From NCBI RefSeq assembly GCF_900172225.1, contig NZ_FWFO01000001.1, positions 1,426,001 through 1,490,000 of the forward strand: a DNA stretch of 64,000 nt, in the 5' to 3' direction. The notes under the pieces are model-generated. The model worked only from the letters and a program-made list of their open reading frames with translations. It made no database searches and was not told the origin of the DNA. Positions 1 through 64,000 of the stretch are shown piece after piece (position 1 is the first letter of the stretch; each line of letters starts with the position of its first letter). The DNA comes from Falsiruegeria litorea R37. GTDB taxonomy: Bacteria > Pseudomonadota > Alphaproteobacteria > Rhodobacterales > Rhodobacteraceae. The translations under genes and the position numbers were made by a program.

Positions 1-68
1 ATTCCAATGCCCAACCCTAGGCGCAAAATCAGCGCCGTCCAAAGTCTAAAGTTCACGCGGGTTTGGGT

Positions 69-707
69 TTAAGGCGCCCAATTCAAGAAGTTGGCGATCA
101 GGCGCAGGCCCGTGGCCTGGCTTTTCTCTGGGTGGAACTGCATGCCCACCATCGTGTCACGGCCAATTACGGCGGTCACGTCGCCCGCGTAATCCACATG
201 CGCCAGCCGTTCTGCCGGGTTGGCAACACGGAAGTGGTAAGAGTGGACGAAATAGGTGTGATCGCCGGTCTCAATGCCGTCAAACACCGGGTGGGGGTGA
301 TCGATGACCAGATCATTCCACCCCATGTGCGGTACTTTCAGCGATGCATCCGCTGGTGTGATCTTGACCACATCGCCCCCGATCCAGCCCAGCCCGTCGG
401 TCTCGCGGTACTCATGCCCCTTGGTGGCCATCAGTTGCATGCCCACGCAGATGCCCAGGAACGGGCGACCTTTTACTTCGACGGCCTCGACCATCGCGTC
501 ATAGATGCCCTTGTGCCCGCGCAACTCGGACGCACAGGCAGGAAAGGCACCATCGCCGGGCAACACCAGCCGGTCGGCGCGCGCCACGATATCGGTGTCC
601 GAAGTCACAACAACTTCACCCGCATCCGTCTCGCGGGCCATGCGCTGAAACGCCTTTTCTGCCGAATGCAGATTGCCCGATTCGTAGTCGATGATCGCGG
701 TCAGCAT
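69..707 (-). CDS. hisH: Imidazole glycerol phosphate synthase glutamine amidotransferase subunit HisH
   Basis: This is the glutaminase half of the HisH-HisF enzyme. It releases ammonia from glutamine, and HisF uses it to make imidazole glycerol phosphate and AICAR in histidine synthesis. The protein has 212 residues, the normal size for the family. The nucleophile Cys87 lies in GICVGMQ, and the catalytic His192 and Glu194 lie in the MQFHPEKS motif. I chose the ATG at 707 because the family begins with M-x-x-I-I-D-Y; an upstream in-frame start would add 20 unrelated residues. It lies 88 bp downstream of hisB on the same strand, so the two are probably one operon that continues past the left edge, where hisA and hisF would be expected. 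Identification is secure. Confidence 0.97.
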   Translation of the reverse strand: MLTAIIDYESGNLHSAEKAFQRMARETDAGEVVVTSDTDIVARADRLVLPGDGAFPACASELRGHKGIYDAMVEAVEVKGRPFLGICVGMQLMATKGHEYRETDGLGWIGGDVVKITPADASLKVPHMGWNDLVIDHPHPVFDGIETGDHTYFVHSYHFRVANPAERLAHVDYAGDVTAVIGRDTMVGMQFHPEKSQATGLRLIANFLNWAP

Positions 708-795
708 CACGTGGTCCTGTTTTTCTTTTTGTTCCAAATACGGCGGGGTGAATTGGCCGCAGGCCAAGAGGGGCAGCGCCCCTCAGTCCGGTCGC

Positions 796-1383
796 TTACA
801 ACGCACCCTTGGTCGACGGAATCGCATCCGCCTTGCGCGGATCGGTCTCAACCGCGGTTCGCAAGGCCCGCGCCACGGCCTTGAACGCGGCCTCGGCGAT
901 GTGGTGGCTGTTGAATCCGTGCAGTTGGTCGATGTGCAACGTGATGCCGCCATGGGTGCTCAGCGCCTGAAAGAACTCGCGCACCAGCTCAGTGTCGAAT
1001 GCGCCGATCTTTTGCGTCGGCAGATCCACGTTCCAGATCAGAAAGGGTCGGGCCGACAAATCCAGCGCACAGCGCACTTGTGCGTCATCCATCGGCAGGT
1101 GGCATTCGCCGTAGCGGTTGATGCCCTTCTTGTCGCCAAGCGCTGCGGTCAGCGCCTGACCCAGGGCAATGCCGGTATCCTCGACCGTGTGGTGATCGTC
1201 GATGTGGTAATCGCCCTTGGCCCGGATCGTCATGTCGATCAGCGAGTGGCGCGCCAGCTGGTCCAGCATGTGATCAAAGAACCCGACGCCGGTCTGGTTG
1301 TCATAAGCTCCGGTGCCGTCGAGGTTGATCTCGACCGAAATCTCGGTCTCGGCGGTCTGGCGGGTGATGGTGGCGCGGCGCAT
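796..1383 (-). CDS. hisB: Imidazoleglycerol-phosphate dehydratase HisB
   Basis: It dehydrates imidazole glycerol phosphate to imidazole acetol phosphate, the step after HisH/HisF in histidine synthesis. The protein has 195 residues, typical of the monofunctional bacterial enzyme without the fused phosphatase of E. coli. Both metal-binding signatures are visible: HHTVED at residues 64-69 and HHIAE at 160-164. These would hold the two Mn ions of the 24-mer enzyme. The start at 1383 gives the usual M-R-x-A-x-I-x-R-x-T opening; longer in-frame extensions read into low-quality sequence. It is the first histidine gene seen on this strand and is divergent from the small regulator-like gene at 1566. 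Confidence 0.97.
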
Positions 1384-1565
1384 GGCGGTTGTTCCCTGAT
1401 GATCACAGAGGCGCTTATAGGCAAAACAGGGCGCGCATTGCCACCCCGCGCACGCGACCTGCGACACAAGTGTTGCGTAAAACACCGCGACAGCAGGGGA
1501 TTGCGCCTACCTGCACCGCATGGCAGCTTGGCGGCAGATCAATTCCCCCGAAAAAGGGCGCCCAA

Positions 1566-1805
1566 ATGGCCACTTGTGTCTTTATCCAGATCCGCTGCAA
1601 ACCCGGCTCGACCTACAAGGTGGCCGAGGATATCGCGCTCCGCGAAATCCACTCCGAGCTTTATTCGACCAGCGGCGAATACGACCTGCTGCTCAAGCTT
1701 TACATCCCCGAGGATCAGGATGTGGGCCATTACATTAACGAACACCTGCTGGTGATCCCAAACATCGAACGGTCCCTGACCACGATGACGTTCAAGGCGT
1801 TCTAA
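1566..1805 (+). CDS. Stand-alone Lrp/AsnC-type ligand-binding (RAM) domain protein
   Basis: The 79-residue protein matches only the C-terminal effector-binding and oligomerisation domain of Lrp/AsnC regulators. It has a beta-alpha-beta-beta-alpha-beta pattern opening with CVFIQIRCKPG and a GEYDLLLKLYIPE strand pair. There is no helix-turn-helix domain and no room for one upstream. Such stand-alone domains are known and are thought to bind amino acids or pair with full-length regulators; their roles are mostly undetermined. The start at 1566 follows a purine-rich stretch. The gene converges with the GNAT gene, their stop codons being a few bases apart. I infer a sensor or modulator role with low certainty. 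Confidence 0.85.
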   Translation: MATCVFIQIRCKPGSTYKVAEDIALREIHSELYSTSGEYDLLLKLYIPEDQDVGHYINEHLLVIPNIERSLTTMTFKAF

Positions 1806-1808
1806 GGC

Positions 1809-2672
1809 TCAGCCCAACTCAAAGGTCGTCACACCAAAGATCCGGTCCACGGCAATGTCGGGTGCCGGGCCGGTGTACATGCGCGCAGTTTCAAAGACCG
1901 GCGTCAGGCCCATGTCGTGTGCAAGGGACATGGCTGCCTCGTTTTGTTCCGGCACATCCAGAAACACCTCACTGTCATGATGGGCTGCGGGTACTGAGGC
2001 CAGCAAGGATCCGGCAAGGTCACGGGCGATCTGCACGGTTTCGGCAAACAAAGGTCCGATCTTATAGCCATCAATGCATGGCCGAATGACACCGTATCCC
2101 CGAAGTGCGCCGTGATCGACAACGGCGCGTGCCTCATGTCCATCCGTGCCCAGCCACATCGCCAAAAACGGAGTACGCGGGGCAGGGAAGGCCGTGCGGT
2201 CGTAATGCTCCAACTCCGCAGTGACGCGGGTCAACGGTGTCGCAAGGGCGCTGTCTGGCAAATTCGCCAAGGCCCGCACGATTGGCCCACCAAACCGGAT
2301 GTTGCGATAGGCCAACTCAAAGCCGGACTTGGCGTAATTTGCCTGTTCCTCTTGCACCCCATCCAGCCCGATCAAGCGGCGGCCCGCATGTTTGACAGCA
2401 GCCTGCCACAAACGCAGACCGGCGCCTCGTCCGCGGTGGTCAGGGTGCACGATGTAGAACCCCAGAAAGGCAAAATTCTCATCGTAATTGACGACCGAGA
2501 TTGTCGCGATCAACTCTCCATCCAGAAACCCGCCCCAGAACCCCTCTGGATCGACCGACATAAAGCATGCCCGATCTGACAGCCCCGGATTCCACCCCTC
2601 GCGCGCGGCCCATTCCACGGCGCTCTGCACTTCGTCTGGGGCGAGGGGGCGGATGGTATAGTCTGCGGACAT
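1809..2672 (-). CDS. GNAT family N-acetyltransferase
   Basis: A 287-residue protein whose first 140 residues form a GNAT fold. The acetyl-CoA-binding motif A appears as HPDHRGRGAG (about residues 82-91), following the strand FLGFYIV. The second half is a further domain of about 140 residues, as in two-domain GNAT proteins that carry an Acetyltransf_18-type C-terminus. The substrate cannot be told from sequence. I chose the ATG at 2672 (MSADYTIRPL) over an upstream codon because the alpha/beta fold begins at once. It lies just upstream of the tRNA-Gly cluster region, with no operon partner. Confidence 0.85.
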   Translation of the reverse strand: MSADYTIRPLAPDEVQSAVEWAAREGWNPGLSDRACFMSVDPEGFWGGFLDGELIATISVVNYDENFAFLGFYIVHPDHRGRGAGLRLWQAAVKHAGRRLIGLDGVQEEQANYAKSGFELAYRNIRFGGPIVRALANLPDSALATPLTRVTAELEHYDRTAFPAPRTPFLAMWLGTDGHEARAVVDHGALRGYGVIRPCIDGYKIGPLFAETVQIARDLAGSLLASVPAAHHDSEVFLDVPEQNEAAMSLAHDMGLTPVFETARMYTGPAPDIAVDRIFGVTTFELG

Positions 2673-2763
2673 GAAAAGCACCTTGAGGGTTGTACACCCC
2701 AAGCATGACGCAATACGCCCGTCGCCGCCAAGTCACCATTGTTGTGGAAGAGAGAGAAGATAT

Positions 2764-2838
2764 TGGAGCGGGCGAGGCGATTCGAACGCCCGACCCTAAC
2801 CTTGGCAAGGTTATGCTCTACCCCTGAGCTACGCCCGC
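2764..2838 (-). tRNA. tRNA-Gly (anticodon GCC), copy 1
   Basis: On the minus strand this 75-nt stretch folds as a cloverleaf. The 7-bp acceptor stem is GCGGGCG/CGCCCGC, the D arm contains AGCTC, the anticodon loop reads TTGCCAA with GCC in the centre, and the T loop contains GTTCGAATC. The CCA end is encoded (complement of TGG at 2764-2766). It is the last transcribed of three identical copies. It decodes GGC and GGU glycine codons, which are abundant in a GC-rich genome. Confidence 0.97.
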
Positions 2839-2856
2839 AACCTATATCTTTTGTAT

Positions 2857-2873
2857 CCGGATGGGTGATCCGG
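2857..2873 (-). repeat. Spacer hairpin between tRNA-Gly copies 1 and 2
   Basis: The inverted repeat CCGGAT-GGGTG-ATCCGG forms a 6-bp stem with a 5-nt loop. The same 17 bases recur in the other tRNA spacer (2973-2989), while the rest of the two spacers differs. It is probably a processing or duplication-derived element of the tRNA transcript. Confidence 0.7.
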
Positions 2874-2880
2874 ATCTTGA

Positions 2881-2955
2881 TGGAGCGGGCGAGGCGATTC
2901 GAACGCCCGACCCTAACCTTGGCAAGGTTATGCTCTACCCCTGAGCTACGCCCGC
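2881..2955 (-). tRNA. tRNA-Gly (anticodon GCC), copy 2
   Basis: This is identical to the copies on either side over the whole mature sequence, including the encoded CCA (complement at 2881-2883) and the GCC anticodon. It sits in the middle of the three-gene transcript, separated from its neighbours by spacers of about 41-42 nt. Each spacer carries the same small hairpin. Confidence 0.97.
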
Positions 2956-2972
2956 ACTATCAAGTCTCGTGC

Positions 2973-2989
2973 CCGGATGGGTGATCCGG
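2973..2989 (-). repeat. Spacer hairpin between tRNA-Gly copies 2 and 3
   Basis: Second copy of CCGGAT-GGGTG-ATCCGG, identical to 2857-2873. The flanking spacer bases have diverged, so the hairpin has been kept or has remained from a recent tandem duplication. Confidence 0.7.
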
Positions 2990-2996
2990 TTCTCAA

Positions 2997-3071
2997 TGGA
3001 GCGGGCGAGGCGATTCGAACGCCCGACCCTAACCTTGGCAAGGTTATGCTCTACCCCTGAGCTACGCCCGC
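2997..3071 (-). tRNA. tRNA-Gly (anticodon GCC), copy 3 (first transcribed)
   Basis: Identical in sequence to the other two copies, with encoded CCA (complement at 2997-2999). It is the promoter-proximal gene of the cluster. Its 5' end is about 11 nt downstream of the transcription start predicted from the promoter at 3089-3117. Confidence 0.97.
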
Positions 3072-3088
3072 TTCCTTGAGTGAGGCGT

Positions 3089-3117
3089 GAATTAGAATTT
3101 CTGGGGCCGCACCGCAA
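3089..3117 (-). promoter_or_regulatory. Probable sigma-70-type promoter of the tRNA-Gly cluster
   Basis: Read on the minus strand, TTGCGG (3117-3112) and TAATTC (3094-3089) are separated by exactly 17 bases. The predicted start is near 3082, about 11 nt before the first tRNA. Both boxes fit the loose -35 and -10 consensus used by alphaproteobacterial housekeeping sigma factor. No experimental support is available here. Confidence 0.55.
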
Positions 3118-3237
3118 GAGCAAAAGTGAAGAAAAAGCAAAATTCTTCGCATCATGGGGCAGGGCGACGGAAAGAAATTGTTCACCCGTTTCACCCAAAC
3201 TGATCCTATCCGTTTTCACAGTTGAACGAGGTATCCC

Positions 3238-3387
3238 ATGGTTACGGGAAAATTCTTCATGACAGTGGGGCTGTTGGCCGCAATCGGCTCCTTTGCGGCG
3301 TTCAATCCGGCCCAGGATGCCACCCAGCCCGAGGATTTGCCGGTCTTGCAGCCCCCCGTTGCGATCAAGGTCTCGGTGCTGTCCTAA
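3238..3387 (+). CDS. Small hypothetical membrane or exported peptide (49 aa)
   Basis: A short open frame with a good ribosome-binding site: GAGG at 3228-3231, six bases before the ATG. The product starts MVTGKFFMTVGLLAAIGSF, a short hydrophobic segment that could be a signal peptide or single membrane anchor. A polar, Pro-rich tail of about 25 residues (AQDATQPEDLPVLQPP) follows. I do not recognise the family. GC-rich codon third positions and the site support it, but at this length chance is possible. It converges with pyc, whose terminator lies just beyond its stop. Confidence 0.5.
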   Translation: MVTGKFFMTVGLLAAIGSFAAFNPAQDATQPEDLPVLQPPVAIKVSVLS

Positions 3388-3400
3388 GTATCCAGCGCGC

Positions 3401-3440
3401 AAACAAAAAACGCTGCCCCGGTCAAAGACCAGGACAGCGT
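3401..3440 (-). terminator. Intrinsic terminator of pyc
   Basis: On the minus strand a 14-bp stem (ACGCTGTCCTGGTC with GACCGGGGCAGCGT, three G-U pairs) closes a TTT loop and is followed directly by a run of T residues (3410-3405). It begins 20 nt after the pyc stop codon. The G-U pairs exist only in the minus-strand RNA, which fits its use by pyc. Confidence 0.85.
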
Positions 3441-3459
3441 ATGGTCAAACCAGTCTGGA

Positions 3460-6400
3460 TTATTCCAGTTCGATGAGTAGGTCCTTGGCGTCGATCTGAC
3501 CGCCCGCAGTGACATGCAGCGCTTTGACGGTGGCGGACCGCTCGGCGTGGATGCCTGTTTCCATCTTCATCGCTTCGATGGTCAGCAGCAGATCGCCTTC
3601 GTTCACCTGCTGGCCTGCCTGCACCGCAACGCTTGCCACAACACCCGGCATTGGCGCGCCGATGTGGTCGGCATTGCCAATTTCGGCCTTGGGTCGCTGG
3701 ATGGTCGAGGATTTGACCAATCGGTTCGGCACCCGGATCAAGCGGGGCTGGCCGTTGAGTTCAAAGAACACTTTTACTTCGCCGTTTTCGTCGGTCTCGC
3801 CGATGGCTTGCAGACGAATTTCCAGCGTCTTGCCCGGATCGATTTCCGCCGTGATCTCTTCACCAGGCTCCATGCCGTAAAAGAAGGTTTTGGTCGGCAG
3901 GGCGCGGACCGGGCCATAGGTGCGATGACGGCCCATGTAGTCCATGAAGACCTTGGGATACATAAGATATCCGTTCAGATCCTCGTCATCGACCGCTTTG
4001 CCTTCCAGCTCTTTCGAGATCTGGGCGCGCAGCGCATCCAGGTCGACGGGCTCCAGGTGTTTGCCCGGACGCTCGGTGTTGGGCGCCTCGCCCTTCAGAG
4101 CCTTGCCCACGATGGCGTCGGGGAAGCCGCCGGGCGGTTGACCCAGGTTGCCGCGCATCATGTCGATCACCGAATCCGGGAAGGCCACATCGGTGCCGGG
4201 GTTTTCGACGTCGTCGCGGCTCAGCCCCTGGCTCACCATCATCAGCGCCATGTCGCCCACGACCTTCGACGAGGGTGTCACCTTGACGATGTCGCCGAAC
4301 ATCTGGTTCACGTCGGCATACATCTGCGCCACCTCATGCCAGCGCTCTTCCAGCCCCAGCGAGCGCGCCTGAGCCTTTAGGTTGGTGAACTGACCGCCAG
4401 GCATCTCGTGCAGATAAACCTCGGAGGCGGGCGCCTGCAGGCCCGACTCGAATGCAGCATACTGACCGCGCACGGCTTCAAAGTAATCGCTGATCTCGCG
4501 GATCGCCTTGATGTCCAGCCCGGTGTCGCGATCGGTGTTGCGCAGCGCCTCGACCACCGATCCCAGCGTCGCCTGGCTGGTGTTGCCCGAGAAGCTGTCC
4601 ATCGCGCAATCGACCGCATCCACGCCTGCTTCTGCGGCAGCCAGGATGGTTGCGGAGGCGATGCCCGCCGTGTCGTGGGTGTGGAAGTGAATGGGCAGCC
4701 CAACTTCCTCTTTCAGCGCCTTGATGAGCACGCGGGCAGCGGCGGGTTTCAAAAGGCCTGCCATGTCCTTCAGACCCAGCACATGCGCCCCTGCATCGCG
4801 CAGTTCCTTGCCCATGGCGACATAGTATTTCAGGTCGTACTTGGACCGCTCGGGGTTCAGGATGTCGCCGGTGTAGCAGACGGTGCCTTCGCAGATCTTG
4901 TTCTGCTCGATCACCGCGTCCATCGCCACGCGCATGTTTTCGACCCAGTTCAGGCTGTCGAAGACGCGGAAGACGTCGATGTTCTTGGCGGCTTCTTTCA
5001 CAAAGGCTTGGACCACGTTGTCGGGGTAATTGGTGTAGCCGACCCCGTTCGACCCACGCAGCAGCATCTGCGTCATCAGGTTCGGCATCGCCTCGCGCAG
5101 GTCGCGCAGACGCTGCCAGGGGCACTCTTGCAAGAACCGGTACGCCACATCAAAGGTCGCGCCGCCCCAGCATTCGACCGAGAAGAGCTGCGGCAGGTTC
5201 GATGCATAGGTCGGCGCCACACGAACCATGTCGATCGACCGCATGCGCGTTGCCAGCAGCGACTGATGCCCGTCGCGCATCGTCGTGTCGGTGATCAGCA
5301 GCTGACGCTGCGCTTTCATCCAGTCGGCCACCGCCTGCGGGCCCTTTTGCTCCAGCAGGTTGCGGGTGCCCATCATCGGCTCGGCCCGGCGTTCCGGCGC
5401 GCGCGGGATCTTCAAATCGGCGGCGGGCAGTGGGCGATCCTTGGTCTCGGGGTGTCCGTTCACCGTGATGTCGGCGATATAGGTCAGCACCTTGGTGCCC
5501 CGGTCGCGGCGACGTTTGAAATCAAACAGATCCGGTGTCTCGTCGATGAACTTGGTGGTGTATTCATTCGACAGGAAGGTCGGGTGCTTCAGCAGGTTTT
5601 CAACAAAGGCGATGTTGGTGCTGACACCGCGCACACGGAATTCACGCAGCGCACGGTCCATCCGGGCAATCGCCTTTTCGGGCGTCGGGGCCCAGGCAGT
5701 GACCTTGGTCAGCAGCGAGTCGTAATACCGCGTGATCACGCCCCCAGCATAGGCCGTGCCGCCATCCAACCGGATGCCCATGCCAGTGGCCGAGCGATAG
5801 GCGGTGATGCGGCCATAGTCGGGGATGAAGTTGTTGAGCGGATCTTCGGTGGTCACACGGGTCTGCAAGGCGTGGCCGTTCAACTGAACGTCATCCTGCG
5901 CGGACTTGCCGGTGGCCTCGGCCAGGGGCTTGCCCTCGGCGATCAGGATTTGCGCCTGCACGATGTCGATGCCGGTCACTTCTTCGGTGACGGTGTGTTC
6001 GACCTGTACGCGGGGGTTCACCTCGATGAAGTAAAACTTACCCGAGGCCATATCCATCAGGAATTCTACAGTGCCCGCGCATTCATAATTCACATGAGCA
6101 CATATCTTGCGGCCCAATTCGCAGATCTCGGCACGCTGCTCTTCGGTCAGATACGGGGCCGGGGCGCGTTCAACCACCTTCTGGTTGCGGCGCTGGACCG
6201 AGCAGTCACGCTCGTAGAGGTGATAAATCTCGCCATGCTTGTCGCCCAGGATCTGCACCTCGACGTGGCGGGCGCGGGTGATCATCTTTTCCAGATACCC
6301 CTCGCCGTTGCCGAATGCGGCCTCTGCCTCGCGGCGCCCTTCGAGCACTTTTTCTTCCAACTCTTCCGGCCCGTGGATCGGACGCATGCCGCGACCGCCG

Positions 6401-6897
6401 CCGCCCCAGGAGGCCTTGAGCATCAGCGGATAGCCGACCTCGGCTGCCTCGGCCCGGATCGCATCCATGTCATCGCCCAGAACCTCGGTCGCCGGGATGA
6501 CCGGAACACCGGCCTCGATGGCGACGCGACGGGCGCTGGCCTTGTCGCCGAGCGCGCGCATGGTCTCGGCCTTGGGGCCGATGAAGGTGATGCCGTTCTG
6601 GGTGCAGGCATCCACGAAGTCCGGGTTTTCCGACAGCAGGCCATAGCCGGGGTGGATCGCATCCGCCCCGCTTTCCTTGGCAACGCGAATGATCTCGTCG
6701 ATGCTCAGGTAGGCGGCAACCGGCCCCATCCCTTCGCCAATGCGATAGGCCTCATCCGCCTTGAACCGATGCAAGCCCAGCTTGTCCTCTTCGGCAAAGA
6801 CGGCAACCGTCTTCTTGCCCATCTCATTGGCGGCCCGCATCACGCGGATCGCGATCTCTCCGCGGTTGGCGATGAGGATTTTCTTGAAGTCTGTCAT
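3460..6897 (-). CDS. pyc: Pyruvate carboxylase
   Basis: The enzyme carboxylates pyruvate to oxaloacetate using ATP, bicarbonate and biotin, and so refills the TCA cycle. The 1145-residue chain is full length. An N-terminal biotin carboxylase domain (about 1-460) has the ATP-grasp glycine loop KASWGGGGRGM. The carboxyltransferase domain (about 530-810) opens with DTTMRDGHQSLLATR and has a metal-site HFHTHDT motif. A linker and allosteric segment follow, then a C-terminal biotinyl domain whose target lysine is Lys1111 in EAMKMETG. The gene stands alone with its own terminator. A short dyad GTTCT-N4-AGAAC at 6964-6977 lies about 67 bp upstream of the start and might be an operator, but this is speculative. 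In Roseobacters pyc is the usual anaplerotic route. Confidence 0.98.
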   Translation of the reverse strand: MTDFKKILIANRGEIAIRVMRAANEMGKKTVAVFAEEDKLGLHRFKADEAYRIGEGMGPVAAYLSIDEIIRVAKESGADAIHPGYGLLSENPDFVDACTQNGITFIGPKAETMRALGDKASARRVAIEAGVPVIPATEVLGDDMDAIRAEAAEVGYPLMLKASWGGGGRGMRPIHGPEELEEKVLEGRREAEAAFGNGEGYLEKMITRARHVEVQILGDKHGEIYHLYERDCSVQRRNQKVVERAPAPYLTEEQRAEICELGRKICAHVNYECAGTVEFLMDMASGKFYFIEVNPRVQVEHTVTEEVTGIDIVQAQILIAEGKPLAEATGKSAQDDVQLNGHALQTRVTTEDPLNNFIPDYGRITAYRSATGMGIRLDGGTAYAGGVITRYYDSLLTKVTAWAPTPEKAIARMDRALREFRVRGVSTNIAFVENLLKHPTFLSNEYTTKFIDETPDLFDFKRRRDRGTKVLTYIADITVNGHPETKDRPLPAADLKIPRAPERRAEPMMGTRNLLEQKGPQAVADWMKAQRQLLITDTTMRDGHQSLLATRMRSIDMVRVAPTYASNLPQLFSVECWGGATFDVAYRFLQECPWQRLRDLREAMPNLMTQMLLRGSNGVGYTNYPDNVVQAFVKEAAKNIDVFRVFDSLNWVENMRVAMDAVIEQNKICEGTVCYTGDILNPERSKYDLKYYVAMGKELRDAGAHVLGLKDMAGLLKPAAARVLIKALKEEVGLPIHFHTHDTAGIASATILAAAEAGVDAVDCAMDSFSGNTSQATLGSVVEALRNTDRDTGLDIKAIREISDYFEAVRGQYAAFESGLQAPASEVYLHEMPGGQFTNLKAQARSLGLEERWHEVAQMYADVNQMFGDIVKVTPSSKVVGDMALMMVSQGLSRDDVENPGTDVAFPDSVIDMMRGNLGQPPGGFPDAIVGKALKGEAPNTERPGKHLEPVDLDALRAQISKELEGKAVDDEDLNGYLMYPKVFMDYMGRHRTYGPVRALPTKTFFYGMEPGEEITAEIDPGKTLEIRLQAIGETDENGEVKVFFELNGQPRLIRVPNRLVKSSTIQRPKAEIGNADHIGAPMPGVVASVAVQAGQQVNEGDLLLTIEAMKMETGIHAERSATVKALHVTAGGQIDAKDLLIELE

Positions 6898-7035
6898 GGC
6901 AGGTCCCGGCTCTCTTTGTTGGGCGTGGGTTTTAGGCGGACAATAAGCACACGTATATTGGTAGTTCTGGGTAGAACCGGCATGTTATCGCTCGCAAACG
7001 CCGTTTTTTCTGCAGTGCAGTGTTTGAGGTCGTGT

Positions 7036-8193
7036 TCAGGTCAGGTCTGGTAGGGGCCGGATCGGGGGAAGCGCGGCAAGCGAAGCGGCGCCGATCTGGC
7101 CCATGTTGGCGATCAGGTCCTGTTTTAGCACGTCGATCAAATGCGCAGGTCCCCGAGCTCCAAGTGCTGCAAGTGCAAAATGAACAGCCCGCCCCAGCAT
7201 CACGAAATCGGCGCCCGAGGCGATGGCGCGCAGGATGTCCAATCCGCTCTCGACACCACTGTCGAAGATGAGCGGCAGCTGTGTCGCGGCCCGGATCGCA
7301 GGCAGAGCTTCGATCGAGGCGGGGGCCCCGTCAAACTGGCGGCCCGCATGATTTGACACCCACAAGGCGTCGATGCCTGCACGCTCCAGAGGCTCGGCAT
7401 CCTCGGCGCGCATCACGCCTTTGATGATGAATGGTCCGTCCCAATGATCGCGCAGCCATTTGACATAGTCCATGTCGGGCGAGGTGCGCAGCAGGTATCC
7501 GATGTGCGCAGTTGGGGGCAGGTTCAGCTGTTTGGTGACGTATTTGTCCAGCGTGCGCATGCGCGGCATGCCATCACGGATCACTTCTTGCATCATGCCC
7601 ATGGCCCAGGCAGGACGCCGTGCGATCTGAGCCAGCAGGCGCGGAGACAGCCTGGGGGGCTGTGTCAGCCCCGAGCGTGTCTGACGCTCGCGGCGCGAGG
7701 CGACCGGTATGTCCACGGTCAGCACCAGCGTGGAAAACCCTGCATTGCGGGCCCGGTTCAAGACATCTTGGCGGATTTCGGGGTTCTTGGGCGGATACAG
7801 CTGGAACCAGGAATGTGTCCCAAGGTGTGGCGCCAGCTCTTCGGGGCTGCGGCTGGCCACGGTCGACAGCGTATAGGGCACCCTGGCCTGGGCGGCGGCC
7901 CGCGCCAGCAGCGGTTCGGCCCCGGGCCAGATCAGGCCGGACATGCCGATCGGGGCGACGCCAAAGGGCAGGTCGAAATCCTGCCCCAGCAGGCGGGTCG
8001 ACAGGTCACACTCCATGGCGCCATGCAGGATCGAAGGATCAAACCCGATCCGGTCGAGCGCCTTTCGGTTGCGGGCTTTGGTGGCTTCGACCCCCGTGCC
8101 GCTGTCCAGGTATTCCCAAACAAACTTGGGAAGCCTGCGCTCGGCGCGCCATTTCAGGTCCATGACGCCGGGATAGGTGCTGTGCAGATCCAT
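7036..8193 (-). CDS. FMN-dependent alpha-hydroxy-acid dehydrogenase/oxidase (LldD-like)
   Basis: This 385-residue protein belongs to the FMN-dependent alpha-hydroxy-acid dehydrogenase family (L-lactate dehydrogenase, glycolate oxidase, mandelate dehydrogenase). It oxidises 2-hydroxy acids to 2-oxo acids. Visible family features are the N-terminal FVWEYLDSGTG, the phosphate-site APIGMSGLIWPGAEP, FQLYPPKN, and the signature SNHAGRQFDGAPAS with the catalytic histidine and arginine (about residues 275-285). Next come FDSGVESGLDILRAIASGADFVMLGRA for FMN phosphate binding. The substrate is not fixed by these motifs; lactate is a guess. It lies 138 bp upstream of pyc on the same strand, and a product of pyruvate would suit that neighbour. 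Confidence 0.92.
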   Translation of the reverse strand: MDLHSTYPGVMDLKWRAERRLPKFVWEYLDSGTGVEATKARNRKALDRIGFDPSILHGAMECDLSTRLLGQDFDLPFGVAPIGMSGLIWPGAEPLLARAAAQARVPYTLSTVASRSPEELAPHLGTHSWFQLYPPKNPEIRQDVLNRARNAGFSTLVLTVDIPVASRRERQTRSGLTQPPRLSPRLLAQIARRPAWAMGMMQEVIRDGMPRMRTLDKYVTKQLNLPPTAHIGYLLRTSPDMDYVKWLRDHWDGPFIIKGVMRAEDAEPLERAGIDALWVSNHAGRQFDGAPASIEALPAIRAATQLPLIFDSGVESGLDILRAIASGADFVMLGRAVHFALAALGARGPAHLIDVLKQDLIANMGQIGAASLAALPPIRPLPDLT

Positions 8194-8237
8194 GCCGATT
8201 GATCCGACGTGGACTGTGATTCTGCAAGGGGCGCGGC

Positions 8238-10007
8238 TTATTCGGCCGCCAGTGTGGGCGGTGTCTGCGCGGCGGTCTTTGCCGCCTCATGCGGCAAGGT
8301 TGCGATACAAACCTGGTTACGCCCTTTGGCCTTGGCATCATACAGGGCATCATCTGCCGCCCGCATCAGATCCTGGGGCATGGTGCCATGGGTCGGATAA
8401 TGCGCCAGGCCAAGCGAAATGGTGATCCGCGGCAGTGTCTTCTCGCCATAGCGGACGGCAATATCCTCAACCGATTTACGCAGCTTTTCGGCCCGCGTCA
8501 TCACCTCGGTCGGCGAGCTGTCCGGCAGGATCAGCGTGAACTCTTCGCCGCCCATGCGGCAGGCAATCTCGTCCCCGTCGCAAGATTGCTGCAAGACAGA
8601 GCCCACGGCCCGCAACACCATGTCACCAGCGTCGTGACCGTGGTTGTCGTTGAACTTCTTGAAGTGATCTACGTCCACGGCGATCAGGCTGACGGGCGCC
8701 CCGCTGGCCTGGCTGCGCGAGATCAACTTGCGCAGCTGGTCGGTCATGTGGCGGCGGTTGAACAACCCGGTGAGAGGATCCCGCACGGATTGATCATGCA
8801 GCTGATCGCGCATGCGCACGTTGGCAATGGCCATGCTGATCTGCTCAGCGCACATCTGTGCCAGCTTCTTGTTCTGCCCGAAGCTTTTCTCGCAATCGTG
8901 CTGAGCCCGCAAATGCATAAGGCCAACGGTTTCCCCATGTGCCAGGATCGGGAAGCAGAAATAGGGGCGGCCGTCGTGCGGTTCAGCATGCTCGCAGACA
9001 AAGTCCACCTCGGTCGCGCCATATTCATAAGTACGCCCTCGGCGCAGGCCCCAGCACCCATCGGGATGAATGTGATCCTTGTGTGTGCCGCCGTTCCAAC
9101 TGGCGCTGCCGTCCAGCACGTCGCGTGAGTTGGAGTAGACATAAACACTCCCCTCGGCGTCGGGCAAGATATGGGTCATGAACTTGGCCACCATGTCGAA
9201 CAGCTCATCCAAAGAGCGGCTGGATTGCAGCCATTCGTTCAACTCACCCAGCAGTCGAACTTCACGTGCCAGGCGCAGCTGCTCGTCCATCAGGTCGCGT
9301 TCATTCTGCGAGCGGATGCGCAATGAGTTGAGCTGGCGCCGGCTGCTGCGATACAGCACGACGGACACGATCAGCAGCGCCATCAGGGCAATGCCGCACA
9401 AGATGCCCAGCAGGACGCGAACCCGCATGATGAAGATGTCGCGTAACTCGGTGATGTCTGTATAGAATTCGATGGCGCCCAGGAATGAACTGTTGCGCAT
9501 CACGGGCGTATAAATCTCGGCCACATGGTGGGGTTTGTCCATGTCCAGTTGCGCAGAATGCAGGACAATATCGTCGATTTCCGAGGCAGGCTTTTCCTCG
9601 TGTTTGTAATAGACTTCACCGTTGGCAACGCTGGTTGTGAAATATGGCTTGGTGCTTTTCGTGCCGATATCCGAGGCACGTGTCGACCAAAAGACTGTGC
9701 CGTCGGCATGAAACAGTTTGAACCGGTAAACATCTGATGCTTCGGGCATAAGCTCCAGGAACTCACGGTCGTGGGCATCCATCACACCGGTTTCAAATGT
9801 GGTTTCAGCGTCTTCCATGTGCAGCAGCACCCGGCGTTTCCACATTTCCGATTGTTTTCGAATGTCTGCTTCAAGCATGCCGTCGACGATCGGGGTCGGT
9901 AAAGTATGAACGCCCCATGCGGCGGTCACGACCATTGCTATCAGCAAAACAACCGCGCTGGCCAACTTCAGCCGCTGAACAGCCGAAGCCTTGTATTCCG
10001 TCGTCAT
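8238..10007 (-). CDS. Membrane-bound diguanylate cyclase (sensor-GAF-GGDEF)
   Basis: The 589-residue protein has a first membrane helix (about 13-33), a periplasmic sensor region (about 34-195) and a second helix (about 198-219). A GAF-like domain (about 255-400) contains C, H and W residues in CWGLRRGRTYEYG, and a GGDEF domain (about 420-575) carries GGEEF at 486-490. It should make cyclic di-GMP from GTP. The inhibitory I-site RxxD expected just before GGEEF is replaced by DGDE, so product inhibition is probably absent. A short Ala/Pro tail ends the protein. No partner effector is adjacent. The start at 10007 gives a normal N-terminal membrane anchor. Confidence 0.92.
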   Translation of the reverse strand: MTTEYKASAVQRLKLASAVVLLIAMVVTAAWGVHTLPTPIVDGMLEADIRKQSEMWKRRVLLHMEDAETTFETGVMDAHDREFLELMPEASDVYRFKLFHADGTVFWSTRASDIGTKSTKPYFTTSVANGEVYYKHEEKPASEIDDIVLHSAQLDMDKPHHVAEIYTPVMRNSSFLGAIEFYTDITELRDIFIMRVRVLLGILCGIALMALLIVSVVLYRSSRRQLNSLRIRSQNERDLMDEQLRLAREVRLLGELNEWLQSSRSLDELFDMVAKFMTHILPDAEGSVYVYSNSRDVLDGSASWNGGTHKDHIHPDGCWGLRRGRTYEYGATEVDFVCEHAEPHDGRPYFCFPILAHGETVGLMHLRAQHDCEKSFGQNKKLAQMCAEQISMAIANVRMRDQLHDQSVRDPLTGLFNRRHMTDQLRKLISRSQASGAPVSLIAVDVDHFKKFNDNHGHDAGDMVLRAVGSVLQQSCDGDEIACRMGGEEFTLILPDSSPTEVMTRAEKLRKSVEDIAVRYGEKTLPRITISLGLAHYPTHGTMPQDLMRAADDALYDAKAKGRNQVCIATLPHEAAKTAAQTPPTLAAE

Positions 10008-10196
10008 CTTTCCGCGCTCCCGTATTTCCGCCCCGTAAATTGTGAAACAGAGATTGATATGAGGTTAACAAGGGCGCGGTAGGGGGTTCACACAGGAACA
10101 CGGCTTCGTGCAAATTCGGCATAAATTGCACCTAAATTGCGAACATGTCGTGAACAAACCCTTTCCCTCTGGTAAATTCCGAATTACTTTGCAGGT

Positions 10197-12617
10197 ATGA
10201 GCAGTTTCGACGAAATGGACGCCTTTGAAGGCGCCGCACAGCAGCCTTCTTTGTCCGCGCGCGCCATGGCCGCGCGGCCGATGCCGTATCTGGACGACCT
10301 CAACCCCGCACAGCGCGAAGCGGTCGAGATGCTGGATGGGCCGGTGCTGATGCTGGCCGGGGCCGGTACGGGCAAGACCAAGGCGCTGACCACGCGCATT
10401 GTGCATCTGCTCAACACCCACAAAGCGCGCCCGAATGAGATCTTGGCCGTGACTTTCACCAACAAGGCCGCGCGCGAGATGAAGAACCGCGTGGGCCGTA
10501 TGCTGGGGCAACCGGCCGAAGGGATGCCTTGGCTGGGCACGTTTCATTCGATCTGCGTCAAGCTGCTGCGCCGCCATGCCGAGCTTGCGGGGCTAAAGTC
10601 GAACTTCACGATTCTGGACACCGACGATCAGCTGCGCCTGATCAAGCAGTTGGTGCAGGCTGCGGGGATTGACGACAAACGTTGGCCCGCGCGGCTGCTG
10701 TTGAATGTGATCGACGGGTGGAAGAACCGCGCGCTGACCCCGGGCAAGGTGCCCGCCGCTGATGCGGGGGCCTACAATAACAAGGGCGTGGAATTATACG
10801 CGCAATACCAAACCCGCCTGAAGGAGCTCAATGCGGTCGATTTCGGCGATCTACTGCTGCATGTCGTCACAATCTTTCAGGCGCATCCGGATGTGCTCGA
10901 GCAGTACCAGCGCTGGTTCCGCTACATCATGGTGGACGAATATCAGGATACCAACGTGGCCCAGTATCTGTGGCTGCGGCTGCTGGCGGGCGTGCACAAG
11001 AACATCTGCTGCGTTGGCGATGATGACCAGTCGATCTATGGCTGGCGCGGGGCCGAGGTGGGCAACATTCTGCGCTTTGAAAAGGACTTCCCGGGCGCCC
11101 ATGTGGTGCGGCTGGAACAGAACTATCGTTCGACCCCGCATATCCTGGCCGCTGCCTCGAATGTGATCCGGGGCAATGCCGATCGTTTGGGCAAGGAATT
11201 GTGGACCAATGCGGAAGAGGGCGAAAAAGTTCGCCTGATCGGCCACTGGGATGGCGAGGAGGAAGCTCGCTGGATCGGCGAAGAGATTGACGCCGTGCAG
11301 GGCGGCACTCGGGGCATGCGTCCCTTCAGCCTGGATGACATTGCGATTCTCGTGCGTGCCTCGCACCAGATGCGGGCGTTCGAAGATCGGTTTCTGACCA
11401 TTGGTCTGCCGTACAAGGTCATCGGTGGCCCGCGCTTTTATGAGCGGTTGGAGATTCGCGATGCCATGGCGTACTTCCGGCTTGTGACCAGCCCCGAGGA
11501 CGATCTGGCGTTCGAGCGCATCGTCAACACGCCCAAGCGCGGCCTTGGCGACAAGGCGCAGCAAACCATCCAGATCGCGGCGCGCTCAAGCGGTGTGTCC
11601 TTGGTCGAAGGGGCGCGAATCGCGCTGGATCAAGGGTTGATCAAGGGCAAGGGCGCCGGCGCGTTGCGCAAATTGGTCGAAGATCTGGCCCGTTGGCGCG
11701 CCATGACGCGCGGACCTGTGGTCGAGGCCAACGACGATGAGGTGATCGACGACGGGGGCGAGCCGCAGTTGGCGTTTGGCCAGCCCGAAGTCAGCCACAT
11801 CGAGCTGGCCCAGATCATTCTGGACGAATCCGGCTACACCACCATGTGGCAGAACACCAAAACGCCCGAAGCACCGGGGCGGCTGGAAAACCTCAAGGAA
11901 TTGGTGAACCAGTTGGACAACTTCGAGAATCTGCAAGGGTTCCTGGAACATGTCAGCCTGGTAATGGACAACGAACAGGAATCGGACGGCGCCAAAGTGT
12001 CGATCATGACCTTGCACGCGGCCAAGGGACTGGAATTCCCCGCCGTCTTTCTGCCTGGGTGGGAGGATGGCCTGTTCCCCTCGCAACGCTCGATGGACGA
12101 ATCCGGTCTCAAGGGCCTGGAAGAGGAGCGCCGCCTGGCCTACGTGGGTATCACCCGCGCCGAAGAGCTGTGCACCATATCCTTTGCGGCCAACCGGCGG
12201 GTGTTCGGGCAGTGGCAGAATTCCATGCCGTCGCGATTTGTCGATGAACTGCCCGAAAATCACGTCGATGTCCTGACGCCATCCGGTCTATACGGTGGTG
12301 GCGCGGGCGGTGTCAGCTCGCAGGGGATCGAAACCCGAGCGGCCGAGGCGAATGTCTATAACTCTCCCGGCTGGAAGCGCCTTCAGGCCCGTCAGGGGCA
12401 ACGCGGCTTGTCTCAGCCCAAGGAAAGCCGTAACACGGTGATTGATCTGAACGCCGTGTCCAGCTTCACGCTTGGCGAGCGCGTGTTTCATCAGAAGTTT
12501 GGCTATGGGGCGGTGATCGGGATCGAAGGCGACAAGCTTGAGATCGAGTTTGAAAAGGCGGGCACAAAAAAGGTCGTGGCCAAGTTCCTGTCCGCCAGCG
12601 ACGACGTGCCGTTCTAA
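10197..12617 (+). CDS. uvrD: ATP-dependent DNA helicase UvrD/PcrA
   Basis: A superfamily 1A 3'-5' helicase of 806 residues used in nucleotide excision and mismatch repair. Motifs run in order: Q motif LNPAQREAV (36-44), Walker A AGAGTGKT (54-61), Walker B VDEYQDTN (about 245), GDDDQSIYGWRGAE, QNYRST, and TLHAAKGLEF in the C-terminal half. The last 50 residues (SFTLGERVFHQKFGYGAVIGIEG onward, cited in part) look like the Tudor-like PcrA/UvrD tail that contacts RNA polymerase. An N-terminal extension of about 30 residues is less conserved. Its stop codon overlaps that of the convergent DUF1330 gene by four bases. Confidence 0.97.
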   Translation: MSSFDEMDAFEGAAQQPSLSARAMAARPMPYLDDLNPAQREAVEMLDGPVLMLAGAGTGKTKALTTRIVHLLNTHKARPNEILAVTFTNKAAREMKNRVGRMLGQPAEGMPWLGTFHSICVKLLRRHAELAGLKSNFTILDTDDQLRLIKQLVQAAGIDDKRWPARLLLNVIDGWKNRALTPGKVPAADAGAYNNKGVELYAQYQTRLKELNAVDFGDLLLHVVTIFQAHPDVLEQYQRWFRYIMVDEYQDTNVAQYLWLRLLAGVHKNICCVGDDDQSIYGWRGAEVGNILRFEKDFPGAHVVRLEQNYRSTPHILAAASNVIRGNADRLGKELWTNAEEGEKVRLIGHWDGEEEARWIGEEIDAVQGGTRGMRPFSLDDIAILVRASHQMRAFEDRFLTIGLPYKVIGGPRFYERLEIRDAMAYFRLVTSPEDDLAFERIVNTPKRGLGDKAQQTIQIAARSSGVSLVEGARIALDQGLIKGKGAGALRKLVEDLARWRAMTRGPVVEANDDEVIDDGGEPQLAFGQPEVSHIELAQIILDESGYTTMWQNTKTPEAPGRLENLKELVNQLDNFENLQGFLEHVSLVMDNEQESDGAKVSIMTLHAAKGLEFPAVFLPGWEDGLFPSQRSMDESGLKGLEEERRLAYVGITRAEELCTISFAANRRVFGQWQNSMPSRFVDELPENHVDVLTPSGLYGGGAGGVSSQGIETRAAEANVYNSPGWKRLQARQGQRGLSQPKESRNTVIDLNAVSSFTLGERVFHQKFGYGAVIGIEGDKLEIEFEKAGTKKVVAKFLSASDDVPF

Positions 12618-12904
12618 AGCCCATCCACGATGATCGCGTTGGTTGAAACCGTTGCGTGCCGAATGCGCGCAAGCTCGACATATTCGGGGTCGTCCTTCCA
12701 CGCATAGGCGGTTTCTAGGTCTGGAAACTCCATCAACACCACACCGCCCTCGGGCCATTCCCCTTCGACACAGTCGACGGTTTTGGATGAGACCGTGAGC
12801 AGGCGCCCCTGGTGTCGCTCAAAGATCGGCATGAACCCCTTTAAGTACTCCTGGTACCCTTCGGGGTCGTGGATGTTCAGCTGTGCGAAGAAATAGGCGG
12901 GCAT
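12614..12904 (-). CDS. DUF1330 domain protein
   Basis: A 96-residue protein that is a single DUF1330 domain, a dimeric alpha/beta-barrel (ferredoxin-like) fold. It has the typical opening PAYFFAQLNIHDPEGYQEYL, the central VLMEFPDLETAYAW and the closing YVELARIRHATVSTNAIIVDG (quoted in part). Function is unknown for the family. The ATG at 12904 is preferred because the domain starts immediately. It lies 47 bp downstream of the RNA terminator of the hairpin array on the same strand and overlaps the uvrD stop tail-to-tail. Confidence 0.85.
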   Translation of the reverse strand: MPAYFFAQLNIHDPEGYQEYLKGFMPIFERHQGRLLTVSSKTVDCVEGEWPEGGVVLMEFPDLETAYAWKDDPEYVELARIRHATVSTNAIIVDGL

Positions 12905-12950
12905 CTTGAACTCCCTGGCTATTGATGCCGCCAGTCTACCACTCTTGCTC

Positions 12951-13038
12951 AAAAACAAAAAACGGCGGTTCCCAGGGAGGAGGAGGGGAACCGCCGTTCA
13001 TGACAACATCGAGACAGGGAGGAGGAGAGCCCCGATGT
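12951..13038 (-). ncRNA. CcsR/cuckoo-like anti-SD RNA unit 4, ending in an intrinsic terminator
   Basis: Last unit of the array. Hairpin one (13038-13006) pairs ACATCGGGGC with GTCTCGATGT through two G-U pairs. Hairpin two (12998-12961) has a perfect 13-bp stem AACGGCGGTTCCC/GGGAACCGCCGTT. Both loops show CCUCCUCCC (motif complements 13017-13025 and 12975-12983). Hairpin two is followed by TTTTGTTTTT (12960-12951), so it serves as the terminator of the whole transcript. Family and function are inferred from the CcsR RNAs of Rhodobacter sphaeroides. Confidence 0.82.
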
Positions 13039-13071
13039 ATTCGAACCCGGGTTTGAGCCCGGTATGAGGTC

Positions 13072-13150
13072 GCGGCGGCTTCAGGGAGGAGGAGGAAGCC
13101 GCCGCTCGCTTTCAACATCCAGGGTCAGGGAGGAGGAGAGACCCGGATGT
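13072..13150 (-). ncRNA. CcsR/cuckoo-like anti-SD RNA unit 3
   Basis: Two hairpins. The first (13150-13115) pairs ACATCCGGGTC with GACCC-GGATGT, and the second (13105-13072) has a perfect 11-bp stem GCGGCGGCTTC/GAAGCCGCCGC. Each loop carries CCUCCUCCC (complements 13128-13136 and 13084-13092), the reverse complement of a strong Shine-Dalgarno sequence. A spacer with its own small inverted repeat separates it from unit 4. Confidence 0.82.
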
Positions 13151-13184
13151 ATCCGCGTTCCGGCGTCCAAGGCCGGTATGAGGT

Positions 13185-13264
13185 CGCGGCGACTTCAGGG
13201 AGGAGGAGGAAGCCACCGCGCGCTTTCAACATCCAAGGTCAGGGAGGAGGAGAGACCCGGATGT
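13185..13264 (-). ncRNA. CcsR/cuckoo-like anti-SD RNA unit 2
   Basis: Same plan as unit 3: hairpin one 13264-13229, hairpin two 13220-13185, with loops exposing CCUCCUCCC (complements 13242-13250 and 13198-13206). Relative to unit 3, three stem bases have changed and each change leaves a G-U pair in minus-strand RNA but an A-C mismatch in plus-strand RNA. This shows which strand is transcribed. Confidence 0.82.
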
Positions 13265-13298
13265 ATCTGCGTTCCGGCGTTCAAGGCCGGTATTTGGT

Positions 13299-13369
13299 GC
13301 GGCGACATCAGGGAGGAGGAGGAGGCCGCCGCTTAACTCAGACCCCAGGGAGGAGGAGAGGAGCCTGAA
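13299..13369 (-). ncRNA. CcsR/cuckoo-like anti-SD RNA unit 1 (promoter-proximal)
   Basis: Begins 18 nt after the stop of the DUF1127 gene. Hairpin one (13369-13337) has a 10-bp stem TTCAGGCTCC with GGGGTCTGAG, three of its pairs being G-U. Hairpin two (13332-13299) is a GCGGCGG-type stem. Both loops contain CCUCCUCCC (complements 13348-13356 and 13311-13319). Presumably cotranscribed with the protein gene and cut out by RNase processing. Confidence 0.8.
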
Positions 13370-13387
13370 TTCAGTATCTTGTTCCGC

Positions 13388-13612
13388 TTAACGTGCGGTG
13401 TATTCGGCCGAAGCCTGCTGCGCCACGCGCTTGATCATCGAACGGTGCAGGCCCAGATCGGCCAGCTCACGCGCCGACAGGGCGCTCAGCTCATTTACGG
13501 TCTGACGATACATCCGGTTGCGGATGTAGCGGGTTTTTGCGGCCTCGATCAGCGAGGAGAAGCCGGAGAATGTTGCGCCTTTTGCGGCGGTGTAGTCGCT
13601 GGTGACAGCCAT
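13388..13612 (-). CDS. DUF1127 protein, CcaF1-like RNA-binding protein
   Basis: A 74-residue protein with a C-terminal DUF1127 domain, seen in NELSALSARELADLGLHRSM (about residues 42-61). Basic residues just before it (KTRYIRNRMYRQ) suit RNA contact. In Rhodobacter sphaeroides a DUF1127 protein named CcaF1 is cotranscribed with the four CcsR RNAs, binds RNA and helps their maturation. Here the same arrangement occurs: four CCUCCUCCC hairpin units start 18 nt after the stop. I therefore infer the same role. In that organism the promoter depends on heat-shock sigma factors; I could not pick out a clear promoter upstream (13613-13790). A dyad TGCTGC-N3-GCAGCA lies at 13716-13730. Confidence 0.88.
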   Translation of the reverse strand: MAVTSDYTAAKGATFSGFSSLIEAAKTRYIRNRMYRQTVNELSALSARELADLGLHRSMIKRVAQQASAEYTAR

Positions 13613-13973
13613 GATCTTTACCTATCGTCGTATCGTCTCTGCCGCGTCGGTGCGGCGTTTGCTTGAGACTGAAAATAGGCAAATGCTGCGCCTGCACAAT
13701 AGCTTGCAGTATCAATGCTGCTATGCAGCAATTGCATAGATTATCCCCTGAAATCACGGCGTTTGCGAATAGCGCATATTTTATTGGGCTTTGAGTGTGC
13801 CTGATACGTTCTCTTTCAACGGTATTTATTTGTCACTTATGATCGAGCGCCCTTTTTTTACGCCACGTGATGCAAGTTGCGCCCTTGAAAAAACGCACCG
13901 GGGGGTCTGGGCGCCCCGAGTCGACCGCAGCGGGGCTGCTTTCGCGTGCGCAGATGCAAGCACGTGCGCGCAA

Positions 13974-14007
13974 TGGGACGGGATGGGAAGTATGGGAAAC
14001 CATGGGA
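13974..14007 (+). promoter_or_regulatory. Probable MraZ operator, distal cluster of four TGGGA repeats
   Basis: TGGGA occurs at 13974, 13984, 13993 and 14003, spaced 10, 9 and 10 bases. MraZ is known in E. coli to bind three TGGGN repeats separated by 5 bases, upstream of its own gene, and to repress the dcw operon. The match in sequence and helical spacing is close. It lies about 560 bp before the mraZ start. Confidence 0.6.
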
Positions 14008-14116
14008 TCCACTGAGCGATGGTGCCGCCAGAGCTGAAAACCGTGGACCGTTACCGGAGGAGTTGACCCAGGAAGTGGTTAATTTGCGCTCGAAAAATGG
14101 ATTTCTGAAAAAATAT

Positions 14117-14142
14117 TGGGAAAAGATGGGAGTTTTTTGGGG
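14117..14142 (+). promoter_or_regulatory. Probable MraZ operator, proximal cluster of three TGGG repeats
   Basis: TGGGA at 14117 and 14127 and TGGGG at 14138 give a 10- and 11-base spacing, the form of a classical MraZ-binding box. The last repeat overlaps the left arm of a small hairpin TTGGGG/CCCCAA (14137-14158). A possible -35 TTGACT lies downstream at 14219-14224, with only a poor -10 (CAGTTT, 14242-14247). Confidence 0.6.
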
Positions 14143-14253
14143 GGCTTTTTCTCCCCAACATGTAGTGGTTTCTGTTGGTAAAGTCCCATATCCTGTGGAT
14201 AAGGAGCGGTTCAGGGGATTGACTCTGTTCGTGATTTTTCTCAGTTTCGCGAA

Positions 14254-14525
14254 TCTCTCCAAAATTTCCTATTGATTTCCATGAATTCCCATGGCATCCC
14301 TTGTTCATCGGATGAGAACGAGACAGCAAGGGGCACCAAACGACCCCGAACCAACAATAAGCAGGTTTCATACAGGCGCTTCGCTTTCATCAGAACCAAG
14401 AGATCCGGCGCGCGAGCGAGCAGACATCCCCCCAGGTGGCGCGCGCAGTCGGACATCCCCGCAAAGCGGGATCAGGCGGCGGGTTGATCAGTGGCAGCAG
14501 ATCAACCCGCCGTTTCTACTTTCTG
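14254..14525 (+). ncRNA. UpsM-like leader RNA upstream of mraZ (5' end approximate)
   Basis: In Rhodobacter sphaeroides the dcw cluster is preceded by an extended 5' leader that gives the abundant small RNA UpsM, ended by an intrinsic terminator just before mraZ. Here the leader is similarly long and non-coding and ends in a 13-bp hairpin (14477-14512) followed by a T-rich tract. A smaller hairpin, ATCCCC-GC/GCGGGAT, lies at 14454-14472. The 5' end near 14254 is only inferred from a weak promoter-like TTGACT. Homology of the RNA itself cannot be checked by eye. Confidence 0.55.
14477..14525 (+). terminator. Terminator-like hairpin 57 bp before mraZ (UpsM 3' end or attenuator)
   Basis: CGGCGGGTTGATC (14477-14489) pairs perfectly with GATCAACCCGCCG (14500-14512) around a 10-nt loop and is followed by TTTCTACTTTCT. 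It has no upstream coding gene to end, so it should stop leader transcripts or control read-through into mraZ and the dcw genes. Confidence 0.75.
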
Positions 14526-14568
14526 GGGGCGAAAAACAAGTTGGCGCATAGCGAAAGGGACAGTCGTT

Positions 14569-15072
14569 TTGGCGCGCAGGTTCAGAGGCGAGAGCCAGAA
14601 TAAGGTGGATACGAAAGGCAGGGTGTCGATTCCTGCCTCGTTTCGCCGTGTTCTAGAGGCTGGCGATCCGAACTGGCAGTCGGGCGATCAGCCCGAGCTT
14701 GTAATTGTCTATGGTGACCACCGCCGCAAATTCCTGGAATGCTACACGATGCAGGCGATCGACGAGGTCGACGCCAAGATTGACGCGCTGCCGCGTGGTT
14801 CGATGGAGCGCAAGATGCTGCAACGCATGTTCCACGGTCAGTCGTTTCCCACAGCCGTGGATGAAACCGGCCGTCTGGTGCTGCCCGCCAAGCTGCGCAA
14901 CAAGATCGACCTTGAAAAAGAGGCGTTCTTTATCGCTGCTGGTGATACCTTCCAGATCTGGAAGCCCGAGACATACGAGACAGAAGAGCTGGCCAAGGCC
15001 GAAGAATGGCTCGACGAATTGCCCGGCGATTTCGATCCGATGGCCTTCCTTGATGGCGCGGGGGGCGCGTAA
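14569..15072 (+). CDS. mraZ: Transcriptional regulator MraZ
   Basis: MraZ is the first gene of the dcw cluster and, in bacteria studied, a DNA-binding repressor of it. The 167-residue protein has two SpoVT/AbrB-like beta-barrel halves, each with its DxxGR motif: [13 protein letters not shown] near the N-terminus and [13 protein letters not shown] about 90 residues later. I place the start at a TTG (14569) because the family begins L/M-A-R-R-F-R-G, and AAGGGA lies nine bases before it. The next upstream ATG would add 26 unrelated residues. The TTG start may keep expression low. TGGG repeat clusters upstream are its likely targets. rsmH starts four bases after the stop. Confidence 0.95.
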
Positions 15073-15076
15073 CGGC

Positions 15077-16069
15077 ATGGCTGCTGCGGCCAACCCCGAC
15101 CAAGACCCTCACATCCCTGTATTGTTGCGTCCTTTGCTGGCGGCCATATCCCCTGTTTCGGGGCGGTGGTTGGATGGTACCTTTGGGGCGGGGGGGTATA
15201 CCCGTGGTTTGCTGGCCGCAGGCGCGGACACGGTCATTGGCGTTGATCGCGACCCGCTGGCGTTCGAGATGGCCGCCGATTGGGCAGGCGACTATGGCGA
15301 CCGGCTGGTGATGCAGGCCGGTGTGTTCTCGCGCATGGATGAATATGCCAGCGATCTGGACGGCGTTGTGCTGGATCTTGGCGTGTCGTCTATGCAGCTT
15401 GATCTGGCCGAACGTGGCTTTTCCTTCATGAAGGATGGCCCGCTGGACATGCGCATGTCGCAGGATGGCCCATCGGCCGCTGATCTGGTGAATGAAGCCA
15501 GCGAAGAAGACATCGCCGACATCCTGTTTCACTATGGTGAAGAGCGCGCCAGCCGCCGGATCGCCAAGGCCATCGTCCGAGAGCGGACCGTAGGGGCGAT
15601 CACAACAACCCTGCATCTGGCAAAGATCATCGAATCCTGCCTGCCGCGCCCCAAGCCGGGGCAATCGCACCCCGCCACGCGCAGTTTTCAGGCGCTGCGG
15701 ATCGCGGTGAATGACGAATATGGCGAGCTGTTTCGCGGTCTCATGGCAGCCGAGCGCGCCTTGAAGCCTGGCGGGCAATTGGCTGTGGTCACCTTTCATT
15801 CCGTCGAAGACCGGATGGTCAAACGGTTCTTACAGGCGCGCGCAGGCAAGACCGGGCGTGCCAACCGCTATGCGCCCGAGATCGCTCAGGACGCGCCACA
15901 GTTCACCATCAAGACGCGCAAGGCCGTTGGGCCAGACGATCAAGAGCTGGAAGAAAATCCAAGGTCACGCTCTGCCAAGCTGCGTGTGGCCATTCGCACG
16001 GACGCGCCCGCGGGCGCAGTCGATGGCAAGAGCATCGGGATGCCGATGTTGAAAGGCGGGAAACGATGA
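15077..16069 (+). CDS. rsmH: 16S rRNA (cytosine(1402)-N4)-methyltransferase RsmH
   Basis: RsmH (MraW) methylates N4 of C1402 in the decoding centre of 16S rRNA using S-adenosylmethionine. The 330-residue protein shows [10 protein letters not shown], the SAM-binding [19 protein letters not shown] for motif [21 protein letters not shown] (motif IV region), and the C-terminal [16 protein letters not shown] chose the ATG at 15077, which places P-H-I-P-V-L at residue 11-16. It follows mraZ closely, and its stop overlaps the ftsL start (ATGA), so the genes are translationally coupled. Confidence 0.96.
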
Positions 16070-16416
16070 GAAGCGTCATCTATGTGCTGACCGCCCTGGC
16101 TGTCTTTGGCCTTGCCCTCTGGGCCTATCAGGAGAACTACAAGACGCAGCAGGTGTTGAAAGACACCCAGCGTTTGCAACGCGAGATTGGTGCCGCGCAG
16201 ATCCGGCTGAGCGTTCTGCGGGCCGAATGGGCCTACCTCAACCGTCCGGACCGCTTGCGCGAACTGGCAGACCTGAATTTTGATCGCCTGGGCTTGTTGC
16301 CCCTGCGCCCTGATCAGTTTGGCCGCGTGGATGAAGTGGCTTATCCCCCGAAACCGCTGCCGCCGATCACCAACGCGGTTGATGTGTCGACCCTGAACGG
16401 GGAGCAGTTCCCATGA
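16066..16416 (+). CDS. ftsL: Cell division protein FtsL
   Basis: A 116-residue bitopic membrane protein of the divisome that joins FtsB and FtsQ and activates FtsWI. Residues 1-19 form the single membrane segment ([19 protein letters not shown]). Residues 22-60 form a coiled coil with heptad leucines and Q/E residues, ending in the family-typical [14 protein letters not shown] Pro-rich tail follows. The position between rsmH and ftsI with overlaps at both ends is diagnostic, since FtsL is poorly conserved in sequence. Confidence 0.9.
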
Positions 16417-18200
16417 GCCGTATCCCCCTGCGTCCGCTGGCCCGTATCCTGGATGCGCGCAGCAAGGGTGAAAATCCAGACGCTATCGAGCGTGAAAACA
16501 TCCGCCAGCGTCACGAAGAGATGCAGGACCGCGCCCGGGCTCGGGCCGAGGGGCGGTTGCTGATCCTGGGTGTCTTTTTCTTCTGCGCTTTCTCGGTTGT
16601 CGGCGCGCGCATGGGGTTGCTTGCGACTTCCGAGGCGCAAGAACCGTTGGCCAGTGCCACAGGAGCCAACATCGCCACCCAACGTGCCGACATCGTCGAC
16701 CGTGAAGGCCGCATTCTGGCGACGAACTTTGAAACCCATTCGCTGTACGCACAGCCGCCCTTGATGGTGGATCCGATCGCCGCAGCAGACGGGTTGGCGC
16801 AGGTTTTTCCGGATCTGGACAAAGAGCGCCTGGTCCGGGACTTCACCGGCAAGCGCAAGTTCATCTGGATCAAGAAACGCATCTCGCCGGAGCAAAAACA
16901 GGCGGTGCATGACATCGGCGATCCCGGTCTGCTCTTTGGCCCGCGGGAAATGCGGCTTTATCCAAACGGCATGCTGGCCGCCCATGTGTTGGGCGGAGCG
17001 GGTTTTGGCAAGGAAGGCGTAAACGCCGCCGAGGTGATTGGTGTTGCAGGTGTCGAAAAGCAGTTCGATGGCTATCTGCGCGATCCGGCCAATGGTGCCA
17101 AACCACTGAAACTCTCGCTGGACCTGACCGTACAGGCCGCAGCTGAACGTGTTTTGTTAGGCGGCATGAAGATCATGAATGCCAAAGGCGCGTCATCTGT
17201 CTTGATGGATGTCCACACGGGCGAGGTGATTTCGGTTGCCTCGCTGCCTGCATTTGACCCCAACGACCGCCCGCGCCCACCCACCAGCGGGTTCGACCCC
17301 TCGGACAGCCCGCTGTTCAACCGAGCAGTGCAGGGCGTGTATGAATTGGGCTCGGTCTACAAGATCTTTGCAGCAGCACAGGCGGTGGATCTGGGGCTGG
17401 TGAACTCGGAAACCATCATCGACACCTCGGGCCCGATGAAAGTGGGCGGCTTCCGTATCGGGGAATTCCGCAACAAGAACTATGGCAAGATCAGTGTTGC
17501 CGACATCATTGTCAAAAGCTCGAACCGGGGGACCGGTCGGCTGGCAATGCAGATCGGACCGAAACGACAGCAAGAGTTCCTGAACGCGCTTGGGCTGTTT
17601 GATCCGACGCCGTTCGAAATTGTCGAGGCCAAGGGCGGCCAGCCGCTGTTGCCAAAGAAATGGGGCGAGTTGAGCTCGGTCACGATCTCCTACGGTCACG
17701 GGCTGTCGACCAGTCCGATGCATCTGGCGGCAAGCTATGCTGCGATTGCCAATGGTGGCCATTATGTCAGCCCAACTGTACTGCGCCAGAACGGCCCGCA
17801 ATACGGCCCGCGCGTGATGTCGCCTACAGCGGCACGCCAAGCGCGCAAGATGTTGCGCAAAGTTGTGACCAGCGGAACTGCCAGCTTTGGTGAGGTCCCG
17901 GGCTACGCGGTGGCGGGCAAAACCGGCACTGCCGACAAACCCAAACCGCGCGGCGGGTATTATGAGGACAAGGTGATCGCCACCTTTGCCACGCTTTTCC
18001 CGGCACACGACCCGAAATATGTGCTGGTGGTGACGCTCGATGAGCCGTCAATCCTGGCCTATGGCGAAAAGCGCCGCACCGCCGGTTGGACAGCTGTTCC
18101 CGTGGCAGCCGAGATGATTGGCCGCGTCGCGCCGCTGTTGGGGCTCAGGCCACAGGTTGAGCCCGGCGAAACCGCTGGTATAACGCTGACCTCGAATTAA
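16413..18200 (+). CDS. ftsI: Peptidoglycan D,D-transpeptidase FtsI (PBP3)
   Basis: The septal class B penicillin-binding protein that cross-links new peptidoglycan together with FtsW. The chain has 595 residues: a cytoplasmic N-terminus, a membrane helix (about 48-68), a pedestal domain beginning near RADIVDREGRILA, and the transpeptidase domain. The three active-site motifs are S315-V-Y-K318, S369-S-N371 and KTG at 503-505 (AGKTGTADK). The first motif reads GSVYK rather than the common GSTFK or GSTVK, but the catalytic Ser and Lys are kept. It overlaps ftsL by four bases. Confidence 0.97.
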   Translation: MSRIPLRPLARILDARSKGENPDAIERENIRQRHEEMQDRARARAEGRLLILGVFFFCAFSVVGARMGLLATSEAQEPLASATGANIATQRADIVDREGRILATNFETHSLYAQPPLMVDPIAAADGLAQVFPDLDKERLVRDFTGKRKFIWIKKRISPEQKQAVHDIGDPGLLFGPREMRLYPNGMLAAHVLGGAGFGKEGVNAAEVIGVAGVEKQFDGYLRDPANGAKPLKLSLDLTVQAAAERVLLGGMKIMNAKGASSVLMDVHTGEVISVASLPAFDPNDRPRPPTSGFDPSDSPLFNRAVQGVYELGSVYKIFAAAQAVDLGLVNSETIIDTSGPMKVGGFRIGEFRNKNYGKISVADIIVKSSNRGTGRLAMQIGPKRQQEFLNALGLFDPTPFEIVEAKGGQPLLPKKWGELSSVTISYGHGLSTSPMHLAASYAAIANGGHYVSPTVLRQNGPQYGPRVMSPTAARQARKMLRKVVTSGTASFGEVPGYAVAGKTGTADKPKPRGGYYEDKVIATFATLFPAHDPKYVLVVTLDEPSILAYGEKRRTAGWTAVPVAAEMIGRVAPLLGLRPQVEPGETAGITLTSN

Positions 18201-18218
18201 CCATTTAGGCGGGGCGTC

Positions 18219-19700
18219 ATGGGCACACCGGCAAAGAAACTCAGCCAGCTGGCCCTGACCGCGCGCGGTGGCCTGGATCCGGATGTGACCGGGATTGCCG
18301 TTGACAGTCGCGAGGTGAAACCCGGCTTTCTGTTTGGTGCGATGCCTGGTACGCGTGTGCATGGGGGCGAATTCATCACCTATGCGCTGCGCATGGGGGC
18401 CTCGGCCATCCTGACAGACGCCAAAGGGGCCGAGATTGCGTCCGAAGAGCTGGCGGAATCAAGCGCCGCCTTGGTGGTGGTCGAGGACCCGCGACAGGCC
18501 CTGTCGGGTGCTGCGGCGCTGTGGTTCGGGGCGCAGCCCAAAACCATGATCGCGGTCACCGGGACCAATGGCAAAACCTCTGTATCTACCTTTGTGCGTC
18601 AGATCTGGACCGAGCTGGATCATGCTGCCATCAACTTGGGCACCACCGGCGTCGAAGGGGCTTGGACCGCGCCGCTCGCACATACCACACCCGAGCCGAT
18701 CACCCTGCATCGCACTTTGGCCGAAGCGGTGGAAAACGGGATCACACATGCCGCGATGGAGGCGTCCTCGCACGGGCTGGAGCAGCGCCGCCTGGATGGG
18801 GTGCATCTGACTGCCGCCGGATTTTCGAACTTCACCCAGGACCACTTGGATTACCACGACACGTTCGAGGCCTATTTTGCCGCCAAAGCGGGACTGTTTC
18901 GCCGGGTGCTGCCGCAAGACGGTACCGCAGTGATCAACATGGACGATCCAAAGGGCGCTGAAATGCGCGCGATCGCTGCTGCGCGGGGCCAGGATGTGCT
19001 GACCGTGGGTCGCGGCAATTGCGACCTGAGCCTGACAAACCAACGCTTTGATGCAACCGGGCAGGATCTGCTGTTTTCGTGGCGTGGCAAGTCGTTTCAA
19101 GCGCGCCTTAACCTGATTGGCGGGTTTCAGGCCGAAAACATCCTGCTCGCCTGTGGTCTGGTGATCGCCAGCGGGGATGAGCCTGAGCGCGTGTTTGACA
19201 CGCTGGAGCATCTAACCACCGTACGCGGCCGGATGCAGTTGGCCGCGACCCGCAGCAATGGCGCGTCGGTCTTTGTCGACTACTCGCATACGCCGGACGC
19301 GGTTTCGACCGCACTGCAGGCCTTGCGTCCCCATGTCATGGGCCGTCTGATTGCCATTGTTGGCGCAGGCGGGGACCGGGACGCGGGCAAACGCCCGCTG
19401 ATGGGGCAGGCGGCGGCGGAAAACGCCGACATCGTCTTTGTCACCGACGACAACCCCCGCAGCGAGGACCCGGCCACCATTCGCGCCGCCGTCATGGGGG
19501 GCGCTCCGCAAGCGACCGAAGTGGGCGACCGGGCCGAGGCGATTTTGCGCGGGGTGGATGCCCTGCAACCCGGTGACGCCTTGCTGATCTGCGGCAAGGG
19601 GCATGAGACGGGGCAGATCGTGGGCGATCAGGTGCTGCCGTTTGATGACGTGGAACAGGCCAGCATCGCCGTGGCCGCATTGGATGGGGGGCTGGCATGA
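18219..19700 (+). CDS. murE: UDP-MurNAc-L-Ala-D-Glu:meso-diaminopimelate ligase MurE
   Basis: It adds the third residue of the peptidoglycan stem peptide. The 493-residue Mur ligase has the N-terminal UDP-binding domain, the ATP loop TGTNGKTS (about residues 112-119), the EASSHGLEQRRLDG segment and a C-terminal domain with DDNPRSEDP (about 408-416). The DNPR motif marks enzymes specific for meso-diaminopimelate, so the wall is of the usual Gram-negative type. It starts 18 bases after ftsI, and its stop overlaps the murF start. Confidence 0.97.
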   Translation: MGTPAKKLSQLALTARGGLDPDVTGIAVDSREVKPGFLFGAMPGTRVHGGEFITYALRMGASAILTDAKGAEIASEELAESSAALVVVEDPRQALSGAAALWFGAQPKTMIAVTGTNGKTSVSTFVRQIWTELDHAAINLGTTGVEGAWTAPLAHTTPEPITLHRTLAEAVENGITHAAMEASSHGLEQRRLDGVHLTAAGFSNFTQDHLDYHDTFEAYFAAKAGLFRRVLPQDGTAVINMDDPKGAEMRAIAAARGQDVLTVGRGNCDLSLTNQRFDATGQDLLFSWRGKSFQARLNLIGGFQAENILLACGLVIASGDEPERVFDTLEHLTTVRGRMQLAATRSNGASVFVDYSHTPDAVSTALQALRPHVMGRLIAIVGAGGDRDAGKRPLMGQAAAENADIVFVTDDNPRSEDPATIRAAVMGGAPQATEVGDRAEAILRGVDALQPGDALLICGKGHETGQIVGDQVLPFDDVEQASIAVAALDGGLA

Positions 19701-21100
19701 CGCTCTGGACTGCAACCGAGGCCGCAGCAGCCGCAAATGGCCGTGCGATTGGTGATTGGTCGGTCAATGGCGTGTCCATTGACACTCGCACAATTGAACC
19801 CGGCGATTTGTTCGTGGCGCTGAAAGCTGCGCGCGACGGGCATGAGTTTGTGGGGCAGGCATTGGAGAAAGGGGCAGGTGCTGCTCTGGTTTCTCACATT
19901 CCTGGCGGCTTGCCGGGCAATGCTCCACTGCTTTTGGTCGATGACGTGCAAGCTGCGCTCGAGGATTTGGGCCGCGCTGCCCGTGCCCGAACTGGAGCGC
20001 GGGTCGTTGCCGTGACCGGCTCGGTTGGAAAGACTTCGACCAAGGAAATGCTGGCCGCGATGCTGGGCAGACAGGGCAAGACTCACGCCAGCGTTGCCAG
20101 TTACAACAACCATTGGGGTGTGCCGCTGACATTGGCGCGGATGCCACGCGACACTGAATTTGCGGTGATCGAGATCGGCATGAACCACCCTGGCGAAATC
20201 GCTCCCCTGGCCAAACAGGCGCGCCCGCATGTTGCGATGGTGACCACCGTTGCTGCGGCGCATCTAGAGGCGTTCGAAAGCGTCACCGCGATTGCGCGCG
20301 AAAAGGCTTCGATCTTTGAAGGGCTAGAGCCGGGCGGCGTGGCTGTGGTCAACGCTGACATTGACGACGCGCAGGTTTTGCGTAGCGCAGCTGATGCAGC
20401 GGGCGCGCAAATCGTGGCCTTCGGGACCAAGGCACAGGACTATCGCTTGCTGGACGTATCGCTTGAGGGAGACGTGACACGCTCAATAGCGCAGGTCCGC
20501 GGACATGAGATTGCCTTTGAGATCCAATCTGCTGGTGCCCATTTTGCAATGAATGGATTAGGCGCGCTGGCCGTTGCCGGGGCCCTGGGAGGCAAACTGG
20601 AGGCCTCGATCAAGGGGCTGGCCGGTTGGAGCCCCTTCAAGGGACGCGGCGTTCGTGAAACCTTGATCCTTCCCGGCGGCACTATCGAATTGCTGGATGA
20701 CAGCTACAACGCCAATCCAACTTCGATGGCTGCGGCCCTGGCCGTGCTGGCCGCTGCAAAAGGCACGCGTCGGATCGCCTTTGTTGGCGATATGAAGGAG
20801 CTGGGGCCGCAGGCCGAGGCGCTTCACGCAGGACTGGCGGCTCTCGATGGGATGGTTGCGATAGAACAGGTTCATTGCATCGGCCCGCTGATGCAGGCGC
20901 TGCACGCGGCGCTGCCTGATGACAAACGGGGCGTTTGGACGGAAACCAGCGCTGAAATGGCTGAAACGCTGCCCGAACTGGTCCGGGCCGGCGATATCGT
21001 GCTGGCAAAGGGCTCTTTGAGCATGGGATTGGCGCGGGTTGTTGACGGGCTGCGCGAAATGGTCCAAGGGGCCGGATCGCAGAAGAACACGGACGAGTAG
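19697..21100 (+). CDS. murF: UDP-MurNAc-tripeptide:D-Ala-D-Ala ligase MurF
   Basis: MurF completes the cytoplasmic pentapeptide precursor by adding D-Ala-D-Ala, the product of Ddl encoded further along the cluster. The 467-residue protein has the Mur ligase arrangement: SIDTRTIEPGDLFVAL in the N-terminal domain, the ATP loop TGSVGKTSTKEML (about 111-123), SYNNHWGVPLTL, and the C-terminal LDDSYNANPTSM that binds the ligand. It overlaps murE by four bases and is followed by mraY after 12 bases. Confidence 0.97.
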   Translation: MTLWTATEAAAAANGRAIGDWSVNGVSIDTRTIEPGDLFVALKAARDGHEFVGQALEKGAGAALVSHIPGGLPGNAPLLLVDDVQAALEDLGRAARARTGARVVAVTGSVGKTSTKEMLAAMLGRQGKTHASVASYNNHWGVPLTLARMPRDTEFAVIEIGMNHPGEIAPLAKQARPHVAMVTTVAAAHLEAFESVTAIAREKASIFEGLEPGGVAVVNADIDDAQVLRSAADAAGAQIVAFGTKAQDYRLLDVSLEGDVTRSIAQVRGHEIAFEIQSAGAHFAMNGLGALAVAGALGGKLEASIKGLAGWSPFKGRGVRETLILPGGTIELLDDSYNANPTSMAAALAVLAAAKGTRRIAFVGDMKELGPQAEALHAGLAALDGMVAIEQVHCIGPLMQALHAALPDDKRGVWTETSAEMAETLPELVRAGDIVLAKGSLSMGLARVVDGLREMVQGAGSQKNTDE

Positions 21101-21112
21101 GGGCAAGAGCAG

Positions 21113-22195
21113 ATGCTATATTGGTTGACCGCGCTGTCGGACGGAGGGGATTTCTGGAACCTCTTTCGCTATATCACCTTCCGCGCGGGCGGGGCGTTTC
21201 TGACGGCGCTGCTGTTCGGCTTTCTGTTTGGCCGTCCCCTGATCAACGTCTTGCGCCGCAAGCAGGGCAAGGGCCAGCCGATCCGCGATGATGGTCCCGA
21301 GGGGCATTTCCAGAAGGCGGGCACACCCACCATGGGCGGCTTGCTGATCGTCGGCGCGCTTGTAACCTCGACGCTGATGTGGGCGCGACTGGACAATCCC
21401 TTTGTCTGGTTGGTTCTTTTCGTGACCCTGTCCTACGCTGCCATCGGCTTTGCCGACGACTATGCCAAAGTGTCCAAGCAAAACACCAAGGGCGTGTCCG
21501 GCAAGATGCGTCTGGCCTTGGGGATAATGATTGCGGTGATCGCTTCGGTCTGGGCGGCGTATAACCACCCCGAGGCGCTGCAATATCAACTGGCGCTGCC
21601 GGTTTTCAAAGACACGCTGATCAATCTGGGCCTGCTGTATATACCCTTCTCTATCTGTGTGATCGTCGGATCAGCCAACGCGGTGAACCTCACAGATGGC
21701 CTCGACGGGCTTGCCATCATGCCCGCCATGATCGCGGCTTCGACCCTGGGCGTGATCGCCTATGCGGTGGGGCGGGTCGACTTCACCGAATACCTCGACG
21801 TGCATTACGTGCCCGGAACCGGTGAAATCCTGATCTTCACCGCCGCGCTGTTTGGCGGCGGTCTGGGCTTCCTGTGGTACAACGCCCCGCCTGCGGCCGT
21901 TTTCATGGGCGACACCGGTTCGCTGGCCCTGGGCGGCGCCTTGGGGGCCATAGCTGTGGCCACCAAACACGAGCTGGTGCTGGCCATTGTCGGCGGTTTG
22001 TTTGTGGTCGAAGCGTTGAGCGTGATCATCCAGGTGCTCTATTTCAAGCGCACCGGAAAGCGCGTGTTCCTGATGGCCCCGATCCACCACCACTATGAGA
22101 AAAAAGGCTGGGCCGAACCCACCATCGTGATCCGGTTCTGGATCATCTCGCTGATCCTGGCGATGATCGGATTGGCGACCCTGAAAGTCAGGTAA
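21113..22195 (+). CDS. mraY: Phospho-N-acetylmuramoyl-pentapeptide-transferase MraY
   Basis: A polytopic inner-membrane enzyme that transfers phospho-MurNAc-pentapeptide to undecaprenyl phosphate, making lipid I. The 360-residue protein has about ten membrane helices. Conserved loops are visible: [10 protein letters not shown] near residue 66, FADDYAKV (the aspartate pair), [26 protein letters not shown] and the HHHYEKKGW histidine loop near residue 325. All are full match to the family. Its stop is followed by a 156-bp gap with a repeat-like hairpin before murD. Confidence 0.97.
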
Positions 22196-22199
22196 CAAG

Positions 22200-22270
22200 C
22201 GCTCCCGCCAGGGTCACGGCGGGGCTTTGGCCCGCCTGCACCCTGTTGGGCCCGGCTCCCGCTGACGCGC
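22200..22270 (+). repeat. Diverged copy R1 of the structured intergenic repeat
   Basis: Located between mraY and murD. It shares CTCCCGCC at its left, an internal hairpin GGCGGG/CCCGCC (22218-22236), then CCTGTTGGGCCCGGC, in the same order as copies at 41942, 42061 and 52241. Similarity is weaker than among those copies, so this assignment is tentative. Confidence 0.4.
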
Positions 22271-22351
22271 GAGCCTATTTGGTGGCTTGCACAGGGTCTT
22301 GAATTGCGGGCAGGGTGTCGATCAAATGACAAGAATTCACGAGGATAGCGC

Positions 22352-23746
22352 ATGATCCCGGTCAAAGGGTGCAAGGGCCAGAAGGTGGCTGTTCTGGGGT
22401 TGGGGCGCTCGGGGCTTTCGGCGGCGCGCAGTTTGCTGGCGGGCGGGGCGGATGTTCTGTGTTGGGACGACAATCCGGCCGCGAGAGAGGCGGCAGAGGC
22501 CGAGGGGTTCGACTGCGTCGAGCTGCGTCGGTCGGGGGATTTCGAAGGTGTCGCCTCGCTGATTGTCAGCCCTGGTATTCCGCACCTCTATCCTGCGCCG
22601 AACCCGGTAGTGCGCGCCGCACTTGAGGCAGGCGTGCCGGTGGACAATGACATCGGGCTGTTCTTTCGGTCCTTTGCTGATAGCACATGGCACCATTTTG
22701 AAACCTTGCCGCGGGTCGTGGCAGTGACCGGATCGAACGGTAAATCCACCACGGCGGCCCTCATTCATCACATCTTGACCGAAGCCGGGCGGCCCTCGCA
22801 ATTGGCGGGCAATATCGGGCGCGGGGTTCTGGACATCGATCCGGCCGAAAATGGATCGGTCGTCGTGTTGGAACTGTCGAGCTATCAGACCGAACTGGCG
22901 CGTTCGCTGACCCCTGATGTGGCGGTGTTCACCAACCTCTCACCCGATCACCTGGACCGGCACGGCGGCATGGGTGGCTATTTCGCGGCCAAGCGGCGGT
23001 TGTTTTCCGAGGGCGGGCCGGATCGCGCGGTGATCGGTATTGATGAGCCCGAGGGGGTGTTTCTGGCAGGCCAACTCTCTGAGGGTGCGGCGGATGACCG
23101 GGTGATCCGGGTGTCCGTGGCGCAGAAGTTGAGTGGTCCGGGGTGGCAGGTCTTTGCCCGTAAGGGGTTCCTGAGCGAGTACCGCAAGGGACGGCAGGCG
23201 GGGTCGATCGACCTGCGCCCGATCAAGGGGTTGCCAGGGGCGCACAACCATCAGAACGCCTGCTCGGCCTATGCGGCGTGTCGGTCGTTGGGTTTGGCAC
23301 CGCGGGTGATCGAGGATGCGATGCACTCCTTCCCGGGCCTGCCCCACCGCAGCCAGATCGTGGCCGAGGCGGGCGGTGTGACGTTCGTGAACGACAGCAA
23401 GGCCACCAATGTGGATGCAGCGGTCAAGGCGCTCAGTGCTTTCAAGAAGATCCGCTGGATCTGTGGCGGGTTAGAGAAAGATGGCGGCCTGTCTGCGCTG
23501 AACGATGCGGCAGGGGGCGTGGTCAAGGCCTATGTCATCGGGCGTGAGGCGGCCGGGTTTGCCATGCAGTTGGATGTCGCGGCCGAGGTTTGCACCACGA
23601 TGGCCAAAGCGGTTGAACGAGCGATGGCCGAGATGCAGGAAGGAGAAACCGTGCTGCTGGCCCCGGCAGCGGCGAGTTTTGATCAATACGACAATTTCGA
23701 ACAACGCGGTGATGATTTCCTGCGCGAGGTTCAGGCGCGGTTGTGA
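22352..23746 (+). CDS. murD: UDP-MurNAc-L-alanine:D-glutamate ligase MurD
   Basis: MurD adds D-glutamate, the second stem residue. The 464-residue protein starts with the Rossmann-like [15 protein letters not shown], has the ATP loop [15 protein letters not shown] (about 126-140), [19 protein letters not shown], the C-terminal FVNDSKATN and ending [22 protein letters not shown] (quoted in part). The gene is the last before the interruption of the dcw cluster. A repeat element lies directly downstream. Confidence 0.97.
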
Positions 23747-23753
23747 GGTAGGA

Positions 23754-23810
23754 GGGGGCTTTGCCCCCGTGGCTGCGCGACTCCCCCACCGTATTTGAGA
23801 CAAAAAGAAG
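23754..23810 (+). repeat. Short intergenic element S, copy 1 (after murD)
   Basis: A hairpin GGGGGC-TTTG-CCCCC followed by GTGGCTGCGCGACTCCCCC and a GTATTTGAGACAAAAAGAAG tail. The same modules in the same order occur at 47185-47242. Both follow the stop codon of a plus-strand gene within about 10 bases and might act in RNA 3' end formation. Its role is unknown. Confidence 0.6.
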
Positions 23811-23837
23811 CTGGGGCGGCGTTTCACCTGTTCGGTG

Positions 23838-25025
23838 TCAGCGTCCAAGCTTTGCGTGAATGGCGGTTCCTGCGGCGTGACCCGAGGACCAGGCCCATTG
23901 GAAATTGAACCCGCCGAGCCAGCCGGTGACGTCGACCGCTTCGCCGATCACGTAGAGGCCGGGGACAGAGGTGACCTCCATCGTGCGGGATGACAGTGCG
24001 TTCGTGTCGATACCACCCAGCGTGACTTCGGCGGTTCGGTAGCCTTCGGTGCCTGATGGGGTCAAGCGCCAATCCGAGAGCGCGGCGCAGAGCGTTTGCA
24101 ACTTGGCGTCGGACTGATCAGCCAGATTGCCGTCCAAGGGGATGTCTGTTTTCAGCGCGTCGACCAGACGGGCCGGCAGGTGGTTTGACAGCTCGGTCGT
24201 CAGCGCCTTGCGGCCTGATTGCTGGCGTTGGGTCCGCAGCGCGTCATAGAGGGTGGCTTCGGGGTCGAGGTTGACGTGGATCTCTTCGCCTTCGCGCCAA
24301 TAGGACGACAGTTGCAGCACCGCCGGTCCGCTAAGGCCGCGGTGTGTGAACAGGAGTGCCTCGTCAAAGCTGGTGCGCGCGTTGCTAAGGCGCACGGGCG
24401 TGGCGATTCCAGCAAGCGGTTTGAAACGACCTTCGGGAAAGGTGAAGGGGACCAAAGCGGGGCGGGTCTCGGTCACGGGAATGTCGAACTGGCGCGCGAT
24501 GTCATAGGCGAGGCCAGTGGCACCCATCTTAGGGATCGACTTGCCGCCGGTGGCGAGGACAAGGTTGCGGGCGATTGTGACTTGGCGTTTGCCTTCGCGT
24601 TCTAGCGTCACGTGATACCCGTTTTCGGTTTTTGCAATCTCGACCACTGAGGTTTGCAACCACAGTTCGGCACCTGCGCGCTCCATCTCGGAGACCAGCA
24701 TGGCGATGATCTGTTTCGACGAGCCATCGCAAAACAGCTGGCCGAGGGTCTTTTCGTGCCAGGCGATGCCGTTTTGGCCCACCATTTCGATGAAATCCCA
24801 TTGGGTGTAACGCGCCAGAGCCGATTTGCAGAAATGCGGGTTCTGCGACAGGAAGTTGCCAGGCTCGGCGTGCATGTTGGTGAAATTGCACCGCCCGCCG
24901 CCCGAGATGCGGATTTTTTCGCCGGGGTTCTTGGCGTGATCCACGACCAAAGTGCGCCCGCCCGCGTGGGCGGCGCACATCATGCCGGCGGCTCCGGCAC
25001 CCAGGATGATCGTGTCATAAGTCAT
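23838..25025 (-). CDS. HI0933/BaiN-family NAD(P)/FAD-dependent oxidoreductase
   Basis: A flavoprotein of 395 residues in the HI0933 family. The FAD dinucleotide-binding loop ILGAGAAGMMCA (about 7-18) is followed by the family signature ISGGGRCNFTN (about 41-51), a second dinucleotide motif VLATGGKSIPKMGATG, and a C-terminal VPGLYVIGEAVDVTGWLGGFN that closes the FAD site (quoted in part). Members are of uncertain physiological role; BaiN of gut clostridia acts on bile acid intermediates, but that should not be carried over. It is antiparallel to the dcw genes and interrupts them. The ATG at 25025 matches the family start. Confidence 0.92.
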   Translation of the reverse strand: MTYDTIILGAGAAGMMCAAHAGGRTLVVDHAKNPGEKIRISGGGRCNFTNMHAEPGNFLSQNPHFCKSALARYTQWDFIEMVGQNGIAWHEKTLGQLFCDGSSKQIIAMLVSEMERAGAELWLQTSVVEIAKTENGYHVTLEREGKRQVTIARNLVLATGGKSIPKMGATGLAYDIARQFDIPVTETRPALVPFTFPEGRFKPLAGIATPVRLSNARTSFDEALLFTHRGLSGPAVLQLSSYWREGEEIHVNLDPEATLYDALRTQRQQSGRKALTTELSNHLPARLVDALKTDIPLDGNLADQSDAKLQTLCAALSDWRLTPSGTEGYRTAEVTLGGIDTNALSSRTMEVTSVPGLYVIGEAVDVTGWLGGFNFQWAWSSGHAAGTAIHAKLGR

Positions 25026-25187
25026 GCGCCGGGCAATGGCCGGGTTTGCGCGCGATGGCAAGGGGAATGCATCGAGCGAAAAAGATCAACTGGATGAAGG
25101 GGCAACAGTATTGCCAAAGAAACCACTATCGTTCTATCGGAGTTTGGAAAGCAATTCAGAAGGTTCTGTTGCAGCAGATTGTGTTTA

Positions 25188-25688
25188 ATGTTGAGCATTG
25201 CGAGAATTCTATCCTGCGTGTCGTCGTGTTGCCTCGTGGCGTGTGGCACGCCGACACAGGATGTAAGCAGCGCGTTGGAAGAGATTGAACAACGCGAAAT
25301 TGCGATACCAAACTACCCACAAGTGGGTAGAAGTTACCTTTCTTTCGATCATGCACACGGGTTTCAGGTGACCTATTTAGGTGAAAATGGAGTTTCTTGG
25401 CTTTGGTACCCTGGTAATGATGCCGCTGTTCCAGCCCGATTTGCGCAGAAAACAGTTGGCGGCATTGGTGCGATGTGTTGGCGCTATCCCTCAAACAGTT
25501 TCAATCCGGTGACACGTACAACAGGGGGTGTTGAACGATGCTCCGCGACTTCAATCCTTAGAAAAAGGACCGTATCCGAGCTCAAGGGAGACCCGTTTGG
25601 CCTGTCGCATGGAAAAGTGCCGTACAGGCTGAGCAAATGTGTAGCACCTAATGCGTTCATTTTCGACAGATCCCAGGTGGGGTGCTAG
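25188..25688 (+). CDS. Hypothetical lipoprotein (166 aa) in the dcw interruption
   Basis: The N-terminus MLSIARILSCVSSCCLVACG is a lipoprotein signal peptide with the lipobox LVAC and acylated Cys19. The mature part has a GRSYLSFDHAHGFQVTYLGENGVSWLWYPG region (quoted in part) and three more cysteines, and no domain I recognise. AT content is clearly higher than in the dcw genes, and there is no strong ribosome-binding site. These suggest recent acquisition or a fast-evolving gene. A TTG nine bases upstream is an alternative start. It is 219 bp before a second lipoprotein gene of similar composition. Confidence 0.65.
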   Translation: MLSIARILSCVSSCCLVACGTPTQDVSSALEEIEQREIAIPNYPQVGRSYLSFDHAHGFQVTYLGENGVSWLWYPGNDAAVPARFAQKTVGGIGAMCWRYPSNSFNPVTRTTGGVERCSATSILRKRTVSELKGDPFGLSHGKVPYRLSKCVAPNAFIFDRSQVGC

Positions 25689-25907
25689 ATTTCCTAAACT
25701 TACGATGTTCCTGAAGTCGCCTTTGTGACGCTCCCAAAAACAACAGTTATTCTTACAGAGCTTTGGGTTAGAGCCTGTAATGCTTTGGCTGCGGTCTCTA
25801 CTTGCTTAGGGGATTGGCACGGTCCAGGCAGAAATAGTCCCAGAGAAATCATCGGCAGAATCAGTTCGACTGACAAAGTTGATCGAGCAACAAAGGCAAA
25901 ATGATCT

Positions 25908-26480
25908 ATGCGAACAAACAAGTATTTTCTCGTCCTTTCCGCGCTAACCTTGTTCACCGCGTCGTGTACAGAGACAGCACCCGTTGCGATGGAAACGCTT
26001 CCAACTCGGATCAGCGCGAGCGATGCACAAAAACCTTTTTTTGTGCGAACGCAGAACCCTGAAGCTCCCTATTTGCCTGCACGAGTATCAAAGCGGCCAA
26101 ATAATGGTCCCCACAGAGGCGCGCCGGTACAAGTAGCACTCCGAGAACCGAAGCGCCCCGATAGCTCTTCTGCGGTATTGCTGGCTCCAAGCGATATCGA
26201 ATTGATAAATCAAGTCGTCGGCAATTTTGGCCCACAACTGTCCGAGAAGACTGCCTTTGAGGCGGGCAAGATGATTGCATCTCAGACCGTTTGCTTCAAT
26301 CAACAGATTACTCGTAACTCAGTCGGTCGTAGTTATTCTGATCCCAAAGACATTGCAAAAATAGCGCAATCCGGGACCAATATATTGGATGCAAAGGTTC
26401 CCTCGGGCGCGCGTGGCGAATTAATCCCAAGGGCCGAGTATGTAATTGGGGGGTGGAAAGTTAATCTGTGGTGCAAATAG
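25908..26480 (+). CDS. Hypothetical lipoprotein (190 aa) in the dcw interruption
   Basis: MRTNKYFLVLSALTLFTASC is a clear lipoprotein signal with Cys20 acylated after LTAS. The mature chain has a low-complexity basic and Pro-rich stretch (about 40-90), then a more ordered C-terminal half including LINQVVGNFGPQLSEKTAFE and a closing GGWKVNLWCK with two further cysteines. I do not recognise a family. Like its neighbour it is AT-richer than the surrounding genes and shares the pattern of a surface lipoprotein. Membership of one small transcription unit with the preceding gene is possible but not shown. Confidence 0.7.
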   Translation: MRTNKYFLVLSALTLFTASCTETAPVAMETLPTRISASDAQKPFFVRTQNPEAPYLPARVSKRPNNGPHRGAPVQVALREPKRPDSSSAVLLAPSDIELINQVVGNFGPQLSEKTAFEAGKMIASQTVCFNQQITRNSVGRSYSDPKDIAKIAQSGTNILDAKVPSGARGELIPRAEYVIGGWKVNLWCK

Positions 26481-26899
26481 CCTCACCCCAAAGCTTAGTC
26501 GCAAAGTTAAGAGGTTTGCTTCTCGGGTGCTTCTGTCGCCAAGCACACAAGGGTGAAGCTGTATTCTCTCAATTTAAGGCCCGCTTTGTCCGGCAAAGTG
26601 GGCATTCGAACGGAAGTTCCCTGCGTGATCGTCCCGTTTGAGACATGCTGTAGAAAAACGCGGCGTTTGCCGCTGGCGCAGCGGATGCTCAAGGTTCTCA
26701 GCTGTTTCGTCGTTTGCGTGTCGTCGGCGTCTGGGTTCTTCTCGCTCGATATGGTGAGCTAAGAAAGCGAACGCTTCGGTTCAGGCCGTTTTTTGCCCGG
26801 CTTCTGCATATCCCCTAGCCCAAAGGCCAATCTCGCTGTAGACTGCCACTCAGATCCCGAAAAGGGACATCAACGAGGCAGATCAGTGGCGGTAATCTC
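26481..26899. other. 419-bp gap before ftsW
   Basis: It holds the possible gene remnant at 26507-26758. The last 140 bases look like the control region of the second half of the dcw cluster, which needs its own promoter because the interruption includes a gene on the other strand. I could not identify a convincing promoter. A plus-strand frame at 26553-26762 has poorer coding character and is not called. Confidence 0.5.
26507..26758 (-). pseudogene. Possible remnant of a protein gene (about 80 codons, no proper start)
   Basis: The minus-strand frame is open from a stop at about 26759 down to 26507 and reads a natural-looking protein with GC-rich third positions, ending TLPDKAGLKLREYSFTLVCL plus a short polar tail. 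It has no ATG or GTG start with a ribosome-binding site; only a TTG at 26692 exists inside. I read it as the end of a broken gene, but the family is unknown and chance openness cannot be excluded. Confidence 0.3.
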
Positions 26900-28063
26900 A
26901 TGACTGAGATGGTGTATGGGGCCGTGCCCGCGCAGGGTGGCGAGCCAATTCTTCCGAAATGGTGGCGGACTCTCGACAAGTGGTCGATGTCCTGTGTGTT
27001 GATCCTGTTTGGGATCGGCCTGCTGCTGGGGCTGGCCGCGTCGCCGCCTTTGGCGTCGCGCAACGGGTTTGACCCGTTTCATTATGTCGAGCGTCAGGGG
27101 ATCTTTGGTGGGGCGGCGTTGGTGGCCATGTTGCTGACCTCGATGATGTCGCCCACGCTGGTGCGCCGCTTGGCGGTGCTTGGGTTTATCGGTGCCTTTG
27201 TGGCGCTGGCCTTGCTGCCGGTGTTTGGCACCGATTTTGGCAAGGGCGCGGTGCGTTGGTATTCGTTGGGCTTTGCGTCATTGCAGCCGTCCGAATTCCT
27301 CAAGCCGGGCTTTGTTGTTGTGGCGGCCTGGCTCTTTGCCGCCAGCCAGCAGATCAACGGCCCTCCGGGGCGGCTGTGGTCCTTTGCCTTGTGCATGGCG
27401 ATTGTGGCGATGCTGGTGATGCAGCCTGATTTTGGGCAGGCGAGCCTGGTGCTGTTTGCCTGGGGTGTGATGTATTTTGTGGCCGGTGCGCCGATCCTGC
27501 TGCTGGTTGGGATGGCTGGTTTTGTAGTGCTGGGGGGCATGGTGGCCTACTCCAGTTCCGAGCACTTCGCGCGCCGGATTGATGGCTTTCTGAACCCCGA
27601 TGTCGACCCGACCACTCAGTTGGGTTATGCCACCAACGCGATCCGCGAGGGGGGGTTGTTTGGTGTTGGCGTGGGCGAGGGGCAGGTGAAATGGTCCCTG
27701 CCGGATGCGCATACCGATTTCATCATTGCTGTGGCGGCCGAGGAGTATGGCCTGATCCTGGTGATGATCATCATCGCGCTCTATGCCTCGATCGTGGTGC
27801 GCTCGCTGCTGCGTCTGATGCGGGAACGGGATCCGTTCATTCGCCTGGCGGGTACGGGACTGGCCTGCATGTTCGGCGTGCAGGCGATGATCAACATGGG
27901 CGTGGCGGTGCGATTGCTGCCCGCCAAAGGTATGACGTTGCCCTTTGTCAGCTACGGTGGGTCGTCGCTGATTGCGGGTGGAATTGCTCTGGGGATGCTG
28001 CTGGCGTTCACGCGAACGCGGCCTCAGGGTGAGTTTGGGGACATTTTGCGCGGACGGGGATGA
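26900..28063 (+). CDS. ftsW: Peptidoglycan glycosyltransferase FtsW
   Basis: FtsW is the SEDS-family polymerase that, with FtsI, makes septal peptidoglycan from lipid II. The 387-residue protein has ten predicted membrane helices, with [19 protein letters not shown] (the conserved loop after helix 4), a long periplasmic loop containing the catalytic aspartate region [23 protein letters not shown]-like [17 protein letters not shown], and the closing [15 protein letters not shown]. Start at 26900 gives MTEMVYG. Its stop overlaps the murG start. Confidence 0.96.
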
Positions 28064-29172
28064 TGACGCAAAACTATCTGCTGATTGCGGCGGGCGGCAC
28101 CGGGGGGCACATGTTCCCCGCACAGGCGCTGGCCGAGGCGATGCTGAAAAAGGGCTGGCGTGTGCGCCTGTCGACGGATGCGCGCGGTGCGCGCTACACG
28201 GGTGGCTTTCCGCACACGACCGAGATTGTCGAAGCCTCGAGCGCGACATTTGCACGGGGCGGTGTGCTGGCCAAGGCGCTTGTGGCGCCCAAGATCGCGG
28301 CAGGTATCGCCAGCATGGCCTGGCAGATGAAGCGCGACACGCCGGATGTCGTTGTGGGTTTTGGCGGCTACCCGTCTATCCCGGCGCTAGGGGCGGCGAC
28401 GCTGCTCAAACTGCCGCGGATGATCCACGAGCAGAACGGCGTGCTGGGGCGCGTAAACCAGCTGTTTGCCAAACGCGTTGCGGGCATCGCGTGTGGCACC
28501 TGGCCCACGGATGTGCCCGAAGGGGTCGAGGCTGGTCATGTGGGCAACCCGGTGCGCGCCGCTGTGTTGGACCGGGCCGGGGCGGGATACATCACGCCTG
28601 GTGACTATCCCATGTCCGTGCTGGTCATGGGCGGCAGCCAGGGCGCGCGCATCCTGTCGGATGTGGTGCCTGCCGCCATCGCCATGCTGCCCGAGGGCCT
28701 GCGCCAATATGTGCGCGTGGCCCATCAGGCGCGCGATGAAGATGGCGAACGGGTCACGCAGTTCTACGCCGAACATGGCATCAGCGCCGATGTGCAGCCG
28801 TTTTTTCATGATGTTCCCAGCCGCATGTCCGAGGCGCAGCTGGTGATCAGTCGCGCAGGCGCGTCCAGCGTAGCCGATATCTCGGTCATTGGGCGCCCGT
28901 CGATCCTGATCCCCTACGCAGCTGCAACCGGCGATCATCAGACCGCCAATGCGCGTGGCCTGGTTGAGGCGGGCGGCGCGATCATGATCCCCGAAAGCCG
29001 CCTTGACTCTGCCGTGCTGGCAGAGCAGATGGCGGCGGTTCTCACCAACCCGAACGCCGCTCAGCAGATGGCCAATGCCGCGCTGAGTGTCGGTGTGCCG
29101 GATGCGACCGAGCGTCTTGTAACCCTTGTCGAAGATCTGGCCCAAGGCGCGGCCCGAAAGGAAAACGGATGA
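28060..29172 (+). CDS. murG: UDP-GlcNAc:lipid I N-acetylglucosaminyltransferase MurG
   Basis: MurG converts lipid I to lipid II on the cytoplasmic face of the inner membrane. The 370-residue GT-B enzyme shows the N-terminal glycine loop [17 protein letters not shown], a second loop [25 protein letters not shown], the C-terminal [22 protein letters not shown] and [14 protein letters not shown] that bind UDP-GlcNAc. Two adjacent ATG codons (28060 and 28063) overlap the ftsW stop; either may be used. Its stop overlaps murC. Confidence 0.97.
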
Positions 29173-30563
29173 CCCCTGCAACCAAGCTCCCCACTGACGT
29201 CGGACCGATCCACTTTGTGGGTATAGGTGGGATTGGCATGTCGGGTATCGCCGAGGTGCTGTTGAACCTGGGTTACAGCGTGCAAGGGTCCGACCTGAAG
29301 GCGTCGAAAATCACAGACCGTCTGGCCGAACTGGGTGCGCGCATCTTTGTGGGCCAAAGCGCCGAGAACCTGGAGGGGGCGGCCGTCGTGGTGGTATCCA
29401 CCGCGATCAAGCCGGGCAACCCCGAGTTGGATGGCGCGCGGGCCCAGGGCCTGCCGGTGGTGCGCCGGGCGGATATGCTGGCCGAACTCATGCGCCTGAA
29501 ATCAAACATCGCGATTGCGGGTACCCACGGCAAGACCACCACCACCACCATGATGGCCGAGCTGATGGTGGCCGGGGACTTTGACCCGACCGTAATCAAC
29601 GGCGGCATCATCCACGCCTATGGCTCGAACGCGCGGATGGGGCAGGGCGAATGGATGGTGGTCGAGGCGGATGAGAGCGACGGCTCGTTCAACCGTCTGC
29701 CCGCAACCATCGCCATCGTCACCAACATCGACCCCGAGCATATGGAGCATTGGGGCGATTTCGACACGCTGCGCGATGGGTTTTACGAATTTGTCTCGAA
29801 CCTGCCATTCTATGGCCTGGCCGTCTGCTGTACCGATCACACCGAGGTGCAGGCCCTGGTGGGGCGGATCACCGACCGCCGGGTGCGCACCTATGGTTTC
29901 AACGCGCAGGCCGATGTGCGGGCCGTGAACCTGACCTACAAGGGCGGCGTCGCGCATTTTGACGTGCATTTGCAGCACGAGGATATGGTGATCGAGGGCT
30001 GCACCCTGCCGATGCCGGGCGATCACAACGTCTCAAACGCTTTGTCCGCCATTGCCGTGGCCCGTCATCTGGGCATGAAGGCCGAAGAGATCCGCCAGGC
30101 GCTGGCGAATTTCGGAGGCGTCAACCGCCGCTTTACCAAGGTGGGCGAGTGCGACGGCGTGACCATCATCGACGATTACGGCCACCACCCGGTCGAGATT
30201 GCAGCCGTGCTGAAAGCCGCGCGTCAGGCGACCGAGGGGCGGGTGATCGCGGTCCACCAACCGCACCGCTATTCGCGTTTGCACAGCCTGTTCGATGATT
30301 TCTGCGCCTGTTTCAACGAGGCCGACGTTGTGGCGATTGCCGAGGTTTTTGCGGCGGGCGAAGACCCGATCCAGGGCGCGGATCGCGACGCTCTGGTTGA
30401 GGGGCTGATTCGTCATGGTCACCGTCACGCGCGCGCCATCCTGAACGAGGATGATCTGGAACGTCTCGTGCGGGAACAGGCGAAACCGGGTGACATGGTG
30501 GTTTGCCTTGGCGCAGGTACGATCAGTGCCTGGGCCAATGGGTTGCCCGCACGCTTGGGTTGA
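29169..30563 (+). CDS. murC: UDP-N-acetylmuramate:L-alanine ligase MurC
   Basis: MurC adds the first residue, L-alanine, to UDP-MurNAc. The 464-residue protein has the N-terminal [18 protein letters not shown], the ATP loop [16 protein letters not shown] (about 117-132), [22 protein letters not shown] and [10 protein letters not shown], all typical of the family. It overlaps murG by four bases and is followed after 24 bases by two DUF2484 genes. The start at 29169 is followed by [11 protein letters not shown] as in homologues. Confidence 0.97.
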
Positions 30564-30587
30564 TCCGAAGGCAGAAGGAGGCGCGCC

Positions 30588-30854
30588 GTGACCTTGTTGA
30601 TTGCAGTTTCCGCCCTTTGGGTTCTGGCCGCAACGGCGGTTGCGATGCTGCCTCTGCGGCGGCAGTACATACCGGGCGTTGCGCTGATGCTGGCGGCGCC
30701 GGTGCTGATCTATCTTTTGGGGCGCGAGTTCGGCTGGATCGTAGGCCTGGCGGCAACGGCGGCGTTTATCTCGATGTTCCGCAACCCGCTGCGCTATTTT
30801 TGGCGCAAATGGACGGGTGGGGACGTCGAGGAACTGATCAAGGGGCGGGACTGA
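30588..30854 (+). CDS. DUF2484 small membrane protein (first of two)
   Basis: An 88-residue protein with two or three hydrophobic helices covering almost its length (LLIAVSALWVLAATAVAML; VALMLAAPVLIYLLG; GWIVGLAATAAFISMF) and a basic, then acidic C-terminus. It matches DUF2484, a family I know mainly from Rhodobacterales in this location between murC and murB. The GTG start has a very strong ribosome-binding site (AGAAGGAGG at 30573-30581). Location suggests a link to cell wall synthesis, which is inference only. Confidence 0.85.
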   Translation: MTLLIAVSALWVLAATAVAMLPLRRQYIPGVALMLAAPVLIYLLGREFGWIVGLAATAAFISMFRNPLRYFWRKWTGGDVEELIKGRD

Positions 30855-31093
30855 TGCTGTCGATTGCGCTTGTTTGCATTTGGGCCATCGTTGCCAACGT
30901 GCTGGCGATGACGCCTAGCAAGGACAACCACTGGCGCAACGCCTATGTTCTGATCGCCATCGGCATTCCGCTTTTGGGCTATGTCACTTATGAAAACGGG
31001 CCTTGGGTCGGGTTGTTCGCGTTGCTGGGCGGCATGTCCGTGCTGCGTTGGCCAGTGATCTATTTGGGACGTTGGGTGCGCGGAAAAAGCTGA
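30854..31093 (+). CDS. DUF2484 small membrane protein (second of two)
   Basis: A 79-residue paralogue-like neighbour. It starts inside the stop of the previous gene (TGATG), so the pair is translationally coupled. It has three short hydrophobic segments (MLSIALVCIWAIVANVLAM; AYVLIAIGIPLLGYV; WVGLFALLGGMSVL) and ends LGRWVRGKS. The shared ALW/CIWAIVAN pattern and layout place it in the same family as its neighbour. A heteromeric membrane pair is a reasonable guess. Confidence 0.82.
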   Translation: MLSIALVCIWAIVANVLAMTPSKDNHWRNAYVLIAIGIPLLGYVTYENGPWVGLFALLGGMSVLRWPVIYLGRWVRGKS

Positions 31094-31107
31094 CGCCTGA
31101 CCGTTAC

Positions 31108-31386
31108 ATGGCCATTTACCTGTTCATACCCTCGTTTGTTCTATTGGTGACGGCCTTCGTTGGATTTCGATTTGCAAGGTTGGGCCTCTACAGCCGTTCC
31201 TTTTGGACCTTGGTCCTTTTGGGCGCAGCTTCTGCGTTGATCTTTGCGTTCAATTCCGATGGAGCGCCGACGGGGCGAGATTACCTAATGGCGGCAGTGT
31301 TCTATATTGTTCTTTTTCCGTCCATGGCTGGACTAAGTGCGGGGACGCTTTTGGGGTTTCTATGGGGCTTGCTGCGCCGTCGTTGA
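31108..31386 (+). CDS. Hypothetical small membrane protein (92 aa)
   Basis: Starts 14 bases after the second DUF2484 gene. Nearly the whole chain is hydrophobic, with three predicted membrane helices (YLFIPSFVLLVTAFVGFRFA; FWTLVLLGAASALIFAF; YLMAAVFYIVLFPSMAGLSA), and ends GFLWGLLRRR. I do not recognise the family. Codon use is slightly less GC-rich than in the flanking genes. I chose the ATG at 31108 because upstream in-frame sequence overlaps the previous gene. It ends 66 bp before murB and may be an extra member of the DUF2484 group. Confidence 0.65.
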   Translation: MAIYLFIPSFVLLVTAFVGFRFARLGLYSRSFWTLVLLGAASALIFAFNSDGAPTGRDYLMAAVFYIVLFPSMAGLSAGTLLGFLWGLLRRR

Positions 31387-31452
31387 AGGCATTGTGAAAT
31401 CGGGGCGGCTTGGGCTAGATGCGACAAGCAACTTTGCAAACCGGATGTTCCC

Positions 31453-32379
31453 ATGATTTCACCTGACGCACTTCGCGGAAAACTGACCCCCCAGCGAGAG
31501 CTTTCCGATCTGACGTGGCTGCGCGTGGGTGGTCCGGCGGACTATTTGTTTCAGCCTGCTGATGTCGATGACCTGCAAGAGTTTCTGCGGCAGTTGCCCA
31601 GAGAGGTGGATGTCTTCCCCATGGGCGTCGGCTCGAACCTGATCGTGCGCGACGGTGGTCTGCGCGCGGTGGTGATCCGGCTGGGGCGCGGGTTCAACGG
31701 GATCAAGGTTGATGGGCTGACTGTCACCGCAGGCGCCGCAGCGCTGGATGCGCATGTGGCGCGCAAGGCAGCGGATGCGGGGGTTGATCTGACGTTCTTG
31801 CGCACCATCCCCGGCTCCATCGGCGGCGCGGTGCGGATGAACGCTGGTTGCTATGGCAGCTATACGGCGGATGCGTTCCAATCCGGTCTCATCGTGACGC
31901 GGCAGGGAGAGCTGAGCGAGATCGGGCCTGACGAGCTGAACTTTCGCTATCGTCAAACCGATATGCCCGAGGGCGCGGTATTGGTGACGGCCACGCTCAA
32001 GGGGGGGCCGGGCGAGGCTGAAGAGCTGCACGCCCGCATGGCGGCGCAGCTGCAAAAGCGTGACGAGACGCAGCCCACCAAGGACCGCAGCGCTGGATCG
32101 ACCTTTCGCAACCCCGCCGGGTTCTCATCCACGGGGCGCGCAGATGACGTGCATGACCTGAAAGCGTGGAAGGTGATCGACAACGCGGGCATGCGTGGCG
32201 CACGGGTTGGCGGCGCTCAGATGAGCGAAAAACACTCGAATTTCATGATCAACACTGGTGGCGCAACTGCCGCAGACCTCGAGGGCCTTGGCGAAGAGGT
32301 GCGAAAAAAGGTTTACGATTCCAGCGGGATCACGCTAGAATGGGAAATCATGCGGATCGGTGAGCCGCTGGATAAATAA
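31453..32379 (+). CDS. murB: UDP-N-acetylenolpyruvoylglucosamine reductase MurB
   Basis: MurB reduces UDP-GlcNAc-enolpyruvate to UDP-MurNAc with NADPH and FAD. The 308-residue protein has the FAD-binding [54 protein letters not shown] (with the proton-donor serine) and the C-terminal [21 protein letters not shown]. It lacks the extra loop of type I E. coli MurB, so it belongs to the type II group. It lies within the second dcw block, in the usual order before ddl. Confidence 0.97.
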
Positions 32380-32383
32380 CACC

Positions 32384-32426
32384 CCGTTTCCGAACCTGAT
32401 CAGGCCAATAAAACAGGCGGAAACGG
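32384..32426. other. Inverted repeat between murB and ddl
   Basis: CCGTTTCCG (32384-32392) pairs with CGGAAACGG (32418-32426) around a 25-nt loop that itself contains the palindrome CCTGATCAGG. There is no T-run, so it is not a typical terminator. Possible RNA stability or processing signal; role unknown. Confidence 0.4.
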
Positions 32427-32483
32427 TGGCAAATAGCAGACACGGACCACCAAATAAGGTCCGGAAAATTCGAGGCACGTGTT

Positions 32484-33404
32484 GTGGGTCAGTCGAGCAG
32501 GGCACCCCGGACAGTGGCGGTATTGATGGGCGGACCTTCGGCTGAACGCGAGGTTTCCCTGTCCAGTGGGCGTGAATGCGCCGCCGCGCTGAAGGGCGAA
32601 GGATATAACGTGATTGAGCTGGACGCCGGTCCAGACCTGTCCGAACGTCTGCAAAAGATCAAACCAGATGTTGTCTTCAACGCCCTGCATGGCCGCTGGG
32701 GCGAAGATGGCTGTGTCCAGGGTTTGCTGGAATGGCTGGGCATCCCCTATACGCATTCGGGCGTGCTGTCGTCGGCCTTGGCGATGGACAAGGACCGTGC
32801 CAAAGAGATGTTTCGCGCGTCTGGTCTGCCGGTGGCCGAGAGCGTGATTGCGGATCGCGATGAGGTGAAGAAGCGCCATGTGCTGGCGCCGCCTTACGTG
32901 GTCAAACCCAACAACGAAGGGTCCTCGGTCGGGATCTATATCGTGCACGAGGCCGCCAACAGCCCGCCACAACTGGAATCCACCATGCCGCAGCAGGTGA
33001 TGGTCGAGCAATATGTGCCGGGGCGCGAATTGACGACCACGGTAGTGGGCGACAAGCCGGTGACCGTGACCGAAATCTTTGCCGATGGGTGGTACGACTA
33101 CGAGGCCAAGTATTCCCCCGGCGGTTCGCGCCACGAGGTGCCCGCCAACATCCCGCAAGACATCTTTGACCTGTGCCTGGATTATGCCCTGCGTGCGCAT
33201 CAGGCGCTTGGCTGTCGTGGTGCAAGCCGGACGGATTTCCGTTGGGATGACAGCAAGGGGGTCGATGGCCTGTTCCTGCTGGAAACCAACACACAACCCG
33301 GCATGACGCCAACTTCTCTGGTTCCGGAACAGGCGGGGGAGCTGGGCATGACCTTTGGCCAGCTTTGCGCCTGGATGGTGGAGGACGCCTCGTGCAATCG
33401 GTAA
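32484..33404 (+). CDS. ddl: D-alanine:D-alanine ligase
   Basis: Makes D-Ala-D-Ala, the substrate of MurF. The 306-residue ATP-grasp enzyme shows VLMGGPSAEREVSLSSG, HGRWGEDGCVQGLLEWLGIPYTHSG (quoted in part, substrate loop), the ATP-binding KPNNEGSSVGIYIV, EQYVPGRELTTTV and the C-terminal FLLETNTQPGMTP. I use the GTG at 32484, which has GAGG eight bases upstream. Its end overlaps the ftsQ start by 13 bases. Confidence 0.96.
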   Translation: MGQSSRAPRTVAVLMGGPSAEREVSLSSGRECAAALKGEGYNVIELDAGPDLSERLQKIKPDVVFNALHGRWGEDGCVQGLLEWLGIPYTHSGVLSSALAMDKDRAKEMFRASGLPVAESVIADRDEVKKRHVLAPPYVVKPNNEGSSVGIYIVHEAANSPPQLESTMPQQVMVEQYVPGRELTTTVVGDKPVTVTEIFADGWYDYEAKYSPGGSRHEVPANIPQDIFDLCLDYALRAHQALGCRGASRTDFRWDDSKGVDGLFLLETNTQPGMTPTSLVPEQAGELGMTFGQLCAWMVEDASCNR

Positions 33405-34396
33405 AGCGCAATCGCCTGCTGCCGGTTTTGTTCCGGTCCAAGGTACCTGTCGCGCAGGATGCGGACTTTGCCAGCGGCGATCACGACCCGCAGGGCCACG
33501 GCATCCCTTTGGATGGGGCGGGGCGCATTCGTCTGTCGGGCAAGCGGGCCGATCCGGCGCCGTCGCGGTGGAGCTATCGGCTGCAACGCTGGATGTTGAC
33601 GCCGGGCATTCGCCTTGGCCTGCGGATCGGGGTGCCGTTCTGCCTGGCCTTTGCGATCGGCAGCGCGTTTCTATCCAGCGAAAAGCGCCGTGATGCGTTG
33701 AATATGTTTGTCGCGGACGTCCGCGCCTCGATACAGGAGCGGCCCGAGTTTATGGTCAAGCTGATGGCTATTGACGGGGCGGGCGGCAGTCTGTCGGCGG
33801 ACATTCGCGAAGTGGTGCCGTTTGATTTCCCCACCAGCTCCTTTGACTTGGACGTCGAGCAGATCCGCGAGATTGTCGTGGGCCTTGACCCGGTGAAATC
33901 GGCTACGGTGCGCATCCGGCCTGGCGGGATCCTGCAGGTCGATGTGGTCGAGCGGGTGCCGGTGGTGGTCTGGCGCTCTCGTGATGGGTTGGAAATTCTC
34001 GATGAGACCGGCGCGCATGTGGATGATCTGAAGACGCGCGCGGATCGGGCTGATTTACCCTTGATCGTTGGGGATGCCGCAGACCAAGCCGTCGGCGAGG
34101 CGATGGCATTGCTGCATGCGGCGCAACCTTTGGGCAAGCGCTTGCGCGGGTTGGCCCGCATGGGTCAGCGGCGTTGGGACGTGGTGCTGGATCGCGGTCA
34201 GCGAATTCTGCTTCCGACCGAACGACCGGTGCGCGCGTTAGAGCGTGTGCTGGCTGTGAACGAGGTGCAGGATCTGCTCGAGCGTGATGTGGCGGTGGTC
34301 GACATGCGCCTGGGGAACAGGCCGACACTCAGAATGACGGAAAACGCTGTCGAAGAATGGTGGCGGATAAGAAAAACAAGCGGGAACGGGCAGTAA
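33392..34396 (+). CDS. ftsQ: Cell division protein FtsQ
   Basis: A 334-residue bitopic divisome protein that binds FtsB and FtsL. It has a cytoplasmic N-terminus of about 75 residues, a membrane helix (about 83-101, GVPFCLAFAIGSAF), a POTRA domain (about 120-190, containing DLDVEQIREIVVGLDPVKSA) and a beta domain with RVPVVVWRSRDGLEILDETG. The GTG at 33392 has GGAGGA just upstream and overlaps the ddl stop, which suggests coupling. The longer frame beginning at 33365 is less likely. Confidence 0.93.
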   Translation: MQSVKRNRLLPVLFRSKVPVAQDADFASGDHDPQGHGIPLDGAGRIRLSGKRADPAPSRWSYRLQRWMLTPGIRLGLRIGVPFCLAFAIGSAFLSSEKRRDALNMFVADVRASIQERPEFMVKLMAIDGAGGSLSADIREVVPFDFPTSSFDLDVEQIREIVVGLDPVKSATVRIRPGGILQVDVVERVPVVVWRSRDGLEILDETGAHVDDLKTRADRADLPLIVGDAADQAVGEAMALLHAAQPLGKRLRGLARMGQRRWDVVLDRGQRILLPTERPVRALERVLAVNEVQDLLERDVAVVDMRLGNRPTLRMTENAVEEWWRIRKTSGNGQ

Positions 34397-34399
34397 ATC

Positions 34400-35737
34400 A
34401 TGATGACGGATCTCTATCAGTCTCAACGCGCGATGCGGCAGATGCGACGTCAGGCGATGCAGCGCGGTGTTGTTGCTATTCTGGACGTTGGCAGTTCCAA
34501 AATTTCGTGCCTTGTGCTGCGCTTTGATGGCACCAGCCGACTAAGCGATGACAACTCTATTGGATCCATGGCAGGGCAGACCGGGTTCCGCGTGGTCGGG
34601 GCGGCCACCACGCGCTCGCGCGGGGTTCAATTCGGCGAAATCACCGCGATGCAGGAGACCGAGCGCGCGATCCGCACCGCGCTGCAAGCCGCACAAAAGA
34701 TGGCCGAAATCCGTGTCGATCACGTAATCGCTTGTTTCTCGGGGGCCAATCCGCGCTCTTACGGTCTGGACGCACAGATCGAGCTGGAAAGCCAAATGGT
34801 GAACGAGGCCGAGGTGGCCCGCGTGCTGAGCGCCTGTGAAGTGCCGGAGTACGGTGAGGGCCGCGAGGTACTGCATGCCCAGCCGGTGAACTTCGCCCTG
34901 GATCACCGTTCGGGGCTGAGCGATCCGCGGGGGCAATTGGGGCAGTCGTTGGCCGTTGATATGCATATGCTGACAGTCGACAGTGCTTCGATCCAAAACC
35001 TGATCCACTGCATCAAGCGCTGCGATCTGGAACTGGCGGGGATTGCATCATCGGCATACGTGTCTGGTATTTCCTCGCTGGTCGAGGATGAGCAAGAGCT
35101 TGGCGCGGCCTGTATCGACATGGGCGGCGGGTCGACCAGCATTTCGATCTTTCTGAAAAAGCACATGATCTATGCTGACAGCGTTCGGATGGGGGGCGAT
35201 CACGTCACCAGCGATATTTCGATGGGTCTGGGCGTGCCGATGGCCAATGCCGAGCGGATCAAGACGTTCTGCGGCGGGGTGCATGCCACCGGCGCTGATG
35301 ACCGCGACATGATCGACATTGGCGGCGACACCGGCGATTGGGAGCATGACCGCCGGACCGTCAGTCGGGCGGAACTGATCGGCATCATGCGGCCACGGGT
35401 CGAAGAGATCCTGGAAGAGGTCCGCGCGCGGCTGGATGCGGCCGGGTTCGACCACTTGCCCAGCCAGCAGATCGTGCTGACGGGTGGGGGCAGTCAGATC
35501 ATGGGGCTCGACGGTTTGGCCAGCCGCATTCTGGGGCAGCGCGTGCGTCTGGGGCGGCCTTTGCGCGTGCATGGCCTGCCGCAATCCGCGACGGGCCCAG
35601 GGTTTTCGAGCGCGGTAGGCCTTAGCCTCTTCGCGGCGCACCCGCAGGACGAATGGTGGGACTTCGAAATCCCTATCGACCGCTACGCGGGCCGGTCCCT
35701 CAAGCGTGCGGTGAAATGGTTCCGCGACAATTGGTGA
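34400..35737 (+). CDS. ftsA: Cell division protein FtsA
   Basis: An actin-like ATPase that tethers FtsZ to the inner membrane and recruits later divisome proteins. The 445-residue protein has phosphate 1 motif AILDVGSSKISCLVL, the 1C domain with the alpha-proteobacterial-type inserts, VDSASIQNLIHCI, phosphate 2 AACIDMGGGSTSISIF and the adenosine motif VLTGGGSQIMGL. The end RSLKRAVKWFRDNW is the amphipathic membrane-targeting helix. Two adjacent ATG codons (34400, 34403) are possible starts. It begins three bases after the ftsQ stop. Confidence 0.95.
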   Translation: MMTDLYQSQRAMRQMRRQAMQRGVVAILDVGSSKISCLVLRFDGTSRLSDDNSIGSMAGQTGFRVVGAATTRSRGVQFGEITAMQETERAIRTALQAAQKMAEIRVDHVIACFSGANPRSYGLDAQIELESQMVNEAEVARVLSACEVPEYGEGREVLHAQPVNFALDHRSGLSDPRGQLGQSLAVDMHMLTVDSASIQNLIHCIKRCDLELAGIASSAYVSGISSLVEDEQELGAACIDMGGGSTSISIFLKKHMIYADSVRMGGDHVTSDISMGLGVPMANAERIKTFCGGVHATGADDRDMIDIGGDTGDWEHDRRTVSRAELIGIMRPRVEEILEEVRARLDAAGFDHLPSQQIVLTGGGSQIMGLDGLASRILGQRVRLGRPLRVHGLPQSATGPGFSSAVGLSLFAAHPQDEWWDFEIPIDRYAGRSLKRAVKWFRDNW

Positions 35738-35740
35738 GCC

Positions 35741-36148
35741 ATGATGTGGCGGGTTGCAGCAGCGGCCGCGTGGGTGCTGGCGTCACCGGCGTCGGCGCAA
35801 ACGCTTATGCCCGCCGAGGCTTTCATTGATCTTGTTCTTGGAAAAACAATCAGGTTCGAGCATTTCAACTCGGGCCGTCTGGTCGGAGATGAGCAGTTCA
35901 TCAGCCGAACGCAGACCATTTGGAAAACGCCCGAAAAGGGTTGTGTGTTCGGTCAGTTATATGTTGATCGCGGGCGAGTTTGCTTTCTGTACGAAAACAG
36001 TGAAGACGGGCTGCCCGTGTGTTGGTGGCCGTATGACTACAATGGCGAGATCATCGTACGCCCGGTTGGCGAATTCACGCGCGGCATGCAAAGGATAGGC
36101 GGTGTTTCAGAAGCCCCTTTGACCTGCGAAACCCTTCCGATGAGCTGA
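35741..36148 (+). CDS. Hypothetical secreted protein between ftsA and ftsZ (135 aa)
   Basis: Starts three bases after ftsA, so it is probably in the same operon. A Sec signal peptide is clear (MMWRVAAAAAWVLASPASA, cleavage after ASA near residue 19). The mature chain of about 115 residues has four cysteines (in GCVFGQ, VCFLYE, VCWWPY and TCETL), which suits two disulfides in the periplasm, and several aromatic residues. I do not recognise the family. Position suggests a periplasmic factor tied to division, without direct proof. Confidence 0.75.
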   Translation: MMWRVAAAAAWVLASPASAQTLMPAEAFIDLVLGKTIRFEHFNSGRLVGDEQFISRTQTIWKTPEKGCVFGQLYVDRGRVCFLYENSEDGLPVCWWPYDYNGEIIVRPVGEFTRGMQRIGGVSEAPLTCETLPMS

Positions 36149-36492
36149 AGAAACGGCTTGCAGCCCGGAGAGTTATCCCCCAAACTGTCCACAAGGTTCA
36201 TCAGAAACCCGGCGGCAGGATGAGCAGTCGCCAATGAGAGAAATTTTTGAAACGTCCAATGCGTCCGGAGCCATTCGGAACTGTCCATTGGGCTGATTTG
36301 TGCTGCGCTCTGTGTCTTCCGCAATATCTAGCGGTAGCCGGCGAAATGCTGCTGATATCGCGCCTATACCCTCGATATTTTGGGGTTTTTCTGCGTTTTT
36401 TTGATGACGCCCCTTGCGGATCACGGTAGAGTTGTCCGTGGATAGGTAAGAAAAAAGCGCGCGCAAGCGGGCATAAAACAGGCGGACAGAGC
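36149..36492. other. 344-bp ftsZ upstream region
   Basis: No convincing gene. It should hold the ftsZ promoter or promoters. Two stretches resemble imperfect DnaA boxes, CTGTCCACA (about 36186) and CGTGGATAG (about 36437), each differing from the consensus at two positions. No clear -35/-10 pair was found. Confidence 0.5.
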
Positions 36493-38127
36493 ATGACATT
36501 GAACCTTTCGATGCCCGGTCAGGACGATTTGAAACCACGGATCACGGTCTTTGGCGTTGGTGGCGCGGGCGGCAACGCGGTCAACAACATGATCGAAAAA
36601 GAACTCGACGGGGTCGAGTTCGTGGTGGCCAACACCGACGCACAGGCGTTGCAGCAGAACCAGGCGACAAGCCGCGTCCAACTGGGCGTGAAAGTGACCG
36701 AAGGTCTGGGCGCAGGCGCCCGAGCCAGCGTTGGTGCAGCAGCAGCCGAAGAGAGCATCGAACAGATTGTCGATCACCTGGCAGGCGCGCATATGTGCTT
36801 CATCACAGCAGGTATGGGTGGCGGCACCGGTACCGGCGCGGCTCCGATCATCGCGCAAGCCGCGCGTGAGCTGGGTGTGCTGACCGTTGGCGTTGTAACC
36901 AAGCCGTTCCAGTTCGAAGGCGCCAAGCGCATGCGTCAGGCCGAAGACGGTGTTGAGGCGCTGCAAAAGGTTGTCGATACGCTGATCATCATTCCGAACC
37001 AGAACCTGTTCCGTCTGGCCAACGAAAAGACCACCTTTACCGAGGCGTTTTCGATGGCGGATGACGTTTTGTATCAGGGCGTCAAAGGCGTGACGGACCT
37101 GATGGTGCGTCCGGGCCTGATCAACCTCGACTTTGCCGACGTTCGTGCCGTGATGGACGAGATGGGCAAGGCGATGATGGGTACGGGCGAGGCCGAGGGC
37201 GAAGACCGCGCCATCCAGGCCGCCGAAAAGGCGATTGCAAACCCGCTGCTGGACGAAATCAGCCTGCGTGGCGCAAAGGGCGTTCTGATCAACATCACTG
37301 GCGCGCACGACCTGACCCTGTTCGAACTGGACGAAGCCGCCAACCGCATCCGCGAAGAGGTGGACCCGGAAGCGAACATCATCGTGGGTTCGACCCTGGA
37401 CACCAACATGGAAGGCGGCATGCGCGTTTCGGTTGTTGCAACCGGTATCGACGCCACCGAGGTTCAGGCAGATATGCCGGTTCCACGCCGCCCGATGGCC
37501 GCGCCGTTGAAGCAAAAGGTTTCGGCAGAAGAACCTGCACCCGCTCCGGCACCTGCTCCGGTCGCTGAAGCACCGCTGACGCTGGAAACGCCTGCAGCTG
37601 CTCCGGTTGCTGAAGTGGCTGAAGAACCCAGCCTGTTCTCCGGCATGGGCGTCGAGGAAGTTGCAGCGCAGGATCTGGGCGAAGACATCTTTGAGCCAGA
37701 AGAGCCCGAGCTGCTGAACGACGATGGCCTGCCGCCCCCGGCTTACCAGCCGCAGGTTGCAGCTTTTGAACCGCGCCACGAAGAGGTGGAGAACGAGGCC
37801 GAAGCCTTTGTCGCTCCGCGTGCACCAGCACCCGGCACCCCGTCGCCCGAAGCGATGCAGCGCTTGCAGGCCGCCGCGCAAAAGGCACCGTCTGCTCCGC
37901 AGCAGGGCATGGCGCCCGCAGCTGCCGCAGCGCCGGAAAAGGGTCGTTTCGGCTTTAATCGCCTGATTGATCGGATGACCGGACACGCCGCAGACACTCC
38001 GACCGCGCAGGTTCGTCAACAACCTATGATGCGCCAAGCTGACGCAACGGCACCTGCTCCGGTTGAGAGTGACCCCGAACAGGACCGCATCGAAATTCCC
38101 GCGTTCCTGCGTCGTCAAGCAAACTGA
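36493..38127 (+). CDS. ftsZ: Cell division protein FtsZ
   Basis: Tubulin-like GTPase that forms the Z ring. The 544-residue protein has the GTPase domain (about 12-315) with [12 protein letters not shown], the tubulin signature [11 protein letters not shown], and the T7-loop region [11 protein letters not shown] with the catalytic aspartates. A long intrinsically disordered linker (about 325-525), rich in Ala, Pro and Glu, follows, and the C-terminal conserved peptide [11 protein letters not shown] binds FtsA. The long linker is normal for alphaproteobacteria. It is followed by an intrinsic terminator. Confidence 0.98.
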
Positions 38128-38146
38128 TAGCGGTCACAAAATTGGT

Positions 38147-38180
38147 AAAAAGGGCCACCTTGGGGTGGCCTTTTTCTTTT
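38147..38180 (+). terminator. Intrinsic terminator after ftsZ
   Basis: GGCCACC (38153-38159) pairs with GGTGGCC (38164-38170) around TTGG; flanking A and T runs extend the stem, and TTTTTCTTTT follows. It lies 20 bases after the ftsZ stop and separates ftsZ from lpxC. Confidence 0.9.
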
Positions 38181-38329
38181 GTTTTACAGACGGATAATGG
38201 TTAATAGGCAGGGTTTCGCCTATCTGTTACAATGATGTTTCATTCGGTTACAAAGATTGAGTTGAGCCTGAGCCGTGCCTCCCTTACCTCAGGATCAACA
38301 CAGCGCATGGGGACGCTGGAAGCTGCTCG

Positions 38330-39262
38330 ATGAGGCACGGTTTGCAAAATACGCTCAAAACCTCGGTAACCTTCAAGGGTGTTGGCCTGCACGGCGGCGC
38401 CCCTGTCAAAATGGTTCTCAAGCCCGCGGCAGCAGGGCACGGTATCTGGTTCAAGCGGACCGATATCGAGGTGGGCGATGCAATGATCCCGGCAATCTAC
38501 GATCTGGTCGAGCGCACGCCGCTGTGCACCAAGCTGGTGAATGGTGCAGGCGTGACGCTTTCAACGATCGAACACATCATGGCAGCCCTGGCCGGTTGTG
38601 GCATCCACAACGCGCTGATTGAAATTGACGGACCCGAAGTGCCGATCATGGACGGCTCGTCGGTCGAGTTTGTACGCGGCATCATGGCCAAGGGCGTGCG
38701 TCAGCAGGCCGCTCCGGTTCTGGCCTATGAGGTTCTCAAGCCCGTCACCGTAGAAAAGGACGGCGCAAAGGCGACACTGCTGCCGTCGAACCGTTTGGAA
38801 ATCGAATTTCACATCGACTTTGCCGACCCCGCAATCGGCCGTCAGAGCAAGACGCTGGACATGCGCAACGGCACTTTTGCCCGCGAGTTGAGCGACAGTC
38901 GCACCTTCTGCCGTCAGGCAGATGTCGATGCGATGCATGAAAACGGTCTGGCCCTGGGTGGTACACTGGAAAATGCGGTGGTCGTGGACGGCGACGACGT
39001 CCTGAGCCCCGGTGGCTTCCGTCACGCAGACGAGGCCGTGCGCCACAAGATGCTGGACGCGCTTGGCGATCTCTATCTGGCCGGTGGCCCTCTGCTGGGT
39101 CACTATGTCGGTGAACGCGCTGGTCACTCTTTGACCAACACTCTGCTGCGCAAGCTTTTTGCGACACCCGGTGCTGTGCGCCCGGTTCTGTGCGACGCCG
39201 AAACTGCCGAGCGTTTGCCCGGTCAAGGCCTGATCTGGGCTGAAATTCCCCAGGTCGCCTGA
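38330..39262 (+). CDS. lpxC: UDP-3-O-acyl-N-acetylglucosamine deacetylase LpxC
   Basis: Zinc amidase that catalyses the committed step of lipid A synthesis. The 310-residue protein has GVGLHGGAPVKMVLKPA near the N-terminus, the zinc ligand His82 in STIEHIMAAL, and the C-terminal HKMLDALGDLYLAG with the second zinc His and Asp. The catalytic histidine is in AGHSLTN. The position after ftsZ is the classical one. It is preceded by a terminator and a 150-bp gap, so it has its own promoter. Confidence 0.97.
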   Translation: MRHGLQNTLKTSVTFKGVGLHGGAPVKMVLKPAAAGHGIWFKRTDIEVGDAMIPAIYDLVERTPLCTKLVNGAGVTLSTIEHIMAALAGCGIHNALIEIDGPEVPIMDGSSVEFVRGIMAKGVRQQAAPVLAYEVLKPVTVEKDGAKATLLPSNRLEIEFHIDFADPAIGRQSKTLDMRNGTFARELSDSRTFCRQADVDAMHENGLALGGTLENAVVVDGDDVLSPGGFRHADEAVRHKMLDALGDLYLAGGPLLGHYVGERAGHSLTNTLLRKLFATPGAVRPVLCDAETAERLPGQGLIWAEIPQVA

Positions 39263-39402
39263 AAGACCCCTTCCGGTTCCGCCCTCTGATCACGGCTCTT
39301 TTTCTCAACAAGTCGTTAAGGCGTTTTGCAGCGGAAATTAATGTGCTAGACCGAAGCTCAGTCGGGGGAACCGACACGGCAAGACGACAAGGATGAGCGA
39401 GT

Positions 39403-40254
39403 ATGATCGGCGGCAAGGTGGGGGCCAGGGTTGTTGGTGCACTTCTTCTTACGGCTTTTCTGGCCTCTTGTGGGATCGGCGGGCGAGGGGCAGCAGATCG
39501 CAGTCAAGATTTGGACGGGTTCGGGCCCGAGCAGATCTTTGAGCGCGGCGAGTTTGAACTGGCGCAGTCACGTACCGAAGATGCGGCCTGGTATTTCTCG
39601 GAAATCGAACGTCTTTATCCCTATTCCAACTGGGCCAAGCGCGCCTTGATCATGCAGGCCTTTGCCTATCATTCAGGCAAAGACTATCCCGAAAGCCGGG
39701 CTGCCGCGCAGCGCTACATCGACTTTTATCCAGCAGACGAAGACGCGGCCTATGCGCAGTATCTTTTGGCGCTGAGCTACTATGACCAGATCGACGAGGT
39801 TGGACGCGACCAGGGCCTGACGTTCCAGGCGCTGCAGGCACTGCGCACCGTGATCGAGGTCTACCCCGACAGCGAATATGCCACCTCGGCGATTCTGAAG
39901 TTTGACCTGGCCTTTGATCATCTCGCTGCCAAGGAGATGGAAATCGGGCGCTACTACCTGCGTCGCGATCACTACACTGCGGCCATCAACCGGTTCCGCG
40001 TTGTGGTCGAGGATTTCCAGACGACCACCCACACCGCAGAGGCGCTGCATCGTCTGGTCGAGGCATATCTTTCGCTGGGTCTGATAAACGAAGCGCAGAC
40101 CGCAGGCGCTATTCTGGGCTACAACTATCGCTCGTCCGAATGGTACGAGAGCAGCTACACGCTGTTGACGGCTGCCGGGCTGAAGCTCAAAGATCGTGGC
40201 AACAACTGGCTGAGCCAGATCTATCGTCAATCGATCAAGGGCGAATGGCTGTAA
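39403..40254 (+). CDS. bamD: Outer membrane assembly lipoprotein BamD
   Basis: Essential lipoprotein of the BAM complex that inserts beta-barrel proteins in the outer membrane. The 283-residue precursor has a lipoprotein signal with lipobox LASC (Cys23). A series of tetratricopeptide repeats follows: EQIFERGEFELAQSRTEDAAWYFSEIERLYPYS (quoted in part), SGKDYPESRAAAQRYIDFYP, LTFQALQALRTVIEVYPDSEYA and HYTAAINRFRVVVEDFQTTTH. These match BamD/ComL. recN follows after 24 bases, a common alphaproteobacterial pairing. Confidence 0.95.
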   Translation: MIGGKVGARVVGALLLTAFLASCGIGGRGAADRSQDLDGFGPEQIFERGEFELAQSRTEDAAWYFSEIERLYPYSNWAKRALIMQAFAYHSGKDYPESRAAAQRYIDFYPADEDAAYAQYLLALSYYDQIDEVGRDQGLTFQALQALRTVIEVYPDSEYATSAILKFDLAFDHLAAKEMEIGRYYLRRDHYTAAINRFRVVVEDFQTTTHTAEALHRLVEAYLSLGLINEAQTAGAILGYNYRSSEWYESSYTLLTAAGLKLKDRGNNWLSQIYRQSIKGEWL

Positions 40255-40278
40255 AGCCCGCTGTGACGGGACCGAACC

Positions 40279-41928
40279 ATGCTGCGCGCACTTGATATCC
40301 GTGACATGTTGATCATTGACCGGCTGGAGCTTGCGTTCCAACCGGGGCTCAACGTGCTGACCGGCGAAACTGGTGCCGGCAAGTCTATCCTGCTGGATTC
40401 GTTGGGGTTTGTTCTGGGGTGGCGGGGACGGGCCGAATTGGTGCGTCAAGGCGCCGAGCAGGGCGAAGTGGTTGCCGAATTCGACTTGCCCGATGGGCAT
40501 CCCGCGCATGACATTCTGGCAGAGGCCGGTTTGCCGGGTGGCCAAGAGCTGATCCTGCGTCGCGTGAACCTGGCGGATGGTCGAAAGACGGCTTGGGTCA
40601 ATGACAGGCGTTGTTCAGGCGAAGTGCTGCGTGCACTATCTGAAACGCTGATTGAGCTGCACGGACAGCATGACGACCGAGGTTTGCTGAACCCTCGCGG
40701 ACACAGGGCCATGTTGGACGCTTTTGCTCGCCTTGATGGCCGGTTGGCAGAGGTGCGGGCGGCTTGGACACAGGCGGCCAAGGCGCGCAAGACGGTTGAG
40801 GCCACCCAGGCCGCGCTGGACGCGGTGCGCGCCGAAGAAGAATTCCTGCGCCACGCTGTGGCTGAACTGGATCAATTGGATCCCATGCCAGGTGAGGATG
40901 CCGATCTGGATGCGCGCCGTCGGCTGATGCAGGGTGCAGAGAAGATCAGGGATGACGTGGCGCGGGCCTTTGCTCTGCTGAGCGGTGAAGGGGCCGAGGG
41001 TGCCATGGGTGATGCGCTGAGGTGGCTGGAAGGCGTCACAGCCGAGGCCGGTGGGCAGCTTGAAGAGCCGATTGCAGCGCTTGGTCGCGCGATGATCGAG
41101 CTGGGTGAGGCGCAAAACGGCGTCGAAACCTGTCTGAACGCGTTGGAGTTCAATCCGTCAGAGTTGGAGGCTGCCGAGGAGCGCCTGTTTGCGATCCGGG
41201 CTTTGGCCCGCAAACACGATGTCTTGCCGGATGAACTGGGCGATTACGCGGACACCCTGCGCGGCAAGCTGAACGCGCTCGAGGCCGGGGATGCGGACCT
41301 GGAACAGCAGAAGGCAGATTTGGCGGCGGCAGAAGCAGCTTTTGACGTTGCGGCGGCAGCGTTGACAGAGGCGCGGACAGAGGCCGCCGGGCGTTTGGAT
41401 GCGGCAGTGATGGGCGAGTTGGCGCCGCTCAAGATGGAACGCGCAGTTTTCGAGACCAAGATCACTGAAGGTGAGGCAGGGCCCGAGGGTCGTGATGCGG
41501 TGGCCTTTACAGTCGCCACGAACCCCGGTGCGCCTGCGGGGCCGCTCAACAAGATTGCTTCGGGCGGGGAACTCAGTCGCTTTCTGCTGGCGCTCAAGGT
41601 CTGCCTGACCGGCGATGACAGCGCCCGGACGATGATCTTTGATGAGATCGACCGCGGGGTTGGGGGGGCTACGGCAGATGCCGTTGGGCGACGCCTGGCC
41701 TCACTTGCTGATGGTGGCCAGGTGCTGGTCGTGACCCATTCACCGCAGGTAGCGGCGCAAGGGCAACACCATTGGCGTGTGCAGAAGCAGGTGCAGAACG
41801 ACGTCACCTTGTCGACCGTGGTGCCCTTGTCTCGGGACGAGCGCGTGGACGAGATTGCGCGCATGGTTGCGGGGGACACAATCACTCAAGAAGCACGCGC
41901 CGCGGCCAAGGCGCTGCTGACATCTTGA
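40279..41928 (+). CDS. recN: DNA repair protein RecN
   Basis: SMC-like ATPase that acts early in double-strand break repair. The 549-residue protein has the Walker A loop TGETGAGKSILLDSL (about 34-48), a coiled-coil middle rich in Ala, Glu and Leu (about 155-380), the signature SGGELSRFLLALK and Walker B MIFDEIDRGVGG, then the D-loop and VVTHSPQVAAQ. The start at 40279 gives MLRALDIRDMLIIDRLELAF, as in the family. Confidence 0.96.
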   Translation: MLRALDIRDMLIIDRLELAFQPGLNVLTGETGAGKSILLDSLGFVLGWRGRAELVRQGAEQGEVVAEFDLPDGHPAHDILAEAGLPGGQELILRRVNLADGRKTAWVNDRRCSGEVLRALSETLIELHGQHDDRGLLNPRGHRAMLDAFARLDGRLAEVRAAWTQAAKARKTVEATQAALDAVRAEEEFLRHAVAELDQLDPMPGEDADLDARRRLMQGAEKIRDDVARAFALLSGEGAEGAMGDALRWLEGVTAEAGGQLEEPIAALGRAMIELGEAQNGVETCLNALEFNPSELEAAEERLFAIRALARKHDVLPDELGDYADTLRGKLNALEAGDADLEQQKADLAAAEAAFDVAAAALTEARTEAAGRLDAAVMGELAPLKMERAVFETKITEGEAGPEGRDAVAFTVATNPGAPAGPLNKIASGGELSRFLLALKVCLTGDDSARTMIFDEIDRGVGGATADAVGRRLASLADGGQVLVVTHSPQVAAQGQHHWRVQKQVQNDVTLSTVVPLSRDERVDEIARMVAGDTITQEARAAAKALLTS

Positions 41929-41941
41929 TTGCGCAAGGTGA

Positions 41942-42039
41942 GGGGGAGGCACTCCCGCGCCCGCGCCAACCTGACTGCGTCAGCTCAGCGAGCGGCCTTG
42001 GGCCGGGCGCCTCGCCTACCGGGTCGGCGCGGTTGCGTT
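41942..42039 (+). repeat. Structured intergenic repeat, copy R2
   Basis: Order of modules: GGGGAGGCACTCCCGC, an internal hairpin CTGAC-TGC-GTCAG (41971-41983), TTGGGCCGGGC (41998-42008) and GGTTGCGTT (42031-42039). All occur in the same order in R4 (52241-52329), where the internal hairpin has a different sequence. R2 faces copy R3 in inverted orientation, both between recN and the ClC gene. Confidence 0.6.
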
Positions 42040-42060
42040 CAGCGCGCTTGTTTCTTTAAA

Positions 42061-42148
42061 AGCGCCAACCGCCGAGCGTAGCGAGGCCCGGCCCAACGGG
42101 AGGAGATGCCCCGGCAGGGGCGTTGACGACGGGCGGGAGTGCCCCCGT
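42061..42148 (-). repeat. Structured intergenic repeat, copy R3
   Basis: On the minus strand it reads CTCCCGCCCGTCGTCAA (42139-42123), hairpin GCCCC-TGCC-GGGGC, CTCCTCCCGTTGGGCCGGGC (42105-42086), then a CTCGCTACGCTCG-type hairpin and GGTTGGCG. The 17- and 20-base blocks are identical to those of R4 at 52249-52265 and 52285-52304. Confidence 0.75.
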
Positions 42149-42299
42149 TTCCAAGCGTAACGATGTCACCAGACAAAATTGGCTCTTGGGTAGTATATCG
42201 AAAACTATGACGCCTTTCCGGCGACTTCCTGCGGGAATTCGGCTTTTCTGTTAACCTTGAGTGTCCTACACAGGGTTAAATGACGACCTGAGGTCACGC

Positions 42300-43985
42300 A
42301 TGACCCCATCTACCCGAACACTTCTGCAGCAGCAGTTGCGACAGGCCACAGCTGCCATCAAGGACGGCTGGCGTGTGATGCGCCATCGTGGCCCGAGCCA
42401 GATCCAGTTCTGGTTCATCGCGCTTGCAATCGGCATTGTCGCCGGTTTTGCAGCGCTTTTCTTTCGCAAGGGGATCAACGCGCTCCAAGCCGCGCTTTAT
42501 GGGACCGAAGATGTGCAGTTCCTGCACAGCTTTGCCGAGCAACTGCCGTGGTACTGGGTACTGTTGATTCCTATCGCTGGCGGTCTGATCGTTGGCATCA
42601 TCCTGCATAATTTTACCGAGGACGGCCGGGTTCGCTCGGTTGCAGATGTGATCGAAGGGGCTGCCATCACCGACGGGCGGGTTGAAAAGAAGGCCGGGAT
42701 CGCCTCGATGTTCGCCTCGCTCATCACGCTCAGCTCAGGCGGCTCAACGGGACGCGAGGGGCCAGTGGTGCATATGGCGGGCGTGGTGTCGACCTGGGTC
42801 AGCGACAGGATCCACGCAGACGGGATCACCGGGCGCGATCTATTGGGTTGCGCGGTGGCCGCCGCCGTTTCAGCCAGCTTCAACGCCCCAATTGCCGGGG
42901 CGCTCTTTGCGCTTGAAGTTGTCCTGCGCCACTTTGCAGTTCACGCCTTTGCACCCATCGTGATTGCGGCTGTGGCGGGAACGGTGATCAACCGTCTAGA
43001 GTTCGGCGACGTCACCGAGTTTGTGCTCAACACACCCGGATCGCTCAAGTTTTATGTCGAGCTGCCGGCCTTCCTGCTATTGGGGCTGTTGTGCGGTGTT
43101 ATCGCGGTTGTCCTGATGCGGTCGATCTTTCTCGCCGAAGACTTGGCCAATCACCTTCAGGACAAGTTCACTATTCCCCGTTGGATACGTCCGGCAATTT
43201 CGGGCGCGATGCTGGGGGGGCTGGCGATCTGGTTCCCACATATCATCGGCGTTGGGTATGAGACGACGACCCTGGCTCTGAGTGGCGATCTGCTGCTGCA
43301 CAACGCGATCATCTTTGCGGTGTTGAAAACAGTGGCCGTGGCCATCACCTTTGGCGGGCGCATGGGGGGCGGGGTGTTTTCGCCGTCGCTGATGATCGGG
43401 GCGCTGTCGGGGCTGGCCTTTGGCCTGATCGCCACCGGCCTGCTGCCGGACGTGTCGGGGACCCACACGCTCTATGCTTTTGCCGGGATGGGGGCTGTTG
43501 CAGCCGCTGTTTTGGGTGCACCGATTTCCACCACGCTGATCGTGTTCGAACTGACCGGAGACTGGCAGATCGGGATCGCGGTGATGGTGTCGGTATCGAT
43601 GTCCACTGCCTTGGCTTCGCGCCTCGTGGACCGTTCGTTCTTTCTGACGCAGCTGGAGCGCCGCAACATCCACCTGGCGGCAGGCCCGCAGGCCTATCTG
43701 CTGGCGATGATGCGCTGTTCAACCGTGATGCGCGCGCTGGATGACCCGCGCTGCGCCGATATTGACGCCTGCGAGCAGATGATCGGCGAGGGGCTGTGTG
43801 TCGAGGCCAACGCCACGCTCGAGGCTGCGATGCCCTACTTTGACCGGGCTGATGTGCCCTTTGTTCCGGTCGTCGTGCACAAGGAGGGGCTGCCGCCCAA
43901 GCTGGTGGGCGCATTGTTCCACATCGACGCGCTAAAGGCGTACAACCGGGCGTTGGCGGCCACGGCGGCTGAAGAGCACTCGTAA
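42300..43985 (+). CDS. ClC-family chloride channel or transporter with C-terminal CBS-like region
   Basis: A 561-residue membrane protein with about 12 hydrophobic segments and the ClC filter motifs: GGSTGREGPVVHM (about 147-159, with the gating Glu153 of GREGP) and GRMGGGVFSPSLMIGA for the GxFxP segment. Residues after about 450 form a soluble CBS-like domain. The position matching the internal proton glutamate of E. coli ClcA (Glu203 in FIIEEM) appears as valine (FALEVV, Val207), so proton coupling may be altered. I chose the ATG at 42300, with GAGG seven bases upstream, over a GTG at 42261. Confidence 0.9.
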   Translation: MTPSTRTLLQQQLRQATAAIKDGWRVMRHRGPSQIQFWFIALAIGIVAGFAALFFRKGINALQAALYGTEDVQFLHSFAEQLPWYWVLLIPIAGGLIVGIILHNFTEDGRVRSVADVIEGAAITDGRVEKKAGIASMFASLITLSSGGSTGREGPVVHMAGVVSTWVSDRIHADGITGRDLLGCAVAAAVSASFNAPIAGALFALEVVLRHFAVHAFAPIVIAAVAGTVINRLEFGDVTEFVLNTPGSLKFYVELPAFLLLGLLCGVIAVVLMRSIFLAEDLANHLQDKFTIPRWIRPAISGAMLGGLAIWFPHIIGVGYETTTLALSGDLLLHNAIIFAVLKTVAVAITFGGRMGGGVFSPSLMIGALSGLAFGLIATGLLPDVSGTHTLYAFAGMGAVAAAVLGAPISTTLIVFELTGDWQIGIAVMVSVSMSTALASRLVDRSFFLTQLERRNIHLAAGPQAYLLAMMRCSTVMRALDDPRCADIDACEQMIGEGLCVEANATLEAAMPYFDRADVPFVPVVVHKEGLPPKLVGALFHIDALKAYNRALAATAAEEHS

Positions 43986-44082
43986 GAAGACACCGAGCAC
44001 TGGCAATTGGGACTTGGCCTATGAGCGGCTTTAGGCAGATGTCCACTTTGACCGAACTTAGGCTTGCCTTGGGTATTGAGAG

Positions 44083-44103
44083 TGGCGGGCCTTAGGCCCG
44101 CCA
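44083..44103. other. GC-rich hairpin after the ClC gene
   Basis: TGGCGGGCC-TTA-GGCCCGCCA is a perfect 9-bp inverted repeat about 100 bases after the stop codon. No T-run follows on either strand. It may stabilise the mRNA 3' end. Confidence 0.5.
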
Positions 44104-44410
44104 TTGGGGCGTCTTAAGCCAGAAGAGGTAAAACAGGCTCACCTTTATCAAACGCGACCATGGGTCACGCAACCGGTCGGGCGTTTATGGGAGAGACCTT
44201 AAGGGGAACAGATTGAAACGGGTTCAATGGCAGCATTCAGCGAGCGGTCTCTGACGCAGAAAGGTTGACCGCTGGTTCCTTTCCCTTTTCCGATGCGCAT
44301 GAGGGTGGCGTCGAAAGCCGCTTTTGCGTTGAAATTTAATTTGTCTCGCCAGCGACTGTATCCTGCTTGCATTGTCGAAAAACGCAGGCCGGATTTTTGA
44401 GGTGCAACCC

Positions 44411-44455
44411 AAACGGGCGCATCAGCAAAGTGATGCGCCCGTTTAATTTGTGTTC
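44411..44455 (+). terminator. Strong terminator hairpin in the gap before the DUF427 gene
   Basis: AAACGGGCGCATCA (44411-44424) pairs perfectly over 14 bp with TGATGCGCCCGTTT (44431-44444), with a 6-nt loop. On the plus strand TTTAATTTGTGTT follows, a better U-tract than on the minus strand. It could end the ClC transcript, an unannotated plus-strand RNA, or in the other direction the DUF427 gene. Confidence 0.75.
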
Positions 44456-44491
44456 AGTTGAACTCGGCTGGGCCAGTGAGGGTGATACCCC

Positions 44492-44836
44492 TCATAGTTG
44501 TTCGACAGTCACGCCGTCGCGCAGGTGGAAGGCAAGATAATCTTTGATCTGGGCCACGGCTTCAATGGGCGCCTCGTACGACCAGGCTGCATCCTTGGTG
44601 ACGGACGAGCGGTTGACGATCGAGAAATAGGTTGCATCGCCCTTGTGCGGGCAATGGGTGGTCTTGTCGGACACATCCAGGAACGCCATCGCGATGTCCT
44701 TGCGGGGGAAGTAGATCACCGGATCCATGTCGCCTTCGCTCAACTCCAGCACCTCGCTGCTTTCGCCAAGGATGGCCCCGCCGGAACGTACGCTCCATTT
44801 GCCGCCCGGTTTTCGGATCTTGATGTGATCTGTCAT
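44492..44836 (-). CDS. DUF427 domain protein
   Basis: A 114-residue single-domain protein of family DUF427. Recognisable parts are IYFPRKDIAMAFLDVSDKTTHCPHKGDATYFSI (quoted in part, about 41-73), with the conserved T-x-C-P-x-K-G-D-A-x-Y-x-S/I pattern, and AAWSYEAPIEAVAQIKDYLAFH near the end. The fold is a small beta-barrel; biochemical function is unknown. It lies 80 bp downstream of the aminopeptidase gene start-strand-wise on the same strand, with its own ATG at 44836. Confidence 0.88.
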   Translation of the reverse strand: MTDHIKIRKPGGKWSVRSGGAILGESSEVLELSEGDMDPVIYFPRKDIAMAFLDVSDKTTHCPHKGDATYFSIVNRSSVTKDAAWSYEAPIEAVAQIKDYLAFHLRDGVTVEQL

Positions 44837-44916
44837 GTTGTCTCCTTCCCCATCGTCTTAGTGGTGGGCGGTCTTGTCGCCCGCCCGTGTAACAGCCTTG
44901 TGTCAGACCTCTTGTG

Positions 44917-46707
44917 TCAAACTGGCGCGGTTGCGGCGTCCAGCCACTGGCGCGCCTGCGGTCCCACACGTGGGCCGATCTTTTCGGCCACATCGCGGTG
45001 ATAGGCGTTCAGCCAATCCCGTTCTTCGGCGGACAACATATCCACGACGATCAGGCGGCGGTCAATGGGGGCAAAGGTCAAAGTCCGCCACGACAGCATC
45101 GCCCGTTCCCGGTCCGAGGTCGCCAGGTCCGGCGCCTCTTGCACCACCACCAGGTTTTCGATGCGGATGCCAAAGGCGCCTTCGCGGTAATACCCCGGCT
45201 CGTTTGACAGGATCATGCCCGGCTCAAACGGCACGTGGCTGGTGCGCGCAAGACGCTGCGGGCCTTCGTGAACGCTCAGGTAGGCCCCAACGCCGTGCCC
45301 GACCCCGTGGTTGAAATCCTGCCCGGCCAGCCACAGTGGCATGCGCGCGACGCATTCGATGTCACGACCCGCAAGTCCAGCAGGCCAACGCAGCATCGAC
45401 ATGGCGATCATGCCTTTGAGGACACGGGTGAAACAGGCTTTCTCCTCGTCGCCGACCTCGCCAATTGCAATGGTGCGGGTGATGTCGGTGGTGCCGTCCA
45501 GATATTGCCCGCCGCTGTCCAGAACCAGCAGGTGGCCGTCCTGGATCGTGCTGTCGGTTTCTTCGGTCACGCGGTAGTGCATGATCGCGCCATTGGGACC
45601 GGTGCCCGAGATCGTCTCGAAGCTGATGTCCTGCAGGGCGTTGTCGGTGCGACGACGGGCTTCAAGCTCGGTGACCACCTGCGTTTCGGTCAGGGAGCCG
45701 GGTTCTTGCGCGTCGAGCCAGGCCAGCAATTCCACAATGGCCGCCCCGTCGCGCAGATGCGCCTCGGCCGAGCCCTCGATTTCGGCGGCGTTCTTGCGCG
45801 CCTTGGGCAGGGCGCAGGGATCGCCCGCATCCACCATCCGATCACCCAGGATGTCGGCCACCTTCTGCGGCACGGTGCCTGCGTCGACCTGGACTTGGCC
45901 AGCAAGCGTATCGACGGCGGTCAGGAAGTCCGCAGGATCGTGGATGGCCACCGTGTCGGGGAAATGATCACCCAGTTCCTTGAGCTTTTCGGCGGCCATG
46001 AACAGATCCACTGCGCCGGTGTCGTGCAGGATGGCAAAGCCATGGGCCACCGGGTTGCGCGGAATGTCGGCGCCGCGAATGTTTAACAGCCACATGATCG
46101 AATCCGGCAAGGTGATCACGGCGGAACCATGCCCTGCTTTTGCCAGATCTGCGGCCAGTCGCGTCGTCTTCTCAGCCGCGCTTTCCCCTGCAAACTCAAG
46201 CGGATGGGCCTTGACCGGGTTCATCGGCGGTTCAGGCTGATCCTCCCAGATTGCATCGACCAGGTTTTCGGTGCGGATCAACTCGATGCCCGAGCCCTTG
46301 AGTTCTTTTTCGGCCTGCGTGATCTGGCCTGCGGAATGCAGCCAGGCGTCGTACCCAACCTTGCCGCCGTTTGGCAGCTGTTCTTTCAGCCAGACCGACA
46401 GGGTGATGTCGGGCCAGGGGACGGGCGTGTATTCCGCAGCGACCTGCGCCTTGACCTGGGTGCGATAGCGCCCGTCGATGAAAACGCCTGCGATCTGCTC
46501 CAGCACCACGCAGAACCCGGCCGAGCCGGTAAAGCCGGTCAGCCAGGCCAGCCGCTCATCACGGGCCGCGACATATTCACCCTGATGCGCATCGGCGCGG
46601 GGCACCAGGAAGCCATCAAGACCCTGTTTGGCGATCTCGGCGCGCAGGGCGCTAAGGCGCGGAGGGCCTTGCTCGGGACGGGCGGTGACCTCAAAGCTCT
46701 GGAACAT
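44917..46707 (-). CDS. Xaa-Pro aminopeptidase (aminopeptidase P family, M24B)
   Basis: Cleaves the N-terminal residue before proline in peptides. The 596-residue protein has the three-domain plan of the long aminopeptidase P type: two creatinase-like N-terminal domains (about 1-310) and a pita-bread catalytic domain (about 320-540). Metal ligands are visible as LDSGGQYLDGTTDITRT (two Asp), GHGVGAYLSVHEGP (His) and ILSNEPGYYREGAFGIRIEN (two Glu, quoted whole at 20 residues). A C-terminal tail ends the chain. The ATG at 46707 (MFQSFEVTARPEQG) is preferred to an upstream codon. Confidence 0.94.
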   Translation of the reverse strand: MFQSFEVTARPEQGPPRLSALRAEIAKQGLDGFLVPRADAHQGEYVAARDERLAWLTGFTGSAGFCVVLEQIAGVFIDGRYRTQVKAQVAAEYTPVPWPDITLSVWLKEQLPNGGKVGYDAWLHSAGQITQAEKELKGSGIELIRTENLVDAIWEDQPEPPMNPVKAHPLEFAGESAAEKTTRLAADLAKAGHGSAVITLPDSIMWLLNIRGADIPRNPVAHGFAILHDTGAVDLFMAAEKLKELGDHFPDTVAIHDPADFLTAVDTLAGQVQVDAGTVPQKVADILGDRMVDAGDPCALPKARKNAAEIEGSAEAHLRDGAAIVELLAWLDAQEPGSLTETQVVTELEARRRTDNALQDISFETISGTGPNGAIMHYRVTEETDSTIQDGHLLVLDSGGQYLDGTTDITRTIAIGEVGDEEKACFTRVLKGMIAMSMLRWPAGLAGRDIECVARMPLWLAGQDFNHGVGHGVGAYLSVHEGPQRLARTSHVPFEPGMILSNEPGYYREGAFGIRIENLVVVQEAPDLATSDRERAMLSWRTLTFAPIDRRLIVVDMLSAEERDWLNAYHRDVAEKIGPRVGPQARQWLDAATAPV

Positions 46708-46821
46708 GGGGGCCTCATCTGTGGTGTCTTGGGTTGGGCGAAAGGTGAGGGGCCAGCGCGGAAATGTCCAGACGGGAAAGCGTGGTCTTGGCAATCGCTG
46801 GGACGTGGCTAAGGTGGTGGC

Positions 46822-47178
46822 ATGATACGATATCTTGCCGCGATCCTATGTCTTGCCTGTCCTGCCGTCGCACAGGAGCAGTCGGAATTTGTGGAGCGGG
46901 CCCGCCAAACCGCGGCCGAGGCCATAGCCAAGAACATGAGTGATCCGTCCAATCCGGGACAGGCAGGCGTGTCGCGGGTGTTTGCGAAAAACGGGCTTCC
47001 GGCCCTGTGTTCGGTGACGGATGCGCACACGCCCGGGGGCACCTACATCGGGCGGACCTATTGGGAGGTCACGCTGAACCAGGACGGGACAGAGGTTGTG
47101 AGCACGCGAAATGTGACTGGTCTGATCTCGGACTGTTACGGCGAGGACTATCAGGCGTTTCGTGAGATATTGGAATAG
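46822..47178 (+). CDS. Hypothetical secreted protein (118 aa)
   Basis: A signal peptide (MIRYLAAILCLACPAVAQ, cleavage after AVA) precedes about 100 mature residues. These include an N-terminal helix QSEFVERARQTAAEAIAKN and a beta-rich rest with TYIGRTYWEVTLNQDGTEVV. Two cysteines (CSVTDAHTPGG and DCYGEDY) could form one disulfide. I do not recognise the family. It is divergent from the aminopeptidase gene and is followed by repeat element S. Confidence 0.7.
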   Translation: MIRYLAAILCLACPAVAQEQSEFVERARQTAAEAIAKNMSDPSNPGQAGVSRVFAKNGLPALCSVTDAHTPGGTYIGRTYWEVTLNQDGTEVVSTRNVTGLISDCYGEDYQAFREILE

Positions 47179-47184
47179 CGGGAA

Positions 47185-47242
47185 GGGGGCGCTGCCCCCG
47201 TCGCTGCGCTCCTCCCCCGGGGTATTTCTGAAAAGGTGAAGA
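47185..47242 (+). repeat. Short intergenic element S, copy 2
   Basis: GGGGGC-GCTG-CCCCC hairpin, GTCGCTGCGCTCCTCCCCC, then GGTATTTCTGAAAAGGTGAAG. It matches the element at 23754-23810 module by module, and again lies within about 10 bases of a plus-strand stop codon. Confidence 0.6.
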
Positions 47243-47275
47243 AGGGGCGGCAGTGGAAGGCCGCACCGTTCTGGA

Positions 47276-49153
47276 TCAGCTTGCGCGTTTCATACCCATC
47301 ACCCGGGCGCGGGCGCGGGGGTCGCTGTCGAAGAGGGCGGCCAGTTGTTCGGTCATTGCGCCTGCCAATTGCTCGACGTCGGTGATGGTCACCGCGCGGT
47401 CGTAGTAGCGGGTGACGTCATGGCCGATGCCGATCGCCAGCAGTTCCACCATCTTGCGTTTTTCCACCATGGCGATCACGTCGCGCAGGTGTTTTTCCAG
47501 ATAGTTGGCGGGGTTGACCGACAGGGTGCTGTCATCCACCGGTGCGCCGTCCGAGATCACCATCAGGATCTTGCGCTGCTCACGCCGCGCCATCATCCGG
47601 CGGTGCGCCCATTCCAGCGCCTCGCCGTCGATGTTTTCCTTCAAGAGCCCCTCTTTCATCATCAGACCCAGGTTGGGACGGGCACGGCGCCAGGGCGAGT
47701 CGGCCCCCTTGTAGATGATGTGACGCAGGTCATTGAGGCGGCCTGGTTGTTGTGGGCGACCGTCGTTCAACCACGCCTCGCGCGCTTGGCCACCTTTCCA
47801 GGCGCGGGTGGTGAAGCCCAGGATCTCGACCTTGACGTTGCAGCGTTCCAGCGTGCGCGCCAGAACATCGGCACAGATCGCTGCGATCGAGATCGGGCGG
47901 CCGCGCATCGAGCCGGAGTTGTCCAGCAGAAGCGTCACCACGGTGTCGCGGAATTCGGTGTCTTTTTCCACCTTGAACGACAGTGGCGTGGTGGGGTTGG
48001 CCACAACACGCGCCAGACGGCCCGCATCCAGGATGCCCTCTTCGCGGTCGAACTCCCAGCTGCGGTTTTGCTGCGCCTGCAGGCGGCGTTGCAGCTTGTT
48101 GGCCAATCGGCTCACTGCGCCCTTGAGCGGCTCCAGCTGCTGATCAAGATAGGCGCGCAGACGTTCCAGCTCGGCAGGCTCGGCCAGATCTTCGGCGGCG
48201 ATTTCCTCATCATGTTCAGAGAGATAGACCAGATAGTCGGGGTCGGCATCCGAGACGGGCTGCGGTGCAGGTGGCTCCAGCGGGGCCTCGCCTTCGGGCA
48301 TCTCGGCCTCTTCGCCAAGCTCCTCATCGGCCATTTCGTCCATCGAGACCTGGGCCTGGGATTGGTCCTGCTGCTCTTCCTGCGATTGCTCGGGGTTGGC
48401 GTCAGCGTCTTCCTGATCCTGGTCGTCCTGACCGGTGCTGTCGGGATCGGGTTGCTCTTCAGCGTCGTCCTCGGCCTGATCCTCCTGGTCTTCGTCCAAC
48501 TCGTCGGGGTCATCACCCAACTGGTCACCGTATCCCAGATCCTCGATCACCTGGCGGGCGAATTTGGCGAACTCGGCCTGATCGCTGAGCATGTCCTGAA
48601 GGTTGTCCAGCGTGCCGCCAGCCTGCTCCTCGATGAAGCCGCGCCACAGGTCCATGACGTTGGCCGCAGCCGCAGGCAGCTCTCGCCCGGTGGCGAGATG
48701 GCGGATCAGGTAGCCGGCCGCGACGGGCAGGGGGGCATCGGCGGCCTGGGTGCATTGGTCATAGCCCCGGCGCAGCGCTTCATGCGTGATTTTGACGTCG
48801 ATGTTGGACGCAGTGCCCGGCATATCGCGGGCGCCCATGGCCTCGCACCGGGCGGTTTCCATCGCCTCATAGAGATCGCGCGCCATGTTGCCCGGAGGGG
48901 CATAGCGGGCGTGGGTTTCGGCGTTGTGGTACTTGCGTTGCAAGGCCAGGGCGTCGGCGGTGCCGCGAGCTAGCAGAACCTCTTCGCGGGACATGCGGCG
49001 GCTGACCTGGGGCAACCGCATCGAGTCGCCCGACACGCCCGAGGGATCGACCGTATAGGTTACGTTCAGCTCAGGATCGTCGGCCATGACCTTGGTGGCC
49101 TCGGCCAGGGCCTTTTTGAACGGATCGGCGGGGTTGTCGTTGGGCTTTTTCAT
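47276..49153 (-). CDS. cobT: Cobaltochelatase subunit CobT
   Basis: Part of the aerobic CobN-CobS-CobT complex that inserts cobalt into hydrogenobyrinic acid a,c-diamide in cobalamin synthesis. The 625-residue protein has an N-terminal domain (about 1-205), a strongly acidic low-complexity stretch (about 210-310, runs of D, E and Q), and a C-terminal von Willebrand A domain. The MIDAS motif is [14 protein letters not shown] (about 414-427). The acidic segment is normal for CobT. cobS lies directly upstream on the same strand; cobN is not in the window. Confidence 0.96.
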
Positions 49154-49309
49154 GATCGCATGCTGTCCTTGGTCGAAGCATTCCGTCTTGCGCAGCCGTT
49201 GTCCAGTCTTCTCTCAGGTCGAGAACGTGTTGTGCCCGGCCGCGGGCGGGAAACGAAGTGCCCGCCCATGGGGGCGGACGGGCACTGCCCGGCGTACCGC
49301 CGGGCCAGG

Positions 49310-50296
49310 TTATCCCATGCTCGTGCTTGCAGCGCTTTCGGGCAGCTCTTCGTCAAAGCAGCGCTGATAGAACTCGGCCACGGTCTGACGCTCCAGCTCG
49401 TCACATTTGTTCAGGAACGACAGGCGGAAGGCATAGCCCACATCGCGGAAGATCTCGGCGTTTTGGGCCCAGTTGATCACGGTACGGGGTGACATGACGG
49501 TCGACAGGTCGCCGTTCATGAAGGCGGTCCGGGTCAGGTCGGCAACAGTCACCATCTGGCTGACGGTCTTGCGGCCATCGGCGGTGTTGTAATGCGGCGC
49601 CTTGGACAGGACGATCATCGTTTCGGCGTCATGACTGAGATAGTTCAGCGTCGAGACCAGCGACCAGCGGTCCATCTGGGCCTGGTTGATCTGCTGGGTA
49701 CCGTGATAAAGGCCCGTGGTGTCGCCCAGACCGACGGTGTTTGCGGTGGCAAACAGGCGGAAATGCGGGTTGGGCGTGATGATCTCGTTCTGGTCCATCA
49801 GGGTCAGCTTGCCGTCATGCTCCAGAACGCGCTGGATCACGAACATCACGTCAGCGCGGCCGGCATCGTATTCGTCGAACACTATGGCAACGGGGTTGCG
49901 CAAAGCCCAGGGCAGGATGCCCTCGTGGAATTCGGTGACCTGCTTGCCGTCGCGCAGTTTGATCGCGTCCTTGCCGATCAGGTCGATCCGGCTGATGTGG
50001 CTGTCCAGGTTTACACGCACGGCGGGCCAGTTCAGGCGCGCGGCGACCTGTTCGATGTGGGTCGATTTGCCTGTGCCATGATAGCCCTGCACCATGACGC
50101 GGCGGTTGTGGCTGAAACCGGCCAGGATCGCCATCGTGGTGTCGGGGTCAAACTTGTAGGTGTGGTCGATTTCGGGCACGCGGTCCGAGCGTTCCGCAAA
50201 TCCTTTGACCGTCATGTCGGTGTCGATGCCGAACACCTCACGGACCGAGATTTCTTCGGTGGGTTTTGCGTTGATGTCGAGCATCCCGTCAGCCAT
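49310..50296 (-). CDS. cobS: Cobaltochelatase AAA+ subunit CobS
   Basis: The MoxR-type AAA+ motor of the aerobic cobaltochelatase; with CobT it forms the ring that powers CobN. The 328-residue protein has Walker [10 protein letters not shown] (71-79), Walker [17 protein letters not shown], sensor-type [11 protein letters not shown] and the C-terminal helical domain. I chose [11 protein letters not shown] at 50296 because it matches the family length; a longer frame upstream is not conserved-looking. It lies 156 bp upstream of cobT. Both genes probably form one unit. Confidence 0.96.
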
Positions 50297-50618
50297 TCCA
50301 GTCGTCCTTATCCTGTCGGCCCCTCCCAACGGGGCGTGGTCCAGCGTTTGGTGCAACATCTTTGGGGCAAGGGCAAGGGGAACCACGCGTTCCAATCAGC
50401 TGTGCCGAAAAAAGGTTGTGAACTGGACTTATGGTGTGCGTCGTTTGCGCCAAATCTGCCGGGTTTTGACATGGCACGCACCTGAGCAGCCTCTGGCATG
50501 GGAAAACAATGGGACGATCACTCGATGCGCGCTATACTCAGCGTATTGAACCGGGTCGCCATACTATGACTACTCCGGCGACCCTGAATTCCAACACATG
50601 TTGTTTTTGGGGAGAAAA

Positions 50619-52163
50619 ATGACTGGACTAAGCCATTTCAGAAAGACGTTGCTGGCAGGCGCCATTGGCCTTGCAGGGACGGGGGCCGCATTTGCCCAGG
50701 AAAAGCCGATGAATTTCCTGATCATCTGGGGCGATGACATCGGGTACTGGAACGTCAGCGCCTACAATCAGGGTATGATGGGGTATGAGACCCCCAACAT
50801 TGACCGGATCGCCAAAGAGGGGATGTTGTTCACCCATGGCTATGGCGAGCAATCCTGTACTGCGGGGCGCGCGTCTTTCGTGACCGGGCAATCGGGGTTC
50901 CGCACAGGATTGCTCAAGGTTGGGTTGCCCGGCGCCAAAGAGGGGATCAGTGAGAAAGACCCCACTATCGCCGAATACATGAAGTCCAAGGGCTACATGA
51001 CGGCCCAATATGGCAAAAACCATCTGGGGGATCTGGACGAGCACCTGCCGACAAATCACGGATTTGATGAGTTTTTTGGCAACCTCTATCACCTGAACGC
51101 CGAAGAAGAGCCGGAAAACGCGGACTATCCCAAGGACCCTGCCTTTCGCGAGCAATTTGGTCCACGTGGCGTGATTAAATCCTCGGCCGATGGTAGCGTC
51201 GAGGACACCGGGCCGCTGACCCGCAAGCGGATGGAGACCATTGATGAAGAGGTCACCGCCGGGGCTCTGGACTTCATCGACCGCGCAGCCGAGCAGGAGA
51301 AGCCGTTTTTCCTTTGGTACAACACCACCCGGATGCACATTCATACCCACCTCAAGGAAGAGAGCGAAGGCGTAACCGGTCTGGGGGTCTATCCGGACGG
51401 AATGGTCGAACATGACAAGATGGTCGGCCAGATGCTCGACAAGCTGGATGAGCTTGGCATCGCAGACAACACCGTGGTGATGTATTCGACCGACAACGGG
51501 GCCGAGGTGTTCAGCTGGCCCGATGGCGGCACCACGCCGTTCCGGGGCGAGAAGAATGACAATTGGGAAGGTGGGTTCCGTGTTCCGATGATGATCAAAT
51601 GGCCCGGCGTGATCGACCCCGGCAGCCGGTCGAACCAGATCATCAGCCATCTGGATTGGTTCCCGACCTTCATGTCAGCGCTTGGTGATGGCGACATGAA
51701 AGAACGCATGTTGACCGAGGCCCCCTTTGGTGAGGGCAATGAGCCGGTGCACCTGGATGGTTATGACTTCATGCCGTATTTCCGGGGCGAGGCGGAAGAG
51801 GGGCCGCGGCGCGAGTTTCTGTACTTCTCGGACGGCGGAGATCTGATGAACCTGCGCTACAATCGGTGGAAGGTGGTCTTTGCCGAACAGCGGGCACATG
51901 GGTTCGATGTCTGGCAGGAACCGCTGACGTTCCTGCGGTTGCCCAAGATCATCGATCTCTATTCGGATCCGTTCGAGCGGGCCGAGCACGAGTCGATAGG
52001 CTATCCGAAATGGCGTCTGGATCGCACCTATCTGCTGGTGCCGGCCCAGGCGTTCGTGGCGCAGTTCCTGGCCACGTTCCAGGACTACCCGCCGCGCCAG
52101 AAACCGGCGAGCTTTTCGATCGACCAGGTGCTGGAGAGCCTGCAGCGCAATCAGGGCGGTTAA
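50619..52163 (+). CDS. Sulfatase (arylsulfatase family), exported
   Basis: A 514-residue alkaline-phosphatase-fold sulfatase that would hydrolyse sulfate esters in the periplasm. A signal peptide (cleavage after AFA near residue 26) is followed by the metal site WGDDIGYWN (Asp39, Asp40). The formylglycine motif is CTAGR (80-84), with alanine in place of the usual proline of CxPxR; such variants are known. STDNGAEVFSWPDGGTTPFRG (quoted in part) gives the second Asp-Asn metal pair. Substrate unknown; marine sulfated compounds are plausible. GGGGAG before the ATG at 50619 supports the start. It is opposite in strand to the cob genes and has its own terminator. Confidence 0.93.
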   Translation: MTGLSHFRKTLLAGAIGLAGTGAAFAQEKPMNFLIIWGDDIGYWNVSAYNQGMMGYETPNIDRIAKEGMLFTHGYGEQSCTAGRASFVTGQSGFRTGLLKVGLPGAKEGISEKDPTIAEYMKSKGYMTAQYGKNHLGDLDEHLPTNHGFDEFFGNLYHLNAEEEPENADYPKDPAFREQFGPRGVIKSSADGSVEDTGPLTRKRMETIDEEVTAGALDFIDRAAEQEKPFFLWYNTTRMHIHTHLKEESEGVTGLGVYPDGMVEHDKMVGQMLDKLDELGIADNTVVMYSTDNGAEVFSWPDGGTTPFRGEKNDNWEGGFRVPMMIKWPGVIDPGSRSNQIISHLDWFPTFMSALGDGDMKERMLTEAPFGEGNEPVHLDGYDFMPYFRGEAEEGPRREFLYFSDGGDLMNLRYNRWKVVFAEQRAHGFDVWQEPLTFLRLPKIIDLYSDPFERAEHESIGYPKWRLDRTYLLVPAQAFVAQFLATFQDYPPRQKPASFSIDQVLESLQRNQGG

Positions 52164-52182
52164 GTCTGTAGCCCATGAAAAG

Positions 52183-52217
52183 AAAGGCGCGTCAGGGCTT
52201 CCCCGGCGCGCTTTTTC
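52183..52217 (+). terminator. Probable intrinsic terminator of the sulfatase gene
   Basis: AAAG-CGCG-TC...GGG pairs with CCC...GG-CGCG-CTTT with two single-base bulges, and TTTTTC follows. It starts about 20 bases after the stop codon. Confidence 0.6.
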
Positions 52218-52240
52218 GAATTTGCGGTCTATGCAAGGGC

Positions 52241-52329
52241 AGGGGAGGCTCCCGCCCGTCGTCAATTTTTCCTTGCGGAAAAACCTCCTCCCGTTGGGCC
52301 GGGCCGCGCTTCGCGCGGCGGGTTGCGTT
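52241..52329 (+). repeat. Structured intergenic repeat, copy R4 (best defined)
   Basis: Modules in order: GGGGAGGCTCCCGCCCG with TCGTCAA (ending 52265), hairpin TTTTTCC-TTGC-GGAAAAA (52266-52283), CTCCTCCCGTTGGGCCGGGC (52285-52304), hairpin CGCGC-TTC-GCGCG (52305-52317) and GGTTGCGTT (52321-52329). Copies R2 and R3 share the outer blocks but have different internal hairpins. Confidence 0.75.
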
Positions 52330-52357
52330 TGGCCAGCGACCGTTGAGAGTTGGCTAC

Positions 52358-53002
52358 TTAGGGCGCGTTGCGTTGTGAGGGGGCTGTCAGAAAAGCCTCG
52401 GTCGGTGATGCGACCTGATGCTGCGACTTGGCGGCTGCGGCCCACCACAGAAGTTGCTGAAAGCTGCGTCCAAAGTACCCGGTCCAGCGATCTGCATCCA
52501 CGTCTTCGGCAAAGTTTCCGTCCGGCGTCAGCACGTCTTGGGCATGAGGGATGTGGATCATGGCTGAGATCGGCAAACAGCCAAGCTCGCTGAGATAGGT
52601 GCGCATGTTCACTGCCGCCCGCGCACCGCCCCATTGACCTGCGGAATAGGTCACGATGGTGCTTGGTTTGTAGGAAAACAGTGAGCTGCCGAAATGGTTG
52701 AGCAAATCAGCCAAGGCGGGGCTCATGGAATGGTTGTACTCGGGGCTGACCATGACATAGCTGTCGGCTGCTTCGATCTTTTGCGCCAAGGCCTCCATCT
52801 CGGCCGGAACCTGCGACGGGGCATAAGCAAAGTGAGGTTTGAAGCGGCGGGCGAAGTCGTAGTCCAGCGGGTCGATCAGTTCCGCGGCTGCTCCGGCCTC
52901 GGTCAACACGCGCGCGCAGGCCGTGGCCACCCGCGCGCCCAGGCGTCTGGGGCGTGGCGGGCTGCTGTCACGGGTGGATCCCAAGAATACGAGGGTTGTC
53001 AT
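52358..53002 (-). CDS. NADPH-dependent FMN reductase family protein
   Basis: A 214-residue flavodoxin-like protein of the NADPH-dependent FMN reductase family. It has the phosphate-binding opening LVFLGSTRDSSPPRPRRLG, the substrate loop MVSPEYNHSMSPALADLLNH (about 97-116) and VTYSAGQWGGARAAVNMR for the isoalloxazine contact. It may reduce FMN, quinones or azo compounds; the natural substrate is not clear. It ends close to repeat R4 and starts 28 bp after the J-domain gene, so they may be cotranscribed. Confidence 0.88.
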   Translation of the reverse strand: MTTLVFLGSTRDSSPPRPRRLGARVATACARVLTEAGAAAELIDPLDYDFARRFKPHFAYAPSQVPAEMEALAQKIEAADSYVMVSPEYNHSMSPALADLLNHFGSSLFSYKPSTIVTYSAGQWGGARAAVNMRTYLSELGCLPISAMIHIPHAQDVLTPDGNFAEDVDADRWTGYFGRSFQQLLWWAAAAKSQHQVASPTEAFLTAPSQRNAP

Positions 53003-53029
53003 GCTCTCTTCACCCGTCTGCTGGATTGG

Positions 53030-53656
53030 TTACTTGAAGTTCCGGCTTTCCTTGATCTGGTCCCAGGCCCAGACGACTTCTTGTAGCTGTTCTTCCTGGC
53101 TGCGGTCGCCGCCGTTCATGTCAGGGTGCAGCACCTTGATCAGCTTCTTGTAGGCCTTGCGCACCTCGGCTTTGGTCCAGCTGTCTTTCGCCTCGAGAAT
53201 TTCGATGGCGCGACGCTCGGTGGGGGGCAGGCGTTTGCCGCCACCGCCGCCGGTGCGGCCTTTGTTCTGGGTGCCGTTAGCGCCCAATACCTGATGCGGG
53301 TCCTCGATGCCCAGACGGGCCCAGGCGCGCGCTTCGGGGTCGCCCATCGGTTTGGTCTCGCGTTCCCAGACCTTGTCCTTGGATTGCTGCGCGTTCAGCT
53401 CGGCCTCGGTTGTGCCGTCAAAGAAGTTCCATTTGAGATTGTATTCGCGCACGTGCTGCTGGCAGAACCAGTAGAAATCATCCAGAACGTCCGGCGCTTT
53501 GGGCGCGCGGAACTTGCCTGCTTCCTCGCAGCCAGGATGTTCGCAGACGCGCACCGATGTTTCGGATGCACCCGACATGCCCCGACGTCCGCGCGGGTTC
53601 TTTTTCTTTGCGGAGGAGACAGACATATCGAACCCAAAGGGATCTGACTTAGCCAT
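53030..53656 (-). CDS. J-domain (DnaJ-like) protein
   Basis: A 208-residue cochaperone-like protein. The J domain is at the C-terminus (about 148-203) with the HPD tripeptide at 177-179 in KKLIKVLHPDMNGGD. The N-terminal half has a possible zinc-binding pattern CEHPGCEEAG and FYWFCQQHVREYN, then a Gly-rich hinge (about 129-140). In Rhodobacterales I recall this gene beside bolA and upstream of cobS, which fits here except that two genes intervene. It should stimulate DnaK on particular clients, unknown. Confidence 0.9.
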   Translation of the reverse strand: MAKSDPFGFDMSVSSAKKKNPRGRRGMSGASETSVRVCEHPGCEEAGKFRAPKAPDVLDDFYWFCQQHVREYNLKWNFFDGTTEAELNAQQSKDKVWERETKPMGDPEARAWARLGIEDPHQVLGANGTQNKGRTGGGGGKRLPPTERRAIEILEAKDSWTKAEVRKAYKKLIKVLHPDMNGGDRSQEEQLQEVVWAWDQIKESRNFK

Positions 53657-53771
53657 GATGGATACCTTTCGAACGCAACTTCTCGACTCGGAGGCCAGAG
53701 TTTAATCTAAGTGGCGGCAGATAGAAGAGGGCACGGTGAAAAAATCCGTGACAACAGGAAAGAAGACGCCA

Positions 53772-54026
53772 ATGAGCATGACAGAAGAGATCCGCAATCG
53801 GCTGGAAACCGCCTTTAGTCCAACCGAGTTGGAGGTCGTGGACGACAGCGAGAGCCACCGCGGCCACGCAGGATACCAAGAGGGTGGTGAAAGCCATTTC
53901 AACGTTCGAATCCGGGCCGCCGCTTTCGAAGGACAGTCACGTGTGGCACGTCACCGCGCGGTTCACGCAGCTTTGGGCGACGTTGTGCCGCGCATTCACG
54001 CCTTGGCCCTGGACATTGACGTTTAG
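53772..54026 (+). CDS. BolA family protein
   Basis: An 84-residue BolA/IbaG-type protein, divergent from the J-domain gene. The family pattern is seen in FSPTELEVVDDSESHRGHAGY and SHFNVRIRAAAFEGQSRVARHRAVHAALG (quoted in part), with the conserved histidine near the C-terminal helix. BolA proteins bind [2Fe-2S] clusters with monothiol glutaredoxins and act in iron and stress responses. I chose the ATG at 53772 (MSMTEEIRNRLETAF). Its stop overlaps the convergent DUF4177 gene by four bases. Confidence 0.9.
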   Translation: MSMTEEIRNRLETAFSPTELEVVDDSESHRGHAGYQEGGESHFNVRIRAAAFEGQSRVARHRAVHAALGDVVPRIHALALDIDV

Positions 54027-54517
54027 TCCCGTTTGACCGTCTCGTCAGGCTCGGCGTCTTCGTCGGTCTGACGCTCGGCTCGGGCTTTGAGCGCTTCGGT
54101 CATTCCGGCCACGTCGCTCAATTCCTCGACGCCATTGTCCTTGAGCATCCGCTCGGCGCCGCTGGCCATGGGCGGGTCATTCACCTCTGCCGAAAGCGGC
54201 GCGGGGGCCTCAATCGGGGCAGGCTCGGACATCGGGCCGGGCACGGCAGTAGCGACAACCTCGTCTTTGTCTGTTGTGATGGCACCAATGGCGCGACGGA
54301 ACACCAGGACATTGCGCCAGTTCTGCACCGATCCAGTCAAGCCCGAGCGTTCGTCACTGGGCAGCAACTCGGCCCGCTGAAACTCCCACCCGTCGGCGCC
54401 CATCTGGTTGAGCAGTTGTTCGACGGTCAGAGCAAAGCGCCCCTCGGGCGTTTTCACGCCTTTGGCTTTGGTGCCTTTGGAGGGCGCTGGAACGACTTTG
54501 TATTCGTAGCGGTGCAT
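54023..54517 (-). CDS. DUF4177 domain protein
   Basis: A 164-residue protein. The first 75 residues (MHRYEYKVVPAPSKG, TVEQLLNQMGADGWEFQRAE and WRNVLVFRR) match DUF4177, a small beta-alpha-beta domain of unknown function. The rest is a low-complexity tail rich in Ala, Pro and Glu ending in a charged helix. It should be cytoplasmic, with no signal peptide. The ATG at 54517 starts the domain directly. No functional link to neighbours is evident. Confidence 0.82.
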   Translation of the reverse strand: MHRYEYKVVPAPSKGTKAKGVKTPEGRFALTVEQLLNQMGADGWEFQRAELLPSDERSGLTGSVQNWRNVLVFRRAIGAITTDKDEVVATAVPGPMSEPAPIEAPAPLSAEVNDPPMASGAERMLKDNGVEELSDVAGMTEALKARAERQTDEDAEPDETVKRD

Positions 54518-54646
54518 GATGTTTCCCGGAACTTCGTGTCGCGGCAATCTAGCAGGTTAACGCAAAGGTGAAAGACCTGTTCGCGGGGAAATCGTCGGGC
54601 TAAGGTCACTTAAGGCAAGGTACAAGGCAAAGCTGCGGGCAGGGGT

Positions 54647-56173
54647 ATGATGCGAATATGTGGCTGTTTTCAGGGCGGTCTGGTGATCGGTGCGCTGATG
54701 TTGCTGCAAGCCTGCGCAGGTGCGCCGCTGGATCAGGAGACATCCGTCAGCCAAGTGCGACAGGCGCCTCAATCAACGCTTGTCCAGGCCGCGCGTGGTC
54801 TGTCGCGCGGGCAGGCGGGGTTTGTGCCGCTTTCTGACGGGGATCAGGCGCTTGGCGCGCGGTTGCGGTTGATCGAAGGGGCGCAGGATACGCTGGACCT
54901 TCAGTATTTTCTGATGAAGCCCGATCTCGGCGGTGCCTTGATTGCCGATGCGCTGCTGCGGGCCGCGGACCGGGGCGTTCGTGTGCGGTTTCTGCTGGAT
55001 GATTTCTTTACCACCGTGGACGACAGCAGCCTTGCTCTGATTGATGCGCATGACAACATCGCGGTCCGCATCTACAACCCGGCGGCGCGGCCCTGGCCAA
55101 AACCGGTGGGCATGACGTTGGAGTTCTCGCGCATTAACCGGCGTATGCACAACAAGTCTTTTACCGCCGACCAGGCCTTTGCCATCATCGGCGGGCGCAA
55201 TATTGCGGACGAGTATTTCCAGCTCAACACCAGTTCCGAGTTCGCCGATTTCGATCTGCTGGTGGTTGGGCCACCGGTCGCCGAGATCGGTCAAGAGTTC
55301 GACCGGTATTGGAACGACGGTTGGGCCGTTCCCCTGAGCAGCCTATATGACCCTGCAACTGCGCAGGAATTGCGTGAGGCCCGGAACGAATTGACCGCAG
55401 AGCTGAAACCGGCGCGCCAAGTCTATGATGATGCGGTCGAAAATCGCTACATCCGGCAAATCGGCACCTCGGCGGTTCCGCTTTATCGCGGGCGGGCCGA
55501 GCTGGTGGTCGATCCGCCGCAAAAGCTCAAGCAGCCGGTACGCGGTGGCCCCAGACCCCTGGCCGAAACCTTGCTGGCGCGGATGCGCGATGCGAAGCGC
55601 GAGGTTATTCTGCTGACGCCCTATTTCGTGCCCGAAGACTACGGTGCGCGACTGCTGTCCGATCTGGCGCAACGCGGGGTGCGGGTGCGGATCGTCACCA
55701 ATTCTCTGGCTGCGACCAACCATGCCTATGTTCATGCCGGATACCGCAGACATCGCACGGACCTGCTGAAGGCGGGTGTCGAGCTTTATGAATTGCGGGC
55801 GGATTCGCTGCAAGAACTGGGGCTGGTCCCGGCCGAGTCCGAGATCGGCGTCGTGATGCACACCAAGCTGGCGGTGATCGACGAAACGGTGTTTGTCGGC
55901 TCGCTGAACCTGGATCCTCGGTCAATCAAACAGAACACCGAGTTGGGGCTTTTCATGGCAAGCCAGGGCTTTGCGCGTGACATCCTGGCCGACCTGGATC
56001 AGGGGCTTGCCGACTATACCTATCGCATTGTGTTAGACGGCGATGAACGGGTGCAGTGGCGTTATGAGCAGCCCGACATGATCACGGTGAAACAGCAAGA
56101 GCCAGGCGTCACGTTCTGGAAACAACTGGTGGTGGGCATCACCGCGCTGCTGCCGGTCGAGCAGCAGCTTTAG
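54647..56173 (+). CDS. Lipoprotein phospholipase D/cardiolipin synthase-like protein
   Basis: A 508-residue protein with a lipoprotein signal (lipobox LQAC, Cys23) and two HKD motifs: H168-x-K170-x4-D175 in RMHNKSFTADQ, followed by IIGGRNIADEYF, and VMHTKLAVIDETVFVGSLNLDP in the second half (quoted in part, about residue 405). The paired HKD domains make or cleave phosphodiester bonds of phospholipids; the closest familiar type is the ClsC (YmdC) cardiolipin synthase group. Lipid anchoring would place it at the periplasmic face of a membrane. Two adjacent ATG codons start it. Confidence 0.9.
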   Translation: MMRICGCFQGGLVIGALMLLQACAGAPLDQETSVSQVRQAPQSTLVQAARGLSRGQAGFVPLSDGDQALGARLRLIEGAQDTLDLQYFLMKPDLGGALIADALLRAADRGVRVRFLLDDFFTTVDDSSLALIDAHDNIAVRIYNPAARPWPKPVGMTLEFSRINRRMHNKSFTADQAFAIIGGRNIADEYFQLNTSSEFADFDLLVVGPPVAEIGQEFDRYWNDGWAVPLSSLYDPATAQELREARNELTAELKPARQVYDDAVENRYIRQIGTSAVPLYRGRAELVVDPPQKLKQPVRGGPRPLAETLLARMRDAKREVILLTPYFVPEDYGARLLSDLAQRGVRVRIVTNSLAATNHAYVHAGYRRHRTDLLKAGVELYELRADSLQELGLVPAESEIGVVMHTKLAVIDETVFVGSLNLDPRSIKQNTELGLFMASQGFARDILADLDQGLADYTYRIVLDGDERVQWRYEQPDMITVKQQEPGVTFWKQLVVGITALLPVEQQL

Positions 56174-56301
56174 GGACAGTGTTCCGGGAGAGATTCTGAA
56201 AGCGCTGAACTTGTTCAGATATTTCAGTAAAGAGCCGCAGGTTCCAAGGTGCCGCCTTGGAGGCGGTATGGAACAAGTTCGAATGACAGCGCGCAAAGAA
56301 G

Positions 56302-56335
56302 AAGGCGGCGCAAAAGCACCGCCTTTTCCAAAAAG
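56302..56335. terminator. Convergent terminator between the phospholipase D-like gene and gatB
   Basis: AAGGCGGCGC (56302-56311) pairs with GCACCGCCTT (56316-56325) around AAAA. On the minus strand the single mismatch becomes a G-U pair and the stem is followed by TTCTTCTTT, so it best serves gatB; TTTT also follows on the plus strand. Likely bidirectional. Confidence 0.75.
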
Positions 56336-56358
56336 TTGACGCTTTGACTGATCAGCAG

Positions 56359-57870
56359 TTACTCGCCCAGCTTCTGCGCCACCAGTTGGTTGACCGCCTT
56401 GGGGTTGGCCTTGCCGCCGGTGGCTTTCATCACCTGACCCACGAACCAACCCGCCAGCTTGGGGTTCACCTTGGCCTTTTCAACCTGTGCGGGGTTGGCC
56501 GCGATGATCTCGTCCAGGGCGGCCTCGATCGCGCCAGTGTCTGTCACCTGCTTCATGCCGCGCGCCTCGACGATTTCCGCCGGATCGCCACCTTCGGTAT
56601 AGACGATTTCGAACAGATCCTTGGCGATCTTGCCCGAAATCGCGTCCGAGCTGATCAAGTCGATGATGCCACCCAACTGGGCAGGGGACACGGGGCTGTC
56701 GGTGATCTCGTGGTCTTCTTTCTTCAGACGACCAAAAAGCTCGTTGATGACCCAGTTCGCAGCCAGCTTGCCCGAGCGGTCCTGCGCCACCTCTTCGAAA
56801 TAGGCCGCCGATTCCACTTCGGCCGTCAGGACCGAGGCGTCATAATCGGTCAGGCCAAAGTCCGCGATGAAACGCGCTTTTTTGGCGTCGGGCAGTTCCG
56901 GCAGGTTGTTCGCGATGTCATCGACCCAGGCCTGTTCAATTTCAAGCGGCAGCAGGTCAGGATCGGGGAAGTAGCGGTAATCATGCGCTTCTTCTTTGGA
57001 CCGCATCGAGCGGGTTTCGCCCTTGTCCGGGTCATACAGGCGGGTTTCCTGATCGACCTTGCCACCACCTTCGACGATGGCGATCTGACGGCGGGCTTCG
57101 ACCTCGATCGCTTGCTGGATAAAGCGCATCGAGTTCATGTTCTTGATTTCGCAACGGGTGCCCAGATGCGAGAAGTCCTGTGTTTCCTGGTACTTTTCGT
57201 ACTGACCGGGACGACAGATCGACACGTTCACGTCCGCGCGCAGGTTGCCGTTCTGCATGTTGCCGTCGCAGGTGCCCAAGTAGCGCAGGATCTGGCGCAG
57301 CTTGGCGATATAGGCGGCGGCCTCTTCAGGGCCACGAATGTCAGGGCGGCTGACGATCTCCATCAGGCAAACGCCGGTACGGTTGAGGTCAACGAAAGAC
57401 ATGTTGGGGTCCATGTCGTGGATCGACTTGCCTGCGTCCTGCTCCATGTGGATACGCTCGATCCGAACCAGACGCGCGGTGCCGTCGCCAATTTCAACCA
57501 GCACTTCGCCTTCGCCCACGATGGGGTGGTAGAGCTGGGAGATCTGATAACCCTGCGGCAGGTCGGGGTAGAAATAGTTCTTGCGGTCAAACGCGGATTT
57601 CAGGTTGATGTCGGCCTTCAGCCCCAGACCGGTACGCACCGCCTGTTCGACACAATATTCGTTGATCACGGGCAGCATGCCGGGCATGGCCGCGTCCACA
57701 AACGCCACGTTCGAGTTCGGCTCGGCCCCGAATTGGGTCGACGCGCCGGAAAACAGCTTGGCGTTGGATGAAACCTGTGCATGCACCTCCATCCCGATCA
57801 CCAGTTCCCAATCGTGTTTGGCTCCGGCGATGGTTTTGACTTTGGGTGTCTCGTAGGTCAGGTCCAGCAT
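56359..57870 (-). CDS. gatB: Aspartyl/glutamyl-tRNA amidotransferase subunit B
   Basis: GatB, with GatA and GatC, converts Glu-tRNA(Gln) or Asp-tRNA(Asn) to the amidated form. The 503-residue protein has [20 protein letters not shown], the signature [44 protein letters not shown] and the C-terminal YqeY-like tail domain (about 355-503) that contacts tRNA. The ATG at 57870 is preferred to one seven codons upstream. gatA and gatC are not in the window. Confidence 0.97.
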
Positions 57871-57965
57871 GGGTGTGCCTCTTGTCCGCAAGGTATCCTG
57901 CGCGTTCTAGGGGAGGTCGGCTGGGGGGGCAAGAGGGCTTGTGGGTTTGACTGGGCTCTGGGACG

Positions 57966-59234
57966 TCAGGCCTCGACCCTGGGGCCGTCGGGGGTAAAGG
58001 TCACACGCAGGCCGCGGCTGATTTCGTCGCGAAACAGATCTGCAATCACGTGTAAAGCATCCGAGCGGCCGCGGGCCGCAAACCGGCTGGGAGAAGTGAT
58101 GCGCGCGTTGTTGTCGAACCCGTCCGCAGCATGCGCCCAGATCAGAGGGTGCAGTTCTGTCATATGGTCACGGATGAGCCAGCGGTCGTTGCTGCAGATC
58201 TGAGCCCGCACAAAATCGGCGCCTTCATCCAGCCCCATCCCGTTGCGCAGCGCCACGGCGCAATAGGCGGCCAGCAAGTTGACCATTTCCTGATCAGGGC
58301 GCGCCTTGACGATGTCGCGCAGGCCATCGACAAAAAATTCGACATCTACGCGTGCGCAGGCTTCTTCGTCCATGGCGATGGCGTCGAAATAGACCCAAGT
58401 GTAGCCACCTGCGCCCCAAATGCTTTGCGTGCGTGAGGCTGTGCGGCGGGCTTCAAGCTCCAACTCGTCATAGCTTCCGAACCAGCGCGGCAACAGCTGT
58501 GTGCCCATGGCGCGCATGTGGCGGTGGTTATTGGGGGCAAGGTCGATCAGTCGCTCGTATTCATCCGCCATGCGAACATTCTTGATCCTGCGTCCAGCAA
58601 ACAGCGCGCATCGCGCGGCTGCCATGAACGGGCTGGTGCGGGTTTCGTGCGCATAAGGCGCCAGCAAATCGGCTGCCCGGTCGAAATGCGCGGCGCAGCG
58701 CTCGCGGTTGAGGCGGGGAACGATCGAATCCCAACCGGTGCCACGCCAGGCCCAACCCATGTCCACGTGGGTCAGGGCAACAATCGTCGCAAGCATGGCG
58801 TCGCCAGGATGATCCTTTAACACTTCTTCCAGACCGCTGACCCCATCGATAAGGGATGCGGAATTGGCGGGTGCCTCTTCGGCAAGAGCGTGTTCAACGG
58901 CCTGAATGACATCAGATCGCGCGCCATAGGCCAACAGATCCGTCACCGGAGTTCCGTTCGGAGCAACCTGTCGGGCGGCATCTGCAGCCGCCATTTCCAC
59001 AGCCAACTCATCCCAGCGGTCCTGGCGGGCCAGAAACTGGCCGCGGTTCTGACGCTCGCGGGTGAATCGCTCGGCGGCGGAGCGGTTGGAGACCGGGATG
59101 CTCAGCCAATCCTCGACCCGGAAAGGGGCTGATTTTGGTGCGTTTGTGGGGGGGGCAGATTGTGTTCGGTTCGGGAGCAGCCCCGCCAGACGGGGCAGAA
59201 GGTGACGGGAAAAAAAACGAGGACGATGAAACAT
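57966..59234 (-). CDS. Uncharacterised helical-repeat-like protein (422 aa)
   Basis: No domain I recognise. After a basic N-terminus (MFHRPRFFSRHLLPRLAGLLP, quoted in part) the chain is mainly helical, with segments that resemble degenerate tetratricopeptide repeats (for example ERCAAHFDRAADLLAPYAHE, PFMAAARCALFAGRRI and MADEYERLIDLAPNNHRHM). Tryptophans are frequent (GWAWRGTGWD, YTWVYFDA). There is no signal peptide or membrane helix. GC-rich codon use fits its neighbours. It lies alone on the minus strand upstream of gatB with a 95-bp gap. Real gene, function unknown. Confidence 0.85.
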   Translation of the reverse strand: MFHRPRFFSRHLLPRLAGLLPNRTQSAPPTNAPKSAPFRVEDWLSIPVSNRSAAERFTRERQNRGQFLARQDRWDELAVEMAAADAARQVAPNGTPVTDLLAYGARSDVIQAVEHALAEEAPANSASLIDGVSGLEEVLKDHPGDAMLATIVALTHVDMGWAWRGTGWDSIVPRLNRERCAAHFDRAADLLAPYAHETRTSPFMAAARCALFAGRRIKNVRMADEYERLIDLAPNNHRHMRAMGTQLLPRWFGSYDELELEARRTASRTQSIWGAGGYTWVYFDAIAMDEEACARVDVEFFVDGLRDIVKARPDQEMVNLLAAYCAVALRNGMGLDEGADFVRAQICSNDRWLIRDHMTELHPLIWAHAADGFDNNARITSPSRFAARGRSDALHVIADLFRDEISRGLRVTFTPDGPRVEA

Positions 59235-59364
59235 TACAGCTCCGAAACGGGTTCTTGAAACTTAGCCCGTTCAAGCTGACGCTAGTTTGCGGCACAATCG
59301 TGTCCAAGCTGGGATGTTTCCGGACAGCTTTCTGGGAGTTACGCCACGATACGTGCCACATTCC

Positions 59365-59796
59365 CTAAAGAATGGTGAAGTGATGACGCTCTACACGCAA
59401 GCCGTGTGCTTGCAGGACCTCTTCGAAGGTTCGGTGCGGCGGCAGGCTGTCATAGGGCAGCCGCACACGCTTGTCGGTGGTCAGGTAGACGGTCACACGG
59501 ACAGAAAAGTCCCACCGCGTGTCAAAGCGCAGATAGTCGATCTCATCCAGACGCACCTCGGCCGAGCGGCGACCGCTGAACCACGACAGGACGTGGTTGT
59601 CCAATGTGAGCCCGGCTTTTGCGTCCGTGGCCAAGTCCCACAGGGTCGGAAGGGTGAACAGCGCCAGCCCGGCCATGATCCACCAGGCCGCGTTGAACAG
59701 GATGACCAAGGCAATCAGACCGGCGTAGATTACGGTCAGGATCATTACCGTCTTGGGTTGTCGCTGATGACGCAAGAACGAATAGGGCTCTGTCAT
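59365..59796 (-). CDS. Hypothetical membrane protein (143 aa)
   Basis: Two adjacent hydrophobic helices (about 16-35, VMILTVIYAGLIALVILFN, and about 36-54, AAWWIMAGLALFTLPTLWDL) are followed by a soluble beta-rich domain (LTLDNHVLSWFSGRRSAEVRLDEI, quoted in part, and VYLTTDKRVRLPYDSLPP). It resembles PH-like small membrane proteins but I cannot name the family. Its ATG overlaps the stop of the SDR gene (TGATG), so it is the last gene of a pepN-SDR-membrane protein operon. Confidence 0.8.
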   Translation of the reverse strand: MTEPYSFLRHQRQPKTVMILTVIYAGLIALVILFNAAWWIMAGLALFTLPTLWDLATDAKAGLTLDNHVLSWFSGRRSAEVRLDEIDYLRFDTRWDFSVRVTVYLTTDKRVRLPYDSLPPHRTFEEVLQAHGLRVERHHFTIL

Positions 59797-60536
59797 CACC
59801 GTCCGCCCGCGACGTCCAGGCAAGCGCCGGTGACATATGACGCCTGTTCCGACAGCAGATAGAGCACCGCATCGGCGACTTCTTGTGCAGATCCGGTGCG
59901 TTTCATCGGAACCATATGCGACAGGCGCTGTGCCCTGCCGGGCTCACCGCCCTTGGCGTGGATGTCGGTTTCGATCAGGCCGGGGCGGATCGCGTTGACG
60001 CGGATGTTGTCGGCCGCCACTTCATCGCCCAACCCCTTGGTAAAGATATCGATTGCCGCCTTCGAGGCGGCATAGTCGACATATTGGTTGGCCGATCCCA
60101 GGCGCGCTGCGGCGGATGAGATATTGACGATGGCCCCGCCGTTTCCATGCGCCTGCATCCGCAGCACGGCCTCTTTCGCGACCAGTATCGCGCCAATGAC
60201 GTTGATGTCGAACATCTGACGCAGGCGGTCGTGGGTCAGATCGGTCACCTTGGCGGTCACATCGACAATGCCCGCATTGTTCACCAGCCCGTCGAGGCGG
60301 GGAAACGCCTCGTCCACCTCAGCATAGATGCGCGCGATGTCGTCTGGCTGGGCCACGTCGCCCTGGCACAGGATCACTTTCGCACCCGCTGCCTGCGCGG
60401 CCTCGGCCACGGTGGCAGCGCCCGCATGATCGCTGCGATAATTCAGCGCCAAGTCATAGCCTTGCTCGGCAGCCAGCCGCGCGGTGGCCGCGCCAATCCC
60501 TGCGCTCGCTCCGGTGATTAGAAGGGTTTTGCGCAT
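59796..60536 (-). CDS. SDR family oxidoreductase
   Basis: A 246-residue classical short-chain dehydrogenase/reductase. The NAD(P)-binding motif TGASAGIG (8-15), NNAG (86-89), catalytic Ser140/141 and Y155-x3-K159 in YVDYAASKAA are all in place. The end GACLDVAGGR is typical. A glycine-rich loop with NYRSD after the second strand suggests NADP(H). The substrate is unknown; 3-oxoacyl or glucose dehydrogenase-like activity are common for this type. It starts three bases after pepN ends and overlaps the next gene. Confidence 0.92.
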   Translation of the reverse strand: MRKTLLITGASAGIGAATARLAAEQGYDLALNYRSDHAGAATVAEAAQAAGAKVILCQGDVAQPDDIARIYAEVDEAFPRLDGLVNNAGIVDVTAKVTDLTHDRLRQMFDINVIGAILVAKEAVLRMQAHGNGGAIVNISSAAARLGSANQYVDYAASKAAIDIFTKGLGDEVAADNIRVNAIRPGLIETDIHAKGGEPGRAQRLSHMVPMKRTGSAQEVADAVLYLLSEQASYVTGACLDVAGGR

Positions 60537-60539
60537 ACA

Positions 60540-63092
60540 TCAGGCCCCCCGAATGCGTGTGATCATTTCGGTTACATCACGTGACAAATCAGGCGTTGCC
60601 GCGATCCGATCGAGCTGCACTTTGATCAGGTCTTGGCGCGCCGCGTCATAGCGCCGCCAGGTTTGGAACGCCGAACACATGCGCGCGGTGGTTTGCGGGT
60701 TGACCGGATCAAGCCGGATCAACCAGGCGGCCAGCAGCTCATAGGCCGTGCCGCTGGCGTGGTGGAACCCCGGATGGTTCATCGCCAACGCACCAAAGAC
60801 GGCGCGGAAACGGTTGGGGTTCTTCCAGTTGAAGTCAGGATGCTGGGTCAGGCTGCGCCCGACTGTGGCCGTCTGCTCGGGGTCGGCCAGCGAGACCTGC
60901 AGCCCAAACCATTTGTCGATCACCAGACGGTCGTCTTCCCACTGATCATAGAAGGCTTGCAGTTCGGCCTCTCCCTTGCCTGCCTTGATCAGGCACCCAA
61001 GCGCCGAGAGCTGCAGGGTCATGTTGTCGGCCTTGGCGTATTCCGATGCGGCCAATGCGCCGCCGTCCAGTCGGGTGATCAGCGACAACGCCGCACCGCC
61101 AAGCGCCCGGCGGCCCGATTGGTCGGCATCAGGCTGATAAGGGGACGACACCTGCGCCTCGCCATGCAGACGCGGCAGCAGGTCCTGCATATGCTGCGCT
61201 TGCGCCTGGCGCAGGGTTTCGGTTGCGGTCCAGATCGCCTGCGGGTCCGGCGTTGTGCCGCCATCATGTAGCGCGGTCGCCAGCTCGGATTGACCCGGAA
61301 GGCCCAGCATCAATGCGCGGTAGGCGGGGTCGAGAGTGTCATCCCGCAACACGGCCTGAACCCCGTCTAGGTATGCCCCCGACGGCGCGGTGCCATCGGT
61401 AATCATCGCCAGCAGGGTCTCGCGTGCGAGCGAGCGGCCTGCTTCCCACCGGTTGAACGGGTCGGTGTCATGGGAAAGCAGGAAAGCACGCTCGGCGCTT
61501 GTCGTGTCGTGATCAAGAATGACCGGGGCAGAGAAGCCGCGCAGGATCGAGGGCACAGGCTTTGTGCTAAGTCCGTCGAAGGTGAAGCTTTGTTCTTTTT
61601 CGGTCAGCTCCAGCACGCGGGTTTGTGCGACCTCATCCCCGTTTTGTCCGAGCAGACCGACAGCCACGGGGATCACCTGCGGTTGTTTGTTGTCTTGTCC
61701 GGGCGTGGGTGACGTGGATTGCGACAGGGTCAGGGTATAGGTGCCATCCGCCCAATCCTCGGCCACCTTCACCCGCGGAGTACCGGCTTGGGAATACCAG
61801 CGCTTGAACTGGCTCAGGTCGCGGCCGGTGGCGTCTTGGAACACTGCCAGCCAATCCTCGATCGTGGCGGCGTCGCCATCATGGCGCTCGAAATACAGGT
61901 CCAGCGCTTTTGCATAGGCGTCATCGCCGACCAGCGTCTTGAGCATGCCGATCACCTCGGCGCCCTTTTCATAGACGGTGGCGGTGTAAAAGTTGTTGAT
62001 CTCGACAAAGCTATCGGGGCGGACGGAATGCGACAGTGGGCCGTTGTCCTCGGGGAATTGCCGCCCCCGCAGGTCAATCACGTCGCGGATGCGCTTGACC
62101 GGCTCGCTGCGCATGTCGGATGTGAACTGCGCGTCGCGGAAAACCGTCAGCCCCTCTTTCAGGCAGAGCTGGAACCAATCGCGGCAGGTGATGCGGTTGC
62201 CGGTCCAGTTGTGAAAATACTCATGCGCGATGATCGCCTCGATGCGTTCGAAATTATCGTCGGTGCTGGTCTCGGGCGAGGCAAGAACGCAGGACGAGTT
62301 GAAAATGTTCAACCCCTTGTTTTCCATCGCGCCCATGTTGAAATCGTCAACGGCCACGATGTTGAACACATCCAGATCGTATTCGCGGCCATAGACATCT
62401 TCGTCCCAGGTCATCGACTTTTTCAACGCCTCCATTCCAAAGGCGCATTTACCCTCGTCGCCGGGGCGGACCCAGATGTTCAGCTCGACCTCCTTGCCCG
62501 ATTTGGTGGTGAACCGGTCGGGGTGGTTCACCAAGTCCCCGGCCACCAGTGCAAAGAGATAGGCCGGTTTTGGCCATGGGTCATGCCATTCTGCAAAGCC
62601 TTCGCCTTGATCGGTAGGGTTGCCGTTGGACAGCAACACCTTTTCCGGCCCGTTGATGCGCACGGTGAATGTGCTCATCACATCCGGCCTATCGGGGTAA
62701 TAGGTGATCTTGCGGAACCCTTCGGCTTCGCACTGGGTGCAGTACATGCCGTTTGACATATACAGCCCCTCAAGCGCGGTGTTGCCTGCCGGGTCGATCT
62801 CGACCTCGGCCTCCCACACAAAGGACGAACTAGGGACGTTACAGGTCAGGCCCTTGTCGGTGGCATCGGGTGTCACGGGCTGGCCGTCGATGCTGGCCCG
62901 GATCAGCTTCAGCTCTTCGCCATGCAAAAAGAATGTGTGGTCAGCGGCATCCGGGTTGGGGCTGAATGTGATCCGCGAGGTGACGCGCGTGGCACTGGGG
63001 GACAGATCGAATGTCAGATGCACATCGTCAACGGTAAATCCGAAGGGCGAGTAATCCTTGAGGTAGATCGTGGTCGGGGCAGCGTCGCGCAT
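60540..63092 (-). CDS. pepN: Aminopeptidase N (M1 family)
   Basis: Broad-specificity zinc aminopeptidase that completes cytoplasmic peptide breakdown. The 850-residue protein has the exopeptidase motif GAMEN (254-258), zinc motif HEYFH (290-294) with the third ligand Glu313 in LKEGLTVF, and the catalytic Tyr region YEKGAEVIGML. The four-domain layout, including the helical C-terminal half (about 530-850), matches E. coli-type PepN. It heads a three-gene operon and is divergent from the malate synthase gene. Confidence 0.96.
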   Translation of the reverse strand: MRDAAPTTIYLKDYSPFGFTVDDVHLTFDLSPSATRVTSRITFSPNPDAADHTFFLHGEELKLIRASIDGQPVTPDATDKGLTCNVPSSSFVWEAEVEIDPAGNTALEGLYMSNGMYCTQCEAEGFRKITYYPDRPDVMSTFTVRINGPEKVLLSNGNPTDQGEGFAEWHDPWPKPAYLFALVAGDLVNHPDRFTTKSGKEVELNIWVRPGDEGKCAFGMEALKKSMTWDEDVYGREYDLDVFNIVAVDDFNMGAMENKGLNIFNSSCVLASPETSTDDNFERIEAIIAHEYFHNWTGNRITCRDWFQLCLKEGLTVFRDAQFTSDMRSEPVKRIRDVIDLRGRQFPEDNGPLSHSVRPDSFVEINNFYTATVYEKGAEVIGMLKTLVGDDAYAKALDLYFERHDGDAATIEDWLAVFQDATGRDLSQFKRWYSQAGTPRVKVAEDWADGTYTLTLSQSTSPTPGQDNKQPQVIPVAVGLLGQNGDEVAQTRVLELTEKEQSFTFDGLSTKPVPSILRGFSAPVILDHDTTSAERAFLLSHDTDPFNRWEAGRSLARETLLAMITDGTAPSGAYLDGVQAVLRDDTLDPAYRALMLGLPGQSELATALHDGGTTPDPQAIWTATETLRQAQAQHMQDLLPRLHGEAQVSSPYQPDADQSGRRALGGAALSLITRLDGGALAASEYAKADNMTLQLSALGCLIKAGKGEAELQAFYDQWEDDRLVIDKWFGLQVSLADPEQTATVGRSLTQHPDFNWKNPNRFRAVFGALAMNHPGFHHASGTAYELLAAWLIRLDPVNPQTTARMCSAFQTWRRYDAARQDLIKVQLDRIAATPDLSRDVTEMITRIRGA

Positions 63093-63247
63093 GGGGGCCT
63101 CTGGGTGATGGTGGTTTTGTGACTGACGTTATGGGGTTCGACTTGGGGCCGCAAGCCGGTCCGGATTGCCGCCAATCCGGGCAGGCGATTGTTCGGCGCC
63201 ATTTGAAACAGCATTCGCTGAAATGGGACAGTTTCGATGTGGCGACA

Positions 63248-63269
63248 AAAGTTGCCTATCGGAAACTTT
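63248..63269. promoter_or_regulatory. Dyad upstream of malate synthase G, possible operator
   Basis: AAAGTT (63248-63253) and AACTTT (63264-63269) form a 6-bp dyad with a 10-base spacer, 54 bases before the malate synthase start in the divergent intergenic region. The regulator is unknown. A 6-bp dyad can occur by chance. Confidence 0.3.
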
Positions 63270-63322
63270 CGATCTATCTGGGGCTGCATACAGTTGTACA
63301 CGGCCGCCAGAGGGAGAGCGCA

Positions 63323-64000
63323 ATGAGTGTCAGAGAAAACCGGGCAGGTTTGCAGGTCGCGTCCGAGTTTGTGGCGTTTGTCGAAGGGCAGGCCTTGCCC
63401 GGGACGGGCGTCGAGGCGGGCGATTTCTGGGCGGGGCTGGCGCGCATGATGGCCGAGCTGGGACCAAAGAACCGCGCGTTGCTGGACAAACGCGCCGATA
63501 TCCAGAGCCGGGTTGACGCCTGGCATCAGGCCAACCGCGATGCGGACGCCGCTGCATACGAGGCGTTTCTGCGAGAGATTGGCTATTTGGTCGAAGAGGG
63601 CGAGGCCTTTTCCATCGACACGGCCAATGTGGACCCTGAAATTGCTCATATTCCCGGCCCGCAGCTGGTGGTGCCGATCACCAACGCGCGCTTTGCCCTG
63701 AACGCGGCCAATGCCCGGTGGGGCAGCCTTTATGACGCGCTCTATGGTACCGACGCCATGGGCGATCTGCCGTCGGGCGGTGGCTATGACACGGCGCGCG
63801 GTGCGCGCGTCATTGCCTGGGCCAAAGGGTTCCTGGACGACGCAGCACCATTGGCCAGTGGGTCGTGGAGCGATGTCGCGGGCTTGAGCGTTGCGGATGG
63901 CGCGCTGGTTCCGGCATTGGCAGATGCAGGCGCTTTTGTAGGGTATGGCGGGGCGGCGGATAAGCCGGATTTTGTTCTGATCAAGAACAACGGGCTGCAC
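63323..64000 (+). CDS. glcB: Malate synthase G (N-terminal 226 residues; cut by window end)
   Basis: The frame is open to the edge of the window. The product condenses glyoxylate with acetyl-CoA to malate in the glyoxylate cycle. The visible part matches the N-terminus of the long (about 720-residue) G isoform: FVEGQALPGTGVEAGDFW, LLDKRADIQSRVDAWHQ, GYLVEEGEAFSIDTANVDPE (quoted whole), VVPITNARFALNAANARWGSLYDALYGTDA (quoted in part) and the start of the catalytic barrel FVLIKNNGLH. AGGGAG lies seven bases before the ATG. The gene symbol follows E. coli. Confidence 0.95.
   Translation, partial: MSVRENRAGLQVASEFVAFVEGQALPGTGVEAGDFWAGLARMMAELGPKNRALLDKRADIQSRVDAWHQANRDADAAAYEAFLREIGYLVEEGEAFSIDTANVDPEIAHIPGPQLVVPITNARFALNAANARWGSLYDALYGTDAMGDLPSGGGYDTARGARVIAWAKGFLDDAAPLASGSWSDVAGLSVADGALVPALADAGAFVGYGGAADKPDFVLIKNNGLH

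Follow-up and report, generated by a model that had tools for sequence, protein, structure and literature searches.

The window analysed here is a stretch of 64,000 nucleotides, which carries on its minus strand a gene for a ccaF1-like DUF1127 protein of 74 amino acids (13388-13612; PF06568, 51.4 bits at a cut-off of 23.3, E 9.1e-14). Downstream of this gene, one of six DUF1127 matches in the genome, the preliminary description of this DNA had placed eight minus-strand hairpins (12961-13371), and all of them are confirmed: according to the predicted fold, CCUCCUCCC is unpaired in every one of the eight loops, which comprise 12-13 nt and are closed by stems of 10-16 pairs. The hairpins are arranged as four two-hairpin units, the final hairpin doubling as the terminator, and the first motif lies 34 nt from the end of the DUF1127 open reading frame as measured by the script.

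The previously claimed alternation of two stem types holds as well, the odd hairpins (type A) having stems of mixed sequence and the even ones (type B) stems close to GCGGCGGC. In unit 1, hairpin 1 (A, 13335-13371, 12 pairs, loop TCTCCTCCTCCCT) is followed by hairpin 2 (B, 13299-13332, 10 pairs, loop CTCCTCCTCCCT); unit 2 comprises hairpins 3 (A, 13229-13264, 11 pairs) and 4 (B, 13185-13220, 12 pairs), unit 3, hairpins 5 (A, 13115-13150, 11 pairs) and 6 (B, 13072-13105, 11 pairs), and unit 4, hairpins 7 (A, 12996-13046, 16 pairs) and 8 (B, 12951-12998), all on the minus strand. Together with a T-tract, hairpin 8 forms an intrinsic terminator with the motif in its loop: its stem is a 13-bp perfect inverted repeat (12961-12973/12986-12998) followed by TTTTGTTTTT on the minus strand, and it was missed by a simple terminator scan, the loop limit of which was 8 nt. 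The units are separated by three short GC linker hairpins lacking the motif, which are absent from the preliminary description and lie, on the minus strand of the predicted fold, at 13274-13290 (units 1/2, CCGGC-loop-GCCGG), 13160-13176 (units 2/3), and 13047-13062 (units 3/4). Units 2 and 3 fall within a 114-nt direct tandem repeat with 94% identity, a sign of tandem duplication.

The array stands out in the genome both by sequence and by structure. The 13-mer CTCCTCCTCCCTG has eight exact copies on the minus strand of the window (12973-13358), and the search of the whole genome (4,687,986 bases) yields no forward and eight reverse matches, all in the array, and none for the reversed-pattern control. 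The shorter 9-mer CCTCCTCCC occurs 65 times genome-wide (27+38) vs. 22 times for the reversed pattern, and its dense clusters are confined to the array among the matches listed. The minus strand of 12951-13385 has a folding energy of -192.9 kcal/mol (z = -8.9), and none of 100 dinucleotide shuffles reaches an energy as low.

Two further observations concern the surroundings. A DUF1330 gene (12614-12913, minus strand) lies immediately 3' of the array terminator on the same strand, and elsewhere in the window three tandem tRNA genes (2767-2838, 2884-2955, and 3000-3071, minus strand) have identical Rfam scores and sequence.

Known relatives and distribution of the array

The lack of any covariance-model hit, which the preliminary description named as evidence against its reading, is not observed: the CcsR1 model (RF02791) matches all four units (E 2.5e-6, 4.3e-6, 9.6e-6, and 0.0024), although every score (24.8-34.9 bits) is below the gathering cut-off of 65.3 bits. 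No other CcsR1 match at E<=0.01 is present in this genome. Across 61 genomes, CcsR1 matches were found in 32 and the gathering score was reached in two, and one of 14 control genomes (Thermus composti) yielded a match below the cut-off. The ar14 model (RF02344) scores 54.2 bits over 12957-13112, with a second match at 37.9 bits, both below the curated 58.8.

The DUF1127 gene, the tandem two-hairpin units with CCUCCUCCC, the terminator, and the CcsR1 matches to four units bear out the proposed ccaF1-CcsR1-4 type of architecture. The locus almost certainly belongs to the known ccaF1-CcsR kind ("cuckoo RNA," CIN1), the cuckoo RNA family having reportedly been defined by Reinkensmeier and Giegerich in 2015, and its identity together with its mode of action as a ccaF1-CcsR operon is highly probable. 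The closest counterpart is ccaF1-CcsR1-4 (RSs0680a-d) of Rhodobacter sphaeroides, likewise with a DUF1127 gene, four two-hairpin CCUCCUCCC RNAs, an end terminator, and, probably, a heat-shock-type promoter (background in passages of PMC8625941 and PMC8307010); unlike in R. sphaeroides CcsR1, the stems have diverged here, hence the low Rfam scores. A short DUF1127 gene associated with CcsR-like RNAs is also described for the alphaproteobacterial cuckoo RNA family, or CIN1, as cited in a passage of PMC10253847. Hairpin loops with the identical CCUCCUCCC also occur in ar14/NfeR1/SmelA075 (RF02344; passages of PMC10746234 and PMC3927594, the latter reporting rhizobial CCUCCUCCC loops on variable stems in 2011), but in these passages that RNA is a rhizobial three-hairpin one, described without a DUF1127 gene.

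A scan of the named genomes for three spaced CCTCCTCCC produced at least 118 stretches. Fifteen of them, non-alphaproteobacterial by title, were set aside, and 15 of the remaining 103 were dropped for having less than 600 nt of upstream sequence, leaving 88. As loci L001-L176 partly duplicate genomes, counts are given for the named set, which limits the duplication and does not include R. sphaeroides; hairpins of relatives were counted by exact CCTCCTCCC only. Among the matches listed, 82 of the 88 alphaproteobacterial arrays are preceded, at a distance of up to 400 nt and on the same strand, by a DUF1127 gene; none of the 13 non-alphaproteobacterial stretches with sufficient room has such a gene. 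At the level of genomes, the array pattern is present in 99 of the 198 members of the family. One locus (L064) appears to be a chance match due to low complexity; in two Rhizobium loci (L108, L130), the profile search detected no DUF1127 gene upstream of the array.

A fixed copy number of four units, presented in the preliminary description as a conserved feature, is not supported: the window does have four, but exact motifs in the family range from 3 to 26. Loci of the same genus have eight (L026, L169) or seven (L028) exact motifs, and the alphaproteobacterial DUF1127 loci among the matches listed have 3-16, the number being even in 64 out of 82. Nine of these 82 arrays end less than 200 nt from the end of the available sequence and may be cut; the remaining 73 cover the same range, 12 of them having exactly eight motifs. 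The largest array, with 26 exact motifs, is that of L150 (G191:C1:334949-336119), which has apparently expanded through repetition of a roughly 140-nt unit. The claim of conserved gene order holds in part: an adjoining divergent mraZ gene, seen in the window too, is common but not universal, being found upstream of 36 out of 51 DUF1127 loci for which 4 kb or more of upstream sequence was available (among the matches listed).

The hairpins show selection at the RNA level. Arm swaps were calculated for 92 loci, namely, the window, L026, L028, and those 89 named loci in which DUF1127 is no more than 400 nt away, with 690 hairpins in total. The mean pairing energy is -22.0 kcal/mol for a hairpin's own arms vs. 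-11.4 kcal/mol for arms taken from other loci, even though the first ten bases of the 690 5' arms comprise 584 distinct sequences; thus, the loop stays constant while the stems covary. Among the hairpins of the window, number 8 and the four of type A beat approximately 99% of 200 sampled swaps, and B-type stems 2, 4, and 6, which share a common sequence, are less distinctive, the proportions of swaps at or below their own energy being 0.29, 0.025, and 0.03, respectively. Chance or a low-complexity repeat is ruled out by the genome-unique motif cluster, the fold z-score of -8.9, and the comparison of own and swapped arms; CRISPR-like and coding repeats were set aside as well, the stems and loops acting like RNA hairpins.

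Conserved promoter block

While arrays of this kind are already known, the new and most informative part of the locus, absent from the preliminary description, is the conserved promoter/operator block. A region of about 60 nt upstream of the operon, containing CTGCATAGCAG, is conserved across Rhodobacterales; the alignment of 13 upstream regions reads yATGCAnTTGCTGCATRGCRGCATTG, approximately ten variable bases, ATTGTGCANNYGCAGCAT, and a CCATnTT/CTATnTT box. In the window, three elements can be distinguished on the minus strand: the candidate PhaR-type operator CTGCATAGCAG (CTGC-N3-GCAG; 13718-13728), identified by motif and alignment within the conserved stretch 13713-13737; the proposed -35 element TTGTGCAGGCGCAGCA (13684-13699), recognized by the conservation of TTGTGC and GCAGCA, with another TGC-rich sequence, a second candidate site for PhaR, overlapping it; and the proposed -10 element TTGCCTATTTT (13672-13682), recognized by the pattern TTG-N18-20-[CT]ATNTT.

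These elements were counted in 85 upstream regions, namely, those of the window, L026, L028, and the named loci with a DUF1127 match and enough upstream DNA, all figures referring to the matches listed. The exact CTGC-N3-GCAG is present in 53 regions (shuffled mean 0.37, largest 2) and the looser CTGC-N3-GC[AG]G in 67, so that 32 regions are without the exact form and 18 without even the looser one. TTGTGC is found in 78 regions vs. 2.48 in shuffles, and TTG-N18-20-[CT]ATNTT, a loose pattern picked after viewing the alignment, in 52 vs. 0.47. The strict sigma-32 pattern CTTG-N16-19-CYATNT matches none of the 85 regions, and the sigma-70 scan gave a single weak site (13769-13740), which is at chance level. 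In 61 out of 66 regions (among the matches listed), CTGC and TTGTGC are 28-29 nt apart. When 74 of the 85 regions are aligned on TTGTGC, the columns of the GCAGCA that follows it are 92-100% conserved, exceeding the -10 box.

The operator and TTGTGC-N3-5-GCAG, 27-30 nt apart, occur together upstream of 61 out of 88 arrays among the matches listed and in none of 70 downstream controls of equal length, and the exact site precedes 41 out of 1056 other ATG-started open reading frames of at least 150 amino acids in the named loci (again among the matches listed). In 67 regions the site keeps a distance of 90-188 nt from the start codon downstream, as picked by the script, and in 49 loci the array and mraZ are about 1.5-5.5 kb apart; given the narrow range of the former distance and the wide range of the latter, the site belongs to the DUF1127-array operon.

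Several arrays lack the protein gene. In L042 (Yoonia litorea), L098 (Rhodovulum kholense), L147, and L019, only 76-98 nt separate TTGTGC from the first hairpin motif downstream, too little to accommodate a DUF1127 gene. In L148, TTGTGC and the array are 190 nt apart, with no DUF1127 match, this distance depending on which motif is counted as the first; in L086, a TTGTGC block lies 226 nt before the array, also with no DUF1127 match. CTGC-N3-GCAG is kept in three out of five DUF1127-less arrays (L042, L147, and L148). The occurrence of promoter and array without the protein gene points to the RNAs as the core product, and such species would allow the RNA function to be separated from that of the protein in natural strains.

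The same loci bear on another reading, in which the array acts in cis, stabilising the DUF1127 mRNA at its 3' end, rather than as a source of trans-acting RNAs. It would suit the position of the array close behind the DUF1127 stop codon (mostly 20-35 nt to the first motif), but not the presence of promoter and array without the gene in L042, L098, L019, and L147, nor the constant loop letters on variable stems; moreover, the R. sphaeroides CcsR RNAs are stated to target flhR mRNA in a passage of PMC8307010. We regard a cis-acting role as very improbable and treat the array below as a source of trans-acting RNAs.

Candidate PhaR operator and candidate targets of the RNAs

The operator of the window fits the binding sequence CTGCNNNGCAG given for R. 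sphaeroides PhaR in a passage of PMC12542648; the second TGC-rich site differs from it in spacing, N4 vs. N3. PhaR is encoded in the same genome (PF07879, 98.8 bits), which has a phaZ-phaC-phaP-phaR cluster (L269; Pfam PHB_depo_C, PhaC_N, Phasin_2, and PHB_acc_N, respectively). CTGCATAGCAG, an 11-mer identical to the ccaF1 site, lies between phaZ and phaC, two operator sites 30 nt apart precede the phasin gene phaP, and CTGCATTGCAG is located 47 nt upstream of a patatin-like gene. Two other perfect TTGTGCANNNGCAGCA sites exist in the genome, one of them between a divergent pair of genes encoding an HpcH/HpaI-family lyase and a DUF1611 protein. The looser TGCTGCNNNGCAG has 39 genome-wide matches vs. 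four for the reversed pattern, promoter and coding sites being pooled. Outside Rhodobacterales-type loci, YGCRNYGCR, the core of the Sinorhizobium meliloti PhaR motif, is found within 700 nt upstream of seven out of eight Rhizobiales-type loci, at an expectation of 0.18-0.35 per locus; these loci were chosen by title, and L058 (Maritalea), which has the Rhodobacterales block, was excluded.

On these grounds, we propose, with a probability of about 0.6, that PhaR, the sensor of stored polyhydroxybutyrate, controls the operon on top of a heat-shock-type promoter. The broader generalization is also rather probable, namely, that cuckoo RNAs are ancient members of the PhaR regulon across Alphaproteobacteria, PhaR gating a heat-shock-type promoter so that these translation-damping RNAs arise only if stress and stored carbon coincide, and the constant core being the promoter plus the array, not the DUF1127 gene. 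As far as sequence can tell, the promoter site suggests that the small RNAs may answer to stored carbon in addition to stress.

A precedent for PhaR at a small-RNA promoter is provided by mmgR of S. meliloti, repressed by PhaR/AniA via a dyad within the -35 and -10 elements, according to passages of PMC8401924 and PMC12542648. The geometry of that dyad resembles the one seen here; unlike the array, mmgR as described there is a 77-nt RNA of another family (ar8), with no anti-Shine-Dalgarno array described. The passages on R. sphaeroides ccaF1-CcsR make no mention of a PhaR operator, two reviews on PHA regulation do not mention CcsR, and no paper naming CcsR1 or ccaF1 together with PhaR was found in a search that lay outside the primary ccaF1, CcsR, and cuckoo papers, so that the link may already be in print. 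Among the matches listed, co-occurrences are those of DUF1127 and PhaR in a Rhodovulum genome comparison (PMC9230146) and of words beginning with "phar" and "ccsr" in PMC10371769.

The conserved block might instead be just an extended RpoHI/RpoHII promoter without PhaR, the TGC palindromes being needed by the sigma factor or a general activator. Indeed, the R. sphaeroides ccaF1-CcsR promoter is described as RpoHI/RpoHII in a passage of PMC10253847, and the 52 of 85 upstream regions with TTG-N18-20-[CT]ATNTT (among the matches listed) are compatible with such a promoter. However, CTGC-N3-GCAG, which equals the published PhaR site, is placed outside the proposed -35 element, on its upstream side, the identical 11-mer is placed between phaZ and phaC, and the palindrome is present without the Rhodobacterales promoter arrangement in seven out of eight Rhizobiales-type loci. 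A promoter-only explanation thus seems unlikely.

The six DUF1127 genes of the genome are informative with respect to the identity of the regulator, as it could be a different TGC-box protein linked to DUF1127 genes in general. One of the other genes (L182) has CTGCATAGCGG, one base off the operator, 227 nt before the matched domain, and two more (L178, L179) have upstream TTGTGC alone; hence, some of the block may be a feature of DUF1127 genes at large. But the exact site and the paired form are found within 400 nt upstream at the array-linked gene only, exact CTGC-N3-GCAG being absent from this interval before the matched domain in all five paralogues (0/5), and the site is kept by three DUF1127-less arrays and present at the phasin gene. 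A regulator of this sort is, in our opinion, quite improbable, and PhaR remains the preferred candidate.

Under PhaR control, the operon could work as follows. A single transcript from the promoter at about 13672-13737 (minus strand) would comprise the DUF1127 mRNA and, at its 3' end, the four-unit array down to the terminator hairpin, and would be cut by RNase E with the assistance of the DUF1127 protein, by analogy with R. sphaeroides. The anti-Shine-Dalgarno loops of the released RNAs would then pair with ribosome-binding sites and lower translation. The promoter is presumably of the heat-shock-sigma type, with two overlaid TGC-rich sites, the upstream one being an exact PhaR operator; PhaR would repress the operon and leave the DNA once polyhydroxybutyrate accumulates, so the RNAs would be produced under the joint condition of active stress sigma factors and stored carbon. 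The operator would help to account for the existence of RNAs said to tune C1 metabolism and pyruvate dehydrogenase, a source of acetyl-CoA, by tying them to the state of the acetyl-CoA storage polymer. Stress induction, RNA maturation, and the effects on C1 and pyruvate metabolism are carried over from passages of the R. sphaeroides papers.

Sites that the loops could recognize are few. GGGAGGAG is found 3-11 nt before ATG at 30 places in the genome, of which three are the array's own complement, nine belong to a dispersed repeat, four precede open reading frames of 8-142 amino acids, and 14 precede those of at least 178 amino acids. By Pfam, these 14 genes, which can be considered candidate targets only, encode TRAP components (one DctQ and two DctP), a periplasmic binding protein, a SoxA-type cytochrome, a flavocytochrome c sulphide dehydrogenase, molybdopterin and FAD subunits of dehydrogenases, an acyl-CoA dehydrogenase, an acetyl-CoA-synthetase-like enzyme, an enoyl-CoA hydratase, a zinc-type oxidoreductase, a sulphur transporter, and a YHYH protein.

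In 198 family genomes, we counted CAGGGAGGAG-N3-11-ATG (the loop complement) and CAGGAGGGAG-N3-11-ATG, which has the same composition and core. No array-linked enrichment of CAGGGAGGAG was observed: the counts are 323/78 where an array match is present (99 genomes), this sum including the arrays' own complement strand, vs. 148/38 in the 99 genomes without one, some of which may hide diverged arrays. As these ratios are alike, the idea that the array has shaped the ribosome-binding sites was rejected.

The same comparison is in line with an unselective binding of Shine-Dalgarno sequences, i.e., global damping of translation, since the loop is the core anti-Shine-Dalgarno and the CAGGGAGGAG extension is not favoured by the presence of an array. 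On the other hand, just 30 GGGAGGAG-N3-11-ATG sites exist in the genome, and the 14 candidate sites before long open reading frames belong mostly, by Pfam, to genes for the uptake of carbon or sulphur compounds and for enzymes that are CoA-linked or redox-active. We consider global damping unlikely.

The dispersed repeat is structured, has the core GGCCCAACGGGAGGAGGGCATCTTTGATGC, and is represented by L184, L188, L189, L191, L202, L203, L205, L208, and L210 (near locus position 1500). In seven out of its nine copies in this genome, a 9-nt segment is perfectly complementary to the CcsR loop; by the exact pattern, three genomes of the same genus have 1, 10, and 9 copies, and 57 others, none. The repeat has no Rfam match; it may represent a mobile element or serve to sponge up the CcsR RNAs. 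One of these loci, L191, also contains a SAM/SAH riboswitch aptamer (positions 159-208, plus strand; 58.2 bits at a cut-off of 40).
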